From: a virus
Direction: 5' to 3' (one strand)
Length of the DNA: 39,243 bases
IMG/VR virus record: IMGVR_UViG_3300044697_000005
Span: 1-39,243 of that record
Shown: positions 1 to 39,243 of the stretch, piece by piece
Layout of the letters: every line of letters starts with the position of its first letter
Numbering within the stretch: position 1 is the first letter of the stretch
Program-made: the position numbers and the translations under genes
Notes under the pieces: model-generated
What the model was told of the DNA's origin: nothing
The model's input: the letters and a program-made list of their open reading frames with translations, nothing else
Databases searched by the model: none

Positions 1-154
1 GAGTTGCGAAACTATCGCTTGATCCACCGTTAGGAACAGCGATGGAATTTCCACCCGTTGAATTCATGATGTCATCGATTTGTTTGATTGTAGGCGTGGT
101 AGCGAGTGCTGTAGAACTCCACAGCAGAGCTACCAAGATAGTTAACTTTTTCAT
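1..154 (-). CDS. Exported fibre-like protein, N-terminal fragment (runs off window)
   Basis: The reading frame starts at an ATG at 154 with a strong GGAGGA ribosome site just upstream and runs off the left edge after 51 codons. The first 18 residues are a clear Sec signal peptide (MKKL, a hydrophobic core, then STALA before the cleavage site). The mature part begins TTPTIKQIDDI and closely resembles the start of the exported protein at 38050-38499 (TTPTVRQIDQI), so the two are paralogs. It follows a tail-fibre gene in the same operon. Function is inferred as a fibre or surface protein. The C-terminal part is not in the window. Confidence 0.75.
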   Translation of the reverse strand, partial: MKKLTILVALLWSSTALATTPTIKQIDDIMNSTGGNSIAVPNGGSSDSFAT

Positions 155-171
155 TTTATATCCTCCTTGAG

Positions 172-1524
172 TTAGATTGCGTTGCTGACAAATTGCCATT
201 GAGATCCATTCCACATATAAACGATGCCCTGACCCGTGAGCATGTTGTAATCACCGTTTGAATAAACTCCAGACCCATTCGCTATCTTTAGATATCCCCC
301 TGATCCGCTCGTGACACCAAACACCGTCAATCTTTGACCTACGGTGACGCCAGCAGAAATTTGTGGAGATGCAGTAATCGGAATAGACCCAACCGTAATT
401 GTACTAGGAGTTATCCACCAAACTTGATCATTTGCAGTCGAAGCCGGGATACCTACAGTGGGATCAATTGCGACAGGAGTGTTTATTTTCCCGTGCGCTT
501 CGATGAGACTTGATCCACCGCCTCCCATTGTTGCGTTGTAAATGCAATAAAGAATGGTTCCCAAAGGCGGCGCGGTATTGAATGTAATTGTAGATCCTGT
601 CAAACTCCACAAATTGTCGGGATAAATTCCCCCATCAAAGAACAGAAATGTACCAGCTTGAGATCCAGGCGTGTGTGAAAGTGTGAATGAAGTGTTTGAA
701 GCATTGATTACGCCAGTAGGAGTTTCCGCATATGCTGTTCCGCCTCCGCTTCCACCACTTCCAGAACCTAAATTTGCGATGATATAAGACAAAATATCGT
801 AAGGGGAGTTGAACGCATAAAGAATTGGCGAAAGGAGTTGATAGTAAAATCTGATTCCTGATGATGTTCCGAACGTGTACGCGGTTTCAACTCCAGTGAC
901 TTCTGTGTAATACGAAAGAGTCCATGTCGATCCAGAATTTGTTATGCGACCGTAAACTGTATTTCCTGATCCGTCCGAATAGAGATTGTCTGTCGCAGAA
1001 TTTCTGATGATTACTTTGTTTTGAGGATTGTTTACGACGACACCTGCGACATTGCTTCCAGTAGAAGGAGTCGAAGAAGAAAATTGAGAACTCACATCTG
1101 AACTAGAACTTGAAACCCCGATGATGTCAGTTCCTTGAATGATATATCCGTAAAGAGGAGATCCTGCGATGCTAGATGAAGCGATGAGAGGACCATCACC
1201 AAACGCGCCCGTATGTTTATGGCCTGAAGTTGCATCAAATGCTAAATCCAGAGCTGCAGCTCTAGCTTTTACATTGTCAGTTGATGTCCCACGATTATTT
1301 GTCGCCCAAGTGGGAAGGTAATTGTAAATTTGATTGGTCAGAGCACCTAAGAAAGAAGCGATGGAGTTTACGTTTTTTTGAATGTCGATAACTGAAGGGC
1401 CAGAAGCAGGACTAGAAGAAATAAAATCGAGTTGAGACGGATCTTGGTCGTTACCGTTTTTTGTAATAAATGCGGCATTAGTTATGGAGGCATCTACTGG
1501 TTGACCGTCCAACACGCCTGACAT
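172..1524 (-). CDS. Tail fibre / baseplate fibre protein
   Basis: A 450-residue protein rich in Ser, Gly and Thr, following the distal tail gene, which is where siphoviruses place receptor-binding or fibre genes. Around residues 101-112 it has the HKHTG..GDGP motif seen in many phage fibres and baseplate proteins. A Gly-rich linker near residue 255 is followed by a domain of about 70 residues (NTSFTLSHTPG...FDGG...LTGSTITF..APP.GT) that recurs in the exported protein at 38050-38499. The C-terminus ends in MWNGSQWQFVSNAI, a typical fibre-tip ending. There is no signal peptide here, unlike the neighbouring fibre genes. The fibre role is well supported by position and motifs; the receptor is unknown. 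Confidence 0.72.
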   Translation of the reverse strand: MSGVLDGQPVDASITNAAFITKNGNDQDPSQLDFISSSPASGPSVIDIQKNVNSIASFLGALTNQIYNYLPTWATNNRGTSTDNVKARAAALDLAFDATSGHKHTGAFGDGPLIASSSIAGSPLYGYIIQGTDIIGVSSSSSDVSSQFSSSTPSTGSNVAGVVVNNPQNKVIIRNSATDNLYSDGSGNTVYGRITNSGSTWTLSYYTEVTGVETAYTFGTSSGIRFYYQLLSPILYAFNSPYDILSYIIANLGSGSGGSGGGTAYAETPTGVINASNTSFTLSHTPGSQAGTFLFFDGGIYPDNLWSLTGSTITFNTAPPLGTILYCIYNATMGGGGSSLIEAHGKINTPVAIDPTVGIPASTANDQVWWITPSTITVGSIPITASPQISAGVTVGQRLTVFGVTSGSGGYLKIANGSGVYSNGDYNMLTGQGIVYMWNGSQWQFVSNAI

Positions 1525-1539
1525 ATTCTTTATTCCCCT

Positions 1540-2322
1540 CTAACTTTCATTTGTCTGCCTAAACTTCATTAACGGCGTGGAATATTGGAAGGGAAATTCT
1601 GGAAGCATTTCCTCAAAATCAAAAGACAATCCCTGATCAGGGTCATCCAAAGTTCCGTTGTAATACGTATTAGGTTGTGTCACGTCTGGCGTAAAATCAA
1701 GCTGTCTTTGTTGAATCATCCATTGCACCAAAGGATACCAATCACTTTGCAGCGTCGCTTCCATGATGTATTTGAATTGAACCTGCCAAAAGAATTGGAT
1801 ACTGAAAACAATTGCTTCTTTTAATCCCGATGCGCTGACGTTCACCGAACCAAAATTTTTCTGCATCGCTTGTGTCGGCAAGAAAGTAAATCCATTTACA
1901 AACGTGTTGGATTGCGTGAGATTCGGAACGAATGCGGTTCCCGCACTAGCAGATCCGGTGTATGTTGTTGCGCCCGTATAATCTGCTGTGTTGAATCCTA
2001 AAAGCGTTGCGGGGTTGCTGGGATTTCCAGTCAAGAAATAAATGCTAAGATAACCTCCGTTGGTTGTAATTGTGACGCGGTTTTGTAGACCGCCCATAAT
2101 AGTTCGATCAGTCGTGCAATCGTAGATATGAAGCGGATCTGCCGCAGTGAATGCTCGGATGACTTCTACCGAGAGAGATGTGAGAGAATAGAATCCAAGA
2201 TTGAGTTGAGCAGTTCTTGCAAGCGATCCCACTTCAAGCGAAGTAGTTCCAAACGTGATGTATTGATTTGTAGGCGTGACCTCGAGGCCGTAAAGAAACA
2301 AACTACTATTTCGTAAAGCCAT
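1540..2322 (-). CDS. Putative distal tail / tail-tip protein
   Basis: A 260-residue protein encoded directly after the tape measure gene, with start and stop touching at 2322. Genes in this position in siphoviruses usually encode the distal tail protein that closes the tube and carries the baseplate. The N-terminus (SSLFLYGLEVTPTNQYITF) and the overall beta-rich, aromatic composition fit such a protein. The C-terminal 60 residues are acidic and Pro/Phe-rich (DFEEMLPEFPFQYSTP). I see no catalytic motif. The assignment rests mostly on gene order. Confidence 0.55.
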   Translation of the reverse strand: MALRNSSLFLYGLEVTPTNQYITFGTTSLEVGSLARTAQLNLGFYSLTSLSVEVIRAFTAADPLHIYDCTTDRTIMGGLQNRVTITTNGGYLSIYFLTGNPSNPATLLGFNTADYTGATTYTGSASAGTAFVPNLTQSNTFVNGFTFLPTQAMQKNFGSVNVSASGLKEAIVFSIQFFWQVQFKYIMEATLQSDWYPLVQWMIQQRQLDFTPDVTQPNTYYNGTLDDPDQGLSFDFEEMLPEFPFQYSTPLMKFRQTNES

Positions 2323-4343
2323 TAGAGTCCGCCCCCTACACTTTGGATTTTGAAATCTTGGGCATCTGCTGCCCCTCTAATTTGTTGCACTAACCAGTTT
2401 TGCGTCTGATCACTCATCAACATATTACCTTGAATTGCAATCGTGACGTTAGCGGGACCTGTATTCATTCCGCCTCCCAAAGTGGGTTGCGCAGGGTTTG
2501 CAGCAGTGCCGGCGAGTCCGCCGCCTGATGTCGCAGCACTTCCAGCCGCCATAGACGGAGCACCTCCTGCCATTCCTGAAAGCATTCCGCCTAGCATCAT
2601 GAGAGCTGCACCCGCAGCAAGCCCCGCAGGGTTTGGAGGAAATACGGAAGCCAAGAACATCATTTGACCGTAATTGGTCGCCATTTCACCGACCATGCCT
2701 TCAAATGCGCCACTGAGAGCATCGCTCGCGCTCTTTGCTCCTGATCCGATCTGAGCGAATGCGTTAGACATGTGATTACCGAAACTTTGGGCCGTTTTGT
2801 CTCCGAATTGACCGAAATCTTTAAGCGCCATTGTATTCTTCATCGACATGGTTTGGAAACCACGCGCGACGCCTTCGAAGATATTTGAAGATTCGGCCTG
2901 ATAATTATTCAAAGCTTGAATTTGCATTTGAGCAAGCTTGGCATCGTCTTGCTCCATTTTCTTGTCTTTGATTTCGTTGAGTTTCGCGATTTCTTTATCG
3001 GCCTGAGCATTGTTGAGCTCACGCTTGTGTTGCTTTTCTTTGACTTGAGTGATTTGTTCGTCAACTTTTTTCGCGTCTTCTAAGCGTTGTCTGTTATAGA
3101 GTTTCGTCGCTTCCTCGACGGAATCCATGTTCTTGATTTCTTCCTGCGTCATTTGACGATCAAGCGCGTCCATGTCTTTGGCGAACTTCGCTTCTTGGGC
3201 CTTCATCTTCTCGTGGCGTTCTTTTTGATTGGCTTCTTCGTTCGACTTAGCGCCAGCAGCGACTTGACCCTCTTGGGCTTTTTTCTGGGCTTGAAACGCT
3301 TGATCTTGCGTCATGACTTTCTTGGATTCTTCTACGACTTCGGCAAGTTGTTTCTTATAGAGCTCGAGATTTACCGCGTCTTGTGCGGTAAACATTCCTG
3401 GGTTTTTTTCCTGAGTTTGTTGGAGCTGAATGATGTTAGCTTTGAGTTCTAAAGTCTTCTTGGCGAGAGATTCCGTACGAAGCGCCGCTTGCTCGGCACC
3501 GGATCCGAAATGTTCTTTGATGAAATCGCCCGCGTCCTTAGCGGCACTCGACAACCCGTGAAGCGCTGCGATAACGGTTGGGCCCGCAATCTTGTTGATC
3601 GCTAATGCTACGGCTTCACCAACTTCGGTCATCGTGGCTTTAAACTGCTGCCAGAGATTGATTGCAGGTGTCAGGCTTTCATTCACACCCGCGAATTGCT
3701 TAGCACCTTTTTCGAGCACGGCATTCATCAACGCTTGCTGCTGATCCGCCTTGGTGAGTGAGTCTACCGTTACCCCTAATTCTTTCGCATATTCGATATA
3801 GGCTTGTTTCGCGTCGACGGTGATACCGATATGCCTAAGCATCCGAGTATTGCCCGTAGCAATCGCCTGGGAGATCATATCGAAGTTTTGAAGCATGTCG
3901 CCGCCGAAGACTGCTGTCGCTTGACGCGCCATAGTCATTACTTCAGGTAACTTTTCTGCCCCGCCGTCGAGTTCTGTGAGAGCCTTGTTAGCACTTTCCA
4001 TGACGGACGTTTGATCAGCCCAGCCTTTACTCGCGTCCATCAACCCGGATTTCAGCTTCTCGGAATACACGCCAGCCGTATTCGAGAGATTTTGAAATTG
4101 CGCTTCCGTCTGTTCGACTTTTTCCGCTGCGAAAACTTCGCCTATTGTCGCCTTAAGTCCGATAAAAGCGGTTCCGACTGCTCCGATGACCGGCGTCATC
4201 TCGCCTAAGGTTTCGAGAAGCCCGGACAATCCTTCGACATCCCCGATCCCGTTGATCGCCTGAGCAGCACTTTGCGCCTGATCAATGAAGTCAGACGCGT
4301 CAAGGTCTAAGCGAAATTGGGTTGAGTTATCGTCACCAGCCAT
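2322..4343 (-). CDS. Tail tape measure protein
   Basis: A 673-residue protein that sets tail length and is threaded through the tail tube. The N-terminus has the typical FRLDLDASDFIDQAQSA start. A helical Ala/Gly-rich region with hydrophobic stretches follows (residues 55-75, TPVIGAVGTAFIGLKATIGEVF). The centre (about 300-490) is a long, highly charged coiled coil rich in Gln, Lys and Glu. The C-terminal part has a Gly/Ala/Met-rich hydrophobic segment (about 570-620). It lies right after the frameshifted chaperone pair, the standard place. At roughly 0.15 nm per residue the tail would be on the order of 100 nm, an inference from family behaviour. Confidence 0.9.
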   Translation of the reverse strand: MAGDDNSTQFRLDLDASDFIDQAQSAAQAINGIGDVEGLSGLLETLGEMTPVIGAVGTAFIGLKATIGEVFAAEKVEQTEAQFQNLSNTAGVYSEKLKSGLMDASKGWADQTSVMESANKALTELDGGAEKLPEVMTMARQATAVFGGDMLQNFDMISQAIATGNTRMLRHIGITVDAKQAYIEYAKELGVTVDSLTKADQQQALMNAVLEKGAKQFAGVNESLTPAINLWQQFKATMTEVGEAVALAINKIAGPTVIAALHGLSSAAKDAGDFIKEHFGSGAEQAALRTESLAKKTLELKANIIQLQQTQEKNPGMFTAQDAVNLELYKKQLAEVVEESKKVMTQDQAFQAQKKAQEGQVAAGAKSNEEANQKERHEKMKAQEAKFAKDMDALDRQMTQEEIKNMDSVEEATKLYNRQRLEDAKKVDEQITQVKEKQHKRELNNAQADKEIAKLNEIKDKKMEQDDAKLAQMQIQALNNYQAESSNIFEGVARGFQTMSMKNTMALKDFGQFGDKTAQSFGNHMSNAFAQIGSGAKSASDALSGAFEGMVGEMATNYGQMMFLASVFPPNPAGLAAGAALMMLGGMLSGMAGGAPSMAAGSAATSGGGLAGTAANPAQPTLGGGMNTGPANVTIAIQGNMLMSDQTQNWLVQQIRGAADAQDFKIQSVGGGL

Positions 4344-4346
4344 GAT

Positions 4347-5158
4347 TTAGTGCGTCACCTTCACCCTTCGATTGATACGATTGTCTTTCGCAAACGCACC
4401 CATGACGGCTTGTCTTGCCTCTTCGCCTTTCAATTCTTGTCTAGGTTTGATGGTCGCTGGCCCGCGCTCGCCTGGCTTGAAAAATTCAGATTGTTCTTTG
4501 GGCTTTCCGTAGCGCTGAAAGAAATCCACCGTGTCAAGAAAACCTTGTTTGTCCATTTGACCGGCTCTTGAGGTCCAGCAATCGTAAAGATAATCCTGGC
4601 CTCTAAGAATGCGAGACGCCTCAAGCATCGCGAAAAATCTTTTCGCTGGCATGTCAAGGACGTGATCTACACTCCACCCGTAATAATGGCAAACTTCAGC
4701 AATCAACATCGTCGCCTCAATTTTGAGGCCTTCTACACTGCTGCCTGTTCCGTCGGTTGACTCTCTAGAGTTTTTTTTTGAGCAGAGTCCGCGTAAGCTT
4801 TTCCGCTCACGCATTCCATAATTTGCGAGGTCAATATTCCGATTTGAGGTAAAGTCATATCCTGAATGTCAGCCCAAGAAATGGTTCCGACAGCGGCATG
4901 AAATACCTTCCAGTAGGCCAAAAGAATTTCTTTCTGACTTACTTTTTCGGGTTTTTTCCTCAACGCCTCCAATCCGGCGAGTTCGTTCGTAACCTTGAGG
5001 AAAGTTTTTGTGTCCATCGGTTTAATAAGATGAACTTTTCCTTTCCAACGAAACCCGACCGGATCGTTAACGACTCTGTCCAAATCTACTATCACCCTAG
5101 TGTCATCACTTGGTATCGCTTGACGAGCAGGAGTCAGTTTAAAAAGCCTTCCTAACAT
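4347..5158 (-). CDS. Tail assembly chaperone, -1 frameshift product (lambda GT-like)
   Basis: The upstream frame (5158 to the A-run at 4779-4771) and the downstream frame (to 4347) overlap, and the downstream frame lies in the -1 frame. The overlap carries the homopolymer C-A9-C, read in the upstream frame as CAA AAA AAA ACT, a classical slippery site. Slippage there would join about 129 residues of the first frame to 141 of the second, giving a protein of about 270 residues. The downstream part has no good start near the overlap; its first in-frame ATG is at 4709, well inside the frame. Such G/GT pairs between tail tube and tape measure genes are near universal in siphoviruses. The longer form is thought to bridge tape measure and tube proteins. 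Confidence 0.8.
4733..5158 (-). CDS. Tail assembly chaperone, short form (lambda G-like)
   Basis: A 141-residue protein made when ribosomes do not slip at the A-run near its 3' end. It starts MLGRLFKLTPAR at 5158, ten bases after the tail tube stop. It is mostly helical and charged in the middle (LAGLEALRKKPEKVSQKEI), as in other tail chaperones. It should coat the tape measure protein during tail assembly and be absent from the virion. After the slip site only about 13 codons remain (TLESQPTEQAAV and stop). Assignment is by gene order, size and the frameshift signal rather than by sequence recognition. Confidence 0.75.
   Translation of the reverse strand: MLGRLFKLTPARQAIPSDDTRVIVDLDRVVNDPVGFRWKGKVHLIKPMDTKTFLKVTNELAGLEALRKKPEKVSQKEILLAYWKVFHAAVGTISWADIQDMTLPQIGILTSQIMECVSGKAYADSAQKKTLESQPTEQAAV
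4769..4781 (-). promoter_or_regulatory. Programmed -1 ribosomal frameshift site
   Basis: Minus-strand sequence TCAAAAAAAAACT contains nine consecutive A residues. The zero frame reads CAA AAA AAA ACT and the -1 frame reads TCA AAA AAA AAC. Immediately downstream, ACTCTAGAGAGT is self-complementary and could form a small stimulatory hairpin. The location in the tail chaperone pair makes programmed slippage very likely. Efficiency cannot be judged from sequence. Confidence 0.75.
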
Positions 5159-5167
5159 TTAGACTCC

Positions 5168-6040
5168 TTAGCTGAAATTTGACGCAGTCGTTGCAATCGT
5201 GAATGAATCGTTCGCAGCAAACTGAGTGCTTCCTTGTGTGACTTTAAAATTGATCACATCAGGAGAGCCCGTTGTCGGAATGAAATTCACGAATGAAGCG
5301 CTAGCAGCAGCAACGAAACAATATCCAAGAGCACCGCTGATCGAACCAGTCACGAGAACATTGTTTCCTGAAACGCTAGAATCCAATACGAGAGCCGTAA
5401 TGGTTTCAGTCTTCGTCACGCCGTTGAACACGCTGACATTGGTAATCGTTCCGTTTCCGGTGTTTGAACCAGGGACAGGGCTCGCAGCGCTTGCAGGAGT
5501 CATTCCGTTTGAAGGATCTCCGTGAGTCATATAACGAGCAGGACTGACCGTAACGTCTGGGTAAACGATGAATTCAACCGTAAGGCCCGATTGTTTGTCA
5601 GGACCGTATTTGGTTTCAGACATGTTCTTGGTAGACGCTTTATAAAACAAGAAATCTTGACTCAAATCAGAGTTAGCGTTTTCAAGAGGGTGAAGCAAAA
5701 GCTGCTGCGCTTTAGGATAAAGATGATCGCCGATTTGCATATCAGAGTACATCGACTTGTTTCCGCCGTTGATGATTTCATGCATCGACGGGAAAGCAAC
5801 TTTCCAATTATCCATGTTCTTTGCTTCGGCAAGCGTGAACTTCACCGAATAAGTGAGTCCGCAAACGACTTGATCGACAATCGATTTGCCGAACTGATCG
5901 ACTTTGATGTCGGCCATGTCGTAGTTAATGGTGATAGCCACGTCGTTTAACGTGCCTCCAAGATCTACCCCGTTAAACATGACTCTCATTGGAGAGAGTG
6001 CGATGTTGGTAGGGGTAATGTTTGCTGTACTTGTGCTCAT
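5168..6040 (-). CDS. Major tail tube protein
   Basis: A 290-residue protein expected to polymerise into the tail tube. The first 175 residues fit a tube fold (MRVMFNGVDLGGTLNDVAITINYD..., then TVEFIVYPDVTVSPARYMTHGDPS). The C-terminal 110 residues, after a Pro/Ala/Ser-rich linker near 178-195, look like an extra beta-sandwich (TITNVSVFNGVTKTETITALVLD...), perhaps a surface domain. Neighbours are a terminator-sized gene upstream and the chaperone pair downstream, which fixes its place in the tail cluster. No sheath gene is adjacent, favouring a non-contractile tail. Confidence 0.8.
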   Translation of the reverse strand: MSTSTANITPTNIALSPMRVMFNGVDLGGTLNDVAITINYDMADIKVDQFGKSIVDQVVCGLTYSVKFTLAEAKNMDNWKVAFPSMHEIINGGNKSMYSDMQIGDHLYPKAQQLLLHPLENANSDLSQDFLFYKASTKNMSETKYGPDKQSGLTVEFIVYPDVTVSPARYMTHGDPSNGMTPASAASPVPGSNTGNGTITNVSVFNGVTKTETITALVLDSSVSGNNVLVTGSISGALGYCFVAAASASFVNFIPTTGSPDVINFKVTQGSTQFAANDSFTIATTASNFS

Positions 6041-6058
6041 ATAAGTCCCTCCAAGAAC

Positions 6059-6571
6059 CTAGTAGTTTTCCAAATGGGTTACGTCACACTTCAAAACAAT
6101 CTCTTTCCTAAACTTTCCTCCATCGCCATTGCTTTCCGTTCTCATGTAAAGAGGCGAGAAGCTTGCATGGTAAACGACAACAACTAATTTCAAAAGATTA
6201 TCCGTTGAAATAATAGGAGTCTGATCCAACACTGAATGCAGCGCAGATAAATATCTCCACGTTACATAAGTCGTTTCGTCTTCTGTTTGTCCTTCAATCA
6301 CAGCGCTCACGTTTACTTTTACTGTCGCGTTAACGAAGTTCGATTTCATCTTGTCGATATTGAAATCAAAGTCATCACAAAGAACGAAAATCGCTGGCAA
6401 TTGATATCCGTGAGGCTTAGGGAAAATAAAATATTCTTTCGGGTTCGGGATGTTTACCGACGGAGGAGTGGTTGCATTCGCTCCGACCGTATCTAAAGCG
6501 GCTGAGATATTGGATTGAATGTATGTGATCATGTTCGTTACAGTGCCTTCGGCAAGTTTTCGGTAGTCCAT
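6059..6571 (-). CDS. Putative tail terminator / tail completion protein
   Basis: A 170-residue protein between the gpG-type morphogenesis gene and the tail tube gene. Its size, position and alternating alpha/beta pattern (YIQSNISAALDTVGAN at the start, several beta strands such as FVNATVKVNVSAVIE and LLKLVVVVYHA) match tail terminator proteins, which cap the tail tube and bind the head connector. Its ATG shares bases with the end of the upstream gene at 6571, so translation is probably coupled. I do not recognise a specific family. Confidence 0.5.
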   Translation of the reverse strand: MDYRKLAEGTVTNMITYIQSNISAALDTVGANATTPPSVNIPNPKEYFIFPKPHGYQLPAIFVLCDDFDFNIDKMKSNFVNATVKVNVSAVIEGQTEDETTYVTWRYLSALHSVLDQTPIISTDNLLKLVVVVYHASFSPLYMRTESNGDGGKFRKEIVLKCDVTHLENY

Positions 6572-7047
6572 TATTCCACCACCTTGTTCTTAGCCACGTA
6601 ATCCATGATCTGAGATTCCCAATCTTCAATCGTCGCGTCTGCAAATTCCATGTAAGGGCGGAGTTCCCCTGGATAGACCGCGTAAGGTATCGCGCCTGTA
6701 TTGATTCCAATTACGAACGAAGTATCGGTTACAAGCTTGTAAAAATATCCTGGGTTTGCGCCTTGAGCACCTTCAGCGAGATGAGATGTCGCAATCATGA
6801 CTTGCGTTCCACCGCCAGGATAAGCGGCATATTTCTTTCTCTTTCGCTTCGCATATTCAGGATTGAGTGCTTGCCATTGACCTGTTTCAGAGGCGTTTTG
6901 GGTCTGCCAACGCATCTGCTGGGCTTTCTTATATTGATTGAAAATGTTTCTGTTCAAGAAAGACGAGATCGAACGTCCGCGCTGAACCATTCCTAATAGG
7001 TTTTCTTCAATCGCGTTACGCGTCTTTTGTATTCCCCCCGTTGCCAT
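6571..7047 (-). CDS. Virion morphogenesis protein, Mu gpG / HK97 gp10-like
   Basis: A 158-residue protein with the features of the phage virion morphogenesis family: a helical N-terminus, then a basic segment WQALNPEYAKRKRKKYA at about residues 58-74, followed by VMIATSHLAEGAQG and a beta-rich C-terminus with AIPYAVYPGE. These proteins complete the head-tail joint or tail end. It overlaps its upstream neighbour at 7047 by one base and its downstream neighbour at 6571, consistent with tightly coupled assembly genes. The family call is from the WxxLxPxYxxRK pattern. Confidence 0.65.
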   Translation of the reverse strand: MATGGIQKTRNAIEENLLGMVQRGRSISSFLNRNIFNQYKKAQQMRWQTQNASETGQWQALNPEYAKRKRKKYAAYPGGGTQVMIATSHLAEGAQGANPGYFYKLVTDTSFVIGINTGAIPYAVYPGELRPYMEFADATIEDWESQIMDYVAKNKVVE

Positions 7048-7724
7048 TATCGCCTCGGCACCGGATCTCGGACGCGGCCTGTTCCCAGCGCAAACAAAGG
7101 CGACTCAAATTGATCTTGACGTGAATAATAACTCGCTCTCATAGTCTGAGCGCTATCTAAGAAATCTTGGGCCATTTCTTTCCATGAATCAGCGGCCTTA
7201 ATCACTTCCTCGCTCGGGGCGTCTTCTAATTGAAACACATTAGAAAGCCTCGTCATGTATTTCGACGCAGCAGATCGATACGCTTCACGCGCAGCAAAAT
7301 CAATCGCAGCAGGATTCAACCCATCAGGAATCGCGATGTAATTCGAAGTTAAACCCAACCAGTTCGACGCGGTTTGAAGGAACCCGTCGAGGTCTGAATC
7401 CTGAAACCATTGATAGTTATACGTCGCAGTGAATGTGTCTCTAGCGCCTGGTATTGTCGTAGTGAGCTGAAACACGCCCGTGTCTTCGTTGTCGTCATTG
7501 ACGACGTTCGCAGTCGGAACTTGAACGCCGTTAATGAACAATCCGTAAGGAAAAACGGCTGTCGTGAAGTTTTGAACACGCCTGTATTCAAACGTCATGA
7601 ACGTGATATTCACGCCGTCGACGACGCCTAGAACCTTTTTGTTCACGACGCGCTTGTCCATAGGACCATCGAAGATCGTGGATCTGAGAGCGAGAATCGC
7701 AGTAGGTGAATCTACCCAGCCCAT
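7047..7724 (-). CDS. Putative head-tail connector / adaptor protein
   Basis: A 225-residue protein between the capsid and tail-completion genes, where connector proteins are encoded. The middle (residues about 30-110) is beta-rich and reads like a small domain (VVDGVNITFMTFEYRRV...FINGVQV...ARDTFTATYNYQWF). The last 110 residues are helical (AAIDFAAREAYRSAASKYMTRL...IKAADSWKEMAQDFLDSA), similar in style to head-tail adaptors. It overlaps the upstream gene by 13 bases. I cannot name a precise family. Confidence 0.45.
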   Translation of the reverse strand: MGWVDSPTAILALRSTIFDGPMDKRVVNKKVLGVVDGVNITFMTFEYRRVQNFTTAVFPYGLFINGVQVPTANVVNDDNEDTGVFQLTTTIPGARDTFTATYNYQWFQDSDLDGFLQTASNWLGLTSNYIAIPDGLNPAAIDFAAREAYRSAASKYMTRLSNVFQLEDAPSEEVIKAADSWKEMAQDFLDSAQTMRASYYSRQDQFESPLFALGTGRVRDPVPRR

Positions 7725-8155
7725 TCCATTTCCTTCTGATGTGAGTCAAGTTGTCCCAAAACGTCGTTTAATGTCATGTCTTTTTCGATATAAGCGTAGC
7801 GCGCTTTTTCTTTTGCCATGGCTTCCGCTTTTCTTCGGCAATTGATCACGTCGCGTTCACTGACCGGCTCGTCGACCCAAAGAGGTCCGCCGTCTGCGAA
7901 CTGAAAATATTTATCTACCGTGCGCATCAAAGGTTCTACCGGGAAATGCCTGATCGCATTCGGGATCTTGTAGTTTCTGCAATAGATCGGAGACTTTGCA
8001 ATCTTGCCAGCAATAGTCAACACTTCTTTATTCTCTTGAGACGTGGGTTCTTTCCTCCACACTTGCGTAGTCTTCTCGGGAGAAGGGAGTTGCGCTGCGC
8101 CAATTGGGTTGTTTTTGTCTAACTTCGTTTTTTTTACTTCTTTGGATCCGAACAT
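7712..8155 (-). CDS. Hypothetical protein between capsid and connector genes
   Basis: A 147-residue, highly charged protein starting MFGSKEVKKTKLDK, with a disordered Lys/Pro-rich first 45 residues and a helical C-terminal part (EPVSERDVINCRRKAEAMAKEKARYAYIEKDM). It is separated from the major capsid gene by two hairpins, so it is probably transcribed at a lower level than the capsid. Position suggests a minor head or head-tail joining role. No family is recognised. Confidence 0.6.
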   Translation of the reverse strand: MFGSKEVKKTKLDKNNPIGAAQLPSPEKTTQVWRKEPTSQENKEVLTIAGKIAKSPIYCRNYKIPNAIRHFPVEPLMRTVDKYFQFADGGPLWVDEPVSERDVINCRRKAEAMAKEKARYAYIEKDMTLNDVLGQLDSHQKEMEWAG

Positions 8156-8188
8156 GATTTTCCTTTCGTTTGATCTTCGTTTTTAAGT

Positions 8189-8218
8189 GGGGTGCCCAAG
8201 CCCCAACCCGGGCACCCC
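8189..8218 (-). repeat. Strong GC-rich hairpin downstream of capsid gene
   Basis: A perfect 9-bp inverted repeat, GGGGTGCCC at 8189-8197 and GGGCACCCC at 8210-8218, with a 12-nt loop. In the minus direction it is followed by ACTTAAAAACG, with no T-run, so it is not a textbook intrinsic terminator. It may protect the 3' end of the capsid mRNA or act as an attenuator together with the adjacent terminator-like hairpin. Confidence 0.6.
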
Positions 8219-8227
8219 TAATCCACT

Positions 8228-8262
8228 AAAAATCGCGGGAAAACGAAGGAACCAAACCCGCG
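8228..8262 (-). terminator. Terminator-like hairpin after major capsid gene
   Basis: On the minus strand CGCGGG (8262-8257) pairs with CCCGCG (8239-8234) across a 17-nt loop and is followed directly by ATTTTTAG. The stem starts 16 bases after the end of the capsid gene. A leaky terminator here would lower transcription of downstream genes relative to the capsid. The large loop makes it weaker than an ideal terminator. Confidence 0.5.
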
Positions 8263-8278
8263 CAAATATGGCCGTGGA

Positions 8279-9469
8279 TTAAACTGATCCGTCACTTCCT
8301 TGGTAAAAGAAACGTGGATCAATGAAGTCCGCATTTCCTCTGAGTGTCAGCTTCCAGCGATAAACATCTCGCTCGAAACCAGCACCGGCTTCAGGCATTT
8401 CCTGAGTTACCTTAGCGGCTTCACGAATTTGAACAATGAACGCTGGCTTGCTGCTGTCGCAGATAATCCAACGCTTAGAGTTCGCATTCACGGAACCGTT
8501 TTGATCGAACATGAAACGGCTAATGACTGCATCGCCTACTCCTTGCAATACGTTAATTGCAAGAGCACCGCCGACTGCGCCCGCACTGGCTGCACCGCTC
8601 GGATAGAAATTCGAGTTGAGCAGAGTTGCGAGAGTCCAGCGATAATATGGACCGATGAGAATCTTGTCCGGTATCACGTTCATTTTCAAACCTTGTAAAT
8701 TCAATTGGTTTTCCAATGCCGTGTATGCAGATTGTAGATTCGCTTGAGTCAATGCACCGTAACTGCCCGGTATGGTAGCGCCTCCGCCGTAAAGCGAAGT
8801 GCTCCAAGGATAGTTAGATTCATAAGACGGTTTGGTTTCAGAAGTCGGAACATTCAACCCGCCGTAACTCATATTGGCAACGGACGCTAACTTACCGTAA
8901 GCGTACACTTCCCAAACGAGAGCAGCGTAATCAGACATGTCGCCGACCTTTTGAGCAAACTGACCGGTCTGGTCGTCGTCGATCAATTCAAACGAGACAG
9001 GAAACAACTGACCAAACTTCTTATTACGAAGCTTGATGTCGAGTCCCAACACGTTTGATTCGATATACGTTTCGCCATCACCGAGTTCAGCGGGAAAGCT
9101 GAGAGCGTTCAGCGGAGCATAAAGTTCCGTGTCACGACTCGAAGCAATCACGTGCGCCCAATTCTCATACTCAGTCTTAACGGCTGGGTAGAGGTTATTG
9201 ACCGCAGTCTGAACACCGGCTCGGAGCAATTGTGCCTGAGCAGATGCGCTGTTTGTCTCACGCATCGTCTTAGCCTTGAATTTGCTCCAGTTAAAACCTG
9301 GGTCACTCGAAGGAAGTGCTTTCGAGTTTTTCATGTCAAGGCCATGCTCGCGCATGACTTTTTCACGAAACTCTTTCATTTCCTTATTGTCCCAGACGGC
9401 CTTTTCTTTCATCTTCTTGTTCTGCTCCGCGCTGTTTCTGCGGGAGAGTTTAATCGAAGTAGTTTCCAT
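8279..9469 (-). CDS. Major capsid protein, Mu gpT-like
   Basis: A 396-residue protein expected to form the icosahedral shell with the HK97 fold. Recognisable features of the Mu gpT group are the helical, charged N-terminus (KKMKEKAVWDNKEMKEF), the segment NNLYPAVKTEYENWAHVIAS at about 113-132, and KKFGQLFPVSFELIDDDQTG at about 170-189. The C-terminus ends in a beta-rich part with RDVYRWKLTLRGNADF. It follows the decoration and protease/scaffold genes, the standard head order, and is followed by hairpins that may boost its relative expression. The charged N-terminal 60-70 residues could be a delta domain removed on maturation; that is inference. Confidence 0.88.
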   Translation of the reverse strand: METTSIKLSRRNSAEQNKKMKEKAVWDNKEMKEFREKVMREHGLDMKNSKALPSSDPGFNWSKFKAKTMRETNSASAQAQLLRAGVQTAVNNLYPAVKTEYENWAHVIASSRDTELYAPLNALSFPAELGDGETYIESNVLGLDIKLRNKKFGQLFPVSFELIDDDQTGQFAQKVGDMSDYAALVWEVYAYGKLASVANMSYGGLNVPTSETKPSYESNYPWSTSLYGGGATIPGSYGALTQANLQSAYTALENQLNLQGLKMNVIPDKILIGPYYRWTLATLLNSNFYPSGAASAGAVGGALAINVLQGVGDAVISRFMFDQNGSVNANSKRWIICDSSKPAFIVQIREAAKVTQEMPEAGAGFERDVYRWKLTLRGNADFIDPRFFYQGSDGSV

Positions 9470-9485
9470 ATATTTTCTCCCTTCC

Positions 9486-10025
9486 TTAGAAATTCAAACC
9501 AGCAGCAGAAGCCGCAGGATAGCGAGCGCCAAGCAAACAAGGAACCAAAGCGCCAGCGGCAGCAGACGTTAAACCGGAACCGACATAAATGCCGATGTAG
9601 TTATGATCGCCTGGGTCTGTCACTGTGACTTGTTGAGTGGTTCCACCATTGAGCAAATAAACCTTAGCACCGAAAACGAAAGTGTCTCCGGTATTTGCGA
9701 TCATATTTGCAGACACGCCGTACTTAGGACCGACGAAACCAGGGCTCTTTTGAGCGGCATCAACGGGAGTCAATCCTTGATACGGACCATAAAGAACACC
9801 AGAAGCTACTTGGTTGTCAGCGATACCGACAAAAGTAGCAGCGTCCGACGTAGCGGCGACCACACGGAGGATATTGGATGAGGTATCGTAACAAAGCAGA
9901 TCGCCTTGATACCAAGTGCTCGATGAGCTAACCCCAGCCTTTCCGTCTTCGAAAAGACTCTTCCCATTATTCGCACTACTTCTGATAATGCGATCATAAG
10001 AAGAGGTTGCAGCAGTAATTGCCAT
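9486..10025 (-). CDS. Capsid decoration (cement) protein
   Basis: A 179-residue, Gly/Ala/Ser/Thr-rich protein encoded between the protease/scaffold gene and the major capsid gene. This is where many phages encode the head decoration protein. The sequence is beta-rich with small turns (GIADNQVASGVLYGPYQGL, FGAKVYLLNGGTTQQVTVTDPG) and lacks catalytic motifs. It would bind the outside of the capsid shell. The call rests on position and composition. Confidence 0.65.
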   Translation of the reverse strand: MAITAATSSYDRIIRSSANNGKSLFEDGKAGVSSSSTWYQGDLLCYDTSSNILRVVAATSDAATFVGIADNQVASGVLYGPYQGLTPVDAAQKSPGFVGPKYGVSANMIANTGDTFVFGAKVYLLNGGTTQQVTVTDPGDHNYIGIYVGSGLTSAAAGALVPCLLGARYPAASAAGLNF

Positions 10026-10044
10026 AAATCACCTTTCCTTTTAA

Positions 10045-10818
10045 TTATTCAGCGCAGTCAGCAAAACTGATAGCAGCTTCGCCTACTTCGCCCGTCTTTT
10101 CCGCACCGAGGATAAACCCGCCTGTGGCCTCACCGCCAAGCCCGTATGCTTCCCGGAACAGATTAAACTTATCGTTCACTTCTTTCACAGACTTCACACC
10201 TTTGATTGCTTCACGAAACTTCTTGGTCACATTCATCGGCAAGCGAGATTCACGAAGAGTTTTGTCAACGTGTTTCTCAAGATTGATCGCGTTGAGTTGC
10301 TCTTGAAGTCTCGCAACTTCGCCAGCCAAACGAACTACATCAGTTTTCTTGTTTGATTCGCCGAAATCGGTAGCGACACCTTTTTCTTGACTCATTTTAC
10401 CATCCATTCCGCCGCCGCCTGAAGGAGGATTGGCAACGCCTTTCGGGTTTCCACCGGGCTGAGCGCCGTCACCGGCACCAGCTTCCTCTTGCTTGGCTTG
10501 TTTCATTTGCACGTGTTTTGCCATCTTCATGTGATAGCCCGCACATTTCATTGCTTCGCTGTGATCAAGACCCATTTCCATGGCGTTCTTGTAAGCTTCA
10601 TGGGCCATTGATTTGTCTTCGTCAGAGAAACCGTCGCCCAAATATTTCTTCATCATGCTTTGAATAAGCTGTTCGTCTTGCTGAGCGTCAGGATGTGAAC
10701 CATCTTGTCCGTCTGCAGCGCCGTCCGAGCCAGCTTCTTTGCCGGGTTCTGCGCCGACGGTTCCGCCCGCAGCTTCCTTACTTTTTTCTTCCTGTTTAGC
10801 CTCTTCTTGCTTAGGCAT
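10045..10818 (-). CDS. Nested scaffold protein from internal start
   Basis: Within the protease/scaffold gene an in-frame ATG at 10818 (MPKQEEAKQEEK) is preceded by GAAGGGGG seven bases upstream, a far better ribosome site than most starts in this window. The resulting 257-residue product would be the scaffold half alone. This mirrors lambda C/Nu3 and similar phages, where a separate scaffold is made from within the protease gene. The arrangement is inferred from the strong ribosome site and domain boundary; the protein has not been seen. Confidence 0.6.
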   Translation of the reverse strand: MPKQEEAKQEEKSKEAAGGTVGAEPGKEAGSDGAADGQDGSHPDAQQDEQLIQSMMKKYLGDGFSDEDKSMAHEAYKNAMEMGLDHSEAMKCAGYHMKMAKHVQMKQAKQEEAGAGDGAQPGGNPKGVANPPSGGGGMDGKMSQEKGVATDFGESNKKTDVVRLAGEVARLQEQLNAINLEKHVDKTLRESRLPMNVTKKFREAIKGVKSVKEVNDKFNLFREAYGLGGEATGGFILGAEKTGEVGEAAISFADCAE

Positions 10819-11796
10819 TTTTTTTCCCCCTTCGAGAAGTTGTAATATTTTTCCGCCGGCACCTGCTGTCGTAACTAAATCGCAAGAAACGGCGGAATCG
10901 ATTTCTTGGACCGGTCGCATCATGGTGATTCCATTCTGCAATGCTTCTAAAAGTTTTGGTTTACACGCATCGGGTACGGGCTGTTCGTTCATGAATTGTT
11001 CGATACCCATCGTTTGAAAATCACCGGATGCGTTGATTGAAAGCCCTACAAGTTCCTTGTCGGGATGTTTGAGCTCATAAGAAAGTGATTCCATGATCAG
11101 CGCGCGCTCACGCTCATAAGCTGGGCCGTTGATCAAGACAAGATCTCCGCAAAGATTTGTGACACCGTTTTTATCTATTTCGGTATCGACGTTTTCGAAA
11201 TAGCCTGCGACATCTCTCACGTCCCGCTCGGGCCTGTCCTGTTCTTCTGTCTTAGCGGGATGATTGATAAAGAATTGACTGCCTTCATAAAGTGGAATCG
11301 CGGATTGAAGGGCGGCTGGAGTGTAATAAAAACAATCGGCTAGATTTCCCATGCCCTCTTGCAAAAGCACAACACGGAATCTACGGCCTTCGGGTTGAGC
11401 GCCGGACTCTTTTACTTCCTTGAATCGTCCGATAAACCTTAAATCTTTCGTGTTTTCTTTCTTGGCTTGCTTTTGCTTCGTTGGCATCGGATTTGCGTTG
11501 GTTTCTTTTTTTGCGCTGGCTTTGATTGAGGGCCCTAAATTTGCTGTACATACAGCATAGGGGCTGTCTACTTTGCCCTTTTTCTTTACGTCTTTAACGC
11601 AGCTTTTCCATTTGTCGGTATGATCGGGTTTCGCTTCTTTTTCGTGCTGAATCTGTTTTGGATCCGCTCGGGTTTGAGGAGCGCCAACGCTTGTGCCAGC
11701 AGTTTCTTTGCCGGCGCTTCTGAAATGATCTTGAAGATTCTTCACTAGCAGACTGAACGTCGGGCCGCCGTGTTCGCATTGCGAGTACTGTTTCAC
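10045..11796 (-). CDS. Capsid maturation protease fused to scaffold
   Basis: A 583-residue protein with two halves. Residues about 115-325 are a protease-like domain (LRFIGRFKEVKESG..., FYYTPAALQSAIPLYEG, DVAGYFENVD, KELVGLSINASGDF, SCDLVTTAGAGGKILQLLEG), the pattern of phage prohead proteases that act on a scaffold tail. Residues about 327-580 are low-complexity, acidic and Gln/Glu/Lys-rich, then a coiled coil (VRLAGEVARLQEQLNAINLEK), typical of scaffolds. The first 100 residues are an extra charged region with two Cys motifs (KSCVKDVKKKGK...YAVCTANLG). It starts with a GTG overlapping the upstream stop (GTGA). The catalytic residues cannot be fixed by eye. Confidence 0.72.
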   Translation of the reverse strand: MKQYSQCEHGGPTFSLLVKNLQDHFRSAGKETAGTSVGAPQTRADPKQIQHEKEAKPDHTDKWKSCVKDVKKKGKVDSPYAVCTANLGPSIKASAKKETNANPMPTKQKQAKKENTKDLRFIGRFKEVKESGAQPEGRRFRVVLLQEGMGNLADCFYYTPAALQSAIPLYEGSQFFINHPAKTEEQDRPERDVRDVAGYFENVDTEIDKNGVTNLCGDLVLINGPAYERERALIMESLSYELKHPDKELVGLSINASGDFQTMGIEQFMNEQPVPDACKPKLLEALQNGITMMRPVQEIDSAVSCDLVTTAGAGGKILQLLEGGKKMPKQEEAKQEEKSKEAAGGTVGAEPGKEAGSDGAADGQDGSHPDAQQDEQLIQSMMKKYLGDGFSDEDKSMAHEAYKNAMEMGLDHSEAMKCAGYHMKMAKHVQMKQAKQEEAGAGDGAQPGGNPKGVANPPSGGGGMDGKMSQEKGVATDFGESNKKTDVVRLAGEVARLQEQLNAINLEKHVDKTLRESRLPMNVTKKFREAIKGVKSVKEVNDKFNLFREAYGLGGEATGGFILGAEKTGEVGEAAISFADCAE

Positions 11797-12161
11797 GTAT
11801 TCACTCTCTTAATGGCCATCGGGTTTGGCCGGAAAGTTACTTCGTTGAAAAAGCCTCCCGCTCCGTTGGGGCGAAGTTGTGGGTCTTTTATAAAATCATG
11901 CTCTAAACTCAATCCCATGTCTAGGGAGATTGCTTCAATCATTTCTAGAGGCAGTGGGCCAAAGCGTTTGCCACGTTTGTCTTCGACGAAATATTTTTGG
12001 AAGCATCCCAGCATCGGGTCGCCGCGATCCACGGAGTTGATCTCAGCCATAGGATCGGGCATCCATTTCGCTTTGTTTTTGCAGAACTCTGAAAACGTAG
12101 GAAGTCCGTACTTATGCGGATCCGCTAGAATATCTTCGAGTTGTGCATCTCTGATCGACAA
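11793..12161 (-). CDS. Hypothetical protein between portal and protease
   Basis: A 122-residue frame starting at a TTG (MSIRDAQLEDILADPHKYG), ending with a GTGA overlap to the protease start at 11796. The sequence is soluble and mixed alpha/beta (LPTFSEFCKNKAKWMPDP, LEMIEAISLDMGLSLEHDF). Small genes between portal and protease occur in many phages and may act in head assembly. The TTG has no close ribosome site: the nearest AAGGA is about 18 bases upstream, so the start is uncertain. No family is recognised. Confidence 0.6.
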   Translation of the reverse strand: MSIRDAQLEDILADPHKYGLPTFSEFCKNKAKWMPDPMAEINSVDRGDPMLGCFQKYFVEDKRGKRFGPLPLEMIEAISLDMGLSLEHDFIKDPQLRPNGAGGFFNEVTFRPNPMAIKRVNT

Positions 12162-12212
12162 TCTACATTCGCGTTTCTTTCCTTCGTTCAGTTACGGCCT
12201 TGGGGGGCCAAA

Positions 12213-14039
12213 TCAATGACTGCTGTTCATGTCCACGTTACGTCTCTCGCCTTGAGTCACCGCCGATGAGGAAGGTGACGCGGGGGCTGGATTCGCTGCT
12301 GCGGGCTTGGGCGCCATGTTGCCAGGGTTTCCGCCCACCGCCGGCGGAGCTGTAAGAGGCGCACCAACTGTAGGCATAATAGGCGGGTTTTCTTCCTGAG
12401 CAATGATAATCTTTTCTTGATCGTAATCGTAATTGTCGACATCCAACTCCTTGACAGCCATCGGAGCGGCCTTGGAACGGGACAAATAACCACAATCTTC
12501 AACAAATTTAATGTCTTTGAGTTTTGCCGACCGATCTTGAGTGATAATTTCGGGAAACGTGATTTCACACTCCGCGTCTTTAACGCCATAACTGTCTTGA
12601 AACTTACGCCAGATTGCTTCGAGGATTCGTTTGACTTCATTTTGTCTCCGCTCGAATTTCTTTGCGACGGGTTCAGTTCCAACAAGAGCACTCGCCCGTG
12701 TTTGTCCTGCACTATGCGATAGTCCGAAATAGGTGACCGGGATTTGCGATCCTGCTGCGACCATATTAAGTCCCCAAGTAAATGCATCGCTTTCTTTTCC
12801 CCCAGCCGCAGCCGCTAAATATTCGCGCTTGATCTTATCGGTGTGAATGAACCTTGATCCTGCTGGCTCGAATTCCCCCAAGGAACCCAACGCGTTTGTA
12901 AGCGCGTCTACGTCCGCTTGAGATCCTTGCACGATAATGTCTTCGGTCCATGCGGACTGTTTCTTTTCAGCGACGAGTTTGTAATTCACGCAATCACGAA
13001 TCCATTTCAAATATCCGAAGATTGGGAACAAATCAGAACGTCCGCGCTTTTCGTTACTCATTGAATTGTATTTGAAATGCATCACGTCTTCTGCGGGCAA
13101 TTGCTGCATGATGAATTTCGAAGTGGGAACAGTAGCGCCCGCCATTCGACCTGTGTAAATCTGATACTGAGTTGGAAATACGAGCTGATAATAAAGCACG
13201 CGCGTAATATCTTCAGGGAACGTCACGACCTCCCAACAAGTAGATGGGTCAATTAAACGAATGCGTGGGATCAGTCCTTGTGCGGGTTCTTGCCCTGGAG
13301 CGACGTTCCACGAAATGAACGTCGATTGATTCGGCACCCACCAAATCATATTTTCACCGTATGTCGACCCTTCGACTACAACTTGCTCCATCATTTGCTC
13401 AAGACGATTTACTTGCTCAAAGGCTCTCCACATGGCGAGGGCTCGTTGGTCTTCGCAATCGATTCGATATCCTCCTCCGAGTACAAAATCACGCGTGATA
13501 TGGATGATTGCTCTAGCAAAAGGCTCATGATGATATTGCTGGAAAGCGTATGCATGTGCTCGTAGGTAATCATAGAGATAGGGCTGTTTATTAAATGGCC
13601 CACCGAGAAGCGGGGTGTAATCGTCTCCGATGAGTCCTCCGTTAGATCCAGGTCCGCCGTCGGTTGCGAATGTGTCTTCACGGAATTTTGCCTCCCTCAT
13701 TTTCTTGAGTCTTGAGTTTTTTTGCCACGCTTCTTTGATTTGTTCTTTATTCGACAAACGACGATAGCGATACACGCCGTTGGATGCGACTTCTAAGAAT
13801 ATTCCTTCCGCTTCTGTTTCTTTGCATTGCTCAAGATGACTCATGATTTCTTGCATCGTGTGAACAGACGCGAAATTAGCGGTATTTCCAGGCCTAAATG
13901 TGTCGTCGAATTCGTAGCGATCTTCTTGGAAAAAATTATCGCTTTTCAAAACTCTGAGCGCCATTTTACGCTCGGTCATATTTGTTTCAGGTACGACTGG
14001 AAGAACGGGCGCTTTCTTGCGCGGCTTTAAGATTCTCAT
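12213..14039 (-). CDS. Portal protein
   Basis: A 608-residue protein that would form the dodecameric portal at one capsid vertex. The start at 14039 is chosen because its ATG overlaps the MuF stop (ATGA) and has GGAG upstream. Portal-like features include YDYLRAHAYAFQQYHHEPFARAIIHITRDFVLGGGYRI at the start of the core, RIRLIDPSTCWEVVTFPEDITRVLYY in the wing, and the stem/clip region AGSQIPVTYFGLSHSAGQTRASALVGTEPVAKKFERRQ. The last 60 residues are Pro/Ala-rich and disordered. It sits between MuF and the protease gene, although MuF usually follows the portal rather than preceding it. Confidence 0.85.
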   Translation of the reverse strand: MRILKPRKKAPVLPVVPETNMTERKMALRVLKSDNFFQEDRYEFDDTFRPGNTANFASVHTMQEIMSHLEQCKETEAEGIFLEVASNGVYRYRRLSNKEQIKEAWQKNSRLKKMREAKFREDTFATDGGPGSNGGLIGDDYTPLLGGPFNKQPYLYDYLRAHAYAFQQYHHEPFARAIIHITRDFVLGGGYRIDCEDQRALAMWRAFEQVNRLEQMMEQVVVEGSTYGENMIWWVPNQSTFISWNVAPGQEPAQGLIPRIRLIDPSTCWEVVTFPEDITRVLYYQLVFPTQYQIYTGRMAGATVPTSKFIMQQLPAEDVMHFKYNSMSNEKRGRSDLFPIFGYLKWIRDCVNYKLVAEKKQSAWTEDIIVQGSQADVDALTNALGSLGEFEPAGSRFIHTDKIKREYLAAAAGGKESDAFTWGLNMVAAGSQIPVTYFGLSHSAGQTRASALVGTEPVAKKFERRQNEVKRILEAIWRKFQDSYGVKDAECEITFPEIITQDRSAKLKDIKFVEDCGYLSRSKAAPMAVKELDVDNYDYDQEKIIIAQEENPPIMPTVGAPLTAPPAVGGNPGNMAPKPAAANPAPASPSSSAVTQGERRNVDMNSSH

Positions 14040-15214
14040 GCACTCTCCGCTTTCGTGTTCAACCAATCCAAGAAATCACCATAGTCAGCCGGTTCCTCTT
14101 TTGGCATGTCATCAGTCATCGGAGCAACACGACACCTGCAATTAAAATGTGCCGGCGGAGTTGTTGCATCACAATCATCGCCTTTATGTTCGTTCTCTAA
14201 TTGACTCTCGATTTCTGCCGATGTCAAGCCGTCTCTCCAAAGGCAACAATCATCTGTCTTCCCATCTATGATAGCAATCCATTGGAAATCTGTAATCCCA
14301 TTTTCGTTAGCTGAATCAATCTCTCCGTCTCGCACTTGTGAGACAAAATCGTCTGTGACTTCCTGTTCCAATTGCCATTGATAAATGAATTCGTCTTCAC
14401 CTTCCGGTGTTACGCCGCCTGTCATAATCTTGTCTTCAGGCGAACGTCCGAACGGGATTTCATCGCTGAGATAGTCATCGACGATTTTCTCCCACTCGTC
14501 TTCGTCGATCGTTCCAAATGACCAACCCTCGCGCTTCTTATCTTGGGCGGCCTCACGCATGGGCGCGATGAGTTTACTGATGCGCTTCATCTTCGTTTGC
14601 TTTGGAAACGCGCGTTCAATCCGATCCAACACCTCTTCTACAGGGCTTTCAAGGACTTGCGAGAGTTGAAACGCAGCAATCACTTTGGCTTTCAGTGCAT
14701 CAAAATGCATCTCGATTCGGTCTTCATGTCTTCCACCATGAGTCATTTCTTCTTTGGAAGCTTCGTCAATGTCGCGGGCAGCGAGCTCGTAGCGAGTTCT
14801 TTTTCCAATTGCTCGACCAATAGCTTCAGCCTGACCAATATAGGAGAGAGTGTACGTGGTCTTTCGCATCTGTGTGAGGAGTTCAGAAGCGCGTTTAGAC
14901 GCCATTGAAAACCACGGAGAGATTCGTTGATCGAACATTCGCCGATTGGCTTTGGCTTTTTCACGGGATACCTCCTGAATTGCGATGTGACTTGCGACTT
15001 CTTTGCATCGGTTTTTAAGTGAATCTACGATGCGATCAATGGCAGTCAAATACCTGGCGAGGTAACGCTCTAAAGATTGATCGCGGCTTTGGATGAAAGC
15101 TTTGTAGTTATTCGAATCGGTAAGAGGCTTCATTTTGAATTGATGTTGCGCTGCGAATTGTGCGCTGTCAAGAAAAGCCTCACGATTAGAGTAATGAAAT
15201 TCGGATCTACTCAA
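14036..15214 (-). CDS. MuF-type minor head protein
   Basis: A 392-residue protein of the phage Mu F / SPP1 gp7 group, a minor head component thought to bind the portal and enter the cell with DNA. The C-terminus carries the family signature: TDFQWIAIIDGKTDDCCLWRDGL (about 309-331) followed by PPAHFNCRCRVAPM (about 358-371), with conserved Cys and His. The N-terminal 200 residues are helical. The only upstream starts are a TTG at 15214 or an ATG at 15133, both with poor ribosome sites. If TTG is used, the gene overlaps the divergent metallophosphoesterase start. MuF precedes the portal here, a less common order. Confidence 0.8.
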   Translation of the reverse strand: MSRSEFHYSNREAFLDSAQFAAQHQFKMKPLTDSNNYKAFIQSRDQSLERYLARYLTAIDRIVDSLKNRCKEVASHIAIQEVSREKAKANRRMFDQRISPWFSMASKRASELLTQMRKTTYTLSYIGQAEAIGRAIGKRTRYELAARDIDEASKEEMTHGGRHEDRIEMHFDALKAKVIAAFQLSQVLESPVEEVLDRIERAFPKQTKMKRISKLIAPMREAAQDKKREGWSFGTIDEDEWEKIVDDYLSDEIPFGRSPEDKIMTGGVTPEGEDEFIYQWQLEQEVTDDFVSQVRDGEIDSANENGITDFQWIAIIDGKTDDCCLWRDGLTSAEIESQLENEHKGDDCDATTPPAHFNCRCRVAPMTDDMPKEEPADYGDFLDWLNTKAESA

Positions 15215-15886
15215 TTGGTAATATCCGATTTACAAATCCCGTTCGAATACGAATACGCACTTGATAAGTGCTTGTACATCCAAAAGCATTACAAAATATC
15301 AAACCGTGACATTTTGTGCGTAGGCGATGAAGTCGATCAGTATTTTGGATCGATGTATGCGAAAGACCCAGACGCCGCTCACACACCCAATAGTGAAATC
15401 TCGGATTGCAAGCGCATCATAAAGGAATGGATTAAAGCGTTTCCAACGATGTACATCGCTGAATCGAATCACGGTCAGCGTTGGGCAAAGAAAGCCGCTG
15501 CAGCAGAAATCCCGTCTCAAATGATGAGGCGCTATCAAGACGTTCTAGAAACGCCGGATAGTTGGAAATGGGCCAAGCGTTGGTTCATTGAGACAGAGAA
15601 AGAACATTACTGGCTTAAACACGGCTTAGATTGTTCAGGTAAAACGCCGTATCGGTTACAGGCCGAAATAGGTCGGTATTCAAGCGTGTTCGGACACCTT
15701 CACGCGAGCCCAGGTCTTTGCTACGTGCAAACAGACGACAAAATGATTTGGTCGATGAACGTCGGATGTATGATTGATCGCGATGCCTATGCGTTTCATT
15801 ACGGTAAAGATGACCGATTCAAGCCCGTATTAACTTTGGGTGTTGTCTATGATCACGGGCGAGTCCCGCTTCTCATCCCTGTCTAA
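15194..15886 (+). CDS. Metallophosphoesterase (calcineurin-like)
   Basis: A 230-residue protein on the plus strand, against the direction of nearly all other genes. The ATG at 15194 is chosen because the fold begins there (MKFGSTQLVISDLQIP); the open frame extends further upstream without homology-like sequence. Motifs of metallophosphoesterases are present in order: SDLQ (variant of DxH, residues about 11-14), GDEVD (44-48), SNHG (variant of GNHE) and GHLH in the last third. The Gln in the first motif replaces the usual His, which could change metal binding. Phage members act on nucleotides or protein phosphates, but the substrate here is unknown. Its opposite orientation suggests a separately expressed accessory gene. 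Confidence 0.8.
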   Translation: MKFGSTQLVISDLQIPFEYEYALDKCLYIQKHYKISNRDILCVGDEVDQYFGSMYAKDPDAAHTPNSEISDCKRIIKEWIKAFPTMYIAESNHGQRWAKKAAAAEIPSQMMRRYQDVLETPDSWKWAKRWFIETEKEHYWLKHGLDCSGKTPYRLQAEIGRYSSVFGHLHASPGLCYVQTDDKMIWSMNVGCMIDRDAYAFHYGKDDRFKPVLTLGVVYDHGRVPLLIPV

Positions 15887-16048
15887 GTTCGTGTTACAAC
15901 TCGCGAGCCATTGAATTTCTTTCTCATATTCCTTGTATTGATGTCCTCTGACTTGTTTCATAGATTTCTTGATGTCCACCATCTCACCGTACATCAGGAA
16001 ATGAAAAATGAGATTCTCGCACATCATTATGATCAGAAAGATCATCAT
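15830..16048 (-). CDS. Possible small membrane protein downstream of tRNA-Asn
   Basis: A 72-residue frame with a hydrophobic N-terminus (MMIFLIIMMCENLIFHFLMYG) followed by a charged Lys/Glu/Gln-rich tail, the shape of a small inner-membrane or spanin-like protein. It overlaps the 3' end of the convergent metallophosphoesterase gene by 57 bases. No ribosome site is visible before any of its several Met codons, and the first codons lie in a perfect hairpin (ATGATC/GATCAT). It may be real or spurious. Confidence 0.35.
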   Translation of the reverse strand: MMIFLIIMMCENLIFHFLMYGEMVDIKKSMKQVRGHQYKEYEKEIQWLASCNTNLDRDEKRDSPVIIDNTQS

Positions 16049-16080
16049 GGAATAAATTTTAACATAGATTCAGAATAAAT

Positions 16081-16156
16081 TGGCTGGCCAGGTTTGCTTC
16101 GAACAAACGACCGCCCGGTTAACAGCCGGGTGCTCTACCAACTGAGCTACTGGCCA
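16081..16156 (-). tRNA. tRNA-Asn (anticodon GTT)
   Basis: A complete 76-nt cloverleaf on the minus strand. The acceptor stem TGGCCAG pairs with CTGGCCA, followed by discriminator G and an encoded CCA. The D arm is GCTC-AGTTGGTA-GAGC. The anticodon stem CCCGG/CCGGG encloses loop CTGTTAA with anticodon GTT. The T arm GTTTG/CAAAC encloses TTCGAAG. The 5' end directly follows the stop codon of the upstream membrane-protein gene (16157), so it is probably cut from the same transcript. The acceptor stem is fully paired, so it looks functional. Confidence 0.95.
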
Positions 16157-16468
16157 TCACTCAGATTCAATTTCCTTGATCAAAATGTAATTCTTAATCC
16201 CCGCGTAAGCACCGATAGCGATAAAGATTCCGGGCATGATCAGATTGAGATTTGTGTTGCCCTCAAAGTGATAACTCAACCAAGTAAAAAGAATCGGAAG
16301 CCCTAATTTCAAAGGCCATTGAACGATTGCCGCGACTTCGGCGGGCATCCAGTTGAACAAAGGATTTGCTTCTTTGCCTCCGATTGCAAGGCCGATGTTT
16401 GTTGTGACGCAATCACTGGCTTCGGCGAGTTCCGCAAGCACAAGTGCGACGATCAGTTGCCAGCTCAT
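16157..16468 (-). CDS. Small membrane protein, DUF5658-like
   Basis: A 103-residue membrane protein with about three or four hydrophobic segments: residues 2-15, about 25-50, about 56-70 and about 78-95. It carries the pattern SDCVTTNIGLAIGGKEANPL, which resembles the DUF5658 family (D-x-x-[ST]T-x-x-G-x-x-x-G-x-x-E-x-NP). The ATG at 16468 is chosen because it overlaps the stop of the tiny upstream gene (ATGA), giving translational coupling. The tRNA-Asn begins at the base after its stop. Function is unknown; a holin-like or envelope role is possible. Confidence 0.65.
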   Translation of the reverse strand: MSWQLIVALVLAELAEASDCVTTNIGLAIGGKEANPLFNWMPAEVAAIVQWPLKLGLPILFTWLSYHFEGNTNLNLIMPGIFIAIGAYAGIKNYILIKEIESE

Positions 16469-16581
16469 TTGAAATATTGAATCGTGACGTACACGACCCA
16501 CGCTGCGAGAGCGACCATTGCTACACCAAGAACTACTTGTTCCCAGACCGGAGCGTTAGCACCTAAAAGATAAGTCATCAT
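16465..16581 (-). CDS. Tiny single-span membrane protein (38 aa)
   Basis: A short frame MMTYLLGANAPVWEQ followed by a hydrophobic segment VVLGVAMVALAAWVVYV and a short tail ending IQYFK. The ribosome site is GGAG five to eight bases before tandem ATG codons at 16581 and 16578. Its TGA overlaps the ATG of the next membrane gene. It is one of four consecutive small membrane-protein genes. It could be a holin or an envelope-interacting peptide; no family is recognised. Confidence 0.6.
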   Translation of the reverse strand: MMTYLLGANAPVWEQVVLGVAMVALAAWVVYVTIQYFK

Positions 16582-16590
16582 AAATACTCC

Positions 16591-16731
16591 TTAGTGACAG
16601 ACGTAAATAGGCGGTTGACTGTAAAGCACTTCGCACGTCGCGGATCTTGCTGATCTCGTAATCGCAAGAGCCATTAAGACCACACAAGTAAACACAGCCC
16701 AATGTCTTCCATTCCAATTCATCGGATTCAT
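16591..16731 (-). CDS. Tiny membrane or exported protein (46 aa)
   Basis: The frame starts MNPMNWNGRHW, has one hydrophobic segment (AVFTCVVLMALAI) and ends with a Cys-containing tail (SARSATCEVLYSQPPIYVCH). An AGGGGATGTG ribosome site precedes the ATG. The tail could lie in the periplasm after a signal-anchor or cleaved signal, and its two Cys could form a disulfide. It sits nine bases before the next tiny gene. Function unknown. Confidence 0.55.
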   Translation of the reverse strand: MNPMNWNGRHWAVFTCVVLMALAITRSARSATCEVLYSQPPIYVCH

Positions 16732-16739
16732 CACATCCC

Positions 16740-16916
16740 CTACTTAAGTTTTTGAGGTAGCACTTTGTCTAGGTGATAACCGATTCGTGAGATTCTTTCA
16801 CCTACAAAATGCGCGATAGAATTTGGGCGCTTGCTTGGAATCATACGCATCGCGAGCTCAACGAAAATGATTATACCGCCGATGTGTATGGGATGTGCGA
16901 GAATAAAGTCTTTCAT
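16740..16916 (-). CDS. Small membrane-associated protein (58 aa)
   Basis: A 58-residue frame starting at 16916 with a good AGGAG ribosome site. It has an N-terminal hydrophobic segment (IHIGGIIIFVELAMRMI, residues 10-26) and a basic tail (SKRPNSIAHFVGERISRIG...PQKLK). It lies eight bases after the virion-type gene at 16925-17281. The single span plus basic tail would allow membrane insertion with the tail inside the cell. No family is recognised. Confidence 0.6.
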   Translation of the reverse strand: MKDFILAHPIHIGGIIIFVELAMRMIPSKRPNSIAHFVGERISRIGYHLDKVLPQKLK

Positions 16917-16924
16917 AAAATCTC

Positions 16925-17281
16925 CTAATTAAATGTATCAATTGCCCAGTAAATATTTACTTGCACGGTTCCAAGCAATCCAGAATTTACGTTAACAACT
17001 TGAAGTGTAACGCCGTCTGGAATGGAATACGATATATCGCTTTTCAGTTGAACTGATGTGTTTGCTGCGCACATTAAATAAGTATGTGAAACAACCGACC
17101 CACTGAATACCGATTGTAAATCAAATACCGCATCAGCAGTAGATGACGCAAACACTTCTATTTTATAATTTGCACTATGATCAGGGGTTGATGTCGTCAA
17201 ACTTCCCGTCGTTGCGAGCACTGCACCTGCTGCTGGGTTTGTCGTTACTGCGCCTAAGTTTGTTGATCCAACAAATCCCAT
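16925..17281 (-). CDS. Small beta-rich structural-type protein
   Basis: A 118-residue, Ser/Thr/Val-rich protein without charged clusters (MGFVGSTNLGAVTTNPAAGAV..., YKIEVFASSTADAVFDLQSVF, IPDGVTLQVVNVN). Composition suggests a beta-sandwich virion protein, perhaps a fibre accessory or small attachment protein. It follows the large repeat-rich adhesin by nine bases and is similar in style to the protein at 31036-31296, although I cannot show homology. No signal peptide is seen. Confidence 0.6.
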   Translation of the reverse strand: MGFVGSTNLGAVTTNPAAGAVLATTGSLTTSTPDHSANYKIEVFASSTADAVFDLQSVFSGSVVSHTYLMCAANTSVQLKSDISYSIPDGVTLQVVNVNSGLLGTVQVNIYWAIDTFN

Positions 17282-17290
17282 AAATTCTCC

Positions 17291-19831
17291 TTACCTATAA
17301 CTAACAGTCCAGTCCGCTGTTCCCACTGTGACTATCGTGAGTCCTGTCGTAAATTCGATGTCGTATTCATAACAGAACGGAGAGTTTCCGTTTGGGGGGC
17401 CGGGCGCCGCAATGATTGTTCCTGATCCAGCGGTGTTATCGTAAATCGTCATCGATGATGCATTCACAGGCTTGTTGTAACAAACGTTGTGCAATATTCC
17501 TTCGCCTGTTTTTTCCGTGACGGTTGTCGCCGTGCTGAAATGTCCGTAAGCGAATCGACTTGCAACGATGTGTGACCCATCAGAAGACGCTTGTGCATCT
17601 ATTCTCTGACCATTAGATGCACTGATGGGAGTAGAATTATATTTCGCGCCAACTTTAACCGGATCTCCTGAGTCTGAAGAACCCGACGCGACATTGCCTC
17701 CAACTGCAATCAATCCTGATACACCGGCTGTTACTATTGTTGTTCCATTAATTTGCGAGATGTTGTTAACCCATGGGCTCGTAGATTGAGTAACTGCGAC
17801 TGTAGTCGGATAAAGAATCGGAGCGAATGTGTGCAGCGATGCATAACCATTCACGGTGCCAGATGCGTATCCGGTGACAGACACGACCAAGTTGGTGTAG
17901 TCAAGCGGAACGTAATATATCCCTGTCGTCGTTGTTGACGTGGAGTATCCTGATCCAGGGTTTCCCATATTATATGCTGCGATTGGGAAATAAGTTGTCC
18001 CGCCGTCGTTTGACCCGGTGAAGTTAATCGTGGCAGAGAATGTGCCCTGGATTGAAATAACTGCTGACGAATAATTTCCCACTGCCATTGCAACGAGATT
18101 CCCATTAGCTGAAAGACCCGCGCTGGAAGTAGATGATGTGTTATTGATTGCCCCGATCGTATTAGTCCCTGCGTTCAAGCCAACGTTCCATGTCCCGCTT
18201 TGTACTGCTGCGACAGAATCAGTGCCGCTCGCAAGAGTCCACGTGCGTCCTGTAGTCCATGTACCCGACTGACTCACAGACCACGGTGCGCCGCCCTGAT
18301 TAGCGGTGACTGTGCCGCTAACGACCCAAGGGCTTGTTCCTTGATTCACTGATCCGATGTTGTTTGAACCCGCCGGCAAAGGAGAATTAGGAGATAAAGC
18401 GACAACTGCCGAATTGTCCGTTGCCGCTGCCGCAGTCGAAGGTGCTTTGATTACGAGAGTCCTTCCGCCTCCATCTGAAATCATCGTGTCTTGGGTTTGG
18501 TTCGTTTGATTCGCGATTACGGTTCCGAGATTCGTGTTGATCAAATTGAGTGCTGTAATCTCAGTTGATTGATTCGCTGATGTGCTCGCGCCTGTCGGGA
18601 GTGAAACAGTGCCGGTTATGTTCGCGATGTTCCATGTACCTGACTGAACTGCGGCTACAGAATCACTTCCACTAGATAAATTCCAAGTGCGAGTCCGAGG
18701 ATCGACTTGGACGCCAGCCACATTAATACCAACATCTAAAGCCCGCTGAGAACCAGATATCTGAGAGGTAATCGCATTGCCGCTGCCGTCGTTGAGATAA
18801 TTTTGAATCGAATCTGTCGAATGCCCGAGTGTCCAAGTGCGCCCTGTCGTCCAAGTCCCAGATTGAGTCGCACCGAATACGGTATTCCCGATTGAACCGC
18901 CCGCTTGAAATGGACTGCCTAAGGTTGAATTTATCGTAATCAGTTCGGAGTTTGTAGCTGCCCCAGTAGGAAGAGATATTGTGCCCGTGATGTTGTTTAG
19001 ATTCCAAGTGCCCGATTGACTGACTGACCACGGCGCAGAGCCTTGTTGCACGGTCCACGTACCCGATTGAGTTACCGCTTGTGTCGCAGGAAAGTTCGTG
19101 ACTTGAGTTTCTTGCGTGCCGTTTGTTTGATTGGCAATGATTGTCGCTTGATTGGCAGCGGTTGACGCTCCAGTCGGTAACGAGATTGCGCCTGAAATAT
19201 TATTAATATTCCATGTTCCGGATTGAGAAACCGAACCAGAGATTACCCAAGGCGATGTGGATTGCGTGACGGCGACAGTTGCGGGGAAATTACCAATGTT
19301 GACCGAATCTGTGGAGTTGGAAAGCGTCCAGGTTCGACCCGCGGTCCAGGTGCCTGACTGTGCAGCATCCACAAGAGGAGTAGAAGCAAAAGCAGGAAGT
19401 AAACCAGAGATCCCAAAAGCGCTGTTACCAATAGATCCGCCAGCCTGAAAAGGCGATCCGAGCGTGGAGTTGATGGTGACGAGTTCTGCATTGGTCGCTG
19501 CTCCCGTTGGTAGAGGTAAAGAGGTTGCACTAATGGGTTGTGTAACAGCACTTCCGTCAACTGGCAACGCTCCGGCAGCGGTTAAGATAACGGGTGCGAG
19601 ATTGCCGGATTGATTTTGAAAGCCGATGAATGTTGCGAGAGACGGGACCGGCGACCCGACAGTTCCCACGCTGGCGTTGATCACCGTGATTGATCCCATG
19701 ACGGTGACTGATCCTGTGATCGGAACGGGGTTCGCGCTCGTGTTAACGACGTAGACGTTGTCTGGGAAGCCGCCTGATGCGAATGCCTTAGAAGACATCG
19801 TAAGCAGTAAAAATAATGTCTTAAAGAACAT
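17291..19831 (-). CDS. Large exported repeat-rich adhesin / fibre protein
   Basis: An 846-residue protein. The start at 19831 overlaps the upstream stop (TAATG) and is followed at once by a Sec signal peptide (MFFKTLFLLLTMSSKAFA then SGGFPDN). The body is built of short imperfect repeats: at least eight QSGTW units, repeated GRTWTL, STSPWV, and blocks such as ISLPTGA..AN and STLGSPFQAGGSIGN, each present two or more times. Such modules form beta-helices or fibres in phage adhesins. The last 250 residues look globular and include a segment on single-value noise-type fibres (SVTGYASGTVNGYASLHTF). Its location between terminase and portal genes, and the signal peptide, are unusual for a virion protein. 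Confidence 0.75.
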   Translation of the reverse strand: MFFKTLFLLLTMSSKAFASGGFPDNVYVVNTSANPVPITGSVTVMGSITVINASVGTVGSPVPSLATFIGFQNQSGNLAPVILTAAGALPVDGSAVTQPISATSLPLPTGAATNAELVTINSTLGSPFQAGGSIGNSAFGISGLLPAFASTPLVDAAQSGTWTAGRTWTLSNSTDSVNIGNFPATVAVTQSTSPWVISGSVSQSGTWNINNISGAISLPTGASTAANQATIIANQTNGTQETQVTNFPATQAVTQSGTWTVQQGSAPWSVSQSGTWNLNNITGTISLPTGAATNSELITINSTLGSPFQAGGSIGNTVFGATQSGTWTTGRTWTLGHSTDSIQNYLNDGSGNAITSQISGSQRALDVGINVAGVQVDPRTRTWNLSSGSDSVAAVQSGTWNIANITGTVSLPTGASTSANQSTEITALNLINTNLGTVIANQTNQTQDTMISDGGGRTLVIKAPSTAAAATDNSAVVALSPNSPLPAGSNNIGSVNQGTSPWVVSGTVTANQGGAPWSVSQSGTWTTGRTWTLASGTDSVAAVQSGTWNVGLNAGTNTIGAINNTSSTSSAGLSANGNLVAMAVGNYSSAVISIQGTFSATINFTGSNDGGTTYFPIAAYNMGNPGSGYSTSTTTTGIYYVPLDYTNLVVSVTGYASGTVNGYASLHTFAPILYPTTVAVTQSTSPWVNNISQINGTTIVTAGVSGLIAVGGNVASGSSDSGDPVKVGAKYNSTPISASNGQRIDAQASSDGSHIVASRFAYGHFSTATTVTEKTGEGILHNVCYNKPVNASSMTIYDNTAGSGTIIAAPGPPNGNSPFCYEYDIEFTTGLTIVTVGTADWTVSYR

Positions 19832-20181
19832 TAGTTTCCTTTCCCCGCGATAAGCACAGTGAGTAAGCCTGAACCCGAGCTCGGCGTGTAAACGATTTGC
19901 AGATTCAACCAACCTTGATCGCTGAGATTCCATTGCGGAGGATTCGTAGTGCCTACGACGAGTTGATTCGTGTAGGGAATGTCATTCCAAATAATCGAAC
20001 CGTTGTATGAGATCCCGGTTTGAAGTTTCATCGAACCGTTCGGAGATCCTGAGATAATGCTTTGAATGAAAAGCGCGTGAATCAAATCGACCTGGCTGAG
20101 CACGTTGAACATCGGCACCGTGATTATTGAGGACATGTCTGCGTTTGAAATCAAACTGGCGGTGAAAGTTCTAACGAGCAT
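19831..20181 (-). CDS. Small beta-rich protein between terminase and adhesin
   Basis: A 116-residue protein following the large terminase by nine bases and overlapping the adhesin start (TAATG). It contains beta-rich segments and no signal peptide (MLVRTFTASLISNADMSSIITVPMFNVL..., WLNLQIVYTPSSGSGLLTVLIAGKGN). It looks like a small virion or fibre accessory protein whose translation is coupled to the adhesin. I do not recognise the family. Confidence 0.6.
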   Translation of the reverse strand: MLVRTFTASLISNADMSSIITVPMFNVLSQVDLIHALFIQSIISGSPNGSMKLQTGISYNGSIIWNDIPYTNQLVVGTTNPPQWNLSDQGWLNLQIVYTPSSGSGLLTVLIAGKGN

Positions 20182-20190
20182 GAATTGAGA

Positions 20191-21546
20191 CTACTTTAGA
20201 ATTCTCATGACTCCAACTTCATTTTGCATTTCGGTTCCTAGAGTGAATACTGGATACCCCGCTGCGTCACTTGCGTGAGTCAGTTCTTTATCTTTCGTTT
20301 GATCGAGGATCGCTCCGTTTGCGTTTTCTTTCCAAGACACGCGGTCGAAGTCTCGACCCAAGTAGTGACAATTCTTTCGGTGATACCAGAGATGGACGGA
20401 TCCGTCGGCGGCTTTGAGTCTGGCGTTTATTGCGTTGACTCGGTCTTTGACGGGTGGATTGGAATCGGTTGTTCGATCCTCGAAACGGATCTGAGCATCA
20501 CGGAGAGCCTTGTGAATAATCGTGTAATCGGTCTGACCCACGGCAGACGTTTTGTTGGCTTTCCCCGTTGCATCGCCCACAAGAATAATTCCTGGTTTAT
20601 GGCCTCGCACTCTAGATATAAGAACCTGCACAGCTTCCTGAGTATGAGAGCCTTTGAGAGCGATTTCATCGAACCACCACCAATCGTTTCCGCGTTGTTG
20701 ACCCAATTCCCAGCATATCAGATTGACGTTGAAGTCCATACCGACGACGATAGGGAGGAACGGCGCGTATAAAACATTCGGGTCATTCGCGGATCCGTCA
20801 AGCGAGAACGGGCATATTTCGCGCCAGTTATGTTGCCCGTGTCCGAGATAGACTTTGCCGGCGCCCATTTCGCGAAACTCGGCTAAGATTTCTTGAGCGA
20901 ATTGATCTTCTGACATTGAATTGCGAGCTGATTCGACTTCTTTCGGCGTCCACCACGGAGCGACGGTGCTCGGTGCGTGAAACGTCGCCCATTCTGGATC
21001 TAATTTTGCTGCATTGAATAAATCGTAAAAGTGTTCGTACCCGTTCGGAGTGCTGAGAATGTCAGCCCACCCGTTTTTATGCGCGAGCATGGGGCGAATA
21101 ACGAGAGGCCATAAATCAGGCGGTTGTTGCCGATATTCGTCGATTACGACACCGTTTAGGGTTTCAATACGCAAATCTTGATAATTTTTGCCCGATTTAA
21201 ACGAAATAATGGGCCCATGATAAAACTGACACGAGAAATCGCTTTCGTTAGGTTTCTTTGCGAATGCGCTCGGAGCAGATAAATAAAATCGCATCATGCG
21301 TTTGAATGCGACTTGAGCGGCTTCCCAGGTTTGAAGCACGTACCAATAAATGCCTTCACGTGGCCCAATCCATGCTTTGTCTGCGATTTTATTCAAACCA
21401 TACGTTGTCTTGCCCGATTGCCGGCCAAAACATATTGCGTTAAATCGCGCAATTGAAGCGTGAAGTTGTCTTTGACCTTCATGCGGAGTGTAAAGCTTAA
21501 GTGTTGCTCGGCGTGGCTTCGCCGAACTGGGTATCGTGCGTGACAT
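20191..21546 (-). CDS. terL: Terminase large subunit
   Basis: A 451-residue DNA packaging motor. The ATPase has Walker A GRQSGKTT at 41-48, Walker B VVIDEY at 133-138 and coupling motif STPNG at about 165-169. The C-terminal RNase H-like nuclease shows VVGMDFN (Asp271), ILVGDATGK (Asp325) and a final Asp in THASDAAGY. Its only credible start, the ATG at 21546, lies 50 bases inside the small-subunit gene, an unusually long overlap. It acts with the small subunit and portal to cut and fill the head. Packaging type (cos or pac) cannot be told by eye. Confidence 0.93.
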   Translation of the reverse strand: MSRTIPSSAKPRRATLKLYTPHEGQRQLHASIARFNAICFGRQSGKTTYGLNKIADKAWIGPREGIYWYVLQTWEAAQVAFKRMMRFYLSAPSAFAKKPNESDFSCQFYHGPIISFKSGKNYQDLRIETLNGVVIDEYRQQPPDLWPLVIRPMLAHKNGWADILSTPNGYEHFYDLFNAAKLDPEWATFHAPSTVAPWWTPKEVESARNSMSEDQFAQEILAEFREMGAGKVYLGHGQHNWREICPFSLDGSANDPNVLYAPFLPIVVGMDFNVNLICWELGQQRGNDWWWFDEIALKGSHTQEAVQVLISRVRGHKPGIILVGDATGKANKTSAVGQTDYTIIHKALRDAQIRFEDRTTDSNPPVKDRVNAINARLKAADGSVHLWYHRKNCHYLGRDFDRVSWKENANGAILDQTKDKELTHASDAAGYPVFTLGTEMQNEVGVMRILK

Positions 21547-21835
21547 GTTCGGTTACATCAGCGGTGACTTTCGATTCTAATTTTTCAGATTGATCGAGCA
21601 TTTGTTTGCCGAGCCATATTAACATCGCGACGTTTCCTTTTTGTGCGGATTCGATTTGCCATCGACGTATGGACATTTTCAAATCAGAACGTCCTTTAGC
21701 TAATTCTGCCGCATAACGTCGTTGAATGGTATCTGTCGAACATTTGAAATGATCTGCGATTTCGACAGTTTTGCATCCGATTTGTGCGAATTTTTCAACG
21801 AGTGCGTTATCGATTTCCAATTTAGGTCTAGCCAT
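21497..21835 (-). CDS. terS: Terminase small subunit
   Basis: A 112-residue protein directly upstream of the large terminase. The N-terminus is a helix-turn-helix DNA-binding domain (VEKFAQIGCKTVEIADHFKCSTDTIQRRY, about 13-41), followed by a helical segment (DLKMSIRRWQIESAQKGNVAMLIWLGKQML) found in many small terminase subunits. It should recognise the packaging site and regulate the motor. The gene starts opposite the divergent plus-strand gene, with a 46-base gap that contains a promoter-like sequence on the other strand. Confidence 0.82.
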   Translation of the reverse strand: MARPKLEIDNALVEKFAQIGCKTVEIADHFKCSTDTIQRRYAAELAKGRSDLKMSIRRWQIESAQKGNVAMLIWLGKQMLDQSEKLESKVTADVTEHVTHDTQFGEATPSNT

Positions 21836-21846
21836 AATTTAACCTA

Positions 21847-21874
21847 TTGCGTTATTTATGCATTGTGTTATAAT
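21847..21874 (+). promoter_or_regulatory. Promoter-like site, plus strand, shared motif
   Basis: On the plus strand TTGCGT (21847-21852) and TATAAT (21869-21874) are spaced by 16 bases, a good sigma70-type pair with a perfect -10. The segment 21858-21876 (ATGCATTGTGTTATAATGA) matches the promoter-like site on the minus strand at 26334-26352 at 17 of 19 positions. It would drive the small plus-strand gene, whose ATG is only seven bases after the -10, so the mRNA might be leaderless or a later ATG (21897) may be used. Confidence 0.55.
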
Positions 21875-21881
21875 GATTGAC

Positions 21882-22115
21882 ATGAATGATCGCATAATGA
21901 AATTCGATTCTTTTAAAAAACACGCGATGCTTGGTCGTTTATACATGCGTTTAACCGCGCTAGAATTGAATATAGCGCATTCTTTCATCAAAGAACATAG
22001 CGAGGCATCAAAAAACGATTTTGATCGCGCTGTGAACCGTTTGTTCATTAATCGTGACAAACCGCGACATTGGCTTGAAATCATGGAATTGCTTTCATGC
22101 TGTTCATCCCGATGA
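21882..22115 (+). CDS. Small plus-strand protein, possible regulator
   Basis: A 77-residue protein, start at ATG 21882 or 21897, right after a promoter-like site. Sequence MNDRIMKFDSFKKHAMLG then helices (LYMRLTALELNIAHSFIKEHSE, NDFDRAVNRLFINRDKPRHWLEI) with natural charge and no signal peptide. The opposite frame (21839-22084) has poorer composition. It is divergent from the terminase gene and its 3' end overlaps that of the ABC-GNAT gene by 35 bases. Position opposite the late genes suggests a regulatory or accessory role. No family recognised. Confidence 0.5.
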   Translation: MNDRIMKFDSFKKHAMLGRLYMRLTALELNIAHSFIKEHSEASKNDFDRAVNRLFINRDKPRHWLEIMELLSCCSSR

Positions 22116-23199
22116 ATTCGAAACTGAATGTTTTGATGTTTTCACGATAACCTGTTCTTCGCATCATGGAACCGCCGTGATTCATTTTGCCGATTTGACG
22201 CTTCGTTTCCAACAAACGCCATGCTGTGTTTTTGATCATGCTGCGATAAATCGGAACGCTCGAAAATTTAGCCATAACGCGATATCCTCGAGATTTCATA
22301 ATTTGGCTGCTTTCGTTGATTACTTTAATGCCCAATCCAAACCCCGCGTAATCGGGATGTATGACCGTTCGATTGCTGTGAAAAATCGGGGTTTTCCCTT
22401 TTTGTGCTGGTACATAATTTGCGAAACATTGAAATCCGATTTGATCGGATTTGTGAAACAATCCAAATGTGAATATTTTCCCGCCGGGCAATCGATCACT
22501 TAAATAGTGATATTTGCTAAAATATTTCCAAGTGTTCGTCCCGACTTCGCGTAATTCGAAATTGAGTCGTTCTTTGCGTTCGCGTGATTGAAGTAACCTC
22601 CGATCAACGAATTCTTGTTTGTTGCAATCAATCACCCAATCCGGGTTTAACCATTCCATTACGTCGTAATGACATGACAACAAAATTAATCGTTTTTTAT
22701 TTTTACGCGCAAATTTTTGAACACAATAACTCATGACTTTCGCCACCGTTCGATCGACGACGGATGTCCATTCATCGATGACGTTGATTTCGTTCGACGC
22801 GATCATATTTAAAACCGCTTCCGCTCGTGCGCGTTGCCCATTCGATAATGTTTTAACGGGCCTGATCCAACAAGGGACACTAGTTAAACCGATGCCGGAT
22901 AACATTTCCGCGCATTCATCGTAATTTAATTTTTCAGGCAATTGATCGATAATCGGTTTATCAACATCGATCACGACGTTGAAACAATTTTGACCAAACA
23001 TTTGTTTCGCGAGCGTTGTTTTGCCTGACCCACTGGCCCCGACAATCAATCCGATTGAAAATTCCGTTTTTAAATCCGCATTTATTGTTAATTCATGAAT
23101 GCTTTTCTTTTTCGCGTCTATGTCTAAACTATCAGCAGCGCGTTGACATCGATATGATTTCGAAACATCGCTTTGCAATTTCACGTGATAAGTTTGCAT
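22081..23199 (-). CDS. ABC-type ATPase fused to GNAT (Mom-like) acetyltransferase
   Basis: A 372-residue two-domain protein. Residues about 45-205 are an ABC-type ATPase: Walker A GASGSGKTT (54-62), signature LSNGQ (118-122), Walker B INVIDEW (138-144) and the switch His in SCH (175-177). There are no membrane segments, so it is not a transporter. Residues about 208-372 are a GNAT fold with KYHYLSDRLPGGK (229-241) and the acetyl-CoA loop HPDYAGFGLG (281-290), resembling Mom-type acyltransferases of phages that modify adenine in DNA. It overlaps the ParB-like gene upstream by 19 bases. The proposed DNA-modification role is inferred from the Mom resemblance and the ParB partner; other substrates are possible. 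Confidence 0.8.
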   Translation of the reverse strand: MQTYHVKLQSDVSKSYRCQRAADSLDIDAKKKSIHELTINADLKTEFSIGLIVGASGSGKTTLAKQMFGQNCFNVVIDVDKPIIDQLPEKLNYDECAEMLSGIGLTSVPCWIRPVKTLSNGQRARAEAVLNMIASNEINVIDEWTSVVDRTVAKVMSYCVQKFARKNKKRLILLSCHYDVMEWLNPDWVIDCNKQEFVDRRLLQSRERKERLNFELREVGTNTWKYFSKYHYLSDRLPGGKIFTFGLFHKSDQIGFQCFANYVPAQKGKTPIFHSNRTVIHPDYAGFGLGIKVINESSQIMKSRGYRVMAKFSSVPIYRSMIKNTAWRLLETKRQIGKMNHGGSMMRRTGYRENIKTFSFEFIGMNSMKAIP

Positions 23200-23726
23200 T
23201 CAAATCCTCGTTCGCTTAATTCTTCAAATAATTTTTGCATTTCTTGTTCGTTTTTACATTCCACGGCGATGATGAATTGCGTAGTTATTTTTTCCGCTTC
23301 CAAAGGAATTTGAATGTTTGCGTTCATCATGAAATCTTTGATGCCCAACAAATCCAAATCGAAATCCGGTCCGAGATCGCCGATGTCGGCGTTGATCCCA
23401 ACTAAATCCAGTTCAGCCCAAGATCCGATGCTGTTATCTGAAACTCCTGCGGCGTACTCTTGCTGTGCGTCCTCGAAGTCCTGATAGATCACAGGGACGT
23501 GTGCGAGTCCCATTTTCTTTGCCGCTTCTAATCTGCCGTGTCCGCATACGAGAAAGCCAGATTGATTGCTGACAACGAGCGGGATGCGAAACCCCTGATA
23601 GCGAATGATTTCGCACAAACGCTCAATTTGTTCGGGCGAGTGTTTATTGCGATTGTTCGGATTCGGTTTGATGGTTTCGATCTTGACTATCGAAATGTCT
23701 TTGCTTTGAATCTTAATCTTTTTCAT
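23181..23726 (-). CDS. ParB/sulfiredoxin-like domain protein
   Basis: A 181-residue protein. Residues about 12-85 are a ParB-type domain: NPNNRNKHS (22-30), a helix (EQIERLCEIIRYQG), RIPLVVSNQSGFLVCGHGRLEAAKKMG (47-72) with the GHGR nucleotide-binding loop, then VPVIYQDF. There is no helix-turn-helix domain after it, so it is not a plasmid-partition protein. The C-terminal 30 residues (VECKNEQEMQKLFEELSERGFECKLI) resemble a small tail seen on phage ParB-like proteins and methylases. Members of this fold can bind CTP/ATP and some act as kinases or nucleases. It is coupled to the ABC-GNAT gene, suggesting a joint DNA-modification function. Confidence 0.82.
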   Translation of the reverse strand: MKKIKIQSKDISIVKIETIKPNPNNRNKHSPEQIERLCEIIRYQGFRIPLVVSNQSGFLVCGHGRLEAAKKMGLAHVPVIYQDFEDAQQEYAAGVSDNSIGSWAELDLVGINADIGDLGPDFDLDLLGIKDFMMNANIQIPLEAEKITTQFIIAVECKNEQEMQKLFEELSERGFECKLIT

Positions 23727-23742
23727 ATCGTGTTCCGAGACG

Positions 23743-23788
23743 CCTCGTCACTCGGATGTAGCATCCATGCTTCTCACAAGCAACGAGG
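23743..23788 (-). ncRNA. Compact three-way-junction RNA / 5' leader
   Basis: In the 129-base gap before the ParB-like gene there is a nested, perfectly paired structure. The outer stem CCTCGT (23743-23748) pairs with ACGAGG (23783-23788). Inside are two adjacent perfect hairpins, GGATG-TAG-CATCC (23754-23766) and TGCTT-CTCAC-AAGCA (23768-23782). All three helices have no mismatch and the parts abut almost without spare bases. On the minus strand it would be the leader of the ParB/ABC-GNAT operon, ending 17 bases before the ATG. It does not show a hammerhead core or a tRNA T-arm. Confidence 0.45.
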
Positions 23789-23855
23789 TTGATTAGGAGA
23801 TAGTGGCAACCATGGAGACGGTGAACCCACTAATGCATTCAGTGTTTCATGGGAT

Positions 23856-24314
23856 TTATTCGGTGTCAACTGCGCCTCCTTTTGCGGGATCAAATACTTC
23901 AGCGAGATAAGGTTTCCGCCAGGTTCCTTTCCAGATTTCTAATTTGTGCTCGCCCGCTCCGTTTCGATACATTTTGAGTTTCATTTTGTATACCTGATCC
24001 GGAAAGCCTTTTGCTTCGGCAAATACCGTGCGCCCGGAATCAACGTCGGTGAAACTAAAATCAATTTTCCACCTAATTCGATAGCCGAGATCCACACAGT
24101 GTTGTCGTCGGATACCGCGAATCTCGCCAGCGCGCTCTCTAAGTAAGAGTATTTGAAACACGGCGGCTTCAAATTTACTCGGGAACCCGTCCGCTGTTCT
24201 TTTGGCATTGTATTTGTTCTTTCGTTTTATTTTGAGCCACAACACCAAAAGGTACAAGGCGTTTGCACAAACCACAAGGACAAATAAAAAAAGAATTACT
24301 TGCCCTAACGTCAT
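23856..24314 (-). CDS. DUF1064 nuclease-like protein with membrane anchor
   Basis: A 152-residue protein. Residues 4-27 are a strong transmembrane helix (GQVILFLFVLVVCANALYLL...). From residue 33 on it matches DUF1064, a phage family with a nuclease-like fold: NKYNAKRTADGFPSKFEAAVFQILLLRERAGEI (residues 33-65) and RWKIDFSFTD...VFAEAKGFPD, with the D and E-x-K active-site pattern. The start is supported by an ATGA overlap with the upstream stop at 24311-24314. A membrane-anchored DUF1064 is unexpected, since these proteins are usually soluble. It lies in the replication region, so a role in DNA processing at the membrane is possible. Confidence 0.72.
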   Translation of the reverse strand: MTLGQVILFLFVLVVCANALYLLVLWLKIKRKNKYNAKRTADGFPSKFEAAVFQILLLRERAGEIRGIRRQHCVDLGYRIRWKIDFSFTDVDSGRTVFAEAKGFPDQVYKMKLKMYRNGAGEHKLEIWKGTWRKPYLAEVFDPAKGGAVDTE

Positions 24315-24781
24315 TTTGCGTAATCTCTTTCGATCATGTCCATGGATTGAATTTTCATAGCAAGCGTAACTTCTTTCATCGGTGCGTAATTAATATTGCT
24401 CACGACGATTGCGTCTTTAAGTTTCGTAAGTGACACGCGTGTGTGCGCTAGCTTTTCTTCTGCCCACAAAAGAATCTTCGCGTTGTGTTTGTTGTCTTCG
24501 TGCGTTTTGATTGTTTCTAAAACCCACAAACCTAAACGCTTTCCTGTTTCAGGTTCGTATTTTCTTAATCCGCGCATTCTGTCGTTGCAATAAGAATAAA
24601 GCGGTGCTGGCAGCGGTGTGAATGGTTTGGGTTTTAATCCTTCCGGGTTTTCAGCGACAGAAACCGCGTTCGCCTCGAGATAAGCATCGAACGTAATTTC
24701 TTTTCGCATATACATCTGAAAAATTTCTTTGCCGGCGCAGTCCGGTCCGTTCGCTCCGACTTGCTTCAGTTGATCAAACAT
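24311..24781 (-). CDS. Hypothetical protein in replication module
   Basis: A 156-residue protein. The start at 24781 has GAGGGGG seven bases upstream and overlaps the end of the replication gene by eight bases. It is mostly soluble and helical (GKEIFQMYMRKEITFDAYLE, KHNAKILLWAEEKLAHTRVSLTKLKDAIV). Position after an initiator-like protein would suit a helicase loader or replication accessory, but I see no P-loop or zinc motif, so no function is assigned. Confidence 0.65.
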   Translation of the reverse strand: MFDQLKQVGANGPDCAGKEIFQMYMRKEITFDAYLEANAVSVAENPEGLKPKPFTPLPAPLYSYCNDRMRGLRKYEPETGKRLGLWVLETIKTHEDNKHNAKILLWAEEKLAHTRVSLTKLKDAIVVSNINYAPMKEVTLAMKIQSMDMIERDYAK

Positions 24782-25478
24782 GAATTCCCCCTCTTGCCAG
24801 CTCTTCGTCGATTTGTTTAAGCACGTCATCGTGCGAGCTCTTGATGTGAACTTGACCAGCAAGGGGATCCAACCAATCGCGCCAGCTCGCCATGAATGTC
24901 GAAAAATGTTTCACGTATTTATCCTCCGTTTTGTTTGCTTGCAAATACTTGCAATAATTATCGACCGCCGTCGAGAGATCGACAAAATCGTCTTGAGTCT
25001 TAATTTGCGCTTTGCATAAAGACATACCTTTTTGCTTCCCTAATTTTCTTGGATATTTTTGATAGATCAAATCAAACTCAAAGCGAATCGAAGATGAGCA
25101 AGAGTTGTTTGTCTCGTTCGTCTCGTCTCGTCTCGTAGCGTGCGAGTTCGTGCGAGTGTCGCACGACTTTGTGCGAGACACGCGCAAGCGGACGAATTTC
25201 TCAAAGATTTCAATAGCAGCATCTTGGTCTTTCGGTTTAATTGACGTTATCGCTTGTATATAATTTGAATTCCATCTGATAGCTTGACCGTTTTGTTCGC
25301 ATACTAAAGATAAGATGATAATCCAAAGCCATTTCGCTTCGCACGATAACCCATGAAAGCCGGGTCCGAGAGCTAAGGATTTTTCGACGCGAAACCATTG
25401 TGGTCGTTTCGAGTCCATTCTGGGATTATATTTAGTCCAATTGATTACTTCGATGAATGCGTCATCGTACTTGCTCAC
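24774..25478 (-). CDS. Phage replication initiation protein (O-like)
   Basis: A 234-residue protein starting with GTG at 25478, behind an AGGGGGG ribosome site. The N-terminal 110 residues have the winged-helix style of phage replication proteins (FIEVINWTKYNP...WFRVEKSLALGPGFHGLSCEAKWLWIIIL). A Ser/Thr/Asn-rich linker (115-130) is followed by a C-terminal domain with FDLIYQKYPRKLGKQKGM and KHFSTFMASWRDWLDP, common at the end of such proteins. It should bind the phage origin and recruit host helicase. No polymerase or helicase gene is seen, so the phage relies on host enzymes. Imperfect repeats of CGAGACGAGACGAACGAG lie in the linker-coding part (about 25110-25140). Confidence 0.7.
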   Translation of the reverse strand: MSKYDDAFIEVINWTKYNPRMDSKRPQWFRVEKSLALGPGFHGLSCEAKWLWIIILSLVCEQNGQAIRWNSNYIQAITSIKPKDQDAAIEIFEKFVRLRVSRTKSCDTRTNSHATRRDETNETNNSCSSSIRFEFDLIYQKYPRKLGKQKGMSLCKAQIKTQDDFVDLSTAVDNYCKYLQANKTEDKYVKHFSTFMASWRDWLDPLAGQVHIKSSHDDVLKQIDEELARGGIHV

Positions 25479-25498
25479 TATTCCCCCCTGAACAATGC

Positions 25499-25526
25499 GC
25501 CCCGACCGTGTTCAGTCAGTCGGGGC
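25499..25526 (-). repeat. GC-rich hairpin upstream of replication gene
   Basis: A perfect 8-bp inverted repeat GCCCCGAC (25499-25506) and GTCGGGGC (25519-25526) with a 12-nt loop, lying 20 bases upstream of the GTG start of the replication gene. There is no T-run on either side. It may be a leader structure that tunes expression, an mRNA-stabilising element, or a protein-binding site. Confidence 0.5.
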
Positions 25527-25565
25527 ACGGAGCTTACTGATGTGATTGATTTACGAAATGACCGT

Positions 25566-25778
25566 TCAAAAGTCAAATTCTTTGAAGGTGTAAGTCAGAG
25601 GGATTTCCTCTGCGGGAGATTCGGAGACGATGTCGTCTTCATCATTCGTAGGATATTGAAACGTGTCGACGATTGCCATGCTCGGATCGTTCTCGCATTC
25701 GTATTGTCCTGATTCGTCAATGCATGTGCAATTTATCGCGTGACCCATGCAGATTATGACGAGAAACGGGAACTGCAT
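25566..25778 (-). CDS. Hypothetical Cys-containing small acidic protein
   Basis: A 70-residue frame MQFPFLVIICMGHAINCTCIDESGQYECENDPS..., with a hydrophobic start, four Cys in the first 30 residues and a very acidic C-terminal half (NDEDDIVSESPAEEIP). It ends KEFDF. The first ATG has a ribosome-like AGGG only one base away, so the true start is uncertain (next Met at 25748). Acidic Cys proteins of this size may be inhibitors or zinc binders. Function unknown. Confidence 0.45.
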   Translation of the reverse strand: MQFPFLVIICMGHAINCTCIDESGQYECENDPSMAIVDTFQYPTNDEDDIVSESPAEEIPLTYTFKEFDF

Positions 25779-25783
25779 TCCCT

Positions 25784-25812
25784 ATTGTAACAAGCCGAAT
25801 GCGCATCGGCAA
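25784..25812 (-). promoter_or_regulatory. Weak promoter-like sequence with hairpin in spacer
   Basis: On the minus strand TTGCCG (25812-25807) and TACAAT (25789-25784) are spaced by 17 bases. A hairpin GCCGA/TCGGC (25794-25810, core ATGCGCAT-like) overlaps the -35 and spacer. The -10 is only five bases before the ATG at 25778, which speaks against it as the promoter for that start. Low confidence. Confidence 0.25.
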
Positions 25813-25847
25813 ACCGCGCCTAGTTCTTTACGACTGCAGATGAACAA

Positions 25848-26129
25848 CTAGGAAGTCGATTTTTTTTCTTTTAGAAGTTCGTAAATAAGCGCGTCTGCCA
25901 TCCCCACGCTCAGCGTCGCGATGTTGTGTAGATCCTGAATCGTTGTCGTCGGATTCTGTCTACCTGCGAGCCAACCTTGCATGGCAAGTCCGGCGAAATG
26001 GTTTCGAAGCGTGATGCCGTTCACGATTACGTCTTCATTGCAAAGTTTGATTGGGTGTACTGGACCGCCTCCGATTTTCACGATACGACTCGCTTCTAAA
26101 AGTAAAAATTGGCGCAATTCATTTTCCAT
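25848..26129 (-). CDS. Phage protein of the LRNHFAGLAMQ-type family
   Basis: A 93-residue protein with the pattern ITLRNHFAGLAMQGWLAG (residues 39-56) followed by a C-terminal helix (LSVGMADALIYELLKEK). This pattern, a Met/Gln-rich loop and a final helix, is very common in small phage genes near replication or early genes but has no known function. It directly follows the lipoprotein-like gene by one base. It belongs to the operon starting at the promoter at 26336-26364. Confidence 0.65.
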   Translation of the reverse strand: MENELRQFLLLEASRIVKIGGGPVHPIKLCNEDVIVNGITLRNHFAGLAMQGWLAGRQNPTTTIQDLHNIATLSVGMADALIYELLKEKKSTS

Positions 26130-26318
26130 TTATTTTCCCCTCGTAGCTAAACAGTGATCCAAGACATCGCCTGTAAGCGTCTCACACGGCTTATAGGCGC
26201 GATCTTTCGTCGGCAAGTCATCAGGTAAACGCTGGTTCAAATACGCGTTTGAGCAGCTCTGGGTGAGTCCTAGACAACATAAAGCGATGACAATGCAAAA
26301 GGCGAGTGGGGCTTTCAT
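26130..26318 (-). CDS. Small exported or lipoprotein-like protein
   Basis: A 62-residue protein: signal peptide MKAPLAFCIVIALCCLGLTQSC, then a hydrophilic tail with two Cys (KPCETLTGDVLDHCLATRGK). The LTQSC site is close to, but not an ideal, lipobox. It is the first gene after the promoter at 26336-26364, with GAGG six bases before the ATG at 26318 and a leader of only about a dozen bases. A cell-envelope role such as superinfection exclusion is possible; it is not recognised. Confidence 0.6.
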   Translation of the reverse strand: MKAPLAFCIVIALCCLGLTQSCSNAYLNQRLPDDLPTKDRAYKPCETLTGDVLDHCLATRGK

Positions 26319-26335
26319 ATATACCTCGTTAATTC

Positions 26336-26364
26336 AATATAACACAACGCATCATTATAGTCAA
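26336..26364 (-). promoter_or_regulatory. Near-consensus sigma70 promoter, minus strand
   Basis: On the minus strand TTGACT (26364-26359), a 17-base spacer and TATATT (26341-26336) make a near-consensus promoter. It directly follows a terminator hairpin, so it starts a new transcription unit for the lipoprotein-like gene and the replication and ParB genes behind it. The -10 region (26334-26352) shares 17 of 19 bases with the plus-strand site at 21858-21876, which suggests a shared regulator or promoter class. Confidence 0.72.
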
Positions 26365-26371
26365 TAAATAA

Positions 26372-26400
26372 CCCAGGGCTACCACCATAGCCGCCCTGGG
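26372..26400 (-). terminator. Rho-independent-type terminator
   Basis: On the minus strand an 8-bp stem CCCAGGGC/GCCCTGGG (26400-26393 with 26379-26372) is followed by TTATTTATT. It lies 30 bases downstream of the gene ending at 26431 and ends the early-type operon. Its T-rich tail runs straight into the -35 of the next promoter, a compact operon boundary. Confidence 0.65.
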
Positions 26401-26430
26401 CATCAGGGGTTTCACTCAAGCAAGCACAGC

Positions 26431-26625
26431 TTATTTGACCCCTAATTCTGTCTTTTGTTTTCTTCCCCATTTTTTCTCAGCGATCCTCGTAATTCGATAT
26501 TTTTCCTGATCTCCCTCAATTCGTAAAATCACGCGCCTGATTTTCGAAACGGTCGGCGTAATCACAAGTTCCCCTTCGTTCAGGTAAATCGATTCGTTGA
26601 GTTTCACTTCAAGGAAAAGAGCCAT
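26431..26625 (-). CDS. Small basic protein, weakly CsrA-like
   Basis: A 64-residue protein MALFLEVKLNESIYLNEGELVITPTVS... with alternating hydrophobic strands and a basic C-terminus (RIAEKKWGRKQKTE). The pattern L....NESI.L.....I......I.RVILRI.....YRITR resembles the layout of CsrA/RsmA RNA-binding proteins (LTR..GE.I.IG..I.V......QVR.GI), but key residues are not clearly conserved. If real, it could bind mRNA leaders. It is the last gene before the terminator. Otherwise it is a small unknown protein. Confidence 0.5.
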   Translation of the reverse strand: MALFLEVKLNESIYLNEGELVITPTVSKIRRVILRIEGDQEKYRITRIAEKKWGRKQKTELGVK

Positions 26626-26662
26626 TTAATTTTCTATCCCCTTCACTCCCAAGGCAACGGCG

Positions 26663-26755
26663 CTACCAGTTTGGACCAGACCCCAATTTATCGATGTAAA
26701 CGACGATTAAAAATCCTACAAGCACTCCGCCGACAAAACACGCTAGATAACCCAT
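26663..26755 (-). CDS. 30-aa single-span membrane peptide
   Basis: A short frame starting at 26755, directly against the stop of the upstream gene: MGYLACFVGGVLVGFLIVVY is a continuous hydrophobic helix with Gly spacing, followed by IDKLGSGPNW. AGGGGA-type sequence precedes the ATG (GATGGGGAAGTGA). The composition is typical of tiny phage membrane peptides. Function unknown. Confidence 0.5.
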   Translation of the reverse strand: MGYLACFVGGVLVGFLIVVYIDKLGSGPNW

Positions 26756-27007
26756 TCACTTCCCCATCTCCTCAATCTTGGTGTTGCCCTCTAATGCTAC
26801 TCTCGCCATGTGGGTATCATTGGCGATAACGTCTGCGAGCGCTTCTTTAGATATTGAGTTGCTTATCCAATAAGATGGGTTTACTGCGTCTGGTTGATCG
26901 AATGCCGCTATTGATTGGAGTGCCTGCTTAAGTCGATCGCGCTCTTTCTTTAGATCATCAATTTTAAGTTCGACTCTCTCTACTGCATCGTAAAATGCTT
27001 CGCTCAT
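26756..27007 (-). CDS. Small coiled-coil protein
   Basis: An 83-residue protein with an N-terminal coiled coil (YDAVERVELKIDDLKKERDRLKQALQSI). It starts with an ATGA overlap at 27007. The C-terminal ending ALEGNTKIEEMGK matches the ending of the upstream gene product (ALTKIEGMGK), and the DNA is nearly identical over about 25 bases, so the two 3' ends share an origin. Function unknown. Confidence 0.6.
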   Translation of the reverse strand: MSEAFYDAVERVELKIDDLKKERDRLKQALQSIAAFDQPDAVNPSYWISNSISKEALADVIANDTHMARVALEGNTKIEEMGK

Positions 27008-27390
27008 TTCCCCATCCCCTCAATCTTAGTGAGGGCTTCTTTGGCTAAAGTTCCCGCTTTAACGGGCATCTCTGCTTCAGTTGGGTGATCACACGCCCAG
27101 ACAATACCGGGCATCATGCGTTTTAATTCCAGAACTTTGTAAGTACTCTTCTCAACCGCGAAGTTTCCAAATGAGTAAAAATCTAGCGCATCAATCGCCA
27201 CTTCAAGCTGAGAGTGTAAAGTTTCTAACTCTTTATCTTGATCTTTTATTTCTTTGCACAACAACTCTTGATTTTCCCTCACCCTGTCCAGCTCGGCGAG
27301 GAGTTCTAATTTAATAGCACAAAATTGACACCCACATTTTTCTGCACTATCCCGAATCTCCTTCTCGCGTTCCGGTGTAAGTGGGGTCAT
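27004..27390 (-). CDS. Coiled-coil protein with N-terminal Cys pair
   Basis: A 128-residue protein: MTPLTPEREKEIRDSAEKCGCQFC gives a CxCxxC-type cluster at residues 19-24, followed by a long coiled coil (LELLAELDRVRENQELLCKEIKDQDKELETLHSQLEV), then a globular part with WACDHPTEAE. Such Cys clusters plus coiled coils occur in many small phage early proteins. The ATG overlaps the preceding stop (ATGA). Its 3' end is shared with the downstream gene. Function unknown. Confidence 0.6.
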   Translation of the reverse strand: MTPLTPEREKEIRDSAEKCGCQFCAIKLELLAELDRVRENQELLCKEIKDQDKELETLHSQLEVAIDALDFYSFGNFAVEKSTYKVLELKRMMPGIVWACDHPTEAEMPVKAGTLAKEALTKIEGMGK

Positions 27391-27602
27391 TTCGGTTTCT
27401 TTCCAAAAGTGTTGATAAATGTTTGGCAGTCTTGCTTTCTTTTGAATAGAGCGATGTCACAGCATCCAGCCCAAGACGCAGCATAAGGGTAAGGCTCTCC
27501 AATGTCTACAATCTGAAAGTCCTCTGGTTTGGCTGTTCTAAGCTTTCGCTTCAATTCATTGTCTTTGCGTAAACACTCTTTCTCAAACTCTTCGTCACTC
27601 AT
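27387..27602 (-). CDS. Hypothetical early protein (71 aa)
   Basis: The start at 27602 (MSDEEFEKECLRK) is chosen over the longer frame because the coding neighbour ends two bases away and the extra 18 residues look like read-through. The N-terminus is a charged helix, the C-terminus a small domain with WAGCCDIALFKRKQDCQTFI, with three Cys. It sits in the early operon. Function unknown. Confidence 0.55.
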   Translation of the reverse strand: MSDEEFEKECLRKDNELKRKLRTAKPEDFQIVDIGEPYPYAASWAGCCDIALFKRKQDCQTFINTFGKKPK

Positions 27603-27603
27603 T

Positions 27604-27822
27604 TCACTCCCCCTCTTTGCGCTTGAGCACTTGCAGATCCTTCGTTGCCGCAGCACCGTATCTTCCGCCTTGTTTCTCTATTCCAGCCTCAATCGCACTA
27701 TTCCAAATGCGCTGGGCGAAGGATTCGATCATGGTGAAACACACTTGAATATTTCCATGAGATAGTCTTGCTTGATCTATCTCCCAGTAAAGCTTCTCAG
27801 CTTCGTCTCTAAAATCAGGCAT
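27604..27822 (-). CDS. Hypothetical early protein (72 aa)
   Basis: A 72-residue soluble protein MPDFRDEAEKLYWEIDQARLSHGN..., mostly helical, with a charged C-terminus (KDLQVLKRKEGE). Its ATG overlaps the stop of the methyltransferase-like gene (TAATG). The segment MIESFAQRIWNSAIEAGIEKQG resembles a phage pattern near nucleotide-metabolism genes, but no function is known. Confidence 0.55.
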   Translation of the reverse strand: MPDFRDEAEKLYWEIDQARLSHGNIQVCFTMIESFAQRIWNSAIEAGIEKQGGRYGAAATKDLQVLKRKEGE

Positions 27823-28310
27823 TAATCCTCCTTCACGTTGCTTGCAGCGGGGGCATACCGACTAATCTTCTTGAGCATTACCCAATAGGTTTGCGATGGC
27901 GCTGAAGGCCCGTTGCGGGTTAAATGCCCAAATAGCGGTTCCCAGTAGTTCGACATGAGCGCCAGGACATCTTTCAGCTCTTGATCGTGGTCATTCCATT
28001 TGAATGCCATCAAAGCTTCGTCCTTGGTTACTCTGTGCGCTTCTTTGGCGGATCCGGCAATGATGTCTCGAATATCATCAGTTGTGTGATGGCCGTAACA
28101 TCTAGCCATATTGCTGGTCTTTCCAAAGTTCACATGCGGCGGATCAAATACAACCAGGTCGTACCCGGATCCGGCTTGCTCAGGGATTTTCCTGGTATCG
28201 CAAACGAGATCTGGATTTACTTTCTCGCGACAGTCTAGGAAATAGGCGTCAGGATGATGCTTATTGAACCAAATCGCTCTATTTCCTGCCGAAAGATCAA
28301 GAATTTTCAT
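27822..28310 (-). CDS. SAM-dependent DNA methyltransferase-like protein
   Basis: A 162-residue class I methyltransferase-like protein. Start chosen at 28310 (MKILDLSAGNRAIWF), where the fold begins. Motif I is LDLSAGNRAIW (about 4-14), the acidic loop after strand 2 is LDCREKVNPD, and motif IV is VVFDPPH (about 54-60), the DPP[YFWH] type of N6-adenine and N4-cytosine enzymes. It is short and lacks a target-recognition domain. It could methylate phage DNA or be a non-DNA enzyme. It is followed by other small early genes. Confidence 0.7.
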   Translation of the reverse strand: MKILDLSAGNRAIWFNKHHPDAYFLDCREKVNPDLVCDTRKIPEQAGSGYDLVVFDPPHVNFGKTSNMARCYGHHTTDDIRDIIAGSAKEAHRVTKDEALMAFKWNDHDQELKDVLALMSNYWEPLFGHLTRNGPSAPSQTYWVMLKKISRYAPAASNVKED

Positions 28311-28443
28311 TTGCTTTCTTTTCAAGAGAATCAGCCATATCTTTCAATGAAGCACCAGGAATGGCCTTATCAGCCAAGCGAAGAGCGTCAATGGCAAGCT
28401 GTAATTGAAATCTTAATTCTTTAATTTTCTCTTTATCAGTCAT
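28297..28443 (-). CDS. Small helical protein (48 aa)
   Basis: The frame starts ATGACTGATAAAGAG at 28443 with an ATGA overlap with the upstream alanine-rich gene. It reads MTDKEKIKELRFQLQLAIDAL then a second helix (SLKDMADSLEKKANENS) and ends inside the methyltransferase-like gene start. A single helical hairpin or coiled coil of this kind is common in phage early regions. No known function. Confidence 0.55.
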   Translation of the reverse strand: MTDKEKIKELRFQLQLAIDALRLADKAIPGASLKDMADSLEKKANENS

Positions 28444-29171
28444 GCAATCCTTTTAATCCCTTTTAAAATCTTAATCAGCTCATCCGCAAAATAGTCATGC
28501 GCCGCCGAGCCCGCCGAGTACGCCGCCGAGTACGCCGCGTACGCCGAGTACGCCGCCGAGTGCGAGGCCGAGTGCGCCGAGTACGCCGCCGAGTACGCCG
28601 AGTACGCCGAGTACGCCGCCGAGCGCGCCGCCGAGCGCGCCGAGCGCGCCGCCGAGCGCGCCGAGTACGCCGCCGAGTACGCCGCCAAGCACGCCGAGTA
28701 CGCCGCTTGTATTTTGTCGTTATCGCCTGATTTTTGAGCTTCTATCATCTGTGTGACTGCCGCCTTGGACTGGTCAATTGCAGCTTTGACTTGTGGCCAT
28801 TTCACTGCGTCGTATTTACACTTATCCATCGAAACCAAAGAATGCTCTAAAACCATAACCAGAAATGGCACTCTGGCTTTTTCGAGATCTACACCGGGTT
28901 TAATCGCCTTTAAGAATTTTTCAGGCCAAGTCTTTGACTTCTTAAGTGTCATTCCTTCGAACAGAGTGTCCTCAACTCTTGCAAGCCATTCAGGTATTCC
29001 TAGCTCTACCGGATAGGCTGCGTGCTCATATTTGTCTAAAGTACACCATACTGCACATCCTTTTCCACCACCACCTGTCTCACCCTTTACGAGTTCATCA
29101 GCCTTTTGATGGGCAATCACTCGCTTGAGATATTTATTTTTGATTGAAACTTTATTGTGAAATGCTTTCAT
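28440..29171 (-). CDS. Phage protein with alanine-rich repeat domain
   Basis: A 243-residue protein. The start at 29171 (MKAFHNKVSIKNKYL) has AAGGGC at a proper distance, and this start matches a family seen in many phages (MKAFHN...I...YL.RV..H..AD..VKG......GKGCAVWCTL). Residues about 1-155 are the conserved domain with KGCAVWC; residues about 158-228 are short imperfect repeats of the type YSAAYSA, RSAARSA, made of Ala with Ser/Tyr/Arg/His. A final helix follows (YFADELIKILKGIKR). Function of the family is unknown; the repeat resembles an amphipathic helical array. The DNA is a 9/12-base repeat array that could vary in length by slippage. Confidence 0.72.
   Translation of the reverse strand: MKAFHNKVSIKNKYLKRVIAHQKADELVKGETGGGGKGCAVWCTLDKYEHAAYPVELGIPEWLARVEDTLFEGMTLKKSKTWPEKFLKAIKPGVDLEKARVPFLVMVLEHSLVSMDKCKYDAVKWPQVKAAIDQSKAAVTQMIEAQKSGDNDKIQAAYSACLAAYSAAYSARSAARSARSAARSAAYSAYSAYSAAYSAHSASHSAAYSAYAAYSAAYSAGSAAHDYFADELIKILKGIKRIA
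28501..28706 (-). repeat. GCCGCCGAGTAC-type tandem repeat array
   Basis: About 205 bases made of imperfect units of 9 and 12 bases (GCCGCCGAGTAC, GCCGAGTAC, GCCGAGCGC), all multiples of three, so length changes keep the frame. It encodes the Ala/Ser/Tyr/Arg repeats of the protein at 28440-29171. Because the units are out of phase, both strands and several frames stay open, which creates spurious antisense frames. Confidence 0.85.
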
Positions 29172-29182
29172 ATTTTTGCCCT

Positions 29183-29425
29183 TCATGCTTTAGATGCATC
29201 CGACGTGACTTTCTTCCAAAACCAAGATGCTCTAATGCTCGTCACAAATTCTTTGCCGTGAGCACCTAATCTGTTTCCGTCTAAGTACAAGAATCGGCTT
29301 TCACCGATCGCAGTCACTTGAACAACCTTTCCGGTGGACCAGCCAGAGATCATATCTCCCGGTTTGAATGCCGCCGTGAACTCGGCGACAGTCATTTTAT
29401 CTGCCTGGCAATGTGGGCATTTCAT
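29183..29425 (-). CDS. Hypothetical protein with N-terminal Cys pair
   Basis: An 80-residue protein starting MKCPHCQADKMTVAEF, a single CxxC pair that may bind a metal with a partner, followed by a small beta-barrel-like domain (GDMISGWSTGKVVQVTAIGESRFLYLDGNRLG). It sits in the early operon 12 bases before the alanine-rich gene. Function unknown; the barrel could be an SH3-like nucleic-acid binding unit. Confidence 0.6.
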   Translation of the reverse strand: MKCPHCQADKMTVAEFTAAFKPGDMISGWSTGKVVQVTAIGESRFLYLDGNRLGAHGKEFVTSIRASWFWKKVTSDASKA

Positions 29426-29497
29426 AACTCACCTCAGCACTTGATGCTCGATCGTTTCTTCATGGTAACTAGGTTCCTTAATCAATACGCATACGAT

Positions 29498-29665
29498 CTA
29501 GTAATCGGTCGGCGCATCTTCCGGAACCAATTTAATAATCACATCTTCGGTGAGCTTGCATTTATCTCGCAACAAGGCACGCCGAACTTTCCAGGTCATC
29601 CCTGGTTCATTTACTATTCTCAAAACTTCCCACATTGGATCTTCTTCTAATAATGGATGACCCAT
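29498..29665 (-). CDS. Small acidic protein (55 aa)
   Basis: A 55-residue frame with a strong GGAG ribosome site before the ATG at 29665: MGHPLLEEDPMWEVLRIVNEPG, a basic middle (WKVRRALLRDKCKLTEDVI) and an acidic end (PEDAPTDY). It fills the gap between the exported protein and the Cys-pair protein and has good coding character. Function unknown. Confidence 0.6.
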   Translation of the reverse strand: MGHPLLEEDPMWEVLRIVNEPGMTWKVRRALLRDKCKLTEDVIIKLVPEDAPTDY

Positions 29666-29694
29666 CTTTCACTCCTTATGCTCGTCCGATCTAG

Positions 29695-30012
29695 TTACTT
29701 CGCAGCAACCGGACTAGGACTTGCTAGAACCAAAGGCTTGATCACCCATTTCGCGCAAACTCCAATCGCGTTGTCGGTGTTGATGAGTTTTGTTCCGTGA
29801 TAGCAGCATAAAAATCTACCGTCCGAAACCTGAGTGCATTCTGCTGGACCGATTTGTTTATCATTCTGAGAAAGAAGGGCGGGCCAGGAATCGAACACGA
29901 GTTGACCCACAAGTTTAGGCATTTCTGCTGTCGCCGTAGGACTTGGGTTCGGAGCAGGATTCGCAGCGAATGCGGTTGACGATATAAGTAAAGCTAAGAT
30001 TGAGATTTTCAT
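29695..30012 (-). CDS. Small exported protein
   Basis: A 105-residue protein. Start at 30012 overlaps the ERF stop (ATGA). The first 17 residues are a signal peptide (MKISILALLISSTAFA), followed by a Pro-rich linker (NPAPNPSPTAT). The mature part has four Cys (AECTQVSD..FLCCYHG...VCAKW), so probably disulfides in the periplasm. It is coupled to ERF translation, an odd partner for an exported protein. Function unknown; a periplasmic inhibitor or exclusion role is possible. Confidence 0.65.
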   Translation of the reverse strand: MKISILALLISSTAFAANPAPNPSPTATAEMPKLVGQLVFDSWPALLSQNDKQIGPAECTQVSDGRFLCCYHGTKLINTDNAIGVCAKWVIKPLVLASPSPVAAK

Positions 30013-30770
30013 ATATTCCCTTCCTGATCTTGTCTGTGTAACCAAGCGCTTTCCTCGGGAGACAACGCGCCTCCGCAAGAAATGAGATCGGTTACGCGTT
30101 TAATAAATTCCGCCACATCACCTTGTATCGGCTTATTTTCTTGAGCAGCTTTGTCTTTTATTACTTTCACATACGCTTCGAGTGCTTTTGGACCGTTTGC
30201 GTCATAGGCTTCTTCTACTGTTAGTCCTTTCCAAGGGCCGAACGGAATGATGTATCCATCAGATTTCGTCGTATTCGCGCTAGGATTGATCACAGCCGGG
30301 TTTTCCTTGGGCTTGATAGGCGATGTCGCAATTTGAGTTTTGGGTTTAACCGGGCTTGTTCTCGCTTGTTTAGCGGGCAATGAAGCTGAAACGCCGTCAT
30401 CGTCATCATCGGCAGCGACGCCGACTAAAGTTTGCAGTCCTTGACGACGTGCGTAGGTTTCAGCGGATCCGAAATCCATACTTGTGTTGCCGCGCATCAA
30501 TATCGGAGTCGGGTGTTTCAACCATTGCTTGCCTTTTCGAAGCACAGTCCAGACAACCCAACCCCCCATTTGTTGATTGAATTCATTTTCTTGTGTGATC
30601 ACCAAACCGTGAGATGCGAACGGTGTTTTGATCACACTAAAAATAGACGCAAGATCTGCGTACTTGTTTTTGAAATGAGAATTTTCAGAATCTTTCGGGG
30701 CGGGTTGCATAGACGCTTGCGCTTTGCCTAAAGACGTTATGAGGTCTTCAAACTCTTCGGAATGATACAT
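30009..30770 (-). CDS. erf: ERF-family single-strand annealing protein
   Basis: A 253-residue recombination protein. The start at 30770 is preceded by AAGG and directly follows the zinc-motif gene. Residues 1-130 match ERF: FEDLITSLGKAQASMQPAPKDSENSHFKNKYADLASIFSVIKTPFASHGL..., then MDFGSAETYARRQGLQTLVGVAADDDDDG. ERF anneals single-stranded DNA and helps circularise or recombine phage genomes. After a Lys/Pro linker, residues about 190-245 (YIIPFGPWKGLTVEEAYDAN...) resemble a small exonuclease-associated domain (FGxWKG..VEE). It belongs to the early operon. Confidence 0.85.
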   Translation of the reverse strand: MYHSEEFEDLITSLGKAQASMQPAPKDSENSHFKNKYADLASIFSVIKTPFASHGLVITQENEFNQQMGGWVVWTVLRKGKQWLKHPTPILMRGNTSMDFGSAETYARRQGLQTLVGVAADDDDDGVSASLPAKQARTSPVKPKTQIATSPIKPKENPAVINPSANTTKSDGYIIPFGPWKGLTVEEAYDANGPKALEAYVKVIKDKAAQENKPIQGDVAEFIKRVTDLISCGGALSPEESAWLHRQDQEGNI

Positions 30771-30775
30771 CGTTT

Positions 30776-30976
30776 TTACCTTCTGTTTAGATTGTCTTGT
30801 TCTTTGAAATATTCCGTTTCCGTGTCGCAAACGCGTTCACGGTAATCATGGATGTTCACGTCACCGTCGAATCCGGTTCCGCCACACCTGGGGCAATTGA
30901 TTGTTCGGAATAAGACAGGGTCTTTGTAATCGCCCCTGCCATGACACGTCGGGCATTCTTGCCAGCGTTCACTCAT
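30776..30976 (-). CDS. Small DnaJ-type zinc-motif protein
   Basis: A 66-residue protein with two CxxCxGxG motifs, CPTCHGRG (about 8-15) and CPRCGGTG (about 28-35), the DnaJ-type zinc finger, followed by an acidic and basic tail. It probably binds one zinc ion. It is the first gene after the candidate promoter at 31001-31029. Its ribosome site lies within a perfect hairpin (30979-30994). Small proteins of this type are common in early phage regions. Confidence 0.72.
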   Translation of the reverse strand: MSERWQECPTCHGRGDYKDPVLFRTINCPRCGGTGFDGDVNIHDYRERVCDTETEYFKEQDNLNRR

Positions 30977-30978
30977 AG

Positions 30979-30994
30979 ATAACCTCCTGGTTAT
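30979..30994 (-). promoter_or_regulatory. Hairpin that buries a ribosome site
   Basis: On the minus strand ATAACC-AGGA-GGTTAT is a perfect 6-bp stem with a 4-nt loop. The ribosome site AGGAGG lies in the loop and 3' arm, and the ATG of the zinc-motif gene (30976) follows two bases after the hairpin. Pairing would hide the site and could make translation responsive to a helper protein or temperature. Confidence 0.55.
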
Positions 30995-31000
30995 TCGCGT

Positions 31001-31029
31001 GACTTACAAGATGATTTTTAATCAGTCAA
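31001..31029 (-). promoter_or_regulatory. Candidate early promoter with palindromic spacer
   Basis: On the minus strand TTGACT (31029-31024), 17 bases and TAAGTC (31006-31001). The -35 is good but the -10 is weak, so an activator would be expected. A palindrome TGATTAAAAATCA (31012-31024) lies between the two, an operator-like position. It is in the gap between virion genes (ending 31036) and the early operon. Confidence 0.4.
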
Positions 31030-31035
31030 GAATAA

Positions 31036-31296
31036 TTATGCGTTCGTTAAAACAACGCCTACGACGAGAGCACCGAGGTTGTTTGTTGAAATAGTTTGAC
31101 CTGGACCGAGGGTTATCGTGATCGGCGTTGTGAGAACCCAAGCGTTCCCGCTGATGACGATTCCGCCGTCAGTCACGGTTGCGCCAGCGGTCAGAATTGC
31201 ATAACTGTTTGAAGGGACCGTAAAACTCTGACTGATTCCATTTAAATAAACGGCGGCAGAAACTATCGTGCCCGCATTGACTGTATAAGTTGCCAT
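31036..31296 (-). CDS. Small beta-rich virion-type protein
   Basis: An 86-residue protein. The start at 31296 overlaps the upstream stop (TAATG): MATYTVNAGTIVSAAVYLNGISQSFTVPSNS. Gly/Thr/Val-rich with no charged clusters, like a short beta-sandwich. It is the last of the virion genes in this block and similar in style to 16925-17281. Probably a minor tail or fibre component; not recognised. Confidence 0.6.
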   Translation of the reverse strand: MATYTVNAGTIVSAAVYLNGISQSFTVPSNSYAILTAGATVTDGGIVISGNAWVLTTPITITLGPGQTISTNNLGALVVGVVLTNA

Positions 31297-31874
31297 TAGA
31301 TCGGCCTCCAGTGGATGAGAATACCGCAATTTTCAGCGCCTTGCATGACCGACAATAAATCACAACGAATCGCACTTTGCGCGGGAATAAAATTCGTAAT
31401 ACTAGAATTTAAGACAGGTTGTACTGTATAGCTCGGAACGATATACGTCGGCGGATTGTATTGATTTCCGATAAGAGTGGGATTTGGAGCGCCCACCCAT
31501 GTGTAATTTGGCGCTTGATAAGTGATTTGAGGTTGCACGTTGAAGATCGAGGTAAACGCACCGCCTGAAGTAGTAGAAATTAAAAGATCAAGTTCCGTCG
31601 CACCGCTCGTACCCGCTACGTTATTGAACATCCACACGTCAATGATCTGAGAATTGAATTCGAAAATAGCCAATCCGTCCGTCGCTTGTTGCGGAATCGG
31701 GCTCGCATTGTAATAGGGGCCGTTTAAGAAAAACGCTTTCACTTCATATTGAAAGTAATTGATGAAATTATTTTCGCCTGCCAATGCCTGAATCAAATTT
31801 TCAGACACAGCCGAAAGAAATTGCGCACCTGGAATCGGGATATTTTGTCTCAGCGGAACGACATCAAGAGCCAT
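31296..31874 (-). CDS. Putative tail-associated structural protein
   Basis: A 192-residue protein between the large tail protein and the small virion-type protein. The N-terminus (MALDVVPLRQNIPIPGAQFLSAVSENLIQAL) is followed by a beta-rich domain with Pro/Tyr/Asn-rich loops (NVQPQITYQAPNYTWVGAPNPTL). No signal peptide. The beta-rich pattern suits a jelly-roll or carbohydrate-binding domain. Position suggests a tail or baseplate component. Confidence 0.55.
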   Translation of the reverse strand: MALDVVPLRQNIPIPGAQFLSAVSENLIQALAGENNFINYFQYEVKAFFLNGPYYNASPIPQQATDGLAIFEFNSQIIDVWMFNNVAGTSGATELDLLISTTSGGAFTSIFNVQPQITYQAPNYTWVGAPNPTLIGNQYNPPTYIVPSYTVQPVLNSSITNFIPAQSAIRCDLLSVMQGAENCGILIHWRPI

Positions 31875-31884
31875 TTTTCACCTT

Positions 31885-34800
31885 TCAGATAAATCTATAG
31901 GGTTGACCAATATAGGCAAGTGCTAAATTCGAACTCACCTGAAAATCTGGAAACCCAATCAAGTCAATCAACATTCCCGTTGTCGGTACGAATCCAATAC
32001 TGCTCGATGCCCGGATAGTGGTTCCCGTGATGCTTTCAATCGTGAGATCGCCCGAATCATTCACGTAATTGTAATCGTGAATCCTGATAGGAGCACCGAC
32101 GAAAAATTTGCTGATATCTCCGCTTGAAACCGTGAAATTCAAATTGTCGATGCCTGTCGCTACAAAAACAGTCGGATCCAAGAAAACGAACATTAATTTA
32201 TAAAGTGAGTCAACCGTAGGATCGACAGAATTCGGGTAATTGACGATATCTACGATGTATCCAGGTAACGGCGTGAACCCCAATGCCGACACGTTTAATT
32301 GATAAATGTTCGCCGTTCCTATCGAATTCAATGTACAAGTCCCTGCGACGCTATAATCAAAGCTATGCACGTAAAGTTGCTGGCCTACGAATTGCTCCCA
32401 TTTCTTGGATTCATCGCCAGGATAGAGGGCACCAAAACTGTCTTGTATAATGATGCTAGTAGTCGTGCTCCCTGTACTTACAATCGAACTAGGAGAAATC
32501 ACCGCGAATCGATCATTATTTGATGCCCCGACCGCTCCGATCAATTTAAGGGTCGCATTGCCCGCTTTGATGTCAAAAGTGCGTCCTATGACCTTAAATA
32601 AAGTGTTTCCAAGCCCTCTTTGACCGGTATTGAAGTTCGCTATTTGAAGATCGCCAGACATCCCTGTGTCTTGAATGAACGCTACGTCACCGGCTTCTGT
32701 CGTGCTTGCGATTTGCCAGTTCACTTTCACAGACAAAGTAACGGCACCGCGCTTATACTGCTGCAGGTAAAAATATGCACGTCTTTGAAGGAGTGTCGCC
32801 GGCGTGATTCCTGATCCTGAATAAACTCCGTTTGCTTGAATTTGAAGGACAGAAAGAATGCCTATCTGTGTGTAACTGTCGGCATCAAAGAACACAGCTT
32901 CACTTTGCGGATCTCCTTCGTCGTCGTAATCGTAATCTACATCGATTTCGTTGTAGAATCCGCGTTGATTTGTCGCGCGAACAATCTTGATGTTTTGAGG
33001 TTCTAAAACATTGTCTTTCGTGAGTATGACGATGTTCTGATTTGCGATGGGAGGCGCTTGATAACCTACGCTGACTTGACCTCGCCTCGTAAGGGAATAC
33101 GCACCGACAGGAAAGTAAACTTGAAGTTCAAGCCATTCTTTCGCGCTCGTCACCGTCGACGTGATAAAGAAAACGTAATCGTTTCCATTTCCGCCTAAAA
33201 ACGTGTTCTTGACGTAAAGATGTCCCGCGATATCGATATCGGTCGGCACCATTCGAAGTCCGCAAGTCGTGGGATACACGTCATATTGCGAACGAAACGA
33301 TACGGTAGCGGGTGTAGATTGTTCTTTTTGAAGTGTGGCGTCTAAATAAATTAATTGGTTGCTCGTGATCGGGCCATCAGCGAATCTGACAATCTGAAAA
33401 TATTGACCATTATTCGAAGAATAATTGCTGCCGCTTAAAAGAATCCAATCACCCGCTTGAAGGTTGTAAGTCCCTACCGCGTCAATGCTTGCAGGTAGAG
33501 TAATGAAGTTTGTGGTAGGAATGAATGACATCGAATCCGGCTGGGGTCCGATTGCAAGCAAAGGTTGCGCCGTGATCCAAGGACCGTCCCAACCCGAGAG
33601 CATAACTTTCAGAGACATATCAATCGCGTTTTCAGTATAAGTTTTGTCTCCTATCTGAACCGCAGCGTTAACGGTCGCTCCTGAATCGTGAGCAGACGCG
33701 GGAGTTTCGCTCGAATCATTTTGACGTGCTGCTCGGTTGATAACAGCGAATTGAGTGCCAGCAAGTCCGAGTTGTAAATATGTGAGCGGATACACTTGCT
33801 GAACGGTAAGCGCCCAAGTAGGAAGCAATTCCCACGTCACCCACTGACCGACACTCGACATATAAGTGTTGAGTGCGTTGATGACGTTCGTTGTATTGCT
33901 CACGCCTGGATCAATTGTCACAGTGATCACTTCATAAGCTGTTAAGACGAGATTCGTAGGCGCTTGCAAACTTTGTTGAACTCCTGCGAGATCAGGGTTC
34001 AATATGACTTGAACTAAAATCATCGCAGCGGCATTGCCTAAAACCGCATTCGCAACTGTCGCTGCCGTTGAAACATTGACTTGAATGTTCACTACAATGT
34101 CAGGGCCAGTGACCGTAACCGTTTCATGACCTGCTATGCCGCCAGTGACGTATTGAATTGTCACAGACGGTCCGTAACCTCCAAGGCCGATGTAAGTAAT
34201 TCCTTGAATCGTTGCAGCGTAATAATTCGTACTCGCGACTGATGCCGTTTCGTTTCCTTGAGTAGCACCACTTACGTATGTGATTGCGACATTGTTTCCA
34301 ACGCCAGGCGCGCCCATATACAAAATCCCTTGAATCACAGCCGCAGAATAAGTCGTTAATTCCAACGCCGTAGGCGCTTGCGTTGTTTGAGTTAAACTTT
34401 CTTGAAGAGGATTCACTGCGATTGAAACAAGATTAAGAGCATCAGAATTCGCGTCGACCGCATTCGAAACCTGAAGGGCAGTGCTGACCCCTACTTGAAT
34501 TTTTACGACGATAGCTTGACCCAGTACTGTGACTGTTTCACTGCCTGCAATACCGCCTCCGATGTAAGCGACAGTAATCCCGTTCGTGTAAGTCCCTTGC
34601 GCGACGTAAGTGTTTCCTTGAATGTAAGCGCTGTATCCGCCGTTTGCTTGCTGAATGGGTATGCATTCAATCCATTCGCTGTCAATTTGGATATACGTAT
34701 GAATACTTGGAGTTAACGTACCATCTGGACCGGTTATTGGATTAAAAAAGCTGGAATTACTTTGCACGGAAATAATCGTGTCAGAAATTCCTACCGGCAA

Positions 34801-35373
34801 AGTCACGTAAGTTTGAGCGCAATAAAAAATTTGAGTGCGTCTTTTCACATTCGGGTCTGAAATCTGATACGTGATAGCACCCGGCGCGTCTTCGATCATC
34901 GTGATGTACCCACGATAAACCTCGAAGAAATCTGTCGGATAAGACGTTTGCTGATAACCCAGGAATACGTCGACTTGAGCGCCTAGAATTTCAGGGATCA
35001 GAAATCCCGGCGAGCTCAATAAGGTCATGTAACCATCGAAATCGATGAATCGTAGATTCAAAGTCGAAATCGATCCTTTGCCTTGCTCGATTTCAAGCGT
35101 TTGACTGAGGGTCGGATTGCCTCCGTAAATGTCAAGATAAGTCCTAAACGTCGCAAGAGCACCGCTCGGAAGGAGCATTGACCAAGGGCGAGTTCCACCA
35201 TACACGAATGGACCGCCGTAATCGACGCCAGGATCTCCGTAAAGAATTTCAGTGTTAATACCTGAATTCGTCAGGAGATCATTCAGCCCTGCGATTTTAA
35301 TAACGAGAATAGGATTTTTTGTTTGAAGGGTATTGAAAAGTAAGTAGTTCGACGGCAGATCAATTTCAGCCAC
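31885..35373 (-). CDS. Large tail hub / baseplate protein (1162 aa)
   Basis: A 1162-residue protein starting with GTG after AAAGGGTGAG. The N-terminus (residues about 90-190: ISTLNLRFIDFDGYMTLL..., VDVFLGYQ...FFEVYRGYITMIED..., ISDPNVKRRTQIF) resembles tail hub proteins. Residues 250-480 are an internal repeat block of two and a half copies of a domain of about 95 residues. The middle (about 570-900) is beta-rich, and the C-terminus has two related beta modules. I would call it a hub or central tip protein that carries the tail spike. It is far from the other tail genes unless the genome is circular, in which case it follows the fibres. Confidence 0.65.
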   Translation of the reverse strand: MAEIDLPSNYLLFNTLQTKNPILVIKIAGLNDLLTNSGINTEILYGDPGVDYGGPFVYGGTRPWSMLLPSGALATFRTYLDIYGGNPTLSQTLEIEQGKGSISTLNLRFIDFDGYMTLLSSPGFLIPEILGAQVDVFLGYQQTSYPTDFFEVYRGYITMIEDAPGAITYQISDPNVKRRTQIFYCAQTYVTLPVGISDTIISVQSNSSFFNPITGPDGTLTPSIHTYIQIDSEWIECIPIQQANGGYSAYIQGNTYVAQGTYTNGITVAYIGGGIAGSETVTVLGQAIVVKIQVGVSTALQVSNAVDANSDALNLVSIAVNPLQESLTQTTQAPTALELTTYSAAVIQGILYMGAPGVGNNVAITYVSGATQGNETASVASTNYYAATIQGITYIGLGGYGPSVTIQYVTGGIAGHETVTVTGPDIVVNIQVNVSTAATVANAVLGNAAAMILVQVILNPDLAGVQQSLQAPTNLVLTAYEVITVTIDPGVSNTTNVINALNTYMSSVGQWVTWELLPTWALTVQQVYPLTYLQLGLAGTQFAVINRAARQNDSSETPASAHDSGATVNAAVQIGDKTYTENAIDMSLKVMLSGWDGPWITAQPLLAIGPQPDSMSFIPTTNFITLPASIDAVGTYNLQAGDWILLSGSNYSSNNGQYFQIVRFADGPITSNQLIYLDATLQKEQSTPATVSFRSQYDVYPTTCGLRMVPTDIDIAGHLYVKNTFLGGNGNDYVFFITSTVTSAKEWLELQVYFPVGAYSLTRRGQVSVGYQAPPIANQNIVILTKDNVLEPQNIKIVRATNQRGFYNEIDVDYDYDDEGDPQSEAVFFDADSYTQIGILSVLQIQANGVYSGSGITPATLLQRRAYFYLQQYKRGAVTLSVKVNWQIASTTEAGDVAFIQDTGMSGDLQIANFNTGQRGLGNTLFKVIGRTFDIKAGNATLKLIGAVGASNNDRFAVISPSSIVSTGSTTTSIIIQDSFGALYPGDESKKWEQFVGQQLYVHSFDYSVAGTCTLNSIGTANIYQLNVSALGFTPLPGYIVDIVNYPNSVDPTVDSLYKLMFVFLDPTVFVATGIDNLNFTVSSGDISKFFVGAPIRIHDYNYVNDSGDLTIESITGTTIRASSSIGFVPTTGMLIDLIGFPDFQVSSNLALAYIGQPYRFI
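33934..34626 (-). repeat. Internal domain duplication in the large tail protein
   Basis: Residues about 250-341 and about 386-479 of the 1162-residue protein are clear copies of the same domain: both contain IQG.TY, then the TV..I.YV.GGIAG.ETVTV block, IVV.IQV.VSTA..V.NAV, and a final QAPT.L.LT.Y. A shorter third copy (345-381, IQGILYMGAP...VAITYVSGATQGNETASV) lies between. The copies differ enough to be old, and they are inserted in a hub-type protein, probably as a surface module. Confidence 0.7.
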
Positions 35374-35386
35374 AACTCACCCTTTC

Positions 35387-35554
35387 TTACGGTTCGCCTA
35401 TCAAACGATGATCAGTGTCCGGTATTTCTTTCACCTGCGCCGCTTCTGGGTCTGCGTCCTGCGCCTGTGCGAGAGCATCAACGGGGTCAAGAGCGAGCAC
35501 ATTGAATTTCAAGTATTTTCCAGCCGCGTCATAGCAACCGTATTTCTTTTCCAT
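35387..35554 (-). CDS. Small protein of unknown function (55 aa)
   Basis: A 55-residue frame starting at 35554, directly against the stop of the lipoprotein gene, with sequence MEKKYGCYDAAGKYLKFNVL, then an acidic Ala/Gln/Asp-rich middle (DPVDALAQAQDADPEAAQV) and DTDHRLIGEP. A ribosome site is near (AAGGGGGTTGA before the ATG). It lies 13 bases before the large tail gene. Small genes in front of tail-hub genes can be chaperones, but this is not recognised. Confidence 0.55.
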   Translation of the reverse strand: MEKKYGCYDAAGKYLKFNVLALDPVDALAQAQDADPEAAQVKEIPDTDHRLIGEP

Positions 35555-35962
35555 TCAACCCCCTTGATTCACTTTAACGATGCCTAAGGTTTGAATTTTG
35601 CTCAACACCTGAATAATTTTTTTTTGAGTATCAGTATCGCAGGACGTAGACGAACAGAGTTGTTCAATTGCTGTTTTGATGTCGCCTACCGCCTGAGATG
35701 TTGTGCATTCGATTGCAAGCCCGGAGGATTGCCAAGACAATTGCAATGCGTTCCACTGATCTTCAGTTAAGGTTTCAGGGTTATCAGTAAGCATGTTATC
35801 GCAAACAGCGCCCAACCCCCCAGGCAACGGAGAACAAAATTGTTCATCGTGAATCGTGACCGCGCATCCGCTAAGCAGTAGGTTGCTTAGCACCATCGGA
35901 ATTAACCAACGATGTTTGCGCGGCTTGATAATTTTGAATGGCTGTTTGAATTTCTGTCGCAT
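35555..35962 (-). CDS. Lipoprotein, possible outer spanin or exclusion factor
   Basis: A 135-residue protein with a basic n-region (MRQKFKQPFKIIKPRKHR), a short hydrophobic core and lipobox LLLSGC (about 28-33). The mature part has Cys pairs (EQFCSPLPGGLGAVCDN..., CTTSQ...CSSTSCD) and a C-terminal helix. Its first 92 bases overlap the upstream gene in another frame, and the ribosome site is only one or two bases before the ATG. It belongs to the lysis region after the endolysin. It could be the outer-membrane spanin or an exclusion lipoprotein. Confidence 0.6.
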   Translation of the reverse strand: MRQKFKQPFKIIKPRKHRWLIPMVLSNLLLSGCAVTIHDEQFCSPLPGGLGAVCDNMLTDNPETLTEDQWNALQLSWQSSGLAIECTTSQAVGDIKTAIEQLCSSTSCDTDTQKKIIQVLSKIQTLGIVKVNQGG

Positions 35963-36254
35963 TTCCTGATTTCTCTGCTGCGATTAAATTTTGAAGTGCT
36001 TCCGAGATATTGTTTTCCTCGGTCCCAACTTGCACATCTATGATTGAAAACGTGATGCCTTGTTGCGCGAGTGCTGTCAATTTATTCGCAAGCGCCTGTT
36101 CTATCGCTTGGGTGATTTGTTTGATAACTGGCAAACCCAGAGCGGGAACAGCCGCGATGATTGCATTTTCGGCAATCGGAACCAGAATGTTCTCGATTGA
36201 TTTAATGACCTCATCAGCGGTGTTCGCCGCTGGATTTGTTATGGTTGCGCCCAA
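35871..36254 (-). CDS. Hypothetical Ala-rich helical protein near endolysin
   Basis: About 127 residues if it starts at the TTG at 36254 just after the previous stop; the frame is open from 36299. The sequence is mostly helical and Ala/Ile-rich (ADEVIKSIENILVPIAENAIIAAVPALGLPVIKQITQAIEQAL), with a possible membrane-active stretch but no clear transmembrane helix. The C-terminal half is acidic and Gln-rich. It overlaps the lipoprotein gene by 92 bases. A lysis-related role is suggested only by context. Confidence 0.5.
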   Translation of the reverse strand: MGATITNPAANTADEVIKSIENILVPIAENAIIAAVPALGLPVIKQITQAIEQALANKLTALAQQGITFSIIDVQVGTEENNISEALQNLIAAEKSGNATEIQTAIQNYQAAQTSLVNSDGAKQPTA

Positions 36255-36256
36255 TG

Positions 36257-36451
36257 TTACGGAATTTTTTGGATTTCTGCTGGCACGATGTTCTGGCAAG
36301 CAGCAAGCAATGCATCAGCCACGATTTTCAATTCAGGAGAACCGACTTGTCCGTCAAGTTTCTGAAGTTCTGGCAAAAGAAGTGCGTTGTAGATTTCGAG
36401 AGCAATGGGTTGAAGAATGGGTAGCAATGATTGAAGTAGAGCTGAGTTCAT
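36257..36451 (-). CDS. Small helical protein near endolysin (64 aa)
   Basis: A 64-residue protein with a GGAG ribosome site: MNSALLQSLLPILQPIALEIYNALLLPELQKLDG, strongly hydrophobic helices with Pro kinks and no basic anchor, then a second helix (ELKIVADALLAACQNIVPAEIQKI). It might insert in or bind the membrane. It is directly downstream of the endolysin. A holin or antiholin is possible but not shown. Confidence 0.5.
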   Translation of the reverse strand: MNSALLQSLLPILQPIALEIYNALLLPELQKLDGQVGSPELKIVADALLAACQNIVPAEIQKIP

Positions 36452-36468
36452 AAATTTCTCCTTGTAAA

Positions 36469-36906
36469 CTAACTTTGCCCTGAGTTTACGGGCGGCGCAA
36501 CATCTATCTCAAAATGATCATTGTCGCCAAGTGATCTAAAGTTTCCGCCCCATTTGATGATGTACCCGGCAGCTTCGCTTTCGGCGTCAAGTTTTGCGCA
36601 GAAAATAGGATCGAAAACAGCCTGTCCAGCGTCATTTATTTGAAAGACATCCAAGGCAAGTGAGCACGGATTTCCGTTCGCGTCGGTTTTGTTATGCGCA
36701 CTGTCGGGATAATTTAGACGACTTGCGCCATTAGAAACTGCTTGAGTTTGTTCAGCCTGATTCCGATAACTCCATGACACGTGCAAATCGGGGTGTTTTG
36801 TTTTGGCCCAATGAAACCACATCGTGATCTCGGGATGCGCTTGAATCAACTTTTGAGCGCAAAGAGGGCAAAGAACATCGGATGTGTGATGCGGAATTAT
36901 GCTCAT
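36469..36906 (-). CDS. M15-type peptidoglycan peptidase (endolysin)
   Basis: A 145-residue endolysin of the D-Ala-D-Ala carboxypeptidase / L-Ala-D-Glu peptidase type (peptidase M15). Zinc and catalytic residues are visible: His71 in SAHNK, Asp86 in LALDVF and His131 in DNDHFEID, with the SxHxxxxxAxD pattern. The N-terminus has a CPLC pair (13-16) and HPDLHVSWSYRNQAEQ. It should cut cross-links in the peptidoglycan peptide. Its ATG overlaps the stop of the small membrane protein upstream (ATGA), a typical holin-endolysin arrangement. No signal peptide is seen, so a holin is needed for export. Confidence 0.9.
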   Translation of the reverse strand: MSIIPHHTSDVLCPLCAQKLIQAHPEITMWFHWAKTKHPDLHVSWSYRNQAEQTQAVSNGASRLNYPDSAHNKTDANGNPCSLALDVFQINDAGQAVFDPIFCAKLDAESEAAGYIIKWGGNFRSLGDNDHFEIDVAPPVNSGQS

Positions 36907-37094
36907 TGCGATCTTTCATTTTCTGGAATCAGTTTAAGATAAAGCGCATGAACTTCTGTTCTAAGTTCTGACACATCGTCAACGCTCGCGAAGTGAGTCA
37001 TAGCCCAAGCAATCGTTCCCGAGAGCATAGCAAGCCCAGAGACAATCAAAATACCTAATTGAATGTCGTCTGAACCAAGCTTGAACTTAAACAC
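36903..37094 (-). CDS. Small single-span membrane protein, putative holin or i-spanin
   Basis: A 63-residue protein starting at GTG 37094 with AAGGGGGG upstream. One transmembrane helix (QLGILIVSGLAMLSGTIAWAM, about 12-32) is followed by a charged, coiled-coil-like periplasmic tail (VDDVSELRTEVHALYLKLIPENERSQ). The gene overlaps the endolysin start, which strongly suggests a lysis role. The tail after a single span is also typical of an inner spanin. Confidence 0.6.
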   Translation of the reverse strand: MFKFKLGSDDIQLGILIVSGLAMLSGTIAWAMTHFASVDDVSELRTEVHALYLKLIPENERSQ

Positions 37095-37103
37095 GAACCC
37101 CCC

Positions 37104-38042
37104 TTAGAAACAGAATATATCAACCCAAGACTGTCCTGCACCGTTTCCTGGAACGGTGTTACCGCCAACCGTAAATGTGCTGCTTGGACTTCTAAAATCC
37201 AGAGTGTCTGATGTACTGACTTTTACAGTATATGTGCCTGATGAAGATTCAAATGATGTTGCAGACGCATACCCCATGGCTACATATGCAGATCCGTTTT
37301 TATAAAGATAAATCGCAGCGTTTCCAGAGTTCGTATTGTTAGTCCACACGCTGACTCGACAATACCCCTGGCTGAGAGAGGGGACTGTAAATTTCCAACT
37401 AGATCCAGTTGTTACAGCGCTGTTTGTGTCAATTGTCATAGAATCGAAATTGATTTGAGTGTTTGCAGAGGTAGCGTGATTTGTGCTTGCGTAATAATTT
37501 GCTATGACAGGCGAAAAACTTCCGCCTCCGCTTGCTGGCGACCAAGTTGTTGCCCCGGCGCCATTACAAGTTAAAACATACGTATTTGCAGCAGTACCGC
37601 AACCTAAATTCCCATTTGTCCAAGACGTAGAAAACAATTGAGAATCGATATCATCCCAAAAATCTGAGATGTGAACGAGATTACTATTAGGACCACCAAC
37701 CGTGATAGTGTCACCTGTCGCATTGTGAGTCGCATTGGCACTCATTTTAATTTGACCTGCAGAACAAGTGCCAGGAAGCGCAGATATAGTTGTATTTGAA
37801 GGAATGTAAGTCGGGTTCGTCGTGTCATAAATGTACTGACCTGTACCGAGACTCGCGTAAGATCCAACGCTAAACGAAAGAGAAGATACGCAAGCCGTTC
37901 CGCTTGAAAGGTTCCCGGTCGCCGTGGCGACTGAAGACTCGATTTGAGCAGGGGTTTTTACGTCCGATTGCTGCACGTACATAGCAACGGCTGTCGTAGC
38001 GCTGAGCAAGAACAGAGTTAAAAAAAATTTCATCTTTCGCAT
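37104..38042 (-). CDS. Exported fibre-like protein with C1q-like end
   Basis: A 312-residue protein. Start at 38042 has GAGGG upstream and is followed by a Sec signal peptide (MRKMKFFLTLFLLSATTAVA then MYVQQSD). The middle is Ser/Thr/Asn-rich, with paired Cys (GTACVSS..., TCSAGQ..., LGCGTAANTYVLTCNG). The last 130 residues look like a C1q or TNF-type jelly-roll (GSSWKFTVPSLSQGYCRVSVWTNN...AAIYLYKNGSAYVAMG...). It lies in a fibre cluster next to the lysis genes. The signal peptide suggests export to the periplasm or surface rather than cytoplasmic assembly. Confidence 0.7.
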   Translation of the reverse strand: MRKMKFFLTLFLLSATTAVAMYVQQSDVKTPAQIESSVATATGNLSSGTACVSSLSFSVGSYASLGTGQYIYDTTNPTYIPSNTTISALPGTCSAGQIKMSANATHNATGDTITVGGPNSNLVHISDFWDDIDSQLFSTSWTNGNLGCGTAANTYVLTCNGAGATTWSPASGGGSFSPVIANYYASTNHATSANTQINFDSMTIDTNSAVTTGSSWKFTVPSLSQGYCRVSVWTNNTNSGNAAIYLYKNGSAYVAMGYASATSFESSSGTYTVKVSTSDTLDFRSPSSTFTVGGNTVPGNGAGQSWVDIFCF

Positions 38043-38049
38043 AGATCCC

Positions 38050-38499
38050 TCAATATTGACTATAAATCGCAATTAATCTTTGTCCAGAGGACGGGGCCAC
38101 GGCCATAGTAATCGTTGATCCTGATATCGTGTAATCTAAACCACTTCCTTGCGCTAATACAAGTCCATCGAGATAAAGAGAAACTCCCACTCCTGCACCT
38201 GGCGTAGTTGAAAGCGTGAACGAAGTATTTGATCCATTTGGCGAAGGAGTTACGACGACTTGAATTGTTTGAGTCGCGACAGGGAGTTGACTAAGCGTGT
38301 TGCTTCCGCCGCTGATTGTTTTACCTGTTACGGTTACAGTATTTGTGTCACTTAAAAATTTAGTCCCAACGGAAGGAACGGAGAGCACGCTCCCGCCGTT
38401 GGCATTTATTTGGTCGATTTGTCTAACAGTTGGAGTTGTCGCCCACGCAGGGACCGAAACTAACAGGACAACCCAAACTATCGCTCTCATTCGATTCAT
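38050..38499 (-). CDS. Exported fibre-like protein, paralog of the left-edge gene
   Basis: A 149-residue protein with a signal peptide (MNRMRAIVWVVLLVSVPAWA). The mature part starts TTPTVRQIDQINANGG and resembles the start of the gene at 1-154. The C-terminal 70 residues (SPNGSNTSFTLSTTPGAGVGVSLYLDG..., DYTISGSTITMAVAPSSGQRLIAIY) form the same module as residues about 268-330 of the fibre protein at 172-1524. It is therefore a small exported protein built from a fibre module. The start of the next gene follows its stop closely, with coupling likely. Confidence 0.7.
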   Translation of the reverse strand: MNRMRAIVWVVLLVSVPAWATTPTVRQIDQINANGGSVLSVPSVGTKFLSDTNTVTVTGKTISGGSNTLSQLPVATQTIQVVVTPSPNGSNTSFTLSTTPGAGVGVSLYLDGLVLAQGSGLDYTISGSTITMAVAPSSGQRLIAIYSQY

Positions 38500-38508
38500 G
38501 AATCCGCC

Positions 38509-39243
38509 TTAATTGTTTCTAGAGATTTCAACCCATTCAGGAGTTGAAGCGCCGTCACAAATTAGGTCTAGAGTGTAAGGCGTACCGTTATTTTCTCCTG
38601 AAGTCCATGGACCATTGAGTTCTACTTGTGAACCAGAAAGGTCAGCGTTGTTTTGAATCGTCACTAGATTAGTCGAAGATTCTGAAACAATCTTTAAAAC
38701 TTGTCCTGCAGCGGTACAAGCGGAGATGCTTGGAGTTGCGGTAATTACCGTTGTTCCAGATGTGGAAGCTTTGATAAAAACCATATTGATGTATGTCGGA
38801 GTCGCTAAACCAATTCCACCTGCCGCTGTAATACTGAGAGGAGAAGCCGCCGTCCCGTTCAAAGTAGGCATTGCACTAGCAACCGCCTGAAAAGAAGGAT
38901 CCGAGCTTGTGCCGTTTGAAGTCAGAACATATCCAACGTTTGAGGTAGGAGATACTTGCGTAACCCCACTTGTTCCATTTCCCACTAATACATAGTGGGC
39001 GGTTAAGCTCGTCTGACTTGTGCCTCCGTTTGCCACGGGAAGCGTTCCTGTAATAGCAGCGGATTGTCCTAGATTAAGAGCACCGTACACCGGGGCGCTC
39101 GCACCCGCTTGAAGCACTTGGTATTGAGTTCCCATCGCGAGAGGAACAAGTGGGCTTGTTCCAGCGCCGTACAAAATAGCATTGGCACTAACCGAAGTGA
39201 GTCCTGTTCCGCCGTAAGCAACACCGATTGCAGCACCATTCCA
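38509..39243 (-). CDS. Tail fibre protein, C-terminal part (start outside window)
   Basis: The frame is open to the right edge, so a start lies outside; the internal TTG at 39174 is not the true start. The visible 244 residues begin WNGAAIGVAYGGTGLTSVSANAIL, a pattern typical of phage fibres, and contain repeated YGGTG/NGGTSQTSL modules and a Ser/Thr/Gly-rich shaft. The last 110 residues form an end domain (PTYINMVFIKASTSGTTVITATPSISACTAAGQ...CDGASTPEWVEISRNN). It may be the same gene as the left-edge fragment, but a direct join of the two ends is out of frame. Confidence 0.75.
   Translation of the reverse strand, partial: WNGAAIGVAYGGTGLTSVSANAILYGAGTSPLVPLAMGTQYQVLQAGASAPVYGALNLGQSAAITGTLPVANGGTSQTSLTAHYVLVGNGTSGVTQVSPTSNVGYVLTSNGTSSDPSFQAVASAMPTLNGTAASPLSITAAGGIGLATPTYINMVFIKASTSGTTVITATPSISACTAAGQVLKIVSESSTNLVTIQNNADLSGSQVELNGPWTSGENNGTPYTLDLICDGASTPEWVEISRNN

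Follow-up and report, generated by a model that had tools for sequence, protein, structure and literature searches.

The prediction that proteins joining an ABC ATPase to a GNAT acetyltransferase domain (ABC-GNAT) acylate a base in DNA is said to originate from Iyer, Zhang, Burroughs and Aravind (NAR, 2013). Phage Mu encodes another GNAT, Mom (PF25680, phrog_1384), which modifies adenine. The passages on ABC-GNAT proteins in an article from Aravind's group (PMC7824862, Viruses 2021) put forward this base acylation, and in these passages there is no mention of ParB, of slippage or of an exchange with Mom. In open-licence PMC papers we found no experiments on ABC-GNAT proteins, whether biochemistry, mass spectrometry or nucleoside analysis. 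A partly comparable set of proteins is known from Dnd phosphorothioation, where DndB belongs to the ParB superfamily and DndD is an ABC ATPase (PMC10853773).

Here we have analysed an IMG/VR virus record of 39,243 bp (the window), in which a ParB-like gene overlaps an ABC-GNAT gene. A preliminary description had proposed that the two form a DNA-modification cassette. The window protein shows the domain order of the family described by Iyer et al. (ABC at the N-terminus, followed by GNAT) and is homologous to the published example from Tenacibaculum phage pT24, with 35% identity at 86% coverage by BLAST (E = 7e-46). It differs from this example by the addition of a ParB partner and by its position before the terminase. 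In pT24 itself (L064), an in-frame stop at about position 4753, in the GNAT part, gives rise to two annotated genes. That ABC-GNAT proteins acylate bases is a prediction already in print, of which the window is a further example. Our additions, which we did not find in the open-licence PMC literature, are the exchange with Mom, the profile that bridges Mom and ordinary GNATs, the link to the tail of ParB, and the slippage devices, all described below. By analogy, the window resembles Dnd in that a ParB-superfamily protein and an ABC ATPase would be combined with a DNA-modifying enzyme. Unlike in Dnd, no cysteine desulfurase, DndC or DndE was noticed among the neighbours of the window family, the ABC unit is short and leaves no space for a coiled coil, and the chemistry would be acyl transfer.

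A ParB gene overlapping an ABC-GNAT gene before the terminase

Both open reading frames were located on the minus strand where the preliminary description had placed them, ParB at 23181..23726 (181 aa) and the ABC-GNAT fusion at 22081..23199 (372 aa). The stop region of the first overlaps the start of the second by 19 nt (23181..23199), an arrangement that suggests translational coupling of the two genes. Relatives are arranged in the same way, overlap or abutment of both genes being kept in 142 viral and 28 genome loci. The pair indeed stands right before the terminase: downstream on the same strand come a probable small subunit (TerS, 21497..21835), recognised by its position, a 50-nt overlap with the next gene and weak HTH and terminase-small matches, and the large subunit (TerL, 20191..21546; phrog_2, E = 2.8e-28; Pfam Terminase_6N, E = 7.6e-5). 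Between ABC-GNAT and TerS, at 21839-22115, short ORFs overlap one another on both strands (81 aa on the minus and 85 aa on the plus strand).

The whole ABC-GNAT protein matches phrog_11143, a PHROGs family of 'unknown function' (E = 8.6e-79), and for the C-terminal part a match was obtained to phrog_7693, 'acetyltransferase' (E = 1e-7). The ABC ATPase domain comprises residues 1 to about 200 (22600..23199, minus strand), ABC_tran being above the Pfam cut-off (E = 3e-6), and the GNAT domain residues ~205-364 (22108..22587, minus strand). Alignment of 51 homologues showed as invariant the Walker A residues G54, G57, G59 and K60 (motif 54-61), L118-S119-x-G121 of the ABC signature (LSNGQ, 118-122), D142-E143 of Walker B, S146 and D149 of the D-loop and the switch residue H177; the ABC ATPase of the preliminary description is complete in every motif. 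Inside the GNAT part, H231-Y232, R277, P282-D283 and G286 were invariant, and G288 and G290 of the acetyl-CoA motif HPDYAGFGLG (281-290) nearly so. An AlphaFold2 model based on the 51 homologues (mean pLDDT 90.5, pTM 0.86) had both domains folded, with the strand and helix order of a GNAT in the GNAT part. When the full-length model was compared with the PDB by Foldseek, the matches listed were ABC nucleotide-binding domains only. PADLOC defence-system models gave no convincing match, that is, nothing beyond short ATPase-motif matches and the ParB part of an MTase model.

The family is widespread. A tblastn search with the window protein returned 80 phage records and 830 plasmid records, many of the latter matching the ABC part only, and the fusion is present in hundreds of viral and bacterial contigs. 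Hosts include Streptococcus, Lactococcus, Leptospira, Porphyromonas and Gordonia for the phages, and prophage-like loci of many bacterial genomes, Planctomycetes among them, also carry the gene. Current annotations read 'ABC iron siderophore transporter', 'ABC transporter' or 'hypothetical'. The transporter reading finds no support in the neighbouring genes: those that recur encode ParB and terminase, and none is annotated as a separate permease.

A survey of homologous loci recovered the same pair, with ParB upstream of ABC-GNAT in 197 of the 206 loci that had enough sequence, and a TerL gene starting at most 4 kb downstream in 155 out of 192. Taken together, these two figures indicate that the module is viral and, judging from gene order, tied to DNA handling. 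The link to packaging drawn in the preliminary description is suggested by this synteny; the copies of pT24 and Porphyromonas do not lie beside a terminase.

As regards the ParB protein, Pfam ParB_N covers residues 10-89 (E = 5.5e-9; 36.4 bits against a cut-off of 26.3), and matches were also obtained to PHROG ParB families and to the ParB-MTase family phrog_498 (E = 2.6e-29). The ParB/Srx domain (residues ~10-90) includes the nucleotide motif GHGR. Compared to a canonical ParB partition protein, the HTH required after ParB_N is absent: Pfam found no HTH family, in agreement with the preliminary description, and the protein ends with a tail. Similar proteins have received other names, since the 'DNA modification methylase' upstream of the gene in Streptococcus phages is a ParB of 172 aa, too short to hold a methylase domain. 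A 2025 survey of the ParB-CTPase fold describes fusions of ParB to an acetyltransferase, among them one that binds GTP (PMC12704722).

The part of ParB most constantly linked to ABC-GNAT is its C-terminal tail of ~35-40 residues, IIAVECKNEQEMQKLFEELSERGFECKLIT in the window (23184..23300, minus strand). Of 223 loci, 202 gave a match to an HMM of this tail ahead of the ABC gene. In one Porphyromonas prophage (L358:4864-4992) the tail occurs as a free peptide of 42 aa (E = 1.8e-4) that overlaps ABC-GNAT by 4 nt. Because the tail is the ParB part constantly found upstream of ABC, and once on its own, we infer that it is the piece touching the ABC protein. The 42-aa 'acr candidate' of Porphyromonas prophages is this free copy of the tail, and probably not an anti-CRISPR. 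The idea that ParB acts as a kinase or activates the substrate found no support, the conserved part of ParB being the C-terminal tail and ABC-GNAT also existing without ParB. An obligatory role of ParB as partner was rejected as well, given that ABC-GNAT stands without ParB in jumbo phage pT24 and in four related contigs (L056-L059). On account of these ParB-less copies, ABC-GNAT is the core of the module.

The GNAT domain between Mom and ordinary acetyltransferases

The preliminary description had called two GNAT motifs Mom-like. The claim holds for the HY of KYHYL, an H-Y pair shared with Mom (H231-Y232 in the window, H48-Y49 in Mom), and fails for HPDYAGFGLG, an ordinary GNAT acetyl-CoA motif. 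Membership of the Mom family based on motifs was rejected, both because this second motif is generic and because the window GNAT stays below the gathering cut-off of Pfam Mom PF25680 (13.1 bits, E = 0.076, against 27.1 bits). Family profiles did show similarity to Mom: hhalign gave a probability of 80-84 with E about 1e-5 and a score of 41.8, while 40 column-shuffled Mom controls reached 19.7 at most. The alignment spans only the N-terminal ~70 columns (~71) of the GNAT family, including the HY pair, and it stops before the SFADE region of Mom (D139) and Y149, for which no equivalent residue was aligned. Pfam Mom matched 11 of 42 family members (best E = 0.0023), compared to 40 of 42 for the ordinary GNAT models Acetyltransf_1/7 (best 2e-9). 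In profile-profile comparisons with ten ordinary GNATs, Mom gave nothing (score 12), whereas the ABC-GNAT family matched the same ten in the acetyl-CoA half (E = 5e-9). Since the family matches both Mom and ordinary GNATs and Mom itself does not match the latter, the domain is, at the profile level, a bridge that joins a canonical acetyl-CoA half absent from Mom to a Mom-type substrate half. By the same comparisons the window GNAT is Mom-like and not a Mom: it shares with Mu Mom the GNAT fold, the H-Y pair and the N-terminal half of the domain, and differs from it by the canonical GxGxG acetyl-CoA motif, missing in Mom, and by the fused ABC ATPase. A search of a viral structure library was compatible with this result and not decisive, with a Mom at rank 11 among many GNATs and many unrelated viral GNATs at E-values similar to that of Mom.

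The domain is matched better by ordinary GNAT profiles than by Mom, and the Mom alignment is confined to the N-terminal part; a protein or a small molecule may therefore be the substrate instead. Accordingly, the GNAT domain might acetylate a protein, such as the host RNA polymerase, a restriction or nucleoid protein, ParB or the terminase, the ABC unit acting as a regulatory ATPase. The acetyl-CoA half, closest to ordinary protein and small-molecule GNATs, would suit this role, and a phage GNAT acting on RNA polymerase, Rac, is cited in PMC7824862. We regard a protein target as unlikely, however, in view of the Mom-type HY with its profile match and of the one locus where a Mom-family gene takes the place of ABC-GNAT; moreover, protein acetyltransferases are not known to have an ABC unit or a constant ParB partner.

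This replacement was observed in two Porphyromonas prophages, phage011a_WW2952 and phage012a_381OKJP, which share a flank of 4.6 kb at 88.6-92% identity. At the right-hand end of both, after the same tail gene, one prophage carries ABC-GNAT, preceded by the tail peptide and followed by a formyltransferase-like gene (Formyl_trans_N, E = 6e-12), and the other carries a Mom-family gene with 33% identity to Mu Mom (E = 9e-20). A Mom is thus found at the locus of ABC-GNAT in one prophage pair. Interchange of the two genes at a single site argues that they may have equivalent functions, and no other single argument for this is as good. The observation comes from one prophage pair. As evidence for DNA modification the exchange is stronger than the KYHYL motif.

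Further genes recur next to the family. A gene with an ASCH domain, a PUA-related nucleic-acid-binding fold, lies 3′ of GNAT in 13 Firmicutes-type loci, and directly so in Streptococcus and Oenococcus phages (L253:3631-4008, L255:3548-3916, L252:3639-4031). In another locus (L053) a DUF5681 protein has a partial ASCH domain fused to it. Genes resembling Formyl_trans_N (PF00551) follow ABC-GNAT directly in about eight loci (L358:6116-6589, L006:1805-2452, L242, L207, L219, L226, L227 and L234), a hint that subfamilies may differ in the group they transfer or in how it is processed.

An NTPase joined to a GNAT is also known from the RNA cytidine acetyltransferase TmcA/NAT10, which targets a base amine, and by this logic the enzyme might modify tRNA or rRNA in the manner of N4-acetylcytidine. 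A weak profile match to 9j3c (E = 0.047), restricted to the GNAT motif, goes in the same direction. TmcA/NAT10 differs by its helicase-type ATPase and its RNA substrate, whereas the ATPase of the window is of the ABC type, and the constant ParB and terminase synteny together with the Mom exchange point to DNA. An RNA target is accordingly highly improbable.

Slippage signatures at the ABC/GNAT joint

The reading frames at the joint between the two domains were classified by anchors on both sides in 222 loci (70 were unanchored), of which 169 remained at 90% nucleotide identity. Plain fusions like that of the window made up 128 of these non-redundant loci, and the other 41, about a quarter, carried a slippage device. 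In 12 of them the GNAT part lay in the -1 frame and was preceded by a Y_YYY site whose codon position never varied (mostly G_GTT_TTT, with A_AAT_TTT and G_GTC_CCC as further forms). In 8 it lay in the -1 frame after an A or T run of at least 8 (9-12 nt), and in one in the +1 frame after A11; the remaining 20 had an in-frame joint with an A or T run of at least 8. At the joint of the window copy there was no slippage site, and the frame, taken as it reads, shows a gene expressed as a single fusion.

Both kinds of site are concentrated at the joint. In the rest of the ABC part, Y_YYY occurs at 1% of codons. Runs of at least 9 A or T numbered 29 in 16.8 kb of joint, whereas 80.5 kb of ABC sequence held 2 (Fisher p = 2.5e-20, a value made too small by the kinship of the sequences, although the contrast is still clear). 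The heptamer has a precedent in gene 10 of phage T7, and runs of nine A or nine T are established sites of transcriptional slippage in bacteria (PMC5009743). Most loci of the Firmicutes class lack a GNAT start codon in the ABC/GNAT overlap, and the -1-frame GNATs are under purifying selection, with dN of 0.05-0.5 against dS mostly above 1. Sequencing error is an unlikely cause of the frame changes in this class, considering that homopolymers do not exceed 7, that the frame change recurs in isolate genomes and that dN in the shifted frame is well below dS. A programmed -1 frameshift is probable, as judged by these signatures, in L004, L062, L252-L255, L257, L261-L279 and L325.

A clade around L280-L322 (also L128) keeps the in-frame sequence GGGCA10TAGA codon by codon among 20 non-redundant members with a median identity of 76%. 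Among the synonymous windows of the gene, the A10 site has changed least once the start region overlapping ParB is set aside. Here a -1 slip always meets TAG at once, and in a second clade with T10 (L039, L041, L069-L089) it meets TAG or TAA in most members. We found no RNA structure with covariation that could act as a slippage stimulator in the A10 clade. Close relatives include frame-changing variants, with A11 in L284, L305 and L327, A12 in L285 and a TAA just before A10 in L051; in all five, single contigs with an A- or T-run, the change may be real or due to a sequencing or assembly error.

The device recalls dnaX, which uses a ribosomal frameshift in E. coli and transcriptional slippage in Thermus. 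Common to both are an A- or T-run after the ATPase domain, a short and a long product, and a shifted frame that stops immediately; dnaX is, however, another gene, and the ABC-GNAT device occurs in part of the family only and is absent from the window. Production of ABC alone in a dnaX-like manner is probable for the A10 and T10 clades, and many phages with a slip site may make both ABC and ABC-GNAT.

In some phage-plasmids and large phages, ABC and GNAT are separate genes, the GNAT being phrog_886, a family named 'ABC transporter ATP-binding subunit' (L258:3925-4806, L005:6115-7068, L260:4891-5775). Despite its name, phrog_886 looks like the separate GNAT, one member matching Acetyltransf_10 and the GNAT part of phrog_11143. 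In L005 a thioredoxin sits between the two. Such separate genes, the ABC alone that slippage would yield and the TerL synteny described above could also be read as signs that ParB and ABC form a DNA-organising or packaging accessory, for instance a loader or clamp for the terminase, to which GNAT would be an optional regulatory add-on. In the examined loci, however, the lone ABC is closely trailed by the separate GNAT, the -1-frame GNATs are maintained by purifying selection, and the module also occurs away from the terminase in pT24 and Porphyromonas. We consider a packaging accessory quite improbable.

Proposed function of the module

Base acylation is favoured by the exchange with Mom, the profile match to Mom through the invariant HY, the ParB and TerL synteny, the ASCH neighbours and the published prediction, and is opposed by the better fit of ordinary GNAT profiles. 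The DNA-modification cassette of the preliminary description is the best explanation of the locus, based on the Mom profile match and the exchange, with the correction that the window protein is not a Mom. The reading that we favour, and hold to be reasonably probable, is that ParB and ABC-GNAT form a phage module for acylation of DNA bases against restriction. The cassette would be expressed late, ahead of packaging. Upon ATP binding, the soluble ABC domain would dimerise and carry the GNAT domain on phage DNA, where an acyl group from acyl-CoA would be transferred to the exocyclic amine of a base; adenine N6 might be that target, by analogy with Mom only. ParB, translated just ahead through the 19-nt overlap, would dock via its C-terminal tail and could serve as a nucleotide-gated DNA clamp or as a regulator. 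The acylated bases would shield phage DNA from host restriction before it is packaged. Where slippage occurs, ABC alone would be made besides ABC-GNAT, probably for mixed dimers, and the window would supply the fusion only.

A more far-reaching version, which we put forward tentatively and regard as doubtful, is an ATP-driven base acyltransferase distinct from Mom, in which the tail sits on the ABC dimer, slippage sets the subunit ratio and the product is an undescribed phage base modification. Such an enzyme would be an ATPase machine in which only a minority of subunits bear a catalytic head, and slippage would have arisen several times, as ribosomal -1 frameshifting in Firmicutes phages and through A- or T-runs elsewhere.

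The exchange with Mom renders the function of ABC-GNAT directly testable. If the module does modify DNA, ABC-GNAT would be a widespread anti-restriction system, whose chemistry is testable on isolates LE3 and LE4 (Leptospira) and P335 (Lactococcus), and the repeated slippage devices would represent a new natural case of dnaX-type recoding.
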